The position numbers and the translations under genes were made by a program. Positions 1 through 64,000 of a stretch of 64,000 bases of DNA are shown in pieces (within the stretch, counting starts at the first letter, position 1; every line of letters begins with the position of its first letter). The notes below the pieces were generated by a model. That model was given only the letters and a program-made list of their open reading frames with translations, had not been told where the DNA came from and searched no databases. Origin of the DNA: Sabellastarte sp. h YS-2021 (lineage: Eukaryota; Annelida; Polychaeta; Sabellida; Sabellidae); contig OZ024938.1 of NCBI GenBank assembly GCA_964017235.1, positions 61,619,816 to 61,683,815 on the forward strand, written 5' to 3'.

Positions 1-465
1 TAGGGTAACACCGTTAATACTCACTCAGCTATGGACAAAGATCTGCAAAAGCCACAAAAATTAATTGAATTATATTTTCCAGTTCTGTCACATGCTCATG
101 TGAACTGACTTGTATTTTCCAGGTTCTTTTTTAACCTTTTTTTATTTTTATTTTATTCTTTTTTTTTTCTTTAAAGTTAAAATTTAGGGAATATGTCCAT
201 ATAAGTTGTCACCTCCCAAACCCCTAGGACCAATAATAATGAAGATATAAGGCCATTGAGTACACAAACAGTTTCACCACAAAATAACAGGCTCCGAGGT
301 CTTATCCACTTTTACCAATATAACAAGTTGAACAGTCTGCATAAAACTTTTTTTTCAGATAATATTGTGTATGAAACGAAATCTCTGTGGTGACGGTGGC
401 ATGATTATCTCCGACTTTTGTCTTAAGGATATAATGAACACTTCTGTAAATATGCCACAACTCAC

Positions 466-564
466 ACAGTGACAACAGCCTGGTTTCCATCTCCTGCTCT
501 CCACAGAATTTTAGCCAGTGCACGACACAGACAAGCCGTCCTCTTCTCTGCAGATGGCTGTAAC
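466..564 (-). CDS. MINDY4: MINDY4 exon 11 (last exon visible)
   Basis: Acceptor ACACAG, 99 bases, donor GTGAGT. It encodes LQPSAEKRTACLCRALAKIL then WRAGDGNQAVVTV, matching [25 protein letters not shown] in human. A longer open frame over 302-583 on the same strand is in another frame and is not the coding one. The next exon is not in the window. Confidence 0.93.
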
Positions 565-3500
565 CTGTGTTGTGAAAAAACATGTTTTTATTGTATCTAG
601 TGACTCTTCAATATTTTCTGCATAATTATCTTTTTGTCAAATGAAAAAAAGAGTAAAAACCAGTGTTTTGTCAACAAAATTCTAAACCTCTATGTTCAAT
701 TCATAAAAGAATCTACATATTGTTTACCGAAAACAAGATACTGACTTCTTTCACAGGCCAAATATCATCTGAATAACCATAAGCTAACTTCTTCTGTGTT
801 GAATACTTTGATCATTTCCAAATCTTTCAACTGACTAGAATACTGTCAACTTACAAGATATATGAACCAGGACGGGTAGTTTTATAGAAAACTTAGTCAA
901 GATTCTGCCTATATATTAACAATATTACAACTAAACCATCAATAACTGAAAAAATAAACAACATGGAGTGAACCATATTTTTGTTACTTTAGTTTAAAAA
1001 AGATAATTTTATTATGATTACACTAACATACTTACTTCACTCCTTGGTAAACTATGAGTACATATAAAAAGTTTCCAATTGCATTGTTATTTTAATTTGT
1101 ATACTAGTATGTTGGAAACTTAAAAAAATAATAAAAAATAAGATTTTACACTGTAAACCTTTCTTAACACCAGCAAGCCACCTCTCCCACTATATCTCAG
1201 GCCCCAGATTCAGACCTACATTAGGCAGCCAATTACTGATAAAGTATTCTAATTAAACACCAGAAACACAGAGTTAATGGGACATTCTAAAATTCTGATT
1301 CTTGCATTTTGGTTTTGTATTTTTTTTTATTTTGTATTTGTATTTATACTCAGCGCAATATCTCCATGTATTACAGGACTCAAAGCGCCATATGACCCAT
1401 CCGACTGTACAAATACAGCCCAACTCGCAAATTACTGACATTCCCCTAATGAAAGACAGAGACTCAAAGGATGACCATTTATCAACATCCTTGAGATTCT
1501 TTAACCTGCCACTGGGGATAGAACCCAATGACAGAGTACCACCATTTTAAGTGGTCATCCGAGCCATTATGTATCTGCCTGTACCTGGGATGGAACCCAG
1601 GTCCTCTGTGTTCCTAGACGAGTGTGTAATTAATTCTAAATCAAAAGTGAAACTGCTACTAAATTTTGGAGTCAATGAACATCATTCTGTCTTTGGACAT
1701 ACTCAAATCTTATTAATTGACCTACACTCTCTGGTCTGTTTGAGTGAAACAAGTGTAAAACAAGAGCACGCACAGAGCATATAGAGTAAGAAATCTAAAA
1801 TTCGCCACATATCTGAAATTCGCCACATGTGAAAATACTAATAAAATAAATGAATTGTGGTGAGATTTGTTTACTGTACAGTAAATTAAGGCTTTTTGAA
1901 CTGAAAAATGCCAATTTTTAGACAAAATCATCATTTTCTTCATAAAATTAACTAAGGTTTTAGAGGTGGCGAATTTTAAATTCCTGGCGAATTTTAGATT
2001 TCTTACTCTACCTCTGCCAAGGCACATAATTTAAGTAAGTGGAAAAATCTGGATTTTTTTTTTTTTTTTTTTGCATCCAGACGGTGATTCGAATCACTCT
2101 CAAATTTAATGGGATCTAAGTTGGACAAAGACCCATCTGATTTTTTTAGAAAGATTCAACCAGCAGTATTTGCAGAATATCTGGCTAAGTTACGCACACA
2201 AACTTGCAAACAGACAAATGGTCTTGGAAATAATACCTCCTTGGCAGAAGTAACAAGAGGATCAACACAATATCCAATTTGTATGTTGATCAAAATCGCT
2301 TAATGTTGTTATGCTTCTTTCATTTTACTTAAATATATTTCCATATAGCAGAAAACATCATGAAACATTATCACATATTACAAACAGCTACTGAACCAGA
2401 AAGAAACAGGAATAAATTGCAAAATAACATAAAACCTAAACATTGACATTCATAACAGTTAAAGTGCAAGAAGATACTTATATAGTGAAGAATTTTATAG
2501 ACAATGTCAATCAGGTAAATTCTTAGTTCAAATGGTTACCTCAAAATAAGTCTATATATCAGAAATAAAAACAAGTCATCAAAAACAAAACATGAATTGT
2601 TGTCACATTTGTCAGAACAATATTTTCTGAGAAAGGAAAGAGTTAGAAGTGCAGAACATCCAATCATCCAAACTCGCAGTAATATTTCAATATTCAAATG
2701 TATACAACCACGCTACTTAAATTCAAAAAGTGTAGTCCAATTAATACTATTCTGATGTAATACTTCACTCAGTGGAAATAGAGCCTTATGTATCACTCCA
2801 GGGGTCACATTCATGAAAAGATTTAGCCAAGTATTATGCTTAACTATATATAGCCAACCTAAGCTTTTGAGATTTGGATAAGACCTTTGGTGAATACATC
2901 CCCTGAACAGCAAATGAGCTGACCTTTATGGAAGAAGTAATTTTTCTGCAATTTCTTCAATCACTACTTTGTAAGCATATTATTATGCTTTCTTCTTAGG
3001 ATTTAAATGACTATTGCACTCAATTGTCCAGACATAAATTTGACACAAATGATCAGTGCAGGTACCAAACTGATGCTATAAACTGTAGTCTGGACATTCA
3101 ACACAAGATACATGCTGACCAAATGGGTTAAATTAAAATTCTAACCAATGCTTGACAAATGTACACTACACACATATTTTCACATTTCAGCCAACCCTCA
3201 TATCTGTCCTCTCTAATTAACCACAGCTACCTCAAATGTGGCAACTGCTTCACACTCTCCTCAACCAGATCCAAAAGCACATGGAGATGCAGAGTTTTGC
3301 AGTAGCTGCTCCTACTGAATGGAAGACGCTCCCTCAATCCATCAAAACCCAGCATGGAATTACTGGATTTAAACAGCAGTAGAAGACTTACCTATTCAGA
3401 TTAGCCCATCCTACCTCACAGTCTGCTACCCTCTTGGACGCTAACATAGACAAAGATTTATTCTTCAATTGGACTATCCGTTCTACGACATAAGCACCTA

Positions 3501-6500
3501 AGAGGATGTTTACATCAATTTGGTGCATTGCTGCCGCTGCTGCTGGTACATATTAAAAAATTAGACTAAAACTTACACAGCAGGAGAAGCCTTTCTTTGG
3601 TTAGTGAAGAGCAGTTCTTGTAAAAATACAGCTTGCACACTGGCCAACACTCCACACGGTCCTCCCTGTAAAACAGGAACACTAGTGCAGCAGACTCTTT
3701 ATAAATGAGACGTTTCAATATTCACATAATTAGGTTCTAGTAAGGATTACCATGTTTCACCACATAAATGTCCCCTCCCTATTAAACGCCCCAACCTCCA
3801 CCCCCCCACCACTTTGCACTTCCAGGATTATGAATAAAGGATGAGTTTTAGCATATCTCCAATCAAATACCGCTAACAGGAAATGAAGAAAATCAAAACA
3901 AAACATGGCAGTTTTGATCAATAATGTTTCAAAAATCTACAAAAAAAATCTACAAAATATGAGATAAAAGTTTTTAATTTCTTCACATTTAACGTTTGTT
4001 TCTAATATTTTAAAGTTCTCCCATAATTATATGTTTTAGCAATTGAGATTCAGGTTTAAAAGTGCCTAATAGTATTTACTGCCCAATGTCACTTGACACA
4101 TAATTTTTTTTCTGTAATAGTAATGCCCTTTTTAAAAATGCATTGCCTCAGGACATTTTTACAGTAAAATATGGAACGTTAACTTAATGCCCACAGAAAT
4201 ACAACATCTTGTGGTATCGATGCTGAGAGAACAGAACATGTTCCAGTTATACTTACAGATAACATATACACTGGTTCGGCTTACATAGAGGATATTGTAT
4301 TAAGAACAAAAACAGAGAGCCTGAATTGAGCACTGAGTCAGCTGACATTCAACTCAAACTCCTAACATCCATTGATATGCACACCTTCAAAGCAGAGAAG
4401 TCACAAATATTTACAAGAACACTCGGAGAGTGCAGATGTCTGCCAAGACATGTATGATTTTTTTTCAAAACAACTCAATAAGAAGTAAATGGGAAAATCA
4501 AGATCTTTAATATTTTAATTTTTAAATCCTGGCAGTGATCAGTAGTGCTGCGACTCAGTCCGCAAAAATCACTCGATTATCGCCCACATGTGATCGATGC
4601 ATCATTCGATGCATTGGCAGACATTAAAATCATACAAAACTTACAGAGTAAATAACTAATCCAAACTTTTAGATAATATTTTTGTACATTTCAACAATTC
4701 CAAGGCAATATCTTAGGGACAAAAACTGCTCCATGTTTATTTTACGGAAAATCACTTCCTCTTTCATTTGATTTGACTGGAAACATACTAGAACTCAACC
4801 CTTTTTCGGCATCCCGAATTTTGGTTTTTTGATCGATGCATTGGAAGTAATGTCGTCATCGATCAATGCATTGAATGGACCACTAATCGGCGCAGCACTA
4901 GTGATCAGCATCACTCTCAAAATTTAATTGGGATCTAAGTTGAACCAAGACTCATCTTCTCATTTTTTCATGAAGGTCCAGGCGGAAGTATTTGTGTAAT
5001 CCTGCTAACAGACGGACTAACAGACAAACGGTCATGAATTTAATACCTCATTGGCAGAGATAATGATTGAAAAGCTCTCTTGAAGTTCTATAACAAAAAT
5101 CCCATGTAAGTGCAATTTCTGATACAAAAGTTCTACAACGAGATCTGTCAGGAGAAAAAATAGAGTATTTTACTGAAAACAGCCCTTGAAAATCCAATAT
5201 AGCAATTTGCAGAAAGTGCTAGTTATTAAAATCAAACATTTTAATGCAAGTAGTTTTTCTGAAAGCTCACTTTTTGCTGTATAATTCCAAACTGCAGCCG
5301 CTTTGTGTCAGAAAATGTGAAACCCTGATATTTCCATTCCTCGGGGAAGTTCAGATTCAGGGAGCCAAAGATCAGCAGTTTCAGCTCCTGGATTACAATG
5401 AAGAACAAAATATTAAAAGAAACAAACCTATTATGCTGGTTAGAGTTCATTTTAGAGTTGCAGTTGATTTTAATTTCCAAAACCACTTTTTGGTTTTCAA
5501 AAACAGGTGATAACCATTTATTAATTGGTGTTGAAATTGTATTAAATATCTTTCAATTATTAATGACATTGCAATAAAAGTCCCCAAATACATAAAATAT
5601 GGGATAAACGCATACAGTTTCTTCAGATTTCAGGTTTGTTCCCAATATTTTAAGTTTTCCTTCAATTATATGTGTTGACAAGTGATATTAAGGTTATAAA
5701 GTGTTGTAATCAAAACATGGCAGTTCTGCTCAATGTATGCGCTAGTGTATAAAAGTCTGCAAAATGCATGAACATATGGGATAAAAGCATATAACTTCTT
5801 CAGATTTTGGGTATATTTCAAATATTTTAACTCTGCCTTCCATTATATGTGTTGACAAGCAAATTGGAGGTTGTAAAATCTCATCACGGTATTTCAGTAA
5901 AATGCTCTCGATACTGAGACACCGGGCCTACCGACCCATCCCTACTATTCACCACGCCAAGCTTCAAACAGAGCACAAACATTAATATCATGCATTCACT
6001 TAGTGCATTTCACTCAAGCTACTTGTATCAACCTGGCATTACTGGTAGTTTTAAGCTTGGCAATGATTAAGAGGAATTTTACAATGCACTGACTTTCATA
6101 ATTACCTTTGCTGTATTGATATCAATGGGAGTGGATTTGATGGTGGATGTGAAGTTCTTTATGACAGTTGAAGGCGGATCAATCTCCCCAGTAAACTCAG
6201 TGTCTGAGAGTTGCTCGCTATAGTCCCTCTGTAATATAAAACCACAAAATGTCTGAATTTCATATTGTAATTCAAAAAGCAACAAACGTTATCAGTGGCA
6301 GAATAAATCCTATCTTGGTGATCTGGAACCAAATATACACAAGAAATCCCTAAAAAATACTGAAATTCAAGTGATGATCTGGATCACCTTTCAGAAAGAC
6401 TGAGCTAGGAATAGACCAAAGCAAAATAGTCTAAAAATACATTGAAGAATTCTGCAGACTCAATCCAGATTATCTTTGCGGAGGACAGGGACACGGATAC

Positions 6501-9500
6501 CTGTGATAGTGTGACCACAATCTGACTTAAAGTTTTGGAGTTATGTGCACAGACAAGTGCAGAGACAAATGAACAGACAACAGCTAGGATACAATTTGCA
6601 ATATCCTCACCCTTTGTGTGAGGCCTGGTGAGGGTAATGTCCCGAAGTAGTCTCAATAAAATAGAACCATTAACAGGAATTATAAAGACTGTAAATGCGC
6701 AGTGAACAAAAATTTTTCGCTGCACAATGTTGCTAGCATACATTATAATATGAGGGATCTGATTGTAAAAGTAGTTCCACAGACTGGTTACTGTTAATGT
6801 ACGAAACACATAATTTTATGGAAACCAAAGATATAACGTAGTTCCTACAACAACTACATTTATTGACTAAATTAATAAGACGTTTTTGAGTTAAAATCAT
6901 TCCGGTCTTCACAATAGAAATAAAGGAATTGGTTTGAGTATTGTATCGGCTTATCCCTATGGGACTTTTTCCATTATTCCGCCTGGAAGTTTGTGATTTA
7001 TTCGCCGATACAATACTCAAACCTTGTCCTTTATTGCTACAGTAGAGTTCATAAAAATAAAACATAATCAGGTGAATTACTATAAAACAATAAAAACATT
7101 AACACGTGTACAAACACAGGAGAAAAAGGTTAAATTTTCCCACCATTTTATGTGATGACAATAAAGATGGCAATTATTTTGTTGTAATGAGACAGCTGCA
7201 ACTCTGTGAACACAACACTACTATCTTGTCCCTACAAATTATTACGTACAAAGTAAGAAAATAAACAAAAATACAAACAACTTGTGTTGATACCTGTGTT
7301 TCTTCAGTGCCATTCTCACTTTTCAATTTAAAGGCTTTCTTCACTGGTGTCTGTACTCTTTTTACCATATTTGGAGATCTCTCGATGCCACTGTTTTGTG
7401 AAGATCTGCTGTATGACCTTGATGTGACCTCCTCTTGTGCAATACTGGACTGACTCACACTGTAAAGACAATTTTCTGGTCCCTCGATACTGGATTCCTT
7501 CGAGTGAAATCTGGACAGGGAATTATTATTTTTTCTCTCCCCAGCCTCTTTTTCAATGTCCAATACTTCTTTTATAGAATTCCGTGCACTTGTGGGAAAA
7601 TTGCTACTACTTGTTTTTAGGGGATCAGTGTCACTGTTGTTCAATAATCCACCTGAAATGATAATACAGTACACCTTGTTTTTAAGTAAAACTGGTAAAA
7701 GCGTACCCGATATTATATCAGAGCTGGTTTTGAGGTGTGATGAGGAGGAAATGTTGTATCCTTTTAAATTTAAGTGCAAGTTGGGAGAAACTTGAACTAA
7801 GTCCTGTGGATATTAGAAGTTTTCATTATACAGAGGTCACCTTAGAGAAAATTAAAGCCCAGCTGGTATACAAGCAACATCTTATCTGAGCAAAAGGCAA
7901 ACTTAAAACACATTGAGTCAAGGCAGAGCATATCCCAGGAGGGGACAAATTAATCACAATACAGAGGGAAATCACACCATACTATCTGACACAGCAAAAA
8001 AAAGAGCCGGCCTTGGCAGGCAAGAACTCCAGCTTGCAGGTAAGGCTAAATGGCCAACAATATTGAGATTTGGGAAAATCTTAGGAAAAACTTCTTTGTA
8101 AGAAGTTTAGAGAACCCAAGAGATGTTCTACAAAAGATTCACAGGCCATAATTTCTTACAAGTAGTTTTCATATTTTGAAGTCCAAGAAACAATTATAGG
8201 AGAGATATAATAACTTTTTGATATGATGACCTCCTATTTGGCATTAAAGATGTGATATGGCGTCCATTTTGTTTCCAAAACAATTACTCTCAGGCAAGTT
8301 TTCCTATCCATTTACATTTTGTACAAATCTGATGAAGCTAGCTGCAATATTTTAGGTTACAGAAAACATTAAAGATTTTAGAACAAATTTTAAGACCTGA
8401 AAATTTTAAAAGTGTTGCCATGGCAACAATTGCCACTGAATAAACCCCAAAACCTAATCAGCTGTAGATCCTCTTGGGGTAAACATATCCTGCAAATTTG
8501 GTGAAAATCCATACATGGGTTTAGGCTGTGAACACCCACAATGTTTAAGACCAGAAAATCTTATTAGTGTTGCCATGGCAACAGTGGTACCCGGATACCC
8601 CCCAAAAACTAATCAGCTCTAGATCCTCTTGGGGTAAACATATTATGAAAATTTGGTGAAAAACCATGCAGGGGTTTAGGCTGTGGAACACCCACTAACT
8701 TTAAGACCCAAAAATCTTAAAAGTGTTGCCATGGCAACAGTTGTTACCAGATATCCCCCAAAACCTCATCAGCTCTAGATCCTCTTGGGGTAAATATACC
8801 CTGACAATTTAGTGAAAATCCGTGCAGTGCTTTAGATTATGGAACACCCACAAACTTTAAGACCTGAAAATCTTAAATGTGTTGCCATGGCAACAGTTGT
8901 TACTGGATACCCCCAAAAAACTAAATCAGCTCTTTATCCTCTTAAGGTAAACATACAATGAAAATTTGGTCAAAATCCGTGCAGGGGTTTAGTCTGTGGA
9001 ACACCCACAAACTTTAAGACTTGAAAATCTTAAAAGTGTTGCCATGGCAACAGTTGTTACTGGATATCCCCAAAAACTAATCAGCTCTAGATTCTCTTGG
9101 GGAAACATATTATGAAAATTTGGTGAAAATCTGTGCAGTGATTTAGGCTGTGGAATACCCACAAGCTTTATGTCCGCCGCCAACGACGCCCGGACAGCGC
9201 AGGGAACGACTGTAACCCCAGCCTTTATGGGCTGGGGTTAAAAATCAAAGCTCATATTTCCTAAGACTTATTTACATTTCAATCTCCATGACAAGGTCAA
9301 AGATCAAATCAAGGTCCAGTCATGATGTTGCTCACCCATATTTCTTAACCAGGTATCAACATCCTTCACATTATGGTTTCTGAGATATAGTCTGAACAGG
9401 ATTTAAAAGGTCAGGGTCACTACATCAAAATTAAAGGTCAAATCAAGGTCAAACAATGATGTTGCTCACTGGCACTTCTAACCAATGTGCCTACGAAGTA

Positions 9501-12500
9501 TCAGCTTCCTACAACCTTACTGTTTCCAAGATATATCCCGGATAAAATTTTTTGCTGTGGGGTAAAAAAATTGCCAACCCATGATTTCAAATAATCCTAA
9601 AATAAGAGATAAAAGGAACTTTAAGTATGATGTCATTTGACTTTGAAGGAGATGTCATAGGTCAAATCCGGCACACTTAAACATTTGCAGGCCCATGATT
9701 TCCTATTAGCTATTCTGACGATATAGTTTGTGCTTCACTCTCATGGAGAATTTACCTGTAATAGGTCCACTGCACTCACTTTACCTTATATTATCTGTTT
9801 ACTTGACTTAGCTGGGTGTCCTGGTGACTCAAATTTGATAAAACAGAAACTCACCAACTGCTCTATACCTCTCTACAGTGGACAAATTACCTGCAGTGCT
9901 GAAGTTACTCTGCCTGTACCGTGTGCTTGAAACAGGTCCAGTTGACACAGACTTGGATGAGTTTGAGTCTGTTCCTCTATTCTCCTTTGTTGGATGGTCA
10001 TTGGAAGCTTTCTGCCAGCTCAGGGGACGGCCATACTTCATTTGCCTAGGTCTATCTTTTTCCTACAAATTGAATAATTTTATTTTATTAAAAAACATAC
10101 AACTGGAATGAATGTCTAGACTTGATTTGCCTGGGTCTATGTTTGTTCTAATTAAGCTTTTTACAAAAATTTCTTTTTTTTTTAAAAAAAATGCACCTAA
10201 AAGGAATGCTTGTATAGTTTATTAATCATTTTTGGTGGGAGTTATTTTGGCTTCCATCAGAGAATTTAGTTAATATTTCTTCTCTGTTGTTGTTTCACAA
10301 GAAAAGATTTGTTTACACAACCAACAAACATCATACCAACAACGAAACACTAGTATGGCTCTGTACATTGTGTCAAAACAGGAATTAATACCTGTTGCAT
10401 GTGCAACAACTCTGTTGCAGGAGTAAATACTGACTGTGAGGGCATTTTTTACGCTATTTATGCCCAGAAAAAAATGAAATAATGCACAAGCGCCATTAGG
10501 CGCAAGGACATTATGAAAGAAGTTTTTGCCGGGCATAACTAGCAAAACAAATGTCCAAGCAGGAGGTATTTATTACTATTATAAAGACTGGCCCACCTGC
10601 TTTAAAGAAATATCCCTTTATTTTTATGAGGTGACACAAACAAGGAAGCCGGCATATATATGCGCACAGAAGCATTTTTGTTTACTCTGCACGTCCGGTC
10701 TCTATAATGGTAAATAGCTGGTTTGCTTACTGGATTTCAGTAGTCTGAACAAGTACCGAACACTACTTTTTTTAAATACAATTTTAAGAGTAAGAAATAT
10801 AAAATTCGCCACATATCTAAAATTTGCCACATATAGAAATACTAACAAAATAAATGAATTGAGGTGAGATGTGTTGCATGTATAGTAAATTAAGGCTTTC
10901 TGAACTGAAAAATACCAAGTTTAAGACAAAACATCTTTTTTTATAAAAATAAGTAAGGTTTTTAGAAGTGCCAAGTTTAGATTTCTGGTGAATCTTAGAC
11001 TCCTTACTCTAATTGGTTCAGAACAGTCTTTACTCTTTAGAGATCTAATCCTGTATTAAAACTGAATAGCACAAAACCCACAACTACTCAGAAATATACC
11101 ATTACATTTTCACATACTTCTTTACTTTTTACTAAACACGGTTACTATCGAAAAATCAGAGTAGACTGCAAAAGTAGTCACCTGATCTTTTGCAAAATTA
11201 GTCTAACAAGATACACCTGTGTACAAAACACAGTTCCGCATTTGGCCATACAGGCATTTAATATGTATAGTCACACCCCTTGCTGTCACTCTGATAAGTA
11301 CAATTTAATATAAGTGACTAGTATGACTCCCTTTTTAGAGTATTATATTGTATTTTTTGTATTACATATTAATTTTATACTTGACGAAATATCCCCTTGT
11401 ACTACAAGACTCAAAGCACAATCTGACTCATCCCAACAGTACAAGTACAGCCCAAGCTCTCAAGTTACTTATATTCCCCTAACTGAAAGGCCGAAGCTCA
11501 AGGATGGCAATTTATCAATGTCCTGAGGTTCTTTTCCCACTGGGATAGGACCCAATGACAGGCCCTTGTATCCATAAATCCTTGTTTAGTAAAAGTAAAT
11601 GCCTTAAATCTAACTAAACTGGATTGGATTGAATGGCATGTACACTTAATATGTACACATTTTCACATTTATTCTCTGTTTTCATATCATTATTTACATT
11701 AATATGAACCACAAGCAGAAGTTTTTTTTTTTTTTTTTTTGCAGAATTGATTTCACAGGATTTCAATTATAATACAAGACAAAGTACTTAAACAAATAAT
11801 GCATTACATCCAAGTTGCTGGATATGGGACCTGACAATCCCCTCAGTCTTGCAGGTGGTTTCTTCGTTTGTGGCATCATGCCTGTCACATAATGAACTTC
11901 TTGCTCCTGTTTGTCAAACAACCCTCCTTTTCCGTCACCTACTAAAGTTTCTCCTTCAATGTCATCATCTATAATCAAGTCACCTGAACAAAAAGAAACA
12001 AATCCATTTTATGTTTCCTGATATTCTTTTTTAGCTTAAACTACCAGGTTACAGACCTAAAATGAGGATATATTAAAAGTGACTGAATTAAAACTTGCAA
12101 ACATGATTTAACTTACTGATAAGTAAAGCACACTGAAATATGAAAGAATAATGGAAATGTTGATTATTATTAACAAAATAAAGTTTAGTTTAGTTTAAAG
12201 AATTACAAAATATGTATGTGATAATTTGTAAATTACCCTACCATGTTTTGTTCCCATTGGCTGTAGATCAGTATTAATTCTGCCTGAAGAGGAGGACCTT
12301 CTACCGGTGGCACTACCTAGTGATGTTACATGCGGGAAACAGACTTATACATTCAGTATTAAATAAAACTCTGTATCATAATTTCAGCAAAATTAAAAGT
12401 GTTGCAAGCTATTTTTGTGAAATGCCAAATTGCTTCAGCTTTCTTAGGTCTCTTTTTAGCAAAACTAAGAATGACCAAATCGATGAAGCCATATGACTTT

Positions 12501-15500
12501 AAAATTCACATATGTATTGAAAATATTTCTCAACCTGGTTTCCGATTGGGTATCAGTTGTTTTGGAAAATGGACAACTGATTTTGGAAAATTAAAATAAC
12601 TGCATTTCTATAAAACAGAGTATTATACTATAATACCAATATATATTATATAATAGCACTGAATCACATCTCTACTTTATGAACTTTTCAAAAAAAATCA
12701 ACTCACTTTTCCGTGGAATGGGTGGCAATGTCGTTTCAAACTCTTCAACGGAATCTGACTTTAACTTTACCCTTTCAGTAAAGTGTTTCGTCATGACTTC
12801 TACCATTGTCTTGTAAGGGTTTTCTGAATCCTTCAAAAAATAAAATCCAGCCAAAGTCAAAGCAAAAAAAAATATTTATAAATCATTTTCTAAGACAAGA
12901 CCATACTAATATTTATTGTATATCATCGGCTGTCTAAAACATTTTGACAAGATTTTCCCCATTTGTTATATAATTGTTTTTGAAAAGACACATATTGTAT
13001 GTTTAAAGCTCCCTGGAAAGTTTTTGTGAATTAATTTCCACAAACAGACAGTTGAGATTCAAATCATAAATCATAAAGCACTGTTTCATGTATCTGATTG
13101 CCAGTCAACACAGTGCAATGAATAGCTTTTTAAAATCTTTTTATCAATCTTCATAATTAGTTTTACAAAAAAAAACCTTAAGATGAATGTGCATGGAGTT
13201 CTCAATGGTCTAGTGGTAAACCAGATTATGCATTTAATCATTTGATCAAAGGCTATTGGGTCATAGACTTGAGCACAGCTCACAGCAACATGTGGTATTC
13301 ACTTGGGCCTGTCCTGTATGATATGGCTATAGAAATTTTTGTAAAATCAAATTCATACATTTGACCTTGTGGTTTTTAAGCTGTATGTGAATTACAATAT
13401 TCGTGAATTAAAAATAAATGTAAAAATTGTGTCTTGATGTAACATATCCCCATACAGGACCAATTCAGCACAAATTTGGTATCATATCTATCATGCATGC
13501 TTTCACAATGCTACTTCTTCAAGTGACTTTGTAGATTCATATGTTTGGATACTGTGAGCCATCAGCTGGTATTTAACCCTTACAAAAAGATTCAGAGCCA
13601 ATGATTTCCTATGCATAATTTTATCATTCCCAAACTTTTGGACCAATAATAAGTTAATAGTGCAAGATATAAGGCATTTTCTTGTCTGTAGATTTTAGAC
13701 TCCATTTGACCTTGAAGCAGTTGTGTAAAAGATTCACACCACATGTTTTCCTATTGCTTGTTTTCACATTCCATATCCCTAGAAGGAATTATAAAAAAGA
13801 CATAAGCAGGGGCTAAAAGTGAAACAAACCCTCCCATAAGATGCTATGTCCGTGATTTCTTATAAGTTATTTTAACATTCCTAAACAGTATGACCAATAA
13901 TAAAAGAGTGATTAAGGGAAAAAATACAAAAAGATATAAGACCTTTTTATAATGCAAACACAGTTTGACCTTGAAGCACATGTCAAAGGTCAAGTCTGAC
14001 CTTTGCAAAAGTTTTCCAGCCCATTGTATCCTATAACTTGATTTAACATTCCAAACCCCCAAAGAACAACTTCTGAAATACCAATAATACAGGAGTTAGA
14101 AATGACAATATCCAAAAATTTTGGAAAAGATGGATGTATGATCTTAAAGAAAGAGGTTGAAAGTCAAATCTGAAAGGAAAGGAAATTTCTGCAGTCAAGG
14201 CTGCATGACTGTACTAAAAGTCAAGTATCCCCTGACTTTCATCTAGGGATACAATTCAGTAAATATGCATTGGTAGGATACTGAGAGAAACTCTATAAAA
14301 TTTTTGCTTTGAAAAAAACTAAAACCAATCTTGTAACTTATAGTTTCACTTTGTAACAAACTACAAATAATAACAAGCTATAATTTAAATTGTGAATTTA
14401 CCATAAGTAGTCTACAATACCCACAACACATTCATATGCAAAATTATCATTTTTGAAGATTAACTTGAAATGCAAGTTTACAAACACATATGGAAACTAT
14501 TTTTATTTATTTATTACCTTGTTTCTTTTCATGTAGCTTTGCAAACGTAGTGCTTTCATAAGATCCATTCTGTTAGTTATAGCATTAGAATTACTTGGTG
14601 ATTCCATGTCAAGAACTTCCAGTGTTTCTTTAAATCCCTGAAAATATAATTTAAAAATTAATGTTAAAAGTTATTTTTAACAGACAAATATTAAATGAAC
14701 AACTGTGCCAATAATCCCCAATATGCATCATAATTCTGTAATAAATGTACCCTGTCTAATTATAGGCCCAATATTTTAATTACAATTTTCATTAAGAAAG
14801 TATCAGAAATACGGGGGAGAAGTACCCACTACCCAGTAATGAAAAGTCCATTTAAACATAATCTTTTTTATAGTAGCTGACAAAAGAAAAAGTAGTAAAA
14901 TAAAAAATATCAGTTTCGTCAAACATATTTGTCATGTCAGCTGCTACACCAAGAGAAAGTACTGACTGTTGAATGTGAATACTTTCTAAATTGTTTGCCA
15001 GAGAAAGTACTGACTGTTGAATGTGAATATTTTCTAAATTATCTGCTATATTAAGTCATTTTATATCCTTTTAAATCTTATGTAAGTTAGTTTTTTCCAG
15101 TTTTACCCAGTTTAAACCAAAAAAGGGGGTTTTATCCAGTTTTATCAATTCTCCCAGCAAAAATAGGTTTTGCCTAGAAGAAAGCCAAGATTTTTTGCTT
15201 TATATTCAAAAATAACATGGATAAAAATTGATATTCAATCACTGATGATTTGTCTGCCTAATATTTCTTATTTCTTAAATTATTTTTTTCTCATTCTCGT
15301 AAGTGTGATATTTTATTTTCAATGAATTTGTTTACAATTAGCCACAATATTTCATCTACTGCTTTTTACCCACATAACGGGACCATGGTGGTGCAGTGGT
15401 AACACACTCACCTGCCAGCTATGAGATTAGAACTCAATGCCCCAGTCTGATCTCATGTGTGAAACCTGGTAGTTGCTTATGTTGATTGGCAGTCTACAGT

Positions 15501-18500
15501 ACAGAACCTTGACCAATTGTATGTACTGATTTGCTCTGCCCTTCCAACTATATCCTTCACAATACAGCCAATGAGGTACTTGGCGTGACACAAAACACCA
15601 AATGAACCATACCCAATTTTTACATAATTTTTTACCAAATGAAAACAGACAACATGCATGGTCATCAAGAAATTAGCATTTAAAGTTGCATATCTCTGAT
15701 AAGATCTTTTGATGTAAACATTTCACATTCACAAATAACATTGACACAATTAAGTTCCCATAAAATGTGAAATTTAAAATAAAAGACAATATATATTTCC
15801 AATTTTATTTTTAAAGCTGTGCTATCGATTGCTGAGGTAATTGATCAATTTAGCATTAATTTCCTTTTTATATAACTAAAATGCAATTCATAATGGCCAA
15901 AAATGTCAAAGTACAGTACTAACAGCCCTAGTTTCTGCCATTCAAAATGGATTTCATAGTTTGTTGGAGGTCAAGGACAAATGCTTCTATTTATCTACAA
16001 AATGGACGTTCACTGGTATTTCCGGTTTGCTGTAGAAACGGCCGATAATAGAGATAAATTATGAAAATATACTGGTCGGCCAGTGAATTTCGTCACCCCA
16101 GTGAAGTTTGTCACCTGCCGTAAAAACGCTCAAGGACAGACAATATTCACATTTAAATAAATGGAATAGCTTCTTTCAACGGCAAGGTATACATATATGC
16201 TGTAACTGGACAGTAAAAAGGCTTTAATATTGTCATAAAGTACAGGTGACGAACTTCACTGGGGTGACGAACTTCACTGGCTGAGCAGTACGTACTATAC
16301 TGCTTCTAGGCATAAGTTGGCCGCAGTCATAAGTTGGCCACCATCATCATATTTTGAAATTTCTATAAATCTAAAGGCCTGTATCATTATTGAATGGTCT
16401 ATTATAATAAGATTTATGATAAAGACCACTTTTAAACCCTGTGCAACCACACATTTGTCTGTTTGACACATTTAAATGAGTGGTGGCCAACTTATGACCA
16501 TGGCCAACTTATGCCTAGAAGCAGTAAAGCTTTGAAACAAATAAAACAATAATATATACCCAGCCAGCACTACATATGAGACCAACAAGGGTCCCAAATG
16601 GGTTCTTATATGGGGCCTTTGTGGGTTCCCTATATGGGCCCCAGTCAGTTTTTGCAAACGGTTTTCTGATGGGACCAATATGGTTTGTCAATATGGGTAA
16701 TACATGGGCCCCATATGGGCCTTTATTGTGAAATAAATGGGTCCCACATGGGCCCAACTTGTAATTTGAAAATGGGGCCCAGATGGTTTTTGCAAATGGT
16801 TTGGTGATGGGACCAGTATGGGCTCTGTATATGGGTCATATATGGGTCTGACAAGGGTCCTATATGGTAAACTGCATCCAGGTCCTTATTGGTCCTACAT
16901 ATAGGTTCAGATGTATGAATCGGTTCAGTTTTTAAATGTGCACTACCAACACAAGGTCCATTTGCAGTTCAGCTCGCATGTAATAGAAACTCAAAAATGA
17001 GTTGATCTGTGTGAACAGTCCGCAATTTCCTTCACACTTTGCCCACATAATCTGTCTAATATTTCACCTGGAAGTATTTTTAATACACTTTAATGAAACC
17101 TTTGTAAATAATGCACAATACAATCTTGATTCATACTATACTATTATCCATTTTCCAGAATGTAATTCAAATCATTTCAAGTTCAAAATCTTATGATGTA
17201 CCACATTTGTGTCTAAGCTTGTCTTATACAGAATACAGAAATGTATATCAGAAACTCATCACTTAATGATTCACCCAAACCCTTTTTCCAGATGGCCCAA
17301 GCTAAAACAGCTACATAGCCTTGTCAAGACACAAGTGAAACACATGATGAAATCCTCAGTTAATTGATATAATTAAGCACATGCAATATTTGATTAATAA
17401 AGATTTTTTTCATTATGAATCCCCACCAAAAATATCATAGCTTATTATTTTAGCCTTATTTACACAATTTTTACAAATTGCATAGATTTCTCACACATAT
17501 TTATAATCTTTAAATTGTACTGTAATTTACATCCTAGTGAAGAAAGGCTACCCTGTTTCACACCATGGGGTGTTTTCCCTTTTTCCTGGCACTGCCTCAA
17601 AATACTATCTGTGGGAAAAAATAAATATATGAGATAGGGGGTTGACCTATAAATGACCCCTTGAGTTAAACTAAGAGAAACTAAAATTTTACAGAATTTC
17701 CACCACAACTGTAGACTTAGGATTTCTGTACTCTTATACATGAAAAATGTGTTTGTGGTACATTAAGGTAATATATAAACCACTAGATTATTACTTAGTG
17801 AGATATACAACAAATTTAATTTTAATACATTATTCACAAAAACTTGGCAATACATATACAGAGTTATAATATGGCTAGTGTATAATGAGGGTCCAATGTG
17901 GGAATATTATACCCATTTTTGACCTTCACAGGTCCAACCAATATGCATGTAAACTTTTATTTAAAAAGCTTTTGTGGCGAGTTGTGTTTCTCAAATAGGA
18001 CCTTCATTATTTTTGGATTTGTTTTCATTCAAAATCAGAAGTTAATAAAGAACACTTGTTATATATATTTACAGTTTTCCTCTAGAATTTATATATGGGA
18101 CCTGTCTGGGACCCTTATACCAGTAAATCACCCATAAAAGTCCATTGTGGGACCCATATTAAACATTGTGATAATAAATCTTTTGTTTACCACTCTTTAC
18201 GAAGTCCAAATCAACATGATGTCAAATGAATCTAGTATTAAATCTGTTTTTTTTCCTCATTTTGGGCTATTTAGGGAACATTACATATTTTTATATAAAT
18301 GGGACCAATATGGGCCCCCTTTGGACCTTCTGTACCCATATATAGCCTTTATAGGACCCATATTGCTATTTGCCCACCTATAGCCCACATAGGCCCCATA
18401 TGATCATGCTTGCTGGTAGTGCTGGGAGATCGCCAAGGTTTGACCTCTCGATGCTCGAATCGGAATAACGTAAACAGAGATCGATCATCGCCGATCATGG

Positions 18501-19200
18501 AATCAAAAGTGTGAACCAGATCATAAAAATCAAATATTAAACAAAAACAAGGCAAATGGACACAAATTACCACAAATATAACCAAAAAGCTATTTACAAA
18601 CGTCTTCCTCACTCCCTACCATGCTTTATGTATCCTCGCCTGTGGTTGGCTGATTTTATGATCACCTTGACTACAGTGGGAAAATCCCAAGGTATTTTCT
18701 GTTATTTCGTGGTTTTGTATTACGGCTAGTTTTGTAATTTTAAGTGGTGAATGAACAATATTTTCATAAAATAAGATTTTAAATGTGACAAAAAGGCTAC
18801 AAAGAATTGAAAGAAATGAGTTTAGCAGCTATCGGTTGTTACAAAATTTTACCGATCATTGCTCGGCAATGAGCCAGCGAGCGATAATACCGAACTTTGC
18901 AAACATCGTCCCAGCACTACTTGCTGGGATGTGCCTAAGTTATTAATTGTAGTGTATATCATTTAAAAATCTGTTGTTAGAAGAATAAAATATAAAGCTG
19001 TAAATATAATTTAAATTTAATATATTAACTTCAACATGGGCGTTTACTGGTAGAATGCCACAGTAGATGCAAAGAGCAATAATTGAGCGATAATTCAATA
19101 TATTGCAAAAAAATGTACACTTTTAACAATAACTTACCTTCCTGCTTAAATATTCTCTTATTAGAGCAGCTGCAATACATTCAACGGAATATTGGCCCAT
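466..19200 (-). CDS. MINDY4: MINDY4-like Lys48-specific deubiquitinase, 11 coding exons, 3' end outside window
   Basis: The spliced product matches the vertebrate MINDY4 (FAM188B) family along its length. This family contains cysteine peptidases that trim Lys48-linked polyubiquitin. Seen directly: eleven exons with GT-AG borders and continuous phase encode 505 residues plus two bases. Residues 1-45 are LisH-like (AALIREYLSRKGFKETL). A low-complexity, Ser/Thr-rich linker follows, with a SGPIS motif near residue 180 that also occurs in the human protein. The catalytic domain begins near residue 395 (TPIDINTAKELKLLIFG), then FGIIQQK and GGPCGVLASVQA, which puts the predicted catalytic Cys at about 447, then ALAKILWRAGDGNQAV. 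The catalytic His and C-terminal part (roughly 240 residues in human) must lie left of position 1. The start is ATG in a good context (ACAATGG) and gives the expected family N-terminus. No lesion is visible, so the gene is probably functional. Introns carry most of the repeats from 0.6 to 19.1 kb. Confidence 0.93.
1296..1632 (-). repeat. SINE-like repeat, copy 1
   Basis: On the minus strand a head with a B-box-like GGGTTCCATCCC leads to a body and ends in a TATAAATACAAATAC-type tail. A second, shorter and diverged copy lies at 11340-11562 in the same orientation. It sits in the last visible MINDY4 intron. The Pol III head is only partly recognisable. Confidence 0.55.
1784..2008. mobile_element. 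TA-flanked MITE, family GAGTAAGAAATC, copy 1
   Basis: A 225-bp element with terminal inverted repeats GAGTAAGAAATCTAAAATTC flanked by TA on both sides (1782-1783, 2009-2010), as for Tc1/mariner-type targets. The TIRs carry internally repeated AAATTCGCCA blocks. No coding capacity. Confidence 0.8.
2085..2265 (+). repeat. Interspersed repeat ending AACAGACAAACGG...CCTCCTTGGCAGA
   Basis: Shared with 4520-4542 plus 4901-5064: CACTCTCAAATTTAATGGGAT, ATCTAAGTTGGACAAAGAC, then a run with CAGACAAATGG and CCTTGGCAGA. It is preceded by a T-run (2052-2072). Family unassigned. Confidence 0.55.
3190..3540 (+). mobile_element. L2-type LINE 3' fragment
   Basis: The forward-strand translation contains FAVAAPTEWKTLPQSIK and GFKQQ...KTYLFRLAHPT, the typical C-terminal end of L2-clade reverse transcriptase ORFs. 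It is 5'-truncated and decayed, with in-frame stops, and lies in MINDY4 intron 10. Confidence 0.6.
3577..3665 (-). CDS. MINDY4: MINDY4 exon 10 (catalytic cysteine)
   Basis: Acceptor TTTTACAG, donor GTAAGT, 89 bases. It encodes GGPCGVLASVQAVFLQELLF and a short tail. GGPCGVLA is the family active-site motif with the nucleophilic Cys. It is too short to show up as a long open frame. Confidence 0.95.
4520..5064 (+). repeat. Second copy of the same interspersed repeat, split by a hAT MITE
   Basis: The body at 4901-5064 matches 2085-2265. The sequence left of 4543 resumes at 4901 after one copy of GTGATCAG, showing that the repeat was there before the MITE. Confidence 0.55.
4543..4900. mobile_element. 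hAT-type MITE, 358 bp, 8-bp TSD GTGATCAG
   Basis: TIRs TAGTGCTGCG / CGCAGCACTA are flanked by identical 8-bp duplications GTGATCAG at 4535-4542 and 4901-4908. The subterminal region has ATCGATGCAT-type motifs on both sides. TIR and 8-bp TSD are characteristic of hAT. No transposase. Confidence 0.88.
5271..5387 (-). CDS. MINDY4: MINDY4 exon 9
   Basis: 39 codons, phase 0, acceptor AATCCAG and donor GTGAGC. It encodes ELKLLIFGSLNLNFPEEWK and ends LQFGIIQQK, matching IKTLLFGSSFCCFNEEWK and LKYGIVQNK in human MINDY4. Confidence 0.95.
6106..6228 (-). CDS. MINDY4: MINDY4 exon 8 (entry to catalytic domain)
   Basis: 41 codons, phase 0 at both ends. It encodes RDYSEQLSDTEFTGEIDPP and then a segment ending STPIDINTAK, equivalent to SKPIDLSVAK in human MINDY4, just before the catalytic core. 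Confidence 0.92.
6912..7041. mobile_element. Palindromic MITE-like repeat
   Basis: Perfect 20-bp arms GGTTTGAGTATTGTATCGGC (6931-6950) and its complement (7004-7023), with weaker pairing outward through the AATAAAGGA segments. The interior shares CCATTATTCCGCC-like and CCGGTCTT...AATAGAAATAAAG blocks with 41160-41240. Confidence 0.6.
7294..7652 (-). CDS. MINDY4: MINDY4 exon 7 (largest, linker)
   Basis: A 359-base exon with acceptor ATTTCAG and donor GTATCA. It encodes a Ser/Asn/Glu-rich linker ending VQTPVKKAFKLKSENGTEET plus Q. It corresponds to the variable stretch before the catalytic domain. The frame is open throughout and phase matches both neighbours. Confidence 0.88.
8390..9240. repeat. 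156-bp tandem array capped by a GC hairpin (HINE/pearl-like element)
   Basis: Five head-to-tail copies with the anchor GTTGCCATGGCAAC at 8414, 8569, 8725, 8881 and 9038 (period 155-157). The array ends in a perfect 11-bp stem, TAACCCCAGCC (9213-9223) and GGCTGGGGTTA (9230-9240). Helentron-associated elements of bivalves carry core tandem repeats and a terminal hairpin; that assignment is inference. Confidence 0.7.
9241..9720. repeat. Degenerate repeat related to the 37.3-38.5 kb array
   Basis: Contains AAGGTCAAATCAAGGTC, ATGATGTTGCTCAC, TATCAACTTCC-like and GTTTCCAAGATATA blocks, the same order as in the 139/146-bp repeat at 37290-38542, but only about two diverged copies. Confidence 0.55.
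9891..10062 (-). CDS. MINDY4: MINDY4 exon 6
   Basis: It starts in phase 0 after TTTGTAG, reads EKDRPRQMKYGRPLSWQK and a Ser/Thr-rich tail, and ends with one base before GTAATT. Phase fits exons 5 and 7. The acceptor has a weak pyrimidine tract, so the first few residues are less certain. Confidence 0.8.
10788..11009. mobile_element. TA-flanked MITE, family GAGTAAGAAATC, copy 2
   Basis: 222 bp, same orientation and organisation as 1784-2008, with a more diverged right TIR. The right flank is TA and the left flank has changed to AA. Older than copy 1. Confidence 0.75.
11340..11562 (-). repeat. SINE-like repeat, copy 2 (5'-truncated)
   Basis: Related to 1296-1632: shared blocks include TACAAGACTCAAAGC-like, CAGTACAAGTACAGCCCAA and CCACTGGGATAG. 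The head part is missing. Confidence 0.5.
11808..11983 (-). CDS. MINDY4: MINDY4 exon 5
   Basis: Acceptor TTGTTCAG and donor GTAATG; 58 codons after a split codon. An acidic start (DLIIDDDIEGE) leads to RLRGLSGPISSNLD, matching the conserved RGMMSGPIASS block of human MINDY4. Confidence 0.9.
12242..12316 (-). CDS. MINDY4: MINDY4 exon 4 (short, Ser-rich linker)
   Basis: A 75-base exon found by phase matching: acceptor CACTAG, two bases completing the codon from exon 3, then SATGRRSSSSGRINTDLQPM and four more residues, and one base before donor GTAGGG. Linker sequence is not conserved, so support rests on phase and splice sites. Confidence 0.75.
12707..12830 (-). CDS. MINDY4: MINDY4 exon 3
   Basis: It encodes DSENPYKTMVEVMTKHFTER and following residues, equivalent to KENPLKTSLELITRYF in human MINDY4. 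It ends with one base of a split codon (A, completed as AGT) before donor GTGAGT. Confidence 0.9.
13190..13345 (+). repeat. tRNA-headed SINE-like copy
   Basis: An A-box-like TGGTCTAGTGGTAA (13206-13219) is followed about 45 bases later by a B-box-like GGGTCATAGACTTGA. The B-box is diverged and there is no tRNA cloverleaf, so this is read as a SINE rather than a tRNA gene. Confidence 0.45.
13480..14160. repeat. Degenerate tandem repeat (CCATTTGACCTTGAAGC type)
   Basis: Recurring blocks TTTGACCTTGAAGCA, CCAATGATTTCCTA-like and CATTCCAAACCCC-like occur roughly every 150 bases. Related material is at 181-245, 8110-8390, 34500-34960, 53480-54180 and 60760-64000. No coding sequence. Confidence 0.5.
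14518..14637 (-). CDS. MINDY4: MINDY4 exon 2
   Basis: Forty codons, phase 0 at both ends, acceptor TTTTCAG and donor GTAATA. It encodes GFKETLEVLDMESPSN and then a segment with the NRMDLMKAL motif, matching the NRNDLRKVL region of the human protein. It completes the LisH-like region. Confidence 0.9.
15379..15560 (+). repeat. tRNA-headed SINE, copy A
   Basis: It starts GGGACCATGGTGGTGCAGTG with A-box TGGTGCAGTGGTAACAC and a later B-box-like AGAACTCAATGCC. The body (GGTAGTTGCTTATG..., TTGACCAATTGTATGTACTG, TGCCCTTCCAACTA) matches the SINE at 24082-24328. It lies in MINDY4 intron 1. Confidence 0.7.
15955..16069. mobile_element. Fragment of the GTGGCTTTCTACC MITE family
   Basis: Matches the interior of the complete element at 48599-48903 (GGTCAAGGACAAATGCTTCT, AAAATGGACGTTCACT, GCCGATAATAGAGAT). 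Its ends are missing. Confidence 0.55.
16072..16288. mobile_element. TA-flanked palindromic MITE, family CTGCTCAGCCAGTG, copy 1
   Basis: 217 bp; TIR CTGGTCGGCCAGTGAATTTC on the left and the complement of CTGCTCAGCCAGTGAAGTTC on the right, each repeated internally as CACCCCAGTGAAGTTCGTCA. TA flanks at 16070-16071 and 16289-16290. Confidence 0.85.
16300..16524. mobile_element. TA-flanked MITE, family CTGCTTCTAGGCATAAG
   Basis: 225 bp with 23-bp perfect TIRs beginning CTGCTTCTAGGCATAAGTTG; subterminal CATAAGTTGGCC is repeated. TA at 16298-16299 and 16525-16526. It lies eleven bases from the preceding MITE, which starts with the same CTGCT. Confidence 0.88.
16559..18928. mobile_element. 2.4-kb DNA element made of CCATATGGG-type motifs, TIR CCCAGCNAGCA
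   Basis: The left end CCCAGCCAGCACTAC and right end TGCTTGCTGGG are inverted. Both flanks of several hundred bases consist of short, repeatedly inverted motifs (ATATGGGCCC, TATATGGGTC, GGGACCAATATGG). The middle is AT-rich without a recognisable ORF. Without the inserted hAT MITE (18417-18919) it is about 1.86 kb. Its ends resemble those of 26230-28276. Right flank AT, left flank TA. Confidence 0.65.
18417..18919. mobile_element. hAT-type MITE, 503 bp, 8-bp TSD CTTGCTGG
   Basis: TIRs TAGTGCTGGGA / TCCCAGCACTA with identical CTTGCTGG at 18409-18416 and 18920-18927. The target lies inside the right terminal repeat of the 16559-18928 element. Subterminal motifs include CGATCATCGCCGATCAT. Confidence 0.9.
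19030..19066. mobile_element. End fragment of the GTGGCTTTCTACC MITE family
   Basis: GGGCGTTTACTGGTAGAATG CCAC matches the right TIR of 48599-48903 with several changes. No left end nearby. Confidence 0.4.
19138..19200 (-). CDS. MINDY4: MINDY4 exon 1 (start codon, LisH-like helix)
   Basis: It encodes residues 1-21, MGQYSVECIAAALIREYLSR then K, and ends in phase 0 at donor GTAAGT. The A at -3 and G at +4 support the start. Human MINDY4 begins with a similar segment ending LVREFLSRK. Confidence 0.9.
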
Positions 19201-20672
19201 TGTTAAACTGATAAATGCATAGATATCAGCTATCCATTTGTATATTTATTTATGTTGGCAACTCAAGTTGAGTCATGCTAAAACATTTGCTAAGCACGAC
19301 CTATTGTACGATTACGAATACCGGAGACTTGACAAACACAATGCAAAAGTACACAAAATAATAAGAAAAGGTTATACTCAGAGAAAGGCATGTTAAGCAA
19401 AACTTATAAAGTTAAAAGGGGGTACTGTACCTTACCTTACCCAGAATATGGCTGCCACGTTCCTGTCATCAAATGTAACAATCCTCTTGCCATTTTTTGC
19501 AATTCATTTCCAACAATGCTGGATTTTTTATTCCTTTTGTTACACCAACAGACTTATATTTAACTTCTACACCTGTTCTCCCAACTTTTGATGTAGCATT
19601 TATTCGATTGCTTATTTTTGTTCATGCTCTTCTTTTGCTATTTAAACACACATCTGAGTCTTACAGCTTCTGGTTACCGAGCAATTTGAAAAATGAGCTC
19701 GAAATTACCCTTTGTCTGAGACATTGACACATTTATGTTTCAGTTAGTGTGTAACCTTTTATGAGATCCTGAGATAATATATCAATGAATAGCAGATTAG
19801 CCCACAACTTGCATTGTTGAGAGCCTGTTCCAATAAGACCAAAGCTGTTGAATGAGATGTAAAAGCCTAACTTAAACTAATGAATTAGCATTTATTAAAA
19901 CAAAAGTTAAAACATTCACAGTTCATACATTTTATACATAAATTAAACACTGTAAGCATGCTTTACTCATCATTAAAAGTTTACTGAAAGCTGTAAACTC
20001 AACAATGTCCTTTTAACTTCTTTTAAGAAAGGTGGCATGCTGGTCAGTTAAAATGTTTAAATAACCGACAGCCACCACCAACTTTGACTTAATATGTAAA
20101 AGCTCCTCTTAGATTATCCAAAGTTGTGAAGTAAATTTACCAATTTCGTGATAACACTTTGCCGATATGGGTGTACATGGTCAATACTATTCTGTTCTTT
20201 GTCAAAGTCAAAGCAACATTAATCTGTAAAGCCATGCAAGTTTCTCTGATCTAACCAACAAAAGCCAGGAAGTTGGTCATTTCAAAAGTTCATTGTTCTG
20301 CCAACAATATGTACAACTGCAATCATCATGTGCAAAATCATGCTGTCAGTATTAATTCAAAAAGCTGTTGGTATCTTATGCAGGTATACAATTATAAACA
20401 TGGGTGGAAAGGGGGGATACCAAATCAAGCGTATCACAGAAGATTCAGAATAAACAGAATAGTTCCATAGGTAGAATAGTTTTACAAATGTAAATAACTA
20501 GCAAGTCCAAAAACAAGGCCTAAAGGGGTTTTGGTCTTCTAGTGTGAGTCGCAAAACCATCAGGGACATGAGTAGTGCATAGAGGTGGTCACCTATACAA
20601 ATACTAGCATAATCCATTGTTGCTTAACTTCAGTGATGAGACAGGTACTGTTGAGTTAAACAAAAAAGTCAT
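19201..20672. other. Upstream flank of MINDY4, no gene recognised
   Basis: It must hold the MINDY4 5' UTR and promoter (first few hundred bases above 19200), but no TATA box or clear initiator was found. The short open frames here have no recognisable domains. Confidence 0.4.
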
Positions 20673-20956
20673 CATACATATTGCCCAATTTTCACAAAAC
20701 TCACGGATTGTTAGGTTGACAGTAAGCGTAGAACTACTAGTAATTTATTCATTCATTTGTGTTTAATTAATTTACTTATTCATTTATTTTTGTGGGGTTT
20801 TATGTTGCTTTCAACACTATACAGGTCATATCACAACAGGTAGTTGGAAGGGCAGAGGAAACCATGCAGTACATACAGTTGGTCAAGATTTTGCACTGTA
20901 AACTGCTGACCAATGGCAAGCAACTACCAGCTTTCCCACTTGAGGTAGGGCCAGGA
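20673..20956. repeat. Left 284-bp direct repeat flanking a LINE fragment
   Basis: About 95% identical to 23992-24271, from CATACATATTGCCCAATTTT to GGTAGGGCCAGGA. It includes the 3' part of the tRNA-headed SINE, cut off before its tRNA-like head. Confidence 0.85.
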
Positions 20957-23900
20957 GTTTGTCTCAAAAGATGAGGATGGTAACCTAATATGTGTTGACC
21001 TTTCTCTTAGTGACATGAGCCTAAGACTTATCAATATTTATGCCCCTAACACAGACTCTCCAGAATTCTTTAACAAAGTTAAAGAAATGATAGAGGCAAA
21101 TTTGCAGGACCACATCGTTATATGTGGTGATTATAACTTAGCCTTAGATCCGACACTTGATACGTTCAATTACAAAAATATCAACAATCCAAATGCACGC
21201 AAAACTCTTTTAAAAATAATTCAGAGTCATAATCTAGTTGACGCATATCGTTTTTATCATGAAAATGCAAAAAGATACACATGGCGTCGAAAGAATCCAG
21301 TACAGCAAGCTCGATTAGATTATTTATTGTTTCAAATCAATTCTTAGACTTTGTAAATACATGCAATATTCGTCCTGGATACAGGACAGATCACTCAATT
21401 GTCGAATTAAAGATAAACTTGTGCAATTTTACTAAAGGGAAGGGAGTGTGGAAATTCAATTGTTCCCTATTGAAAGAAATGGAATATTTAAAGATGATAA
21501 ATAACATAATAGACCTTGAGAAAAAGATGCATTCTGTACCTGTTTATAATATAGAAAATCTAGATGCTATACTGGACCAGAACATACAACTAACTATTAA
21601 TGATAGCCAATTTCTTGAAGTTTTACTCCTGAAACTAAGGGGTGAAACTATAAAATATGCCTCGGAATTAAAAAAGAGGCAAAATAATGATGAAATAAAA
21701 CTTATTTCAGAAATACAAACTTTAGAAAGAAATCCCTCTCCAGAAATTTTAGAATCACTTGAGGAAAAAAAAAGATTACTACAAGAGATAAGAGATAAAA
21801 GGTTAGAGGGCAACTATATAAGGTCAAGGGCAGAATGGATAAAAGAAGGAGAAAAGCCTTCAAAATATTTTTGTTCACTAGAAAAGGCAGGATATCTAGA
21901 AAAAACAGTAAAAAGGCTCATAAACTCTAATGGTGAAACCATTTCTGATCAGAAATTAATTCTAAACACAATAAAAGAATTTTATCAAGACTTATTTCAA
22001 AGCAAAGATTATAATCTCATTGAAAGCAATTTAAATAACTTATTCTCTGATAAGAAGGTCACAACATTAACACAAAATGAATCTTTGGAACTAGAAGGGA
22101 CCTTAACTATTGAGGAACTTTATATCTCTTTAAAAGCAATGAAAAACGGAAAATGTCCCGGCATTGACGGATTTCCGGTGGAATTTTTCAAGGTCTTTTG
22201 GAAAAAACTAAAATTCTTTATTTTAAGAGCTTTGAACTATGCCTATGACACTGGCGAAATGCCATTGTCATTGAGACAGTGTCTAATAATATGTTTACCT
22301 AAAGGTAATAAACCTAGACACTATTTAAGAAATTGGCGCCCTATCTCATTACTCTCGGTAGTCTATAAGATTGGTTCATCAGCCATCGCAAATAGAATAA
22401 AAAAACACCTTGATAAAATTATATCAAAATGCCAGACTGGCTTTCTTTCTGGTAGATATATAGGTGACAGTACCCGCCTTATATATGACATAATGCAACA
22501 CACAGAAGCAAAAAATATACCTGGTCTGTTAATGCTGGTTGATTTTCAAAAGGCATTTGATTCGGTATCATGGAGGTTCTTATATTCGGTCATGGAGTTT
22601 TTAGGATTTGGACCAAGCATGATCAGATGGATCAAAACTTTTAATACCAAAATCAAAGCATCCGTTTTACAATGTGGCATAATGTCTGATTTCTTTGCTA
22701 TTGAAAGAGGTTGCAGGCAGGGGGATCCTATGGCTTCCTACTTGTTCCTCCTTTGTGCCCAAATACTCTGTCTAATGGTTAAATTCAATATGTCAATACA
22801 TGGTATTTCAATAGCAGATCAAGAATTCAAGCTCTCCCAGTATGCCGATGACACCACTATCATACTGGATGGTACAAAAGATTCTCTGTTGGCAGCACTG
22901 AACACTATTGAGATATACGGTTCTATGTCTGGATTAAAAGTAAACACTGATAAAACCAAAATAATATGGATTGGGAAAAAGCGATACTCTAAAGATAAAG
23001 TAGAAGGAGTAGCAGATTTGGCTTGGGGCACAACCGAGTTTAACTTACTTGGTATTGAGTTTTCAGTAGACTTGGAAAAAATTATAGAATTAAATTACAA
23101 TCTAGCCTACACAAAAACCATAAAAACATTAACCAGATGGAAACATCGATATTTAACACCAATTGGAAAAATAACAGTCTTAAAAACGCTTATTATTCCC
23201 AAATTTAACCACCTGTTCGTCTCCATCCCCAACCCAAGAAAAACTTTTTTAAAGGACCTTAACTCAACCCTGTATAAATTCATATGGGATGGCAAACCTG
23301 ATAAGATTTGTAGAAAACAAATAACAAAGGAATATTCACAGGGTGGATTAAAAATGCTGAATCTTGACTATTTTATTAAGGCTCTCAAGATAACATGGCT
23401 CCGTAGATTACAAAAGCATCAACAAGCATGTTGGAGTCGCTTGGTACCTTTCAATGAAACTGAACTTAATAAAATATTTTTATTTGGCAGCCAATGGTCC
23501 TCACACATTGCTAACCAGATTAACAATAGATTTTGGCAAGATGTTCTAAATGCTTGGTGTGAATTAATAGACAATTGTTCAAGTTCAGATAAGTTTTGTG
23601 AGGGAATATGTGGGCCACTATGGTACAACCCAGTAATATCTGATGATCCACTCTTCATACCACAACTATACAGCAGAGGGGTCCTCTCACCTGTAGATAT
23701 TGTAAATCAGAATGGTGAAATTTATTCACGTGAATATATAAATACATGTTTCAATGTTAGCATCAACTTTTTAGACTACTATAGACTTCAAACGTGCTTA
23801 AAAAAGTATCTACATTTCTGCAAATTTGACAGTGATCTACTTAAAAGACCATTTTATCATAGTCATGCACGTTTGCTAGGACAGTCAAATAAAGGATGCC

Positions 23901-23991
23901 AAGTTTTTTTACAAAATTTTGAACAGTACAAACTTTTAAAACAAAAATTACAAACAAAGTTGGGAAAGGGACTTACAGGTGGTCTGGTAGA
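20957..23991 (+). mobile_element. L1/Tx1-type LINE fragment, truncated at both ends (LINE-A)
   Basis: The frame entered near 20961 reads into the APE endonuclease (LRLINIYAPNTDSPEFF, CGDYNL, RYTWRRKNP, RLDYL); the N-terminal third is absent. Near 21330 one frameshift moves coding to the frame that is open to 24085: GYRTDHSI, then RT motifs NWRPISLLSVVYKI, LLMLVDFQKAFDSVSW, RGCRQGDP and YADD (22841-22852). The C-terminus stops near 23991, about 190 residues before the end seen in the related element at 54186-58381, and the frame then runs into the right direct repeat. Loss of the 3' end is unusual, since target-primed reverse transcription normally loses 5' sequence. Confidence 0.9.
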
Positions 23992-24271
23992 CATACATAT
24001 TGCCCAATTTTCACAAAACTCACGGATTGTTAGGTTGACAGTAAGCGAAGAACTAATGGACCCTCATTCATTTGTGTTTAATTAATTAATTTATTTATTT
24101 ATTTTTGTGGGGTTTTATGTTGCTTTCAACACTATACAGGTCATATCACGACAGGTAGTTGGAAGGGCAGAGGAAACCATGCAGTACATACAGTTGGTCA
24201 AGATTTTGCACTGTAAACTGCTGACCAATGGCAAGCAACTACCAGCTTTCCCACTTGAGGTAGGGCCAGGA
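23992..24271. repeat. Right 280-bp direct repeat flanking the LINE fragment
   Basis: Partner of 20673-20956; here the SINE portion continues into a complete element. Confidence 0.85.
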
Positions 24272-24328
24272 ACCAAACCCTGACCTCAGAGGTGGGAGGC
24301 GAGTGTTACCGCTCTGCCACCATGACCC
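24082..24328 (-). repeat. tRNA-headed SINE, complete copy, 15-bp TSD
   Basis: On the minus strand: head GGGTCATGGTGGCAGAGCGG with A-box TGGCAGAGCGGTAACAC, B-box-like GGTTTGGTTCC, body and an A/T-rich AATAAATAAATTAATT tail. Flanked by TTCATTTGTGTTTAA at 24067-24081 and 24329-24343. Other copies: 15379-15560 (plus strand) and the truncated one inside 20673-20956. Confidence 0.85.
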
Positions 24329-26229
24329 TTCATTTGTGTTTAAAGCAGACTATGTACAACATACTGACACTGTAACTGACATTTGTAACTCTACTTTGGT
24401 TGATTGTGGTGCAACTCCACATATTACTACCAGCAAAGAAAGTTTTCTTTCAGTGAAAGACTTCAGTACAGAAAAGCACATCATTGAATTAGTAGATGGT
24501 AGTAGATCAGACAATGTAGTACTTGGAAAGTGTGATGCATCAATTCCAGTCCATGACAACAATGGTGTTAAACATGATATTTTACTTGAAAATGCTGTGT
24601 ATATACCATCCTACAAGCAAGCTGCTGTTAGAAAGGGTGCAAATGATAATTTTGGTCCAAACAATGCTCAACTAATTGCCCCAGACGCCACAACTTTTGA
24701 GATCAATAAGATCGGTTGTACTATTTCAACTCTGTAAAAGGTTCAGAAAAGGTATCCTACAGTAGCAAAGATTGGCACCAAACTATGGGTCATTGCGACA
24801 TACAAGACATCCTAGCATTAGAAAATGTCATTGACAGTAAGAAAGTCTCAGATAAGTCTGACTTTAACTGACTTTATGGTGTATTTCCTGAAAGCCAAAT
24901 CTACCACATGTGAAGCCAAGTTTTTGGCAGATAATACCACTTTTGAAAAAATGAAAACCTTAAGATCGGATAATAGAACGGAATTCCCATGTAGTAAGTT
25001 TGTGTCATTGTTGATTCAAAACCAAGTTAGGCATGAGTTTAGTGCCCCGTACAGCCCCCACAAAATGGTGCTGTTGAACGAGGGTGGAGGACGGTGTTTG
25101 ACATGATGAGATGCATGTTAATCATAACAAATTTTCAAAAGCGTCTTTGGACTTCTGCAGTATATACATCAGTGTATATCAGAAACCACGCTCTCAATCG
25201 GAGACTGTGGGTTACCCCATTTGAAGCAGTTACTGGGAAGAAACCAAACCTCAGTGAGATGCAAATTTTTGGTACAAGTTGTTTTGAGTACATACAAAAT
25301 CAACCAAAGCTAGAACCATGTTGTGAAAAGGGTGTGTTTGTTAGTTATGGTAAGTCCTGCATATCTGTGTATTTCAATAGTAAAAATCAAATCAAGAGAG
25401 TAAGAGGTGTCAAATTCTGTGACAATGTAGTTCAGAAAACTGGAGCTTGTACAAGAGAACCAGTTCAAAATGTAGACCAAAACATTGTTGAACCTTGCAT
25501 ATCTGACAATACTCTTGTTGACCAAGCTTGAGGTAATGACCAATACAGTGCAGGGCCAAGCACATCTGATGATGATGCAAGTATTATTTGTAGAAAGTCA
25601 GCCAGAAAGCTTGCTAAACTAGTCTATTTAAAAGACTATGTCACAATTGTTGATGGACCCCCACTGAAACTATTGACTATCTATATGAAATGGGCAATTT
25701 TGAAACTCCCAAAATATGTGAAGAAGCAATTCAGAGTAAAAACTCTGCAATAGCATCAGGCAATGAAAGATGAAATTAGCGCACTCGATGAAAATGAAAC
25801 TTTCGAATACACTAAATTACCTGCCAGTGCAAATTTAATTGGTGGAAAATGGGTCTACACTGTTAATAGAGATTCAGATTGTGAGGAAAGATAAAAGGCT
25901 AGATATGTAGCAAAAGGGTATATTCCCTTAGATGTTCTGTCCAACTGCCCATATTATGTCCATTTGCATGTTATTACAGATAGCCATGCAACAAAACATA
26001 AAAGTTCACCAAATGGATTTCAAAACTACATTTCTAAATATAGGAGAATAGATTGTGAACATTATAGTGAACAACCAAAGGGATATGAAAAGATTGGAAC
26101 AAAAGGCGAAAAGTTTGTTTGCACACTTTACAAATCTTTGAATGGCCTGAAACAAAGTGGGAGAATATGGAACTTACCGTTGCATGACAATCTCATTGAA
26201 CAAGATTTCAAGCAATCTTTAACTGACAT

Positions 26230-28276
26230 CCCAGCAGGCACACGCCTTGAAATGTTGTTGATTTAGAGTTGAAAACAGGTCCTGACGTTGAAATGCACAT
26301 TATCAACTACTAAATCTAAGTTCGTTTTCTGACATGAAAAAGTAGTGATATTTTGACCAGAAATCATGGTGATTTTTGGTTGAAAAATTGACACTGACAC
26401 AATTTCAACACTATTTCAAAGCTGGATTTCTGACTGGAAAAAGTAGTGATACTTCACAAAAAATCACCACTAAATCAAGTAAAATTCTTTTTCTAGAGGG
26501 TGATATAGTGATTAAGTCTAACTTTTTGAAAGAACTATTATTGCAATAGTTTTTGAATTTGTAGGTACTTGTAAAGCAAAGACTAATTTTTAAAGATTAT
26601 TAAGATGATGATGATTATGTACTTGCAGCTTTTGTACTTGCATGTACTTGTAGCTTTTATCCACTCTCCTTATTAATTTATAGCAACAACAAAACTGATG
26701 CAGCCAAATATAATTTTTATAATTTATAATTATATTTTGATTAATGCAATTCTTGATAATTAAAAAAACATTTTGAAGTCAAACTTATCTTAAATTAAAA
26801 AAAGGTAAATTCAAACTAATTCATCAAAACTTAGTAATTTGAATTTGTTTCTCCCATACACAATTACCCTGGTAACTAGTTTTCAGTTTGCAAGTTTACA
26901 CTGAAAAGTCCTCTATACAGAGAACCTAAGCTATAACATTTTATCACACAACAGTGAGGTTGGGGGGGGGGGGGGGTCCTGGTTTTTCTTATCTGTACCC
27001 TGCTACACAGAACATTAGGCCTGTGACTAAAAGTAATTAGATAACACAGCAGGGGTGGAGGTGGGGGTTTACCCTTGCTCAATTTGCATGCATGGTGTTT
27101 ACTTCCTCAGGTCTGTTTTTTGTGGTCAGAACTGACAACTAATTAAGGTGGGGAGTAATGGGTGGAGTTCTACAAATGTGGCTTTTCTTGTGTTTTTTTC
27201 AGTATATATGACAAAGTATCTGAACTGAGCATTGTGGCTTTGCTACATAATTATAGCTTCTTTATAATTACAATATAATTATAGCCAAATTAATAAAACA
27301 TTTAAAAGAAACTGATTGGATAAAATACTGAAGATATAAATAATGTCACAGTTGTTTGTTATTTACAAAGAAAAAAATTTATTTTAAATTTTCACAAAAA
27401 GAATTTCAATTGAAGGCTCTGAATAATACCGGTCCTATTAATAACATAAAAATGGATATCTAGTTGGAAAATATGGATTTCAATTATATTTGAAAGCTGA
27501 TGCAAAATTATGTGTTATTACAATGTCATCAGAAATAGAATATGGAATATACAATGATTCATGAAAACATGTCATCTTGGAAGAATTAATTACTTTGAAG
27601 ATGTATCCAAATTGTAAAATATGCATGTGGATAGTTATTGTATAATATTATTAAGAAGCTATAATTATGACATACAAGCTACAATGATTCAAATAAAGAA
27701 GACAGTGTAAACAACCTGATTTCACCCATTGAATTCAACCCTATTTCATACATTGGATTCAACCAAAAACAGTTTGCAAAATCTACACGTATTTCAACCA
27801 GATTTCACCCACTGAATTCAACCTGATTTCACCAATTGAATTCAACCTGATTTCACTGGTTGGATCCAACCAAAAACGGTTTGCAAAATCTACACGTATT
27901 TCAACCAGATTTCACCCACTGAATTCAACCTGATTTCACCGATTGAATTCAACCTGATTTCACTGGTTAAATCCAACCAAAAACGGTTTGCAAAATCTAC
28001 ACGTATTTCAACCAGATTTCACCCACTGAATTCAACCTGATTTCACCGATTGAATTCAACCTGATTTCACTGGTTGGATCCAACCAAAAACGGTTTGCAA
28101 AATCTACACGTATTTCAACCAGATTTCACCCACTGAATTCAACCTGATTTCAACGTTGGTTTCAACATGATTTCACCGGTTGGATCCAACTAAAAACGGT
28201 TTGCAAAATCTACACGTATTTCAACCAGATTTCTACGTTGGATCCAACCAGATTTCAAAGTTGCATGCCTGCTGGG
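26230..28276. mobile_element. 2.05-kb DNA element, TIR CCCAGCAGGCA, 2-bp TSD AT (copy 1)
   Basis: Ends CCCAGCAGGCACACGCC and the complement of CCCAGCAGGCATGCAAC, continuing into CTTGAAAT on both sides; AT flanks at 26228-26229 and 28277-28278. Contents: subterminal GTTGATTT/TTTCAACACT motifs, an AT-rich core, a G-run (26959-26976) and four 107-bp tandem units (anchors 27796, 27902, 28009, 28116) rich in CAACCTGATTTCAC. No ORF recognised. An ISL2EU-like origin is possible (2-bp AT target), but that is inference. The insertion splits a copia-like fossil. Confidence 0.8.
27718..28260. repeat. 107-bp tandem repeat inside the DNA element
   Basis: Unit built from AACCTGATTTCAC, GGTTGGATCCAACC and AAAACGGTTTGCAAAATC blocks; many are themselves short inverted repeats (TTGAATTCAA, GGTTGGATCCAACC). 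About four units here, little more than one in the copy at 51,170-51,360. Confidence 0.8.
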
Positions 28277-28919
28277 ATGTGTATTTACACAAAACAAATT
28301 CACGACTGTTGTGTTATTTTACTCGTGTGAGCAGATCTTTTTATTTTATAGGGTACTAACAACAATAAGCGATGAACCTCGTGACACCGCCGAAACATTG
28401 TTTTTATAGATGAAATGAAGAGCTTAGAATCACAGTGTTATGTACAAGTGATTTTATTTTTCTAAAACATACTTGTCTTGTCAGAATGATTGTATCACAT
28501 AGGTTTTGTTCATGTATGTACCTATTACAAACTTTTTAAAATTATACCAATATCCAAGAAAACAATATTTGTATTATTGATAAAGTGTACCTGTAAATTA
28601 ACATGTCTATAGATTTTGATACTAGTTACTTTATGTGAATTATGAACACCACTGAAAATTTAATTTTCTCTTAATTTTATAGCAAAATATATTTTACATA
28701 CAGGGTAGCTAACTTCCTGACTAACAGCAGTAGTTCTTCGGAGGTTAAATCATCTGCCATATAATTCTCAATATTCATCATGCTATCTGTTCCAAAGTAT
28801 GACTACTTTTCATGTCTGAAAACTTGAAAACACATTGATTTAGTGTTGAAAATACGTTCATCAACACCACTAACGAATTTTAACACCAAATCAACTACTG
28901 TGGTGTTGTCGGTTGCTAC

Positions 28920-29900
28920 AAGAACTATCTCGTTCAAGCAGAGATCTTGGAACTGGCCAAGACTGCCTTTAGTTCCAGGTAGTTTATGTGCAAATTACTT
29001 TCTGTAAGGAACCATATGTTCCTATTGTCAATTGTTACGGTCACGGGCAAGCACGGTAGCAATTACCGGTTGTCTTTAAGTTGTAACAGAAAAAAAAGCA
29101 AAAAGCTTAACTTAACAAATTTATTTAGCGATTAACAATAATGATTACAGTCAACTGGTATGCCCTTAACTAAGCACACTAATACAATAACAAGATCTAG
29201 CTGACCTGACCACTGAGATTAAGAATAAGTTTATCCGCCGTATCCCGCAATCTGTTCTGTAATCCGTCCTGTGGTATATTCTGTGATCTGTCCAATGTCC
29301 TGTGGTCTGTCCCATGATCTGTCCAGCGTTCACTTGCACACAGATATCTATATCCTGTGACCCGTCCCACACTCAACAACACAAAAGGTTCTTGTCCTGC
29401 TATCCTTTATATATCCAGTCACACAGAAGGTCTGTCTGGAGATTTTTAGAGAGTTAACACAATTGTACTGGACAAGGTCCAAAATGCAGTAAATCCACTG
29501 TTATATAACTGTACAATATCCAAAAATATCCAAAGTGCAATAAATCTGTCCAGACAATGTTTCTAGTTCACTCCAGTAAAAGTTCACAGCAACACAAGTT
29601 ATATTATATTCCAAAACACAATAGCTCTCCTTATAGCCAGCGAATACAAAGTTCACTTGTGGTCAGATGTACATTCCTTATATACATTCACAGATTCCTC
29701 TGGAATTGTACAGAACCAACTCAAAAGAAGCTTGAGCCATCTAGGCCAAAGGAGGAAGTTCTAGAAACTACTGGCAATTGGGTTTCCCCAAATCTAACAT
29801 AACCACTGAGGGGGGGATTTCCCCCAGTCTGTGAACAGATCAATAAACACTAAAACACAGAAATCAATAACTCCCTTACTTTAAATGTCAGCACACAAAA
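28920..29900. repeat. Non-coding repeat related to 51,430-52,100
   Basis: Shared order of blocks: CAATCTGT...CCCATGATCTG, AGCGTTCA/AGCATTCA, AAATCCACT, CAGTTTACTCCAGTAAAAGTTCA-like and GTTCTAGAAA-like. It could be terminal non-coding sequence of a retroelement; not resolved. Confidence 0.35.
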
Positions 29901-32900
29901 AGAACCAACAACACAATTATCTTTTATGACAATGTATAAACATAAAGCTTAAATTAAACAATGCACTAATATAGTGCCTAATATATGTAATATACAATGT
30001 ACTAATATAGTGTCCAATATATGTAACACAATGCGTTCCACTAAATGAGTGTCCCACCTTTCTTTTGATGTGTCTGTGAAGATTTGCAGAGCATGACTGA
30101 GAGGGTGTAATGGCTGGCCTTGAAATACATTTTCTTCCTGAAGCTACTATTTTATGTGAGAATGGAGTGACCTTGGAATGGGGATCACTTTTTCTAGGGA
30201 TTCCGGTACCCTTCAGTTGTTTTGCAAGTGCCACTGTATGGGTCTCATATGGAGCTGGCCTAAGTGGACTTGATTTTCTGTGGCTGTTAGTAACCCTATC
30301 AGAGACTTGAGTTGCCGGACTGGGCAGGTCGGTCCAGACAGCAGGTATTGTATCTTTGCAGTTAAGATCTGCCAGCACTCTAGAGTGGGTCTGATCTTGC
30401 CCTCTTTCAGCTCAGCTGACAAAGTCGAAGACTAGTTTGGAGTCCAGCTCTAACTTCCCCATGTTCACTAACCATGCAACCTAACTCCTGACAAATTGCT
30501 ACTAGAGTTTGTGTATTCTGGAGCCCGGTTTAGTGGGAACTGGCTCTTACCAACCAGTCGTCTATGGACTGGTGGATCCTTATACTCTGATGTAAAGCCA
30601 TCAGTTTGACATCTTTCACCACTACTGTAAACTCCATGGGTGCTGTGGACAGACTGAAAGGTAGGGCTTTGAATTGGTATGTTAGACTCTGGTCATGAAA
30701 CTGCAGGTATTTTCCGGACTGGTTCTAAATGTGTATGTGAAAGTAGGTACTTTTGAAATCTATGGACATTACCCACTCCCAAGTTTGGAGGGGGTCTGTG
30801 TTGTTTCCAGTGTTTCCACTTTGAATTTCTCTACCTTGAGGAATTGGTTTAGATTGCCGAGGTCCAGCTCCAATGGCTGTTTGGTTTTGGGACTAAAAAT
30901 AATCGATTGCAAAAATCATACAAATTTCTGATTTTTGACCAGTTCTACTACATTTTTTTTTGAAGACTGCATGTAGTCTTGCCCCTACAGGTAATTCTAG
31001 AACAACAGGTGGGACATTTGTTACAGGTTGGACAAAACTCAACTGACTGACACAGGAAACGTCTTTCACACATTTTAATTTCTGACAATGAAAAATATCT
31101 GGACTTACGCCTTTCTTTTGCGCCTGGCCTTTCACAATATGTGCACGATTTACAACAGGTGAGTATACATCTAAAGTGTGTTCTGTCTGACAAGGTTTTA
31201 CTGTCCTGCAAAACTTTAAAGTCTGTACTGACAAGCTTTTGTAGTCTCTTTGCTCCATGTCAGCCAGAAAAACTGGAGCATTTACACAATATTTGTCATT
31301 GATATAACGACTGACCCTTGGCTGGACGTCAGGAGTATTGACTGGCCTTGCCTTTGTTTCTTGCTGTGGCCACCTGAACCGATCCTCTTCCAAGTCGGCT
31401 TGTCCAACTTGCTGGTGTCCAGACATTTCTCCTGTCTTTTGTAAGGGTGTTAATTCTTGTAAGATGAGCTGGAGTGTCCTTTGCTTTCAAAACTAGCAAT
31501 GTCTTATTCAGCTTGAGTCTGGAAATAGAGGGGTCAGGTTGAGAGGAACTGTCCTCAAAGCAGCAAGTGTGTCAGGTTTGATGCCGGATCTCAAGTGGGA
31601 GAGGTAGGAATCTCGCCTGGCCAGAGTAAGGTCGGACACAGTGACAAAGACAAAATCTGAAAGATGTTCCATTGCCTTCGCCATGGCCTGGCTAATGCTT
31701 CTGGTAAAGTCCATCAGGCCCTGCAGTTCATCAGAAGCTATGGACACTTTATCAGCCAATTTCCCTTTTTTCAGTTCAGACTGAATAATCTTCAATTGCT
31801 GAAGCATATTGTCCTGGACTTTATACAGGGAACGGTTGAATCCAGCAGCCTGGTTATAAATTACTCTGAATTCCCATGCAGATTTTTCCCATCTTCTTGT
31901 TCATTGTCCTGGGAAATGTGTCTTGATGCTGGAGCAGTACAATATAATACAGGAGTCCTGGTTATGCGACTATAGCTATTGTTCAGTAGAAGTACTGTTC
32001 AGTAAAAAGAAACTGATCTATCAATAGGCCACCGGCCTTCGACTCACAGGGAGGATACCCTTCTACTAATGTCACATTCTGTTGATGGACACTCTACCAG
32101 CTGGCTGCAACATGGGCCCAGCAAAGGGGTTGTTGTCAGATGTTAAGGCAGTCGAATGTTTGACCAACCCATGAACGACTGTATGCCCCTTATAGTCTCA
32201 CAGTAAGTCTGTTCCTCTAAGTGGGCCAAGTCAGGGTCAGTAGCTGTAGGGTCCTGTTTGGACACTTTACCCTCCTCAACTGTACCAGCAACAAAAGGTC
32301 AGTCGGTCGAATCAGTGTCCATATCCAATTCACTTAGATGTCTGGTTGTCTCTGTACTGCTGGGCACCTGCCACTACAAAGCAGGAGGGTCGGTGCGAGC
32401 AGAGTCGGAAGAAGCTGGTCAGTTCTGAGGTCAGCATGATGAGCAGCAGGAGCTTGAGAAACAGTCTGAGGTGGTCGACCAGCTTAATAAAAGGTTTGGT
32501 CGCCTTAACAGCACCAGTTGGGGGAGTATTGGTAGGTATCACCTTAACTGTCTCAAAGGTCGGTTCCTACTGTGGTTTCTCTAAAGTTCTGGCCAATAGC
32601 AGAGCACCCAGCCGGTTGGACCTTTCTGACCATTTCTGGTTCAGTGTTTCTGCTGTCAGCAGAAGATTTTGACTGCTTGCTGTCATTAGACAACTTGACC
32701 GACTTCTTGGAAGCTTTTGCAGGAGAAACAGTCTTTTTCTCACTCTCTTCTTTAGTACTAGTCTTCTCTGTGACGACTCTCTTTCCAGGGAACTTAACAA
32801 ATGCCCCCTGGCCGTCCACAACACCCACTACCGACGCTAAGGCTGGATCCACGAGGGAGGCACTAGTGTCAAGATCTTCTTCCTTATCACACTTGTCAGA

Positions 32901-33000
32901 TTTTAGTTCTAGTTTTTCCTTTTTAGTTCACAAAAATTCGACAGCACAGTACATGAGACAAAAGAAAAAGATGCTATGACGTCACACTATCTAGAGCGGA
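29900..33000 (-). mobile_element. DIRS-like retrotransposon fossil (gag-like to RT/RNase H)
   Basis: Minus-strand similarity in order: a gag-like region with a Lys/Ser/Thr-rich stretch (about 32.9-31.5 kb), a linker region, then reverse transcriptase and the start of RNase H (about 30.9-30.0 kb), including LIGLLTATE and LHMRPIQWHL, which are typical of DIRS-group RT/RH in invertebrates. No tyrosine recombinase was recognised downstream. Clearly broken, with several disruptions; end repeats not identified. Its right border reaches close to the phosphatase gene. Confidence 0.65.
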
Positions 33001-33203
33001 AGGAAGTATGATGCACCACCTGGCAAATGCACAGTACTGCGGTGGTTACACAGGATGACTTTTCTGTCATTTGGCGGCCCGGTCTGTACTGACCGGATTA
33101 GCAATGTCTATTGGGTAGGATGTATTACTGACATTTTTTCTCTAAGATGTAATTTGTGAAAAAATAAAAGAAATCTGAGCTGAAGAACAAATTTAATAGG
33201 TAC

Positions 33204-33209
33204 TTTATT
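33204..33209 (-). terminator. Polyadenylation signal AATAAA of the phosphatase gene
   Basis: AATAAA on the minus strand about 40 bases after the stop codon; nearest such hexamer downstream. Confidence 0.6.
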
Positions 33210-33248
33210 AGAGCTATACAAAACCTTCACAACAACAAATTTCACAAT

Positions 33249-33871
33249 TCATATGGCACTCAAAACATCAATGATCTCCTGTCCTGTGGACCATGGAACA
33301 ACCTGAGCCTGGACTCCCACATCTGAATCCTTCTGCAGTAGTTTATTGAGGCGATATCCAATCCTTGGAAACAAGTAATCCTTCTTCTGGAGCTTTAATC
33401 CTGGACATAAGTCATTGCTTCCATCTCCCACATAACATACAATGCTGTAATTTACTCCCTTTGATTTCTGGTCAGCCATGTACTCTTGTAGTATATGTCC
33501 CTTGCACAGATTTCGGGTACTCAGATTACACCAGTCTTGGTCATGGTAAGGTTCAAGAGTCAGACAGCCTGTTTCATGGAACTGAGCAGGATTTGTAAAA
33601 ACTCTATCAACATTTTTTTCATAATGGAAAGATTTCATGATGCATTCTATAAAGACAGAATTGGAGTCAGATATTATAATGACATCATAAACATCAGAAG
33701 ACAGAAGCTCAAACAATTTATCCATTCCCTCAGTTAGAGGAATTTCATTCATGCATGCCAGGATTTCATCTTTAGTTATGCCAATACCATGAAGGAATTT
33801 GAAAATAGCAGCCATGTATTCTGTCCATCCTTCATTACTGTACATTTCTTTGACTTCTTTTGGTATTCCAT
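33249..33871 (-). CDS. PHOSPHO2: PHOSPHO2-like exon 2 (to stop codon)
   Basis: After acceptor CATTTAG it reads DGIPKEVKEMYSNEGWTEYM and continues open to TGA at 33249-33251. It carries HAD motifs II and IV and the conserved PRIGYRLNKLLQK tail segment. Confidence 0.94.
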
Positions 33872-34399
33872 CTAAATGAATTATCAAATAGAGGTACAAT
33901 AATTTCAAAAATACACAGATGACTGCTTGAAAAAAAGAAAGAAATATAACTATATAGTTGTAGCCATGAAAATGTTACGGTTTTTATGTGAGTTGAATTT
34001 ACAACAAACCAATTTGGTATCTGGATCAGTAAAATGAAACAAGTAATTCGATAAGCAAATCACCAAATTTTAGTTTTCATATGTAATGCATGTGTAACCA
34101 TCTTCTCAGGGAATAGGGGACAATACAATATTATGTAGCTGTCATATGAATACATTATTGAATATACTATTGCCAGTACATCATATTAAACTGAGTTAAG
34201 AGTTTAAAATGAATATTGCATTTCTCAAATGTTTTGGAATATGTAATTACTAGTTATATATAATATTGTTTTAAGTGTTTAATGGCATGAAATTAATCCG
34301 TTTCAATATACCTGGTGCTAATTTTTGTACATATATGTCACTGTTCTCATCAATAATGGTATGATCAAAGTCAAATGCCACAAGAATCTTTTCTGCCAT
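33249..34399 (-). CDS. PHOSPHO2: PHOSPHO2/PHOSPHO1-type HAD phosphatase, two coding exons, complete
   Basis: A complete 236-residue protein from exons 34312-34399 and 33249-33871 (intron GT-AG, codon split as G/AT). Members of this HAD-superfamily group hydrolyse phosphomonoesters such as pyridoxal phosphate or phosphocholine/phosphoethanolamine. Seen directly: motif I DFDHT at residues 10-14 (Asp10 nucleophile, Asp12 acid/base), motif II IIISDSNSVF with Ser near 97, FTNPAQF, a Cys-containing NLCKGHIL segment and motif IV GDGSND at 178-183. Human PHOSPHO2 is 241 residues and shares IIISDSNSVFI, VFTNPA, NLCK and YxGDGxND. The ATG at 34399 directly follows CTTTCAG, so a non-coding 5' exon probably lies upstream. 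A polyadenylation signal (AATAAA) occurs at 33204-33209. The choice of PHOSPHO2 over PHOSPHO1 is inference from length and motifs. Confidence 0.93.
34312..34399 (-). CDS. PHOSPHO2: PHOSPHO2-like exon 1
   Basis: It encodes MAEKILVAFDFDHTIIDENS and nine more residues ending KLAP, then one base before donor GTATAT. It contains the DxDxT nucleophile motif. Confidence 0.92.
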
Positions 34400-34499
34400 C
34401 TGAAAGAAAAAAGAAATATCTTGTATACAAAATAGCAAGAGGAACATGTATCTTTTGTGCAAATATGATGATATTAGCTGTAATATTTCAAGATTTAGA

Positions 34500-34962
34500 A
34501 CATCTTAATGATTTTCAAACAATCAGCTATGGCGGCCATTTTGTTCTTCAAAATGAGGGCAAAATTTTTCTCAAGCAAAACATTTGCAGGTCAGGACTTT
34601 CCATGGGCTGTTTTCATATTCTGAAGCCCTAGGACTACTAATAAGGGAGATATGAGGATGTTTTAGTATGATGACCTCATTTAACCTTGAAGCAGGGGTC
34701 AAAATAAGGTTAAGCTCAACACCTGGAAAAAATTCCCAGACCATGACTTCCTACATGTTGTTTACACATTCCAAACCCCTAACAGCAATGGTAAGGGAGA
34801 TATAAGGTCCTTTTAATATGATAACCCCATTTGACATTAAACGTGATGTCAGCAATTTTTTTGAAATTAGGCCAAGATTACTTTCAGGTTAGCTTTCCTA
34901 ACCATATATCTTTTGTGCAAATCTGATGAAGCTAGCTGCAATATTTTAAGACTTAGAGGATC
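34500..34962. repeat. Repeat of the TATGATGACCTCATTTGACC family, left part
   Basis: Shares TATGGCGGCCATTTTGTT, CAAATCTGATGAAGCTAGCTGC and AATATTTTA blocks with 8110-8390. It is interrupted by the LINE fragment at 34963-36147 and resumes at 36148 with TTTACAGCATCTTTATGATT. Confidence 0.55.
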
Positions 34963-36147
34963 TTTTTTTTTTAAATTGCCACAAAACAATGTTACATATG
35001 TTTACAATAACACAAACTTTAAAAATTATTAGACTAACATAATGTATCAATAATATTTACTTTCAAGGTTCAAAAATCTAAAAGGAAAACAGAAAAGAGC
35101 AGAAAGAGAAAAACTCAAGATAAAGCAGGAAGATGCACATTCACATGTGGACATTTATAAAATTATTAAGCTATTTCAGAGAATCAAACAAGATTTTGTA
35201 TCTTTCATTAAAAGTTGACAATTTCCCTTGTTTGATAAAGATTCCCTACTCTAACTTCAGATTCCAAGTCAAATTCTGCAAGAATTGTTTAAAAACAATT
35301 CTTTGTTATTCTTTTTACATTTATAAATAAAGTTTTTCCCTGTCAACAACACAAAGTTAATTGGAAACCAGTATTTTGGCTCCGCATTTATAACCCCGAA
35401 TAGAATATCTAGAACAGTGAAATTAAATTTGCTGGATAACAATTGGCTCAGCCACTTATTAACATGAGCCCAAAAGTTTTAGAATCACTACAAAAGTAGA
35501 AATAATGTCCAAGATTATCTGTTTTTTGACAGATATCACAGAGAGGGGAATTTTTTATATTCCCATTAAAGAGATTGTAGTTACAAGAAAATACTCTATG
35601 AAGTATTTTATATTGAAAAGTTATCAGATAGGCATCATTCATAATTCTAAAAGGTAATAGATAAACAGGTTTCCAGTCTAGAGTTTCTAAAAAGGGATAA
35701 TACTCAATCCATTTACTTTGACTCTTGGGAGGACTATATTCAAGGGCTAAGTAATAAGAATAAATCTCTGAACTTTTAATTTGACTTATGTCAGTGAGGC
35801 ACTTATTAGGAATGTTAATGATTTTTGCAAGGGCTATATTCCCTGCATATTTGTGTACAGACTTTAATACAGATGATACTGTACATACAATCTGATTATA
35901 AAGCATACATGGTATAGTAGTATCAAATACACCTTCTAAATAATTTTTGGATTTGATGGTTTTGTTTTGGCTGTCCCAAATATCCCTAACAGTGATGAGT
36001 CTTAAGCCAGGGTTGTGTTCGCCCTGAATTGATATTGGTGCATTGCCTACTAAAAAATGTGGATTGTCAAAAATTGGTTCTTGAATAAAGCTAACCATAC
36101 TGTTCAAGTTTTTCAACAGAAAATGGAACCAAATGTCCAGTAGATTT
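34963..36147 (-). mobile_element. L1/Tx1-type LINE 3' end, 5'-truncated (LINE-C)
   Basis: A minus-strand frame of about 230 residues holds the C-terminal part of ORF2, including ITFQYKILHRVFSCNYNLF and the zinc-knuckle-like SPLCDICQKTDNLGHYFYFC. The 3' end is an A-run (T-run 34963-34972 on the plus strand). The first residues of the open frame (MAAIPDCFENHKDAV) come from the surrounding repeat, so the element starts near 36147. Flanks ACTTAGAGGATCT and ATTTACAGCATCT may be a decayed target duplication. Confidence 0.8.
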
Positions 36148-36350
36148 ACAGCATCTTTATGATTTTCAAAACAATCGGGTATGGCGGCCATTTTTTCAAA
36201 ATTAGGCCAAAATTTTGCACAGACATGTTTTCATAGCCATAAGCATTCCCTGCAAATTTGCAGAAGATATCTTTATAAATGAGTGAGATATTAAGGTTTA
36301 TACAGAAATGTGATGAACGGGTGGACGGATGTGTGGGAGATAATTAATAC
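36148..36350. repeat. Repeat of the TATGATGACCTCATTTGACC family, right part
   Basis: Continues the repeat split by LINE-C: TATGGCGGCCATTTTTTC, AAATTTGCAGAAGATATC, GATGAACGGGTGGACGGATG. Ends in an AT-rich stretch. Confidence 0.5.
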
Positions 36351-36727
36351 GAGTAAATATACATTATTAAATGAAAAAGAATCACAAATGAATTTTGTAT
36401 TCAAGTTGTGCCAAGTTATGATGGGCACCAGTATTTAACAAAATCATTTAGTCCAACACTTATTTCTGAAACTCTTCACTATGAGGGCTTTTTGATATTT
36501 GGAGGTGAATGCGTACTGAGCCATTCCTGACACTCAGAACTACAAAAACTCTCTGCAGGACAACGATGTGTGGGTTGCACTGTATTGCTCAGCTACCTAT
36601 GCTCTATGCCTACGCTAGTTGGTCACCTATTTCAAAAACGTTAAAGGAAAGGGCTGGTATTCACAAGAGGTAGTACAAAAGGCCGCTGGTACTGAAAAAA
36701 ATACTAATAATAATGATGTAAAACTCT

Positions 36728-36830
36728 AGTGGCTTTCTACCAGTAAATGCCTGCCTACCAGTGAATGCCTGCGATATGTATCTTTATTACAGGTCAAGGA
36801 CAAATGCTTCTATTTGCAATTATAAAAATA
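36728..36830. mobile_element. Left-end fragment of the GTGGCTTTCTACC MITE family
   Basis: TAGTGGCTTTCTACCAGTAA followed by ATCTTTATTACAGGTCAAGG as in 48597-48660. The right half is absent. Confidence 0.5.
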
Positions 36831-37289
36831 GCATCAGAGATGCCCGTACCCCACAGCCTAGGGAAATATTTTCAACACCATGAGATATAGAAGTACTGTA
36901 CCAGTACAAACTTCAGGATACTTTCAGAGCACTGTCAGTTATATAAAGGTCCAAACAATGTTTAGATGGAGAAATAATGTTTAAAAGAAAGATAATGCGT
37001 ATAAAGATGAAGTATTAAAACAAGTCAATTCAATAACAAGATGACAGCATTAATCAGTAAACTAAAATTCAACACTCTTTATCTACATCTGCATGGCCAA
37101 ATTATGGTTTAGATGGTTTGAATATTACCATGCATACAGAAGTGGTAATACATTTAATGAATGCTTATTGTGGTGTTGGAGCAAAATCTGTGGCTCACTT
37201 GATGAAATTCTATCTCTTACAATGGGAAGTTATGAAAGTAAAATTCTTAATAAATTCTAATACGACTTTTGCTTAATCTGCATCAAAAG

Positions 37290-38542
37290 ACAGACCCAAA
37301 GGTCCATGAAGATTTTAAAGGTCAAGGTCACTACGACAAGGTAAAAGGTCAAATTAAGGTCACACCATGATAATACACACCTATAGCCCCTAACCAATGT
37401 CCCTACCAAGTATTAACTTCCTACACCTTATGGTTTCCGAGATATAGCCCTGACAAGATTTTATAGGTCAAGGTCACTATGGCAAGGTCAAAGGTCAAAT
37501 CAAGGTCACACCATGATGCTGCACACCTACACCCCCTAACCAATGTCTCTACCAAATATCAACTTCCTACACCTTACAGTTTCCGAGATATAGCCCGGAC
37601 AAGATTTTATAGGTCAAGGCCACTACGGCAAGGTCAAATCAAAGTCAGACCATGACGCTGCACACCTACACCCCCTAACAAATGTCCCTACCAAATATCA
37701 ACTTCCTACACCTTATGGTTTCCGAGATATAGCCCGGACAAGATTTTATAGGTCAAGATCACTACAGCAAGGTCAAAGGTCAAATCAAGGTCACACCATG
37801 ACGTTGCACACCTACACCCCCTAACCAATGTCTCTACCAAATATCAACTTCCTACACCTTACGGTTTCCGAGATATAGCCCGGACAACATTTTATAGGTC
37901 ATGGTCACTACAGCAAGGTCAAAGGTCAAATCAAGGTCAGACCATGACGTTGCACACCTACAACCCCTAACCAATGTCCCTACTATGTATCAACTTCCTA
38001 CACCTTACAGTTACTGAGATATAGCCCGGACAAGGTTTTATAGATCAAGGTCACTACGGCAAGGTTAAACGTCAAATCAAGGTCAGACCATGATGTTGCA
38101 CACCTACAACTCCTAACCAATGTTTCTACCAAGTATCAACTTCCTACACCTTACGGTTTCCGAGATATAGCCCGGACAAGATTTTATAGGTCAAGGTCAC
38201 TACAGCAAGGTCAAATCAAGGTCAGACCATGACGTTGCACACCTATACACTCTAACCAATGTCCCTATCAAGTATCAACTTCCTACACCTTACGGTTTCC
38301 GAGATACAGCCCGGACAAGATTTTAAAGTTCAAGGTCACTACGGCAAGGTCAAATCCAGGTCAGACCATGACGTTGCACACCTACACCCCCTAACCAATG
38401 TCCCTACCAAGTATCAACTTCCTACACCTTACGGTTTCTGAGATACAGCCCGGACAAACTATTTCCCGCCACCCGCCCACCCGCCCATCCGGACACCATG
38501 GGTGAAAACAATACCCCGACAGCCCTTAAGGGCTGTGGGGTA
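37290..38542. repeat. 139/146-bp tandem array capped by a GC palindrome
   Basis: Eight copies; the TTTCCGAGATATAGCCC anchor (one copy diverged) lies at 37434, 37580, 37719, 37865, 38011, 38157, 38296 and 38435. Two unit lengths differ by a 7-bp AAAGGTC repeat. It ends in a 31-base near-perfect palindrome (38512-38542: TACCCCGACAGCCCTT facing AAGGGCTGTGGGGTA, one bulge). Same architecture as 8390-9240. Confidence 0.8.
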
Positions 38543-38639
38543 AAAACCGTAAGTGCGCAGACTACACAAAACAAGCATTCTGATGCATACAATTATCTCC
38601 CGCCATATTAATTAGATGTACTAAAGATAGTGGAATATA

Positions 38640-39270
38640 AATTTTCTTGTGAGATGGAGGCACATGTAGAAGTGACAACAAGCAAGAGGCACTTTAATGT
38701 TTGATTGCAATACTTTTAAAGACAAAAGGCATTTGCTCATTTTAGTAGCTATTACTCTGCCATCCAAAGTGCTACAGTTCTGCAACTTTACTATGTAGTA
38801 GATCAACCCAAAGTAGGTGAAGGACATATTTAGAAGAAATTGCCTATCTGTAACACTTTTAGAGATAAAAGACATTCACTCATTTTAGTGGCTCTTACTC
38901 TGCCATCCAAAGAGCTACAGTTCTGCAACTTGCCCAAAAGTAGGTGAAGGACTTACTTAGAAGAAATTGTCTATGTGCAATACTTTTAAAGATAAAAGGA
39001 ATTTACTCATGTTAGTAGCTGTTACTCCGCTATGCAGAAGAGCTACAGTTGTGCAACTTCACTATGTGGTAGATCACCCCAAAGTAGGTGTACGACTTAT
39101 TTAGAAGAAATTGCCTATCCAAAATACTTTTAAAGATAAACGGAATTTACTCATTTTAGTAGCTATTACTCAGTTATGCAAAGAGCTACAGTCGTGCAAC
39201 TTCACTATGTGGCAGATCACCCAAAAGTAGGTGAATGACTTATTTAGAAGAAATTGCCCATCTGCAATAC
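38640..39270. repeat. 144-bp tandem repeat A
   Basis: AGAAGAAATTG anchors at 38832, 38959, 39103 and 39247. The unit contains AGAGCTACAGT, GCAACTTCACTATGTGG and AAAGTAGGTGAA blocks that recur in diverged form in the 321-bp unit. Confidence 0.8.
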
Positions 39271-39288
39271 TTTTACAGATAAAAGACT

Positions 39289-39610
39289 CCAAAAATTGAA
39301 CCATTTCTTCCTTTTACCTTTCCAGATATATCCTCAAAATTTCATCGAAATCCATCCATACGTTTTTGAGTTATCTGTCTTTAAAAATCACATTTCATGG
39401 ATCCAGGAGATCCAGACAGTCATCCGGATCACTCCAAAAATTGAGTCATTTTTCCTTTTACCTTTTCAGACATATACTGAAAATGTCATCGAAACCCGTC
39501 CATAAGTTTTTCAGTTATCTGTCTTTAAAAAATACATTTCACTGATCCAGAGGATCCAGATAGTGATCCGGAACACACCAAAAATTGAATCATTTCTTCC
39601 TTTTACCTTT
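39289..39610. repeat. 144-bp tandem repeat B
   Basis: CCAAAAATTGA anchors at 39289, 39433 and 39578; contains TTCTTCCTTTTACCTTT, GATCCAG and GTGATCCGGA. Not similar to repeat A despite equal length. Confidence 0.75.
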
Positions 39611-39618
39611 TGAGACAT

Positions 39619-40800
39619 ATGAACAACATATTTGAAAAGATTAGCCTAACTTCAATACTTTTTAAGATATTTCACATTTACCTCTGTCATTATTTCGCTA
39701 CAAATAACAAAACAGCTATTACTCACTTATGGCATACTATGAAACTCCAAACTATATGTCATCTTATAGTTAAGGACAAAGTAGCTGAACAACATATTTT
39801 AGGAAAATACTGTAACTGCAAGAGTTTTGGAGTTACAAAGGGTTTACTCAATGGTAAGAATTTTAAAGTAGCTATTTCTCAGCTGTACAATGTGGGACAG
39901 CTCTGAAACTTTACCATGTGATAGCTTACCCAAAACTAGATGAACAACATATTTGAAAAGATTAGCCTAACTTTAATACTTTTTAAGATATTTCACATTT
40001 ACCTCTGTCATTATTTTGCTACAAATAACAAAATAGCTATTACTCACTTATGGCATGCTATGAAACTCCAAACTCTATGTCATCTTATAGTTAAGGACAA
40101 AGTAGCTGAACAACATATTTTAGGAAAACACTCTAACTGCAATAGTTTTAGAGTTACAATGGCTTTACTCAACAGTCAGAATTTCAAAGTAGCTATTACT
40201 CAGCTATCCAAGGTGCAACAGGTCTGAAACCTTACTATGTGATAGCTTACCAAAAAGTAGATGGACAACATATTTGAAAAGATTTCCCTAACTTTAATAC
40301 TTTTGAAGATATTTGACATTTACTTCTTTTGTTATTTAGCTACAAATGAGAAAATAGCTATTAGTCACTTATGGCATGCAATAGAACCCCAAACTATGTA
40401 CCATCTTATAGCTAAGGACAAAGTAGCTGAACAACATATTTTAGAAAAACACTCTAACTGCAGTAGTTTTGGAGTTACAATGGCTTTACTCTACAGTCAG
40501 AATTCCAAAGTAGCTATTACTCAGCTATCCAAGGTACAACAGGTCTGAAACTTTACTATGTGATAGCTTACCAAAAAGTAGATGGACAACATATTTGAAA
40601 AGATTTCCCTAACTTTAATACTTTTGAAGATATTTGACATTTACTTCTTTTGTTATTTAGCTACAAATGAGAAAATAGCTATTAGTCACTTATGGCATGC
40701 AATAGAACCCCAAACTATGTACCATCTTATAGCTAAGGACAAAGCTGAACAACATATTTCAAGAAAAAACTCTAACTGCAATACTTTTTGAGTTATGAGT
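39619..40800. repeat. 321-bp tandem repeat, about 3.7 units
   Basis: Units start at 39619, 39940, 40261 and 40582, exactly 321 bases apart. Since 321 is a multiple of 3, each unit carries the same open frame of about 95 codons (MNNIFEKISLT... or MDNIFEKISLT...). Internally each unit is a dimer: GAACAACATATTT and GCTATTACTCA each occur twice. No known domain; coding is doubtful. Confidence 0.85.
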
Positions 40801-41051
40801 CCTGTACTCAAAGTAGCTAAAATTGCTATTACTCACTTATCTTTAGGCCCAAGTCCACAAAACCCAAAAAAATTTTCAAGGGCATGACAATTAATTTACA
40901 AAAAATCTGTAGCTGTAGCAGTTTTGTAGAAATCTGCGTGACACACTAACGCACACACCCACGCACAGGATGCATTTTATAATCTCCCTCCCAGGCTAAA
41001 GCCTGGCGGGAGATAACAATACAGTGCGCATGTTGTTGCGTACATTTAGCT

Positions 41052-41228
41052 TAGGCCATAAATGGACGAGCATCGATAATAGAGAACACAGCAATACAGA
41101 CAAAATATAGTGCGACAAACAGGCATATCAAAATCACATTTATAATAATATTTATTGAATTAATAATGAAACCGGTCTTTATAATAGAAATAAAGTCCTC
41201 ATGCTGTGCTCGTCCATTATCCGCCGGA
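41052..41228. mobile_element. MITE-like palindrome, ends ATGGACGAGCA
   Basis: AAATGGACGAGCA on the left and TGCTCGTCCATTAT on the right are inverted; between them is the CCGGTCTTTATAATAGAAAT block shared with 6895-6920. Confidence 0.45.
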
Positions 41229-41284
41229 AGTACTGTCCTTTTTCATAGCGGTCATAAAGTACTCACCCTCGCACTTATTTCTAC

Positions 41285-41465
41285 AACAAAATGGGCGCTC
41301 ACTGGTATTTCCGGTTTGCAGTAAACATAGCCGATAATAGAGATATATTGTCAAAATACATCACTTTCAAAGAAATGTTCTCCAGTATATTCAAAGCATT
41401 AATTTTGTTGAATGTCATTTGATAATTTGGTTGAAAAACATAAACTAAACCTCCAAATATAACAT
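41285..41465. mobile_element. Fragment of the GTGGCTTTCTACC MITE family
   Basis: Matches 48670-48860 over nearly its whole length (GCCGATAATAGAGATATATT, TACATCACTTTCAAAGAAAT, TGTCATTTGATAATTTGGTT). Both TIRs are missing. Confidence 0.6.
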
Positions 41466-41467
41466 AA

Positions 41468-42880
41468 ATCTAATCTAATCTAATCTACTGCTTTGCAGGC
41501 GCAATATCTTCCCACAAAGGGGAACTCAGTCCGCTAATTGTGCAAAATCATTATCATAGTGGGAGTCGAGGGGCATTCAGGGTCGGTAATCCAGAATTGT
41601 GGGTGTGACCAGGAGGGAAGAAGACTAAGTTGGGAAACTAGAGTTGAAGAGATGGATTTTGAGATGTTTCCTAAAAGATGCGACACTGTTTCTTACATGA
41701 AAGAGGAAAGAGTAACAAAGGACTGGAGCATAGTGACTGAAAGAATTAGAGAAGTGTTTGATTGATTTGTGAACTCTACGGTCAAAAGTGGGGGTTTGAA
41801 GGAACTTGAGTTTGGGGGTGCTTCGCCTTGTATTTTTGGAAGAGGTGTAGGGGTGAATTAATTCTCTTACGTAAACTGGCTGACCTTGGTTGAGAATTTT
41901 GTATGTAACGAGGCCAATTTAAATTGTAACCTGTACCTGACTGGGAGCCAATGGAGTTTTTTAGTCGAGGGGTAATGTGAGAGAATTTGGAGGAATGGGT
42001 GACAACCCTGCAGAGTGAGTTTTGGACTAGCTGCAATCTTTTTAACTCAAAATCAGTGAGCGATAAAAAGAGCGAATTGCAATAATCCAATCTGCTGCTC
42101 ACCAAAGCATTCCCTAACACAACTGATGTTTTAAGATCTAGAAGGGGACGAATTCTGTAGAGGTCTCTCGCATGAACTCTAGTGGATTACCTGTGACACG
42201 TGGTTTGAGAAATTGAAATTGGAGTCGAACACCACTCCGAGGTTCCTGACACTTTGTGCTGGTGAGACCTGATTTCCCAGAATATTGATAGGGAAGTGAG
42301 GGAGGAGTTGTTTACAATTTTTTGGTAGCCTATGAGAATAAACTCAGTTTTGTCTGGGTTAAGTTTTAATTTATTTGTAAACATGCAATTTTGAATGTCG
42401 TTTAGGCAGTTCTTTAGTTTTTGTATAGAGTGAGAGAAATTTGCTGGTGAGAGTGTTATGTATAACTGGGCGTCATCGACGTAAAAGTGGTAGTTAATAC
42501 TACTGCTCAGCTACACAAGTTTGTTGCCTACCGAAGTTTGTCACTTGCATTTTTTGACAATATAAAAGCCTCTTCACAATTATCTATCCTTGTACAGTTG
42601 TACATTATCATTATTAGTATGTATTTCATTTGTTTTGGTATCAATATTGCTTATCCTTAACAATTTTTAAGGTGGGTGACGAACTTGGGTAGTGAACGAA
42701 CTTGGGTAGCTGAGCAGTACTGTGGGAATGAATGATTGACTCGATTGGGTTAGTGTAGAGAGAGAAAAGAAGTGGATCAAGGATGGAGCCCTGAGGGACT
42801 CCATACTGGAGCACAGCAGGATGCGAGAGTGTATACTACCTACCTTGACCGAGTGTGCCCTTGTGTATGATTTAACCTTA
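41468..42880 (-). mobile_element. L2/CR1-type LINE remnant
   Basis: Minus-strand RT pieces in order: QYGVPQGSILDPLLFSLYTN (near 42.8 kb), FYVDDAQLYI (near 42.48 kb), LKLNPDKTEFILIGYQK and SRLDYCNSLFLSLTDFELKR then LQLVQNSLCR. The 3' end is followed by a TAGATTAGATTAGATTAG microsatellite (41468-41490 on the plus strand as TAATC), a usual tail for this group. A MITE (42503-42717) and decay split the ORF, and the 5' side is cut by the RTE element at 42880. Confidence 0.8.
42503..42717. mobile_element. TA-flanked palindromic MITE, family CTGCTCAGCCAGTG, copy 2
   Basis: 215 bp; TIR CTGCTCAGCTACACAAGTTT and the complement of CTGCTCAGCTACCCAAGTTC, with TA at 42501-42502 and 42718-42719. Inserted in the L2-type RT next to the catalytic motif. 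The subfamily differs from 16072-16288 after CTGCTCAGC. Confidence 0.85.
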
Positions 42881-45589
42881 CCTTACCTTAATTCTCTCTG
42901 TGCCAGGAGGCACACAAGGCTCCAACATCCTTCTTCCATTGTTGCCGATCTGTGGCTGCACGGCGTGCCAGGTTCCATGTGCCCCAGCCAGCACTGTTTC
43001 TCTCCACCTCCACCATTCTTCACCAGTTGTTTTTGGGTGGCCTCTTTTCCTTCTCCCTTCTGGTGTCCATCCAAGGGCCACAGCACAATCATCTCGCTGA
43101 TCCTTCATTAGGACATGCCCTATCCAGCTCTTCCTTCTCACCTCTTCGCTAACCCTGTCCATCTCTGCTGCCTCTAAGACCGTTGCATTTGAGATGTGTT
43201 GCTGCCACCTGACCTTCAGTATCTTTCTCAGACATTTGTTCTGAAAAGTGTCCAGCTTTTCCTCTTCTCCCTTTGTCAGCTTCCAGGTCTCACATCCATA
43301 AAGCAGGATTGACAGTACCAGGCACTTAAAGAGGGAGACTTTGGTTTTCCTGCTGATGTCGCTGGCTTGCCAGATGTTGGATATTTGTTTCAACTGTGCA
43401 CTGGCTAGGGCTATTCTCCTCCTGACGTCCACTGTGCCTCCTCCCTCTTTTGTCATGTTGGCCCCCAGATATGTGAAGCTTTCTACTTCCTCTACTTCAA
43501 TTCCCCGCACTCTCAGTTTCTCGTCACTCCTGCTGTTGGCCTTCATAACTTTATATTTCTTGTCATTCAGCTTCAGGACAACTTTTGCAGCATTTACTTC
43601 AAGCCTTGATGTTTTCTGTTGTAGATGGTTCATGGCAGACGAAAGGAGAGCCAGATCATCTGCAAAATCAAGGTCTTCCAGCATTGTTGTAAAATTCCAC
43701 CTGATTCCAGTTCTTTCGCCAACACCGCATTACCCAGTCAATCGCAATTCGAGGAAGAGCAATCCTGACATGCAGCAGCCCTGTTTCACCCCGGTCATCA
43801 CTGAGAACCACTCTGTTGTTACGCCTTCATCAATGACTGTGCACTGAAAATCCTCATAAAGGGCCTTGACCATCTGGACCATTTTTGTCGGGATTCCATA
43901 CTGGCGCATGATGATCCAAAGACTGTCTCTATGTATTGAATCAAAGGCCTTTTCAAAGTCGACAGAGTGTATATACAGAGTAGCATTCCATTCGTTGACT
44001 TGTTCTAAGATGTTTCTGAGGATGAATATCTGGTTGACAGTTCCTCTGCCTGTTCAAAAACTGGCTTGTTCCTTTCTGAGCGAAGAATCCATTTCTACTT
44101 GTATCCTGTTGATTAGGATCTTGCTGAGCACCTTGCTTGCCATAGGTAATAATGTGACTCCTCGCCAGTTTCCACACTCCTGTAGGTTGCCTTTCTTTGG
44201 AATTTTGTAAATAAATCCCTTTGTCCATTGCGTGGGAACTGTTTCCTTTTCCCAAATAAGGTCAAATATCCTTTTCAATTCAATGCTTGTTAGCTCTGGA
44301 TCTGCTCTGACCATCTCCGCAGTAATTTGGTCTGCTCCAAGGGCCTTTCCATTATTCAGAGTTTTCAGTGCATTTTTATTTCTTGCAACATTGGTGGCTC
44401 AGTTGAGATATCGAGCTCTTCTCCTTCTTCTTCCTGTGGTGGTTCTTCTGGTGCGTCTCTGTTTAGCACTTTCTGGAAATGCTCCTTCCATTTTTTCTTC
44501 CTGGCTTCCATGTTCTTCAGCAGCTCTCCATCCTTGCTCCTCACTGCAGCTAAATGTCTGTTGTTGTGGCCTGTCAGTTGTTTCACTATGCTGTAGAGTT
44601 CCTTCTGTCGGCCATTCTCTGCTGCTGCCTGAGCTCTCTGTGCCTTCTCTGCCACCCATCTCCTCTTGTATTCCCTGACATTTCTCTTCACCTCCCTGTC
44701 TTTCTCTTTGTATTCCTCCTTCATCCTGTTCTTGATTCTCTCTGAGCGTGTGCTGTCTATCCTGATCTTCGTTTCTTTCCTCTCATCTATCATTTTCCAG
44801 GTGCTGTCACTTATCCATGGTTTGCATCTCCCTTTCCCGAGTCCAAGTACTCCCTCTGCTGCACTGACATAGGCATTTCTTTGTTGTTTCCACACCTCTT
44901 CTATGTCCTCAGTCTCTGTCCTGTTCTCCTCCATCTTGCACCTCACTGACTCGCAGAACTTCTTCTTGGTTTCTTGACTTTCTTCATCCTTCAGCAGGGT
45001 TGAGATGAAAAACCCGCCCGGGTATTACCCGCCCGGGAAAACCCGGGAAATCCTGGGCTGGGCAATACTCCAAAAGTGGGCAATACTGGGCAATGCTATT
45101 TTTAAACCCAAATCTGGGGAAAAACCAATGCTGAAGTTTATTTAAGCTTCATAATACTCTAAACATGTGCAAAGTTTTATTATAAGTATATAACATATAA
45201 ATGGTAGTACATGAATACAATATTTAAATGGAATGAAAGATATCAGCACTGAATGAGTACATAAATGAAATTGTACATAACAACTTAGGCATTGGGGTCA
45301 TTTGAGGTTTAGAATAGCTCTACTTATTTCTATGCACTCACTGCCAGTGAAGCCATACTGTTAATGCAGTGCCTCAAAACCTTATTACTGACACGCCAGA
45401 GTTAAGCTGTCAAGCCAGAGTTTATACTACCTGATGATAGCCCTAGAATAGTGGGGTAAATAGTTTAATTGCAATCATGAAAGGGACAAGTATAAACCCC
45501 TCTTTTTTGTATTATATTTGAAAGTGACACCAGTAGCAAATATGTTTGATTGTTTATATATGCTAATGCACAGTTTTAATTCGGTGCGC

Positions 45590-45705
45590 AGAAAAAAAGC
45601 CTGGTGGAAAAAATGACAGTGGAAAGAAAGCCTGGTGGAAAAAATGACAGTGGAAAAAAAGCCTGGTGTGTTTTGAAAAACATGGAAAAAAAGCCTGGTG
45701 TTTTT
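45590..45705. repeat. Short tandem repeat GAAAAAAAGCCTGGTG
   Basis: Four copies of AAAGCCTGGTG spaced by AAAAAATGACAGTGGAAA-like segments inside the 2-kb hAT element. Confidence 0.75.
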
Positions 45706-45829
45706 TTTTTCTAAACATATTCACAATTAATGATGAAGTAGAACTGAACCATTAATTTATTATCTATGTATTATTTAAAACCTTCCATTACTGTCAAATG
45801 GATTGAGAAGTCTTTCAAGTACCTACTGT

Positions 45830-46270
45830 TAGTGCTGTAACGAGTTGACCGAAACTCGAGTCGTAACTCGGTGGGCGATATTTGGGACCACATCGATTTA
45901 CGTAATTTAAACTCGAGTTTTTAAGAAATAAATTATGATATACTAGTCTTGTTATAAAACCAGCACTTTTACAATTTATCTAACCATAAAGACAAAAAAT
46001 TCAATGAGCAATGGCCGTTTTTTTATTTCCTTATTTACGTGGATGTTCCATAATGTGCTCATACATACCTGTACAATTTAACCGGCAATAGAATATATTT
46101 CCTTGCAATAGAATGGTACTAAATACGTCAATGGCGGATCCCTTGATGACAATATTTGGACATTATTATTTTATTTATATTTGTGTCATTTACTCGAGTT
46201 CAACTCGAGTTCAACTCGCATCTAACAAGCGAGCGTCGATCTACAGAAATCACTGTTGATTACAGCTCTA
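45830..46270. mobile_element. hAT-type MITE, 441 bp, TSD CCTACTGT
   Basis: TIRs TAGTGCTGTAA / TTACAGCTCTA (one mismatch) with identical CCTACTGT at 45822-45829 and 46271-46278. The subterminal region carries AACTCGAGT motifs at both ends. Inserted into the 2-kb hAT element. Confidence 0.9.
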
Positions 46271-48179
46271 CCTACTGTGGACTTCAGTACAAGATAAATT
46301 AGACTAAAACCACTGGCTGGATATAGTTGCAATTAGTAATTTATACATCCCACAATAAGGTGTTCCACTGTTAGCCTGGGAAACAAACTTTAATTGCTAA
46401 TACAGAAGACCCTTTATAGTAAGGTAACAACAGAACACCAGAGCACACTTAAAATGAACTATTGTATCTACTGAGGATTGGCTCTTGAACATGGCAATAC
46501 CTACTTGCAATTAGTGACATATACATCCAGCATTTTCCTGGGAATCCAAACATAATTGCATGTTTAGAAAAAGTTTCAGTTCCTTAAGTGATATACTGAC
46601 ATTATTTTAAAACAATCTCTAAAAAGCAAATGAATTTTACATACTTTTGTATTCTATTTTGATCAAAATAAATTGTACTAGAAAAATAAATTCTAAGTAA
46701 CTATAAACATTTTTAGTCCAGTATAGTGGCTATTGCCTAGTAATGGTCATTATTACCCAGTTAGGAGAATTTTTTTTCTGACAGTATTATAATCTTTTAA
46801 AATATTGCCCAGTAAGAACAAGTTTTTAATCTGTGACAATATTATCACTTCTAATAGTCACAGACCATTTAATAGCACTAGTGCTCTTTATAAAGTAGTT
46901 AAAAATCTGTCTTTTTGAGTAATAAACCTATTAAGTCCAGTATTACCCGGTATTGCCCAGTAAAACCCGGGAAAACCCGGGTTTTCCCACTGGGCTGGGC
47001 AATACTCATAAAACCCGGGTTTTTCTCAACCCTGTCCTTCAGCAGATTAACATCGATCCTAGGCTTGACCTTGTTCTTGCTTCTGTGTATCTGAAGGCAT
47101 ATCTTGAAAGTAGTTCTCACTAGGTAGTGGTTGCTGTTGTTGTCCGTGCCTCTCTGTACCCGAGTGTCCTGTACAGATGATCTCCATTGCCCACTGATCA
47201 GGAGGTGGTCAATCTGATTGTTCACTCTCCCGTCTGCTGAGACCCACATTGCCTTATGAATGTCTTTGTGGGGAAACAGCGTTCCTGTTATTACAAGCCC
47301 AGTTGACAGAACTCGCATAGCGTCTCTCCTTTGTCATTCTGCGTTCCAAGTCCATGTTTACCCATCGTTCTCTCGTAGCCAGTGTTATCACTTCCTACCT
47401 TGGCATTTAGGTCACCCATGATGATGGTGATGTCGTTTCCACTGTTTCCTGGAGTTCCTGATACAATTGCTCCTTATCAACATCTTCCTTCTCATTGTGA
47501 GGGGCATAGACTTGTATGATGGCGATTCTTCTATACCTCGAGTAGAATCTGGCCATTATGATTCTCTTGTTGATAGGGGTCCACTCCATAAGCGATCATT
47601 CTGCTTGTTGGCTTATCATGATTTCAACCCCTCCCTCATGTACTTGCTCATCTCCACTGTAGATCAGTGCTTCTCCTTTCGCTGGCTTCATTCTTCCTGC
47701 TCCTGTCCATCTACACTCACTAATTCCTAGAATGTCCAGGTGGTACCCCTCCATCTCTTTCACTATCTGTGCTGTAGTTCCTCCTCTGTACATTGATTTA
47801 ACATTCCAATGCCCAATGGTGGACGTTGCTTTGGGACTTGCCAGAGATCTTGTCGGACGGTGAGCTTCCCGAAGGCTTTCACCCATCATTGTCATGGTGC
47901 CGGTGCTGGCGATACCCGCTCCTCCAAGGTTTTCATCTTGATTTGTAATGTCCGTAGTTTCTGTAACTAGCATCTTTTTTATAGGAGAAGGTAGTTAGCC
48001 TTCAGCCCAACCCCCAGTCTTAGAGGGCCAGGGTTTTCTGTCGGGGTTTCCTTCCCTTAGACTGTATTGGTCCACGTGCACAAGTGCAAACCCCCTATCT
48101 GCCACCCAGGGGATGCTCCTCTACCCTGTGCAGTCTCGGCGCGAGGGTATGATTTGAACCAGCTGTTAAATGTTAAATA

Positions 48180-48240
48180 TTCTCTTAAACACGGTGTTTA
48201 CTGGTAGAATGCCACTACAAGGAAAGATTATTGCAAAGAG
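48180..48240. mobile_element. End fragment of the GTGGCTTTCTACC MITE family
   Basis: CTTAAACACGGTGTTTACTG GTAGAATGCCACTA matches the right end of 48599-48903, with no left end nearby. Confidence 0.45.
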
Positions 48241-48598
48241 ATGTTAATATTGTCAAAAACATGCATGTGATAAACTTTATTCTAACATGACACGGATGTG
48301 TCAGTGATTCTGATTGGGTAAAAGACGAAATACTTCAAGAGTAAAATACAACTTAACCCTGTAGCTCCCTAATATCGCTCATTATGGTTCTCGTAACAAT
48401 AAACGTTTTTCCACAAAATTTGCAACAATTATTCATCTTAAAATAATTGGTCATGTTAGAATAGGAATAAGCCCCTCCAAAACCAGGGTATATGCAGAAT
48501 TTTAAAATGGTTTGAGGTTATAAACCCCGAAGGCAAAATTCTGCGCATACCCTGGTTTGGTCGGGGGTTATTCCTACAGTAAGCGACGGAGTTGGGTA

Positions 48599-48903
48599 GT
48601 GGTTTTCTACCAGTGAACGCCCACTTTATATATCTTTATTAGAGGTCAAGGACAAATGCTTCTATTTGCAAACAAAATGGACGTTCACTTGTATTTCTGG
48701 TTTGCGATAAACATGGCCGATAATAGAGATATATTGTCAAAATACATCACTTTCAAAGAAATGTTCTAAGGCAGATTTAAAGCATTAATTCCCTTGAATG
48801 TCATTTGATAATTTGGTTGAAGAAGAACATAAACTAAGCCTCCAAGTATAAGATAAACGTTAACTATTATCTTAAACACGGACGTTCACTGGTAGAAAGC
48901 CAC
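48599..48903. mobile_element. TA-flanked MITE, family GTGGCTTTCTACCAGTGAACG, complete copy
   Basis: 305 bp; left TIR GTGGTTTTCTACCAGTGAAC, right TIR the complement of GTGGCTTTCTACCAGTGAAC, TA at 48597-48598 and 48904-48905. Fragments at 15955, 19030, 36728, 41285 and 48180 belong to the same family. Confidence 0.85.
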
Positions 48904-48905
48904 TA

Positions 48906-48966
48906 CTGCTCAGCCAGTGAATTTCGTCTGGCTTCACTGGGGTGACGAAATTCACTGGCTGAGCAG
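48906..48966. mobile_element. 61-bp minimal palindromic MITE, family CTGCTCAGCCAGTG
   Basis: TA, then CTGCTCAGCCAGTGAATTTC, a 20-odd base centre, then the exact complement of that arm, then TA (48904-48905 and 48967-48968). It is an internal-deletion derivative of the 215-217 bp elements. It shares its left TA with the right TA of 48599-48903. Confidence 0.85.
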
Positions 48967-49540
48967 TAGCTGTACTCTATCACTGGGCGATAATAAAGGC
49001 ATTACCGACGGCATACCATTGCCGACGTATATAAAAGAAACAATCGGCAGGCCAAGGTTTATTTTTAAAAATAATTGTCAACATTATACTGACTATATTT
49101 GGAATGTGTAGCTATTCCATTATTGTACAAACGAGACCCAGGTTATGTTTGTGGTTGTCACTTAGTGACTATTTCTAAACCTTTAAACAAAAATTCGAAC
49201 TTAGATATTACGTCATGTCGCACCCGTATATAGTGCTAATTCATCATATAAACAGTTGTTTTCTTTAAACTTTTTTCCCATTTGTAATAGACTAAAATAA
49301 GATCACAGGAAAAGAATATAAAAATATCAGTATCTTTCTGAGGAGTATGTTATATAGCTGTGACAAGTATTTACTATAGTTGGGAAAACATATATGCGTG
49401 AAAACTCATTATCAAAACACAATTGAAATGACTGAAACTATAAAAGAAAAAAAAAATATTTTGATTCCCTTGCCACCATCTGTAATGTGCAGTTCTTATA
49501 TTTGCAATCAGAATATAAAACATTACATATACTTAAATTA

Positions 49541-49569
49541 ATATAACAATAAAAAAATAACTACAGTCA
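49541..49569. repeat. 29-bp direct repeat also found at 51393-51421
   Basis: Identical 29-base sequence on both sides of the DNA element, starting ATATAACAATAAAAAAATAA. It is best explained as a tandem 34-bp duplication present before the element inserted at an AT inside it. Confidence 0.75.
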
Positions 49570-49576
49570 TATTTAT

Positions 49577-51392
49577 CACAGCAGGCAAACGCCTTGAAAT
49601 GTCGTTGATTTAGAGTTGCACATTATCAACTACTAAATCTAAGTTAGTTTTCTGACATGAAAAAGTAGTGATATTTTAACCAGAAATCATGGTGATTTTT
49701 GGTTGAAAATTTGACACGGACACAATTTCAACACTATTTCAAAGCTGGATTTCTGACTGAAAAAAGTGGTGATACTTCATAAAAAAAAATCACCACTAAA
49801 TCAAGTTAGGTTTTTTAACATGAAATCTTAGTCATGTTATTGAACAGAAAACAGGTTGAATATTGGGAAATGAATGACTAGTAATCATTGATTGAAAATT
49901 CTTTTTCTAGAGGGTGATATAATGATTAAGTCTAATTTTTTGAAAGAACTATTATTGCAATAGTTTTTAAATTTTTAGGTATTTGTAAAGCAAAGACTAA
50001 TTTTTAACAATTATAAAGATGATAAAGATTATGTGTGCATGTACTTGTAGCTTTTATCCATTCTCCTTGTTAATTTATAGCAACAACAAAACTGATGCAC
50101 CCAAATATAATTTTTATAATTTATAATTATATTTTGATTAATGCAATTCCTGATAATTAAAAAAAAACATTTTGAAGTCAAACTTATCTTAAATAAAAAA
50201 AAGATAAATTCAAACTTATTCATCAAAACTTAGTAATTTGAATTTGTTTCTCACATTCTCCCATACACAAATAACTAGTTTTCAGTTTGCAAGTTTACAC
50301 TGAAAACTTCTCTATGCAGAACCTAACCTATAACATTTTATCACTCAACAGTGAGGTTGGGGGGGGGGGGGGGGGGGGTCCTGGATTTTGTTATCTGTAC
50401 CCTGCTACACAGAACATTAGACCTGTGACTAAAAGTAATTACATAACACAGTAGGGGTGGAGGTGGGGGTTTACCCTTGCTCACTTCTTTAGGTCTGTTT
50501 TTTGTGGTCAGAACTGACAACTAATTAAGGTAGGGAGTAATGGGTGTAGTTCTACAAATGTGGCTTTTCTTGTGTTTTTTTTTTCAGTTTATATGACAAA
50601 GTTGTATGAGACAGAAGCATCTGAACTGAGCATTGTGGCTTTGCTACATGATTATAGCTCTTTATAATTACAATATAATTATAGCCAACTTAATAAAACA
50701 TTTAAAAGACTGATTGGATAAAATACTGAAGATATAAATAATGTCACAATTGTTTGTTATTTACAAAAAAAAAAAAATTATTTTAAAATTTCACAAAAAG
50801 AATTTTAATTGAAGGCACTGAATAATACCGGTCCTATTAATAACATAAAAATGGGTACCTAGTTGGAAAATATGGATTTACATATCTTGAGCAATTATAT
50901 TTGAAAGCTGATGCAAAATTATGTGTTATTACAATGTCATCAGAAATAGAATATTGAATATACAATGATTCATGAAAACATGTCATCTTGGAAAGAATTA
51001 ATTACTTTGAAGATGTATTAAAATTGTAAAATATGCATATGGATAGTTATTGTATAATATTATTAAGAAGCTATAATTATGACACACAAGCTACAATGAT
51101 TCAAATAAAGAAGACAGTGTAAACAACCTGATTTCACCCATTGAATTTAACCCTATTTCATACATTGGATTCAACCAAAAACAGTTTGCAAAATCTACAC
51201 GTATTTCAACCAGATTTCACCCATTGAATTCAACCAGATTTCACCCATTGAATTCAACCTGATTTCACCAATTGAATTCAACCTGATTTCACTGGTTGAA
51301 TCCAACCAAAAACGGTTTGCAAAATCTACACGTATTTCAACCAGATTTCTATGTTGGATTCAACCAGATTTCAAAGTTGCATCCCTGCTGGG
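49577..51392. mobile_element. 1.8-kb DNA element, TIR CCCAGCAGG, TSD AT (copy 2)
   Basis: Same family, order and orientation as 26230-28276, including the G-run (50357-50378) and CAACCTGATTTCAC units, but with fewer 107-bp units and one extra block near 49815-49895. AT at 49575-49576 and 51393-51394. The left TIR has one change (CACAGCAGG). Confidence 0.8.
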
Positions 51393-51429
51393 ATATAACA
51401 ATAAAAAAATAACTACAGTCAAGTGTTAA

Positions 51430-52100
51430 GATACTCTTTAGTGAGTATAATAGTTCATATATTAATACAATAAAGAAACCATTCTGCCCTGACCACAGTA
51501 CTATCCTCGTAATTAACAGTCAGGTTTGTCCACTTTATCCAGCAATCTGTCCCATGATCTGCTCGGCGCCCACTAACACATAATGTCTCTCCTGTGATCT
51601 ATTCAGCATTCATTAACACTATATCCAGATGTTCAGAGTATCTGCACAAGTATGCCCTGTGTGCTACAAGATATGAACTATATTCAAAATTCAGCAAATC
51701 CACTCTCTGGTAGATCCACACAGTATATCCAGTTTACTCCAATAAGAGTTCATCAAAAATGTATGTAAAAAGCAGTTTGAATCTACTTGACACACAGTAT
51801 AGCAGTTTCAAAGACCTTATAGCCTATCAACTTAAAACTGAATTACGAGATCAAGTCTTCTCCATTTTATGTTTAGCTGGAGATTATAGAAGTTTCTAGA
51901 AACAATGTAAACAATACAGGTTCTTTAGTTAATTTAAACATATCAACACATTGACAAAAAAGAACTTTATACAAGGTTCTAGACGCTTAGGGGTTTTCCC
52001 AAATCTCTAAATAGATCACAGAGTGCAAGAAACATCAGTACCAAAAAGGCCCATTCTGCACTGACATACAACAATGTCCTGCTTAAAAGGTAATCTGGCA
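51430..52100. repeat. Non-coding repeat related to 28,920-29,900
   Basis: Shares CAATCTGTCCCATGATCTG, AGCATTCA, AAATCCACT, CAGTTTACTCCAATAAGAG and TTTCTAGAAAC-like blocks. No ORF. Confidence 0.35.
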
Positions 52101-53390
52101 GAGTGCCATTATAGGTAACAGAAAACACAAAAGTTTATGAAAACAAAGTCATACTTCTATATAGGTTAGTTTCTATTCTTCAGTGCCATCTTCCTCACGG
52201 TAGGTTCCTGTTCTGAAGCTCTCAAATAGAACATGATATACAGACAAAGAAAAGATAAGGACTAAACTGAGTGCAAGGTCCAACAAAATTACTGTATATA
52301 AGTGCTTTTTTGTGTGGGGAACTAATTCTCGCTATATAAGTTCACAGTTTCAAAGAGTGCACGCAATAACAGGTCATACCATTTCCCAAGTTCAAGAGGA
52401 TGAAAAAGAGCTGATGAAAAGAATTTGCACAATTTCCAGGAGATAGATGGATGAACAGCTGGGTGTCATCCCCATAAAATAATATTTCACATCCATATAT
52501 TTATCACCTTACTATGGGAGTGGTGTACAGGGGAAATAATTACATTATAATGTCAAGCATACAGAGATGTATTTTTAAAAATCTATTCCAGATTTGATTC
52601 CATTATCCCACTAAATTGTGATTTGGTCTCTGATAGTATTGAACATAACAATGCAAGCATCTTTTGGGTAATTAGATACCCACATAAAGTGATTGTTCCA
52701 TGGTAAAAACTAGTTAGCTGTTAAAACAATTTGAACTCTAATCAGAACTTGGTATCATACCCTTTTGAAAGTCTACACAGACTCCAGGCATATGCCAAAC
52801 AATTTTAGATTCCCTTGACTGAGTGTGTTGTCACTTTTAACAGATATATACAGGTCACAACACGGCAAGTATTGAGGAGGGCAGTGCTAATGAGCTCATA
52901 AGAATCTGCATTGTATACCCTGTAATATTGTACTATTCTGACCTAGTAATTAAATATGACAGCACAATAATATATACAATAGCAAAATCATCAGTTGGCA
53001 TTAATTTGGAACTTTATGGTAATAGCTAGGCAATAAAATAACACTTTTTCTTACCTTTCATCCCATTCTAGAGTTACACATAATATCTTCAGACGCCATG
53101 TGAATTATGTAACCAATCACACAATGACAAGCCCAACAGCTAAGCTTCACTTCTAGCAAGCTAGAACTCACTCTAGAGGCAGATTAGAAATATCAACGAA
53201 ACTAAAAACATCTATATTCTCTTTGGCACATTCAAAATTCAGTTTTAGATTTATATCTTCAAAACTCATACTTTGGAAACATTCAAAATTCACCAAATCC
53301 ATTTATCTTCTAATCCTATTAAAATTCTAACATTTGACAATAATACATTTACATTTATATTCAATTCATAATTTTTAATTCATTGTATCT
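52100..53390. other. AT-rich stretch, nothing recognised
   Basis: No ORF with a domain, no clear TIR or tandem repeat seen by eye. Confidence 0.4.
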
Positions 53391-54185
53391 ACCGTATAGC
53401 ATCCGGTGGATACTATGGATTTCACTTTGTTATGCCGCCGCAGTGTGTAGAGAGATTTCACCGTTACCGATCTAACAAAAAAAAATGTTATAGCTAGTCT
53501 TCTCAAATTTGCAGGATATATTCATAACCATAAAATCTTGCCTGGGAATATTTTTGGCCTTATTTTGAAAAACAAGATGGCTGCCACAGGCATTTTTTCG
53601 ACTCTCAGCAAGGACTTTTGGTGGCCCTCTAGAGCAAAGAGTATTACAGGTAGAGATCTCAAATATATTTTTGGCCTCATTTTGAAAACAAGATGGCAGC
53701 CACGGGCGTTTCTTTGTCAGTCATAAAAAGTGCTTACATCTCCCTTATTATTGGTCCTAGAGTTTTGGGATATTAAACCAACCTATAGCAAATCATGGGC
53801 TGGGAATCTTTTGATGTGGTCTGATTTGATGTAGGACCTCTCCTTCAAGATCAAATGAGGATAGCAAAACTTAAAAGTGCTTATAACTCACTTATTATTG
53901 GTCCTAGAGGTTTGGGATAGTAAACCAACCTATACCTTGCTTATTATTGGTCCTACAGGTTTGGGATGGTAAACCAATTTATAGGAAACCATAGGCTGGG
54001 AATATTCTGGTGTGGTCAGATTTAATAGGATAGCATCTGGTGGATACTATGGATTTTGCTTTGTTACGCCACCGCCGCCGCTGCTGCCATCGCAGTGTGT
54101 AGAGAGATTTCACCATTACCGCTCTAACAAAAAAATATTATAGCTAGCCTTCTCAAATTTGCAGGATATATTCATTACCATAAAA
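53390..54185. repeat. Repeat field of the CAGTGTGTAGAGAGATTTCA type, left part
   Basis: Contains GCATCCGGTGGATACTATGG, CAGTGTGTAGAGAGATTTCA, AATTTGCAGGATATATTCAT and AACAAGATGGCTGCCAC blocks, continued at 60760 after the LINE at 54186-58381 and its flank. The join TTACCATAAAATCTT|T matches 60840-60865, so the LINE 3' end lies inside this repeat. Confidence 0.65.
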
Positions 54186-57100
54186 TCTTTTTTTTTTTTT
54201 ATTTTTTTTTTATTCACATTTAAACATATAAAAGACAAATATTACAGTAAACAATACGATAGCAATAACAAAAAAGACACGATACAACTTACATATACAT
54301 GTATATATGTGTGCTATTTCTACAATATTTTTGATATCATATTTTAGTTATAATTGTTATCTATTCATTTTTTTAACTTTGTTTTCAATTAGAGTGGAGA
54401 AGTCACAGTTACATACAATGCACACAAACAAAATACAAAACACATTACAATGGTACAATTTCTTATCAATTGTTATTCAAACTGGATACCAGCTATTCCA
54501 TTTAAACATACAATGAAATTCACATATTTGTGATAAGCACTGATTATGAACACTATAAAATAATGAAGAAATTAGTTACATACCTACAAATATTTTACTA
54601 AGGCTCTGCCACTGTTTTAGGAAAACATCATGTTTTTCGTCCAGCCTGGCCACATATTCATGTTCTAGGTATATTTTCTTTAAATAATTGATAAAATTGT
54701 GCAAGAATAGTTGACTATTATGCTTTGAATTTTGAAATATGTAAGTTTTTGCTGCAAAATATATAGTATTAAGAGCAATGTTTGAACTATTTTCTATTGA
54801 CCCAAAGATAATATCTTTTTCATTTACTCGAAAGTCAGCTTCAGCATTTACCTTAATAAAAGTTTGAATTTCCCCCCAAAAAGTTTTAACTTTTTCACAG
54901 TCAACAAACAAATGTTTAATTGTTTCAACATGATTGCCACAAATACCACAAGTTCTGTCAGTAGTTATCTTGACAGTAGCCAGATAGTCCTTTGTTCCCA
55001 AGATTCTATATAAAATGCGATATTGAGTCCATACAAGGAAATTGTCTTTCACAGTTTTGAAGCATATGTTAAAGATTTTATGCCAGTCAGAGCTTGACAT
55101 GGTTGTCCTAAAACATTCCTCCCAGAAGGAATAAATTGGCTTATTGTCTTGATTGTCAAAATCAGTAAGTACTTTATAAAAGTCCCTACTACCCTTTTTA
55201 GACTTTTTGAGCAGTCTTATATTATTTGGATAAATTGGTTTCACACTTACTGTGCATTTCAATCTTAGCTTTGCTAGTGTACCTTTGATACAGGTAATTA
55301 CTCTATGGTATTCTAGGAAGTTTGTTTTAATGCCGAACATGCTTTGCAACAAATTCTGGGTCACAAAGACACCCTCATTGCTTATCATATCCCCAAGACA
55401 TATTATTCCCTTTTTATACCAGTGCGGTAAGTATAAATGGGCTTTTGATATTTCCGGATTATACCACAAAGGACTGTAAAGTGCATTATTATTGCTATTC
55501 ATTTGAATCCTGCTCTGTAGTTTACCCCATGCATTCAAGACTTGTGACCAAAATTTGTTTGTGCATTTCCTTGCAACAGATTTGGCGTATTCTGATCCCA
55601 ACATGATCAGATTTGTAGGAGACTGAATGTATGGTTTTGCTGAATATACCCAATTTGCATCATGGTTTACGTACATTCTTCGAATCCATGTACATTTCAA
55701 TGCGGCTATAAAATTATTGAGATCAATCATATTTAGGCCACCATTTAGATAGTTTTTTTTAAAGTTGATCTTTTGATCTTGTCTGGTTTATTGTCCCAAA
55801 TAAATTTGAAGAAGGCATTTTCTAAGGTTTTTACCACATCCACCTCTGGGGATGGGAGGCAGAGAAATAAGTGACTTAATTTTGATAAGGCTAGTGTTTT
55901 TATGATTGTTATCTTGCCAATTGGGGTCAAATGTCTTTGGGTCCAAGTACAGATCATTTTTTTAATGCTCGCAATTACAGGCGTATAGTTTAATTTTGTC
56001 ATCTGCTCCAAGTTAACAGAAAAATTTATCCCTAAGAGATCAAAAGAAGTAGCTCCCCATTTCAGAATTTGGTCTGTGTCTAATTTTTCGGAAGAATAGC
56101 TTTTCTTACCTATCCATATTATTTTGGTTTTATCAGCATTTATAGTTAGACCTGAAAAAGACCCAAACATTACGAGTGTGTTAAGTGCAGCATTTAGAGA
56201 CTTTTTAGTGCCATTTAAAATTAGAGTTGTATCATCAGCAAATTGGGTAAGTTTGTACTCCCTCCCATCAATAAAAATTCCTTTGATATCCTTGTTGTTA
56301 ACTATCATTAAGTATAATACCTGTGCGCAAAGTAGAAATAAGTAGGGCGACAGTGGGTCTCCCTGCCTACATCCTTGTTCTATATCAAATAAACCAGATA
56401 GCACTCCACACTGCATTACACTTGCTTGAATATTGGTGTTCATAATTTTTATCCATCTTTGAAAACTGTTTTTAAATCAAAAAAAATTCAATATTGAATC
56501 TAAAAATTTCCAAGAGACAGAATCAAAGGCCTTTTGGAAGTCAATGAGCATTAAAAGACCAGGTATATTTTCCTTTTTTGTGTAGTGCATGATGTCATAA
56601 ATTAACCTTATATTTTCACCAATAAAGCGGTTTGGAACAAACCCAGACTGTGTTGGGGAGATAATTTTTTCAAGTACAGATTTCAGCCTTGCAGATAATG
56701 CTGATGAAGCAATTTTATAAATAACCGATAGAAGTGAAACTGGTCTCCAGTTTTTGAGTAAGTGTCTTGGCTTGTCTCCCTTTGGGAGGCAGGAGATAAT
56801 ACATTGCCTTAATGATATGGACAACTGTCCACTGATATAACTTTCATTTAATGCCCTCAGAACAAAATATTTCAATTTTCCCCAGAAGACCTTGAAAAAT
56901 TCAGATGGAAAACCATCGATACCAGGACACTTGTTGTTTTTCATTTGTTTTAGAGAATTACTTATTTCATTAACAGTTAGTAAACCTTCAAGAGATTCTG
57001 CATCAGTTATTGATAGCTTATGTAAACTTGACAGAGATTCCAGATCCTTCAAATAGGATTCAGGTTCAGAACACTCTCTTCTTTTGAACAGGTTTTGGTA

Positions 57101-58381
57101 AAAAGTTTTTACTTCTTCAAGGATTTTAGTTTGATCATGTATAACCTTTCCATCATCAGTAACCAATTTCCTTATAGTTTTCTCCATATATAAATGTTTC
57201 TCTAAAGCACAGAAATATCTAGAGGGCTTCTCGCCTTCAGAAAGCCATTTTGCCCGGGACCGTATCATATTACCTTTTAGTTTTTCGGCGCGGATGCTTT
57301 CCAAGTCTTTTTTTTTATCTTCAAGATCTGATAAATTATCTATATTAACTTTGCTCTCCAAAAGCTCAATTTCTTTAACCAATGTACTCTCTTTTTGGCA
57401 AGATGTTTTTTTAAGCATGGCAGAAAATTTTACTGTTTCACCTCTTATTTGAAGAAGTAAGACCTCAAGGAACTGACTGTCAGTGATAGTAAAATTAATG
57501 CATTCATCAGACAAACTACTGACGGAAATTGGGTTATACACTGGTACTGCATAGTTCATTTTTTCTTTGTCTATTATGTTATTGATATAAATTAAGTAAT
57601 CTTTATTTTTTAACAAAGAACAATTAAATTTCCATAAACCCCTACCTTTCACAAATTTACACATCAGTATGTCGAGCTGGATGATAGAATGATCTGATCG
57701 ATATCCAGGTTTTATTGAGCAAGAGTTAATCCAATCTTTTAGATTGTCTGAAATTATAAAATAGTCAAGGCGGGCCTGTCTAAAAGGATTCTTTCGGCGC
57801 CATGTGTATCTTACTAAATCATTGTTTTCATATCGAAATGCATCAAAAAACCCAAGAGTATTCATTATTTCGAGGACAGTATTTCTTGCCCTGGGGTTAT
57901 TAAGATGTCTATAATTAGAGCTATCTTTTAAGCGGTCAAGTATCAAATTGAAATCACCACACATTATGCAATGGTCATGCTCAGACAATTCAATTTGTTG
58001 TTTGACAAATTCAAAAAAGTCAGGAGAGTCTGAATTTGGTGCATAGATATTAATCAAACGAAACCTTAAATCATTGATTGTTAGGAGAACAGAAATGAAA
58101 TTTCCATTATTATCTACTTTCATTGAATTGGCTTTGTATTCAAAATTCCTTTTCAACATTATGGCAACTCCTCTAGAATTGGATTTTTTTCCATTTAAGA
58201 AACACTCCCCCTGCCACAAATTTTTAATGAATTTTTTGTCCTCCATCAACCAGTGGGTGTCCTGTAGACAGTATATTTCTGAGTCTAAGTCTTCAAGATA
58301 TTTGAGAACATCAGCACGCTTTTTCAGGTCCCGTAGTCCTTGACAATTCATTGATGTTATTCGAATGTTTGATGCTGTCAT
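54186..58381 (-). mobile_element. L1/Tx1-type LINE with nearly intact ORF2 (LINE-B)
   Basis: ORF2 starts at ATG 58381 and ends at 54576, about 1,268 codons. APE domain residues 1-240: SMNCQG, LQDTHW, INIYAP, CGDFN, RLDYFIIS, SDHSI. RT: NWRPVSLLSVIYKI, LLMLIDFQKAFDSVSW, GCRQGDPLSPYLF and FADD (56231-56242). C-terminus with CGICGNHVETIKHLFVDC. Only two lesions are seen: an in-frame TGA at 56477-56479 where LINE-A has Gly, and a one-base loss in an A-run near 55752-55759. The 3' UTR runs to a poly(A) tail (T-run near 54187-54212). No ORF1 was recognised upstream, so the 5' end is uncertain. Confidence 0.92.
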
Positions 58382-58389
58382 AGTTTACA

Positions 58390-59150
58390 AAATGTAATAA
58401 ATTTGTATCTAGAGATGAGCACAGTGCCAGACTGTAAATTAAACTCCAGATTAACAATTTTCAGTGGCTGATCCATAGTTCTAACTTTTTGAACAAGTGT
58501 TTGCATACAAGCCAATAAAAATAGCTGTTGATGCGCATTTGAACATAAGAAAACATACACACAAGATTACAAAATTCACAATTAATATACAAGAAACACC
58601 TAACATACAAAACATATATTTTCAGACACTTAAGTTTAGCAAGAGGTTGCGTGTCTATCCAACAAAATAGAGTGACATAAATAAATGACATAATATTAAA
58701 GATTAGCTCTAAACTTTGACAGGTTTGTAATAATAGCACTGGGAAAGTATAAAAAATTGATAATAAAGTTTGATCTGTTACTATATGCAAGATTACATTC
58801 TACTTCTGTGTGTCAAAAAACTTGATTTAAGCCGATACTGCTGTTACGAAAAGGGCTAAAGTGGGCTAGTTTTAGATTATTATTTCTTTCATACTTAACA
58901 CTGGGGCATTAGCCTTGCTTAAGGCTCAAATCCGTACCATATGTTTTCATACTTGTACATAGATATTTGGTATTCGTGAAGTACACAGATATTTGGTATT
59001 CATAAAGCACTCATGCATGTTTTGAGATATAAACTGAGCAGACATGTTAATTGTAAGAGTACATTATGCAAAATGACCATGTTTTCTGTATATTTTCTCT
59101 TAATTACTAGGGTACTTCAGCCTTAAGGAAGGCTACTGGGGCATTAATAT
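58390..59150. other. AT-rich sequence upstream of LINE-B ORF2, nothing firm
   Basis: Could be 5' LINE sequence or a decayed ORF1, but the short open frames show no coiled coil or RNA-binding motif. Confidence 0.3.
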
Positions 59151-59395
59151 CTATATGAGCAATTCAATTTTAATTCAATTTCAATTCAAGCTTTTATGGT
59201 GCTTAATCACCATCACAGGACAAACTCTAAGTTGGTCACATCCTTGCCATCCTCCATCCCATAGTCCGTTATCCACTTGCCTGATAACTGTGAGAGGAAA
59301 CCGGAGAACCTGTAGTAAACTCACACTGAAAAGCAGCCCAGGTAGTGACCCACATATATCAGTCATGATGCACTGATTGAACCCTTTAACCTACT
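59150..59395 (-). repeat. SINE-like repeat with AATTGAATT tail
   Basis: Minus strand: GGGTTCAATCAGTGCATCAT near the head (B-box-like), body with GGTTCTCCGGTTTCCTCTCA and GATGGTGATTAAGCACCATA (short hairpin), ending in ATTGAATTAAAATTGAATTG. Single copy in the window. Confidence 0.5.
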
Positions 59396-59399
59396 TTAA

Positions 59400-60760
59400 C
59401 AAAATATGTCACAAACGTATAAATTTATCAATTTATGCTTAGATTCTATACCGGTTTTGGTATCTCATATGTGCATACTTGCAGATATTGCTCATTATAA
59501 TTTCGTATTGAGTTTCAGTTATCAATATACTTGTATTGCAGAGGGTAAGTCTATCCAAATTCTGTGGAATTTATATAGCATTTCTAGCTTTAGATGAGAC
59601 GTTATATTTGCTTTTAATCATATTTCCAAATTGTCCATCTATTTCACAATATTTCAGGTTGCAGTATTATAACTCGATGTATGGTGTGGCCGAGTTTAAA
59701 AAATTGTGTGAAACAGAGCATTTTTATTAAACCAGGTTATTTGTTTATGACAGAATTTCTGTGAGTACAAAAAAAAAACAAAAAAAAACAAAAAAACAAA
59801 AAAAAATCCTCCCAAGTTTTCTTTACTATCTTTGACGTGAGTTTTTTGCCACATTTCTTGACTACTGCTAGCTTTACATTTATTATTAAAATTAAAGTGT
59901 TTTGCAACAACAACAAAAAAAAAAAAAAAAAAAACACATACAGGCCCTAATTTAGAAAAGTAGCAACAACGAAAAAAACTGAATTCAGTATTAACAGCTG
60001 TACACATCTAACTAAACTTTTGACAGTAGGAACAAGTTTCAGGCGAATTTCTTGCCTAATTATAGGGCTTTACCACTTTTTAACTAAAATGTAGAGTACA
60101 ACTGTCATGCATGAGAACTTCATAATATTCCAGATTGCAGCATAATATTTTACTTTATTAATTCATTTAATGCTAGTTTCGTACTTTGAACACTACCATG
60201 GACCATAGTTATGAAATAGCACAAGTACATATGTCACTCCTACCATTGTTTTTAAAAAAACAAAAACAAAAAAAAACTCATACTGTAGTTACTAATTATG
60301 TATTTATCATAGAATTATCTTTAACTCTTTAACTGTGACAGTAGACACTCCATGTTTGCTGTATCAGCTATTGATTTTGGTATGCAAATGCTCCAGCAAA
60401 TTTTAGGCATTTTTATGCCATATTTTTACTTGTTTAGCTTTTAGTTGATGTCCAAAATGACACAAAAAAGTGATGTATATAGTTAAGCAAGAGAAATCAA
60501 ATAATTTTGGAATATATGTTCATTCAGAATTCAGTTTATACAATTAAGCACCATATATATGAGCTTTAAACGCAACACAGTTTTATTTATACAAGTAAAA
60601 TACGCATTGTTGTTGAATTTCTTTCTTGACTGCCAAAACAGATGCAGATATTTAAACATACCTGGTTTTAAAGCTAGATTAATATGGCAATGTTATTAAC
60701 TTTTAACCAGTTGAATTTTCTACGAAGCTTGAAATTTACCAAATAAACTACAATGAATTT
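59400..60760. other. AT-rich, low-complexity stretch, no gene seen
   Basis: Contains A/C-rich simple repeats (59769-59805, 59909-59935, 60248-60278) that create spurious Phe-rich open frames. No domain or element recognised. Confidence 0.5.
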
Positions 60761-63700
60761 GCCATCGCAGTGTGTAGAGAGATTTCACCATTACCGCTCT
60801 AACAAAAAAATATTATAGCTAGCCTTCTCAAATTTGCAGGATATATTCATTACCATAAAATCTTGCCTGGGAATATTTTTGGCCTCATTTTGAAAAACAA
60901 CATGGCTGCCACGGGCATTTTTTCGACTTTCAGCAAATACTTTTGGTGGCCCTCTAGAGCAAAGGGTTATAGGTAGATATCTCAAATTCGCAGGGTATGT
61001 TCCTCATTACAAAATCTTGACTGGGAATATTTTTGGCCTCATTTTGAAAACAAGATGGCAGCCACGGGTGTTTCTTTGTCAGTCATAAAAAGTGCTTATA
61101 TCTCCCGTATTATTGGTCCTAGAGTTTTAGGATATTAAACCAACCTATAGGAAATCATGGGCTGGGAATCTTTTGGTGTGGTCAGATTGGAAATGGGACT
61201 CCTCCTTCAAGGTCAAACGAGGATAGCCAAACTTAAAAGTGCTTATAACTCGCTTATTATTGGTTGTACAGGTTTAGGATGATAAACCAACCTATAGGAA
61301 ATCATGTCCTGGGAATCTTTTGGTGTGGTCATATTTGACCTTGGACCCCTTCTTGAAGGTCGAACGAAGATAGCCAAACCTAAAAGTGCTTATAACTCGC
61401 TTAGTATTGGTTGTACTGGTTTGGGATGGTAAACCAACCTGTAGGAAATCATGGGCTGGGAGACTTATGGTGTGGTCAGATTTGACCTTGGACCCCTCCT
61501 TCAAGGTCAAACGAGGATAGTCAAACTTAAAAGTGCTTATAACTCTCTTGTTATTGGTCGTACAGGTTTGGGATGGTAAACCAACCTATAGGAAATCATG
61601 GGCTGGGAATCTTTTGATGTGGTCTGATTTGACGTTGGACCTCTCCTTCAAGGTGAAATGAGGACAGCCAAACTTAAAGTGCTTAGAACTAGAGGTTTGG
61701 GATGGTAAACCAACCTATACCTCGCTTATTATTGGTCCTACAGGTTTGGGATGGTAAACCAATTTAAAGGAAATCATAGGTTGGGAATCTTCTGGTGTGG
61801 TCAGATTTGATAGGATAGCATCCGGTGGGTATTATGGATTTCGCTTCGTTACGCCACCGCCGCCGCCGTCGCAGTGTGTAGAGAGATTTCAACATTACCG
61901 CTCTAACGAAAAAATATTATAGCTAGCCTTCTCAAATTTGCAGGATATATTCACAACTATAAAATCTTGCCTGGGAAGATTTTTGGCCTCATTTTGCAAA
62001 AACAAGATGGCCGCCACAGACATTTTTTTGACTTTCAGCAAGGATTTTTGGTGGCCCTCTAGAGCAAGGGGTATTATAGGTAGATATCTCAAATTCGCAG
62101 GGTATGTTCCTCATTACCAAATTATGACTGGGAATATTTTTGGCCTCATTTTGAAAAACAAGATGGCTGCCACGGGCGTTTCTTTGTCAGTCATAAAAGT
62201 GCTTATATCTCCCTTGTTATTGGTCCTAGAGTTTTGGGATATTAAACCAAGCTATAGGAAATCATGGGCTGGGAATCTTATGGTGTGGTCAGATTTGACC
62301 TTGGACCCCTCGTTGAAGGTCAAACGAGGATAGCCAAACCTAAAAGTGCTTATAACTCGCTTATTTTTGGTCGTACAAGTTTGGGATGGTAAACCAACCT
62401 ATAGGTAATCATGGGCTGAGAATCTTTTGATGTGGTCAGATTTGACCTTGGACCTCTCCTTCAAGGTGAAGTGAGGATAGCCAAACTTAAAAGTGCTTAT
62501 AACTCGCTTATTATTGGTTGTACAGGTTTAGGATGATAAACCAACCTATAGGAAATCATGGGCTGGGAATCTTATGGTGTGGTCAGATTTGACCTTGGAC
62601 CCCTCCTTCAAGGTCAAACGAGGATAGCCAAACTTAAAGTGCTTAGAACTCGCTTATTATTGGTCCTAGAGGTTTGGGATGGTAAACCAACCTATACCTC
62701 GCTTATTATTTGACCTTGGAGCTCTCCATGGTCAAACGAGGATAGCCAAACTTAAAAGTGTTTAGAACTCGCTTATTATTGGTCCTAGAGGTTTGGGTCG
62801 GTATATAGGAAATCATGTCCTGGGAATCTTTTGGTGTGGTCATATTTGACCTTGGACCCCTTCTTGAAGGTCGAACGAAGATAGCCAAACCTAAAAGTGC
62901 TTATAACTCGCTTAGTATTGGTTGTACTGGTTTGGGATGGTAAACCAACCTGTAGGAAATCATGGGCTGGGAGACTTATGGTGTGGTCAGATTTGACCTT
63001 GGACCCCTCCTTCAAGGTCAAACGAGGATAGTCAAACTTAAAAGTGCTTATAACTCTCTTGTTATTGGTCGTACAGGTTTGGGATGGTAAACCAACCTAT
63101 AGGAAATCATGGGCTGGGAATCTTTTGATGTGGTCTGATTTGACGTTGGACCTCTCCTTCAAGGTGAAATGAGGACAGCCAAACTTAAAGTGCTTAGAAC
63201 TAGAGGTTTGGGATGGTAAACCAACCTATACCTCGCTTATTATTGGTCCTACAGGTTTGGGATGGTAAACCAATTTAAAGGAAATCATAGGTTGGGAATC
63301 TTCTGGTGTGGTCAGATTTGATAGGATAGCATCCGGTGGGTATTATGGATTTCGCTTCGTTACGCCACCGCCGTCGCCGTCGCAGTGTGTAGAGAGATTT
63401 CAACATTACCGCTCTAACGAAAAAATATTATAGCTAGCCTTCTCAAATTTGCAGGATATATTCACAACTATAAAATCTTGCCTGGGAAGATTTTTGGCCT
63501 TATTTTGCAAAAACAAGATGGCCGCCACAGACATTTTTTTGACTTTCAGCAAGGATTTTTGGTGGCCCTCTAGAGCAAGGGGTATTATAGGTAGATATCT
63601 CAAATTCGCAGGGTATGTTCCTCATTACCAAATTATGACTGGGAATATTTTTGGCCTCATTTTGAAAAACAAGATGGCTGCCACGGGCGTTTCTTTGTCA

Positions 63701-64000
63701 GTCATAAAAGTGCTTATATCTCCCTTGTTATTGGTCCTAGAGTTTTGGGATATTAAACCAAGCTATAGGAAATCATGGGCTGGGAATCTTATGGTGTGGT
63801 CAGATTTGACCTTGGACCCCTCGTTGAAGGTCAAACGAGGATAGCCAAACCTAAAAGTGCTTATAACTCGCTTATTTTTGGTCGTACAAGTTTGGGATGG
63901 TAAACCAACCTATAGGTAATCATGGGCTGAGAATCTTTTGATGTGGTCAGATTTGACCTTGGACCTCTCCTTCAAGGTGAAGTGAGGATAGCCAAACTTA
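60760..64000. repeat. Repeat field of the CAGTGTGTAGAGAGATTTCA type, right part
   Basis: Head blocks (CAGTGTGTAGAGAGATTTCA, AACAAGATGGCTGCCACGG) are followed by many imperfect copies of a unit with GTTTGGGATGGTAAACCAAC, AAATCATGGGCTGGGAATCT, GGTGTGGTCAGATTTGACCT and TAAAAGTGCTTATAACTCGC, spaced roughly 110-150 bases. It extends past the right edge. Open frames here on both strands are repeat-derived. Confidence 0.75.
61296..64000. repeat. 1,511-bp tandem duplication, second copy cut by window end
   Basis: 61296-62806 is repeated from 62807 with an exact offset of 1,511 (for example the frame at 61938-62333 recurs at 63449-63844). Very few differences were seen, for instance GCCGCCGTCGC versus GTCGCCGTCGC and one CTCAT/TTAT change. 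Confidence 0.88.

Follow-up and report, generated by a model that had tools for sequence, protein, structure and literature searches.

RESULTS

The window analyzed here, a 64-kb stretch at C19:61619816-61683815 of an assembly of 1.786 Gb in 647 contigs, contains transposable elements set one within another. From outside to inside, these are a MITE that we call X, an L2/CR1-type LINE, an RTE-like LINE, a 2,040-bp hAT-type element, and a 441-bp hAT-type MITE. The L2 has an overall span of 41470-48163, and the RTE-like LINE lies inside it at ~42874-48146; both are 5'-truncated. A further MITE, flanked by TA, sits in the L2. In the features below, numbered from the first base of the window, the positions given for terminal motifs and duplications are exact, and some outer edges of the nest are good only to a few bases.

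41285..41469, plus strand: left half of MITE X (level 0), 86-91% identical to six fetched X copies (L069-L074)
41470..42502, minus strand: L2/CR1-type LINE (level 1), 3' part with the TCTAA-type repeat tail leftmost, from paralogues and RVT_1 matches
42503..42717, no strand: TA-flanked MITE of 215 bp, inverted ends of ~42 bp that are 86% complementary (inverted repeat I1)
42718..42873, minus strand: continuation of the L2, including the left RTE duplication GTATGATTT (42865-42873), from paralogues and RVT_1
42874..44994, minus strand: RTE-like LINE (level 2), 3' part with reverse transcriptase and ACCTT-repeat tail, from RVT_1 and DUF6451
44995..45829, no strand: left part of the hAT-type element (level 3), whose last bases are the left MITE duplication CCTACTGT
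45830..46270, no strand: hAT-type MITE of 441 bp (level 4, youngest), copies 98-100% identical with 8-bp TSDs
46271..47034, no strand: hAT-type element, right part, from terminal motifs and copies
47035..48146, minus strand: RTE-like LINE, 5' part (endonuclease region), from RTE copies at 90-93%
48147..48163, minus strand: L2 remnant right of the RTE, made of GTATGATTT and the 8 bp GAACCAGC, from 19 printed L2 relatives
48167..48217, plus strand: right half of MITE X, opening with TAAAT (48167-48171) and closing with CCAC and TA

Each component of the nest occurs as a dispersed repeat in the 1.786-Gb genome, which also supplied every paralogue; for comparison we took the copies that match the window best (for X, a neighboring X copy), not a random sample. 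At most 40 of the best candidates were scored per segment. The L2 segment yielded 6,239 first-look candidates, the stretch that contains the neighboring MITE X 5,274, the hAT 2,825, and two RTE segments 22 and 64, the latter segment also containing part of X; these numbers are not copy numbers. In the join test, the 25+25 bp flanking an insertion were joined, matched without gaps to a paralogue, and compared with shifted joins.

The two innermost insertions

The 441-bp MITE is flanked by the 8-bp TSD CCTACTGT (45822-45829 and 46271-46278) and has terminal inverted ends, TAGTGCTGTAA and TTACAGCTCTA, as expected of a hAT-type MITE. Its best 40 scored copies (own included), out of 2,228 first-look candidates, are 98-100% identical. 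The seven copies fetched from among these 40 measure 440-441 bp, and all seven have perfect, mutually different 8-bp TSDs; compared with them, the window MITE has no private change. The hAT copy L010 (C3) lacks the MITE, and its two sides are 98.3% and 98.8% identical to the window. Against this copy, the joined flanks scored 49/50 with one CCTACTGT, and joins shifted by 3-9 bp scored at most 34.

The host of this MITE measures 2,040 bp (44995-47034) between two exact copies of the 8-bp TSD TCCTTCAG (44987-44994 and 47035-47042), with which the 3' part of the RTE closes and its 5' part opens. When the best pair of end motifs was scored at each of 28 loci of the family, 15 gave a perfect 8-bp TSD, 3 gave one with a single mismatch, 1 gave no match, and 9 had no pair of ends; the length of these duplications is that of the hAT superfamily. 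The longest stop-to-stop frame lying wholly within the element has 81 aa, and for lack of any longer one the element looks nonautonomous. It is absent from all four RTE copies that were covered on both sides (C18, C3, C6, and C14). The letters of C18 and C3 have one TCCTTCAG, and the contiguity of C6 and C14 comes from hit coordinates only. The join scored 41 and 42 of 50 (C18 and C3), versus at most 35 for shifted joins. Both inner insertions described in an earlier note on this DNA, that of the 441-bp MITE into the hAT and that of the 2,040-bp hAT into the RTE, are therefore upheld by exact 8-bp TSDs and by empty paralogues.

No second full 2,040-bp copy was found: L010 covers 45055-46514, without the MITE, and stops at another CAGGG-type sequence, and L083 and L084 have interior parts in common only. 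As a side observation, most fetched copies of the family do not share the middle of the hAT (45586-46715). Its two ends, of about 590 and 300 bp, are combined elsewhere with different interiors, and separate copies exist of the right part of its interior (229 first-look candidates, again not a copy number).

The two LINEs and the TA-flanked MITE

The 3' end of the L2 is conserved, the match to paralogues starting at 41455-41473 in all 29 fetched loci and TCTAA-type repeats being present in 18 of 19 printed copies. RVT_1 was matched in 42190-42510 (E 2.9e-5) and in 42644-42835 (E 0.01), both below the curated Pfam cut-off, and the scan of 41785-42186 gave no match even at E 10. The LINE also has the motifs VPQGSI and YVDDAQLY, which we take as assigning it to the L2/CR1 group, so that the putative clade name rests partly on these motifs and partly on the RVT_1 matches.

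The TA-flanked MITE lies in this LINE between CTGCTCAGC, at 42503, and GCTGAGCAG, ending at 42717, and the L2 part to its left takes in the first TA of the duplication. Its best 40 scored copies (own included) came out of 1,251 first-look candidates. The MITE is absent from all 29 printed stretches of L2 paralogues, whose letters have a single TA at the site, and it has both a TA duplication and TIRs. The join scored 39-45/50 in 21 of the 29 loci, and shifted joins at the best six loci reached at most 35. Among the loci scoring lower, L052, L053, L054, and L060 depart from the L2 short of the site, a deletion spans the site in L057, and the rest have small indels. This MITE had been proposed as an insertion into the L2, which the paralogues without it confirm; it is ordered only against its host and stands outside the linear series of RTE, hAT, and inner MITE.

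In the RTE-like LINE, a reverse transcriptase domain was recognized by RVT_1 on three pieces (E 7.3e-10 at 43733-44053, 3.7e-5, and 5.2e-4), the first being the single piece of both LINEs above the Pfam cut-off. DUF6451 was matched below the cut-off in 42881-43729 (E 5.2e-5). Of three pieces scanned, one had a weak Exo_endo_phos match, also below the cut-off (E 0.093), and the first endonuclease piece gave no match even at E 10. We take the motifs GDLNAK and LDILGISECRW to resemble those of RTE endonucleases, and the clade name suggested here draws partly on such motifs and partly on RVT_1. The element has the short tandem-repeat 3' tail, the 5' truncation, and the target duplication of an RTE. 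The ACCTT-type tail occurs in the window copy and in three of six other printed copies (L003, L006, and L007), and the C18 copy, which has a duplication of 10-11 bp, breaks off near window position 48093. Matches of at least 450 bases are 87-93% identical. Altogether, the family names given earlier hold as far as tested, both LINEs having RVT_1 matches and the two hAT-type families 8-bp TSDs.

One RTE copy elsewhere (G000:C3 126749106-126752612) matches the query at 1-227 and 220-788, with ~2.7 kb between the two and an 8-base overlap in the query. This copy seems to have an insertion of its own at a different site, near window positions 47254-47261, where 8 bp would be duplicated.

The RTE insertion site in the L2

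The RTE is flanked by GTATGATTT on the left (42865-42873) and on the right (48147-48155). The earlier note had read a 13-bp duplication here; the insertion into the L2 stands, supported by a 17-bp match to the L2, but the duplication is safely only 9 bp, as the left AACC runs into the ACCTT tail. Since GAACCAGC directly follows the right GTATGATTT and matches the L2 relatives, the L2 ends 8 bp past the duplication. With so little of the L2 beyond it, this level of the nest therefore rests on the 17-bp match. The gapless 25+25 bp join, which fitted for the MITE in the hAT, the hAT in the RTE, and the TA-flanked MITE in the L2, failed for the RTE in the L2, the best score being 30/50 with shifted joins of up to 30; the joining of flanks that the earlier note had expected was thus obtained at three boundaries but not at this one. 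Such a failure is expected where the window lacks a short piece to the left of the site and the L2 ends to its right.

One could argue instead that the RTE landed at the edge of the L2 and not inside it, the L2 having ended at ~42862-42873 and the right-hand match being due to chance or to target sequence. The failed gapless join would fit this view, as would the mere 8 bp matching the L2 past the duplication and the alignment to paralogues, which stops at 42862 in 16 of 29 loci. However, these alignments stop at a small indel, after which the relatives continue in the L2. GTATGATTTGAACCAGC runs on uninterrupted at the site in all 19 printed L2 relatives, chosen from the 29 fetched loci as those whose alignment reaches 42856 or further, with 11 exact and 8 having one or two changes. 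Moreover, eight extra matching bases would arise by chance about once in 65,000 (by arithmetic). We thus consider a landing at the L2 edge very improbable and retain the insertion of the RTE within the L2.

An older MITE outside the L2

The L2 is itself flanked by a 5-bp target duplication, TAAAT (41465-41469 and 48167-48171), and 3 bp (48164-48166) lie between the L2 remnant and the right half of X. Both halves of X align lengthwise to the six fetched X copies. When the left half was joined to 48172 onward, all six gave 40-44/50, and shifted joins gave at most 33. The copies L069, L072, and L073 start with TAGTGG and finish with CCACTA, and a neighboring complete X copy (~48599-48903) has 27-bp inverted ends and a K2P of 0.058 versus the majority of its six relatives. 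Read from these letters, X is putatively a TA-flanked MITE. It is older than the L2 inserted in it. The left end of the old X copy was not recognizable where a repeat of ~270 bp (~41016-41287) abuts; nine further places match this repeat, which adjoins the old X half, at 82-84%.

The linear nest has five levels because the L2 was itself inserted in X. The four levels of the nest previously claimed are all present, but the fifth, outer one had been missed.

Private divergence of the nested copies

The terminal branch of the window copy (FastTree) falls from 0.078 for X to 0.046 for the L2, 0.025 for the RTE, 0.004 for the hAT, and 0.000 for the inner MITE. These trees had 7, 30, 7, 30, and 8 rows, respectively, including the window and with none dropped, and the branch lengths are biased by the choice of relatives as best matches (for X, to the neighboring copy). 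K2P versus the majority of relatives was 0.081 [0.039-0.132] for the left part of X, 0.060 [0.045-0.078] for the L2, 0.025 [0.018-0.033] for the RTE, 0.035 [0.021-0.052] and 0.024 [0.010-0.045] for the two ends of the hAT, and 0.002 for the inner MITE. Without its nearest copy, L010, the hAT branch (both ends together) is 0.031, which exceeds the 0.025 of the RTE. Thus, the ages of RTE and hAT are separated by the nesting and not by divergence alone. The divergence check proposed in the earlier note came out accordingly: private divergence drops in the order of nesting, but K2P overlaps for RTE and hAT.

Three short segments depart from these values. For the right part of X, 48 sites gave 0.043 (interval, 0 to 0.113), below the L2, and the short 5' piece of the L2 gave 0.093 on 139 sites. 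The 5' segment of the RTE gave 0.063, as large as that of the L2, and was rejected for dating because two of its three rows (L006 and L008) are the same genomic copy.

DISCUSSION

We are highly confident that the nest is genuine and that its elements arrived by successive insertions in the order X, L2, RTE, hAT, and hAT MITE. The order from L2 to hAT MITE had been put forward earlier, and empty-site paralogues and divergence agree on it, although some measures overlap between RTE and hAT. What the analysis shows is that the elements are nested, that they have target duplications, that their sites are empty in paralogues, and that private divergence falls in the order of nesting. An assembly artefact, in which the nest would have been stitched from collapsed repeats, has next to no probability: every component is a repeat and the nest was read from the assembled sequence, but the inner boundaries have the target duplications proper to their element types, which mis-joins would not make.

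We propose a model with three kinds of insertion mechanism, in which target-primed reverse transcription would have placed a 5'-truncated L2/CR1-type LINE into the putatively TA-flanked MITE X, and a 5'-truncated RTE-like LINE would next have inserted 8 bp from the 5' end of the L2. A hAT-type transposase acting in trans could then have moved the nonautonomous-looking 2,040-bp element into the RTE, after which the 441-bp MITE found in that element would have come from a second hAT-type family. In a separate event, a TA-specific transposase could have brought the 215-bp MITE into the L2. We infer these mechanisms of transposition, and the enzymes acting in trans, from knowledge of the families.

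The ordering of transposon activity by insertions of one element in another is already established, as in the TinT method (PMC3014933), and no general view is changed by this locus. TinT, demonstrated with Alu elements of primates, uses genome-wide frequencies of nested pairs, and the present work instead checks, copy by copy, a single deep nest made of LINEs, hAT-type elements, and MITEs. Likewise, REANNOTATE (PMC2672092) and interruption analysis (PMC2517846) treat nested insertions as interruptions of older elements and are automated and genome-wide, unlike the reading of a single locus presented here. In bivalves, the accessible text of a transposon survey (PMC10294476) reports L2, CR1, RTE-X, and RTE-BovB lineages with recent LINE activity, and this text describes no nest of such a kind. 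Among the few papers that literature searches listed on nested transposable elements, MITEs, hAT, and RTE in bivalves, we found no description of this locus, which is not proof of absence.

A five-deep nest is an ordinary feature of repeat-rich genomes. In simulations of nesting, with element lengths and repeat fractions of our choosing and 300 runs per setting, the share of 64-kb windows with a depth of at least 5 was 0.00, 0.01, 0.03, 0.10, and 0.25 at 30, 40, 50, 60, and 70% repeats, respectively. A genome of 1.786 Gb holds ~28,000 such windows, and a hypothetical share of 1% would amount to some hundreds. The interest of the nest is rather that it puts repeat families of one animal genome in a relative order that can be checked, a paralogous sequence without the inner element existing for each step, and that it shows such nests to be findable by reading raw sequence.

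It is possible, and we advance it tentatively, that the family of the 441-bp MITE is moving now. If so, the top of the nest would be polymorphic between individuals, and the locus would record the history of five families, dated from within and still in progress.

Besides the nest, the window holds other repeats. An abundant one with internal inverted repeats lies at 48272-48582, the main matches of its best 40 scored copies (own aside) being 80-90% identical. Tandem units occupy 38709-40841, where the sequence matches itself over 911 columns at 91% identity with an offset of ~320 bp, and two copies of a 1.5-kb repeat within the window (49895-51373 and 26481-27938) are 88.5% identical.
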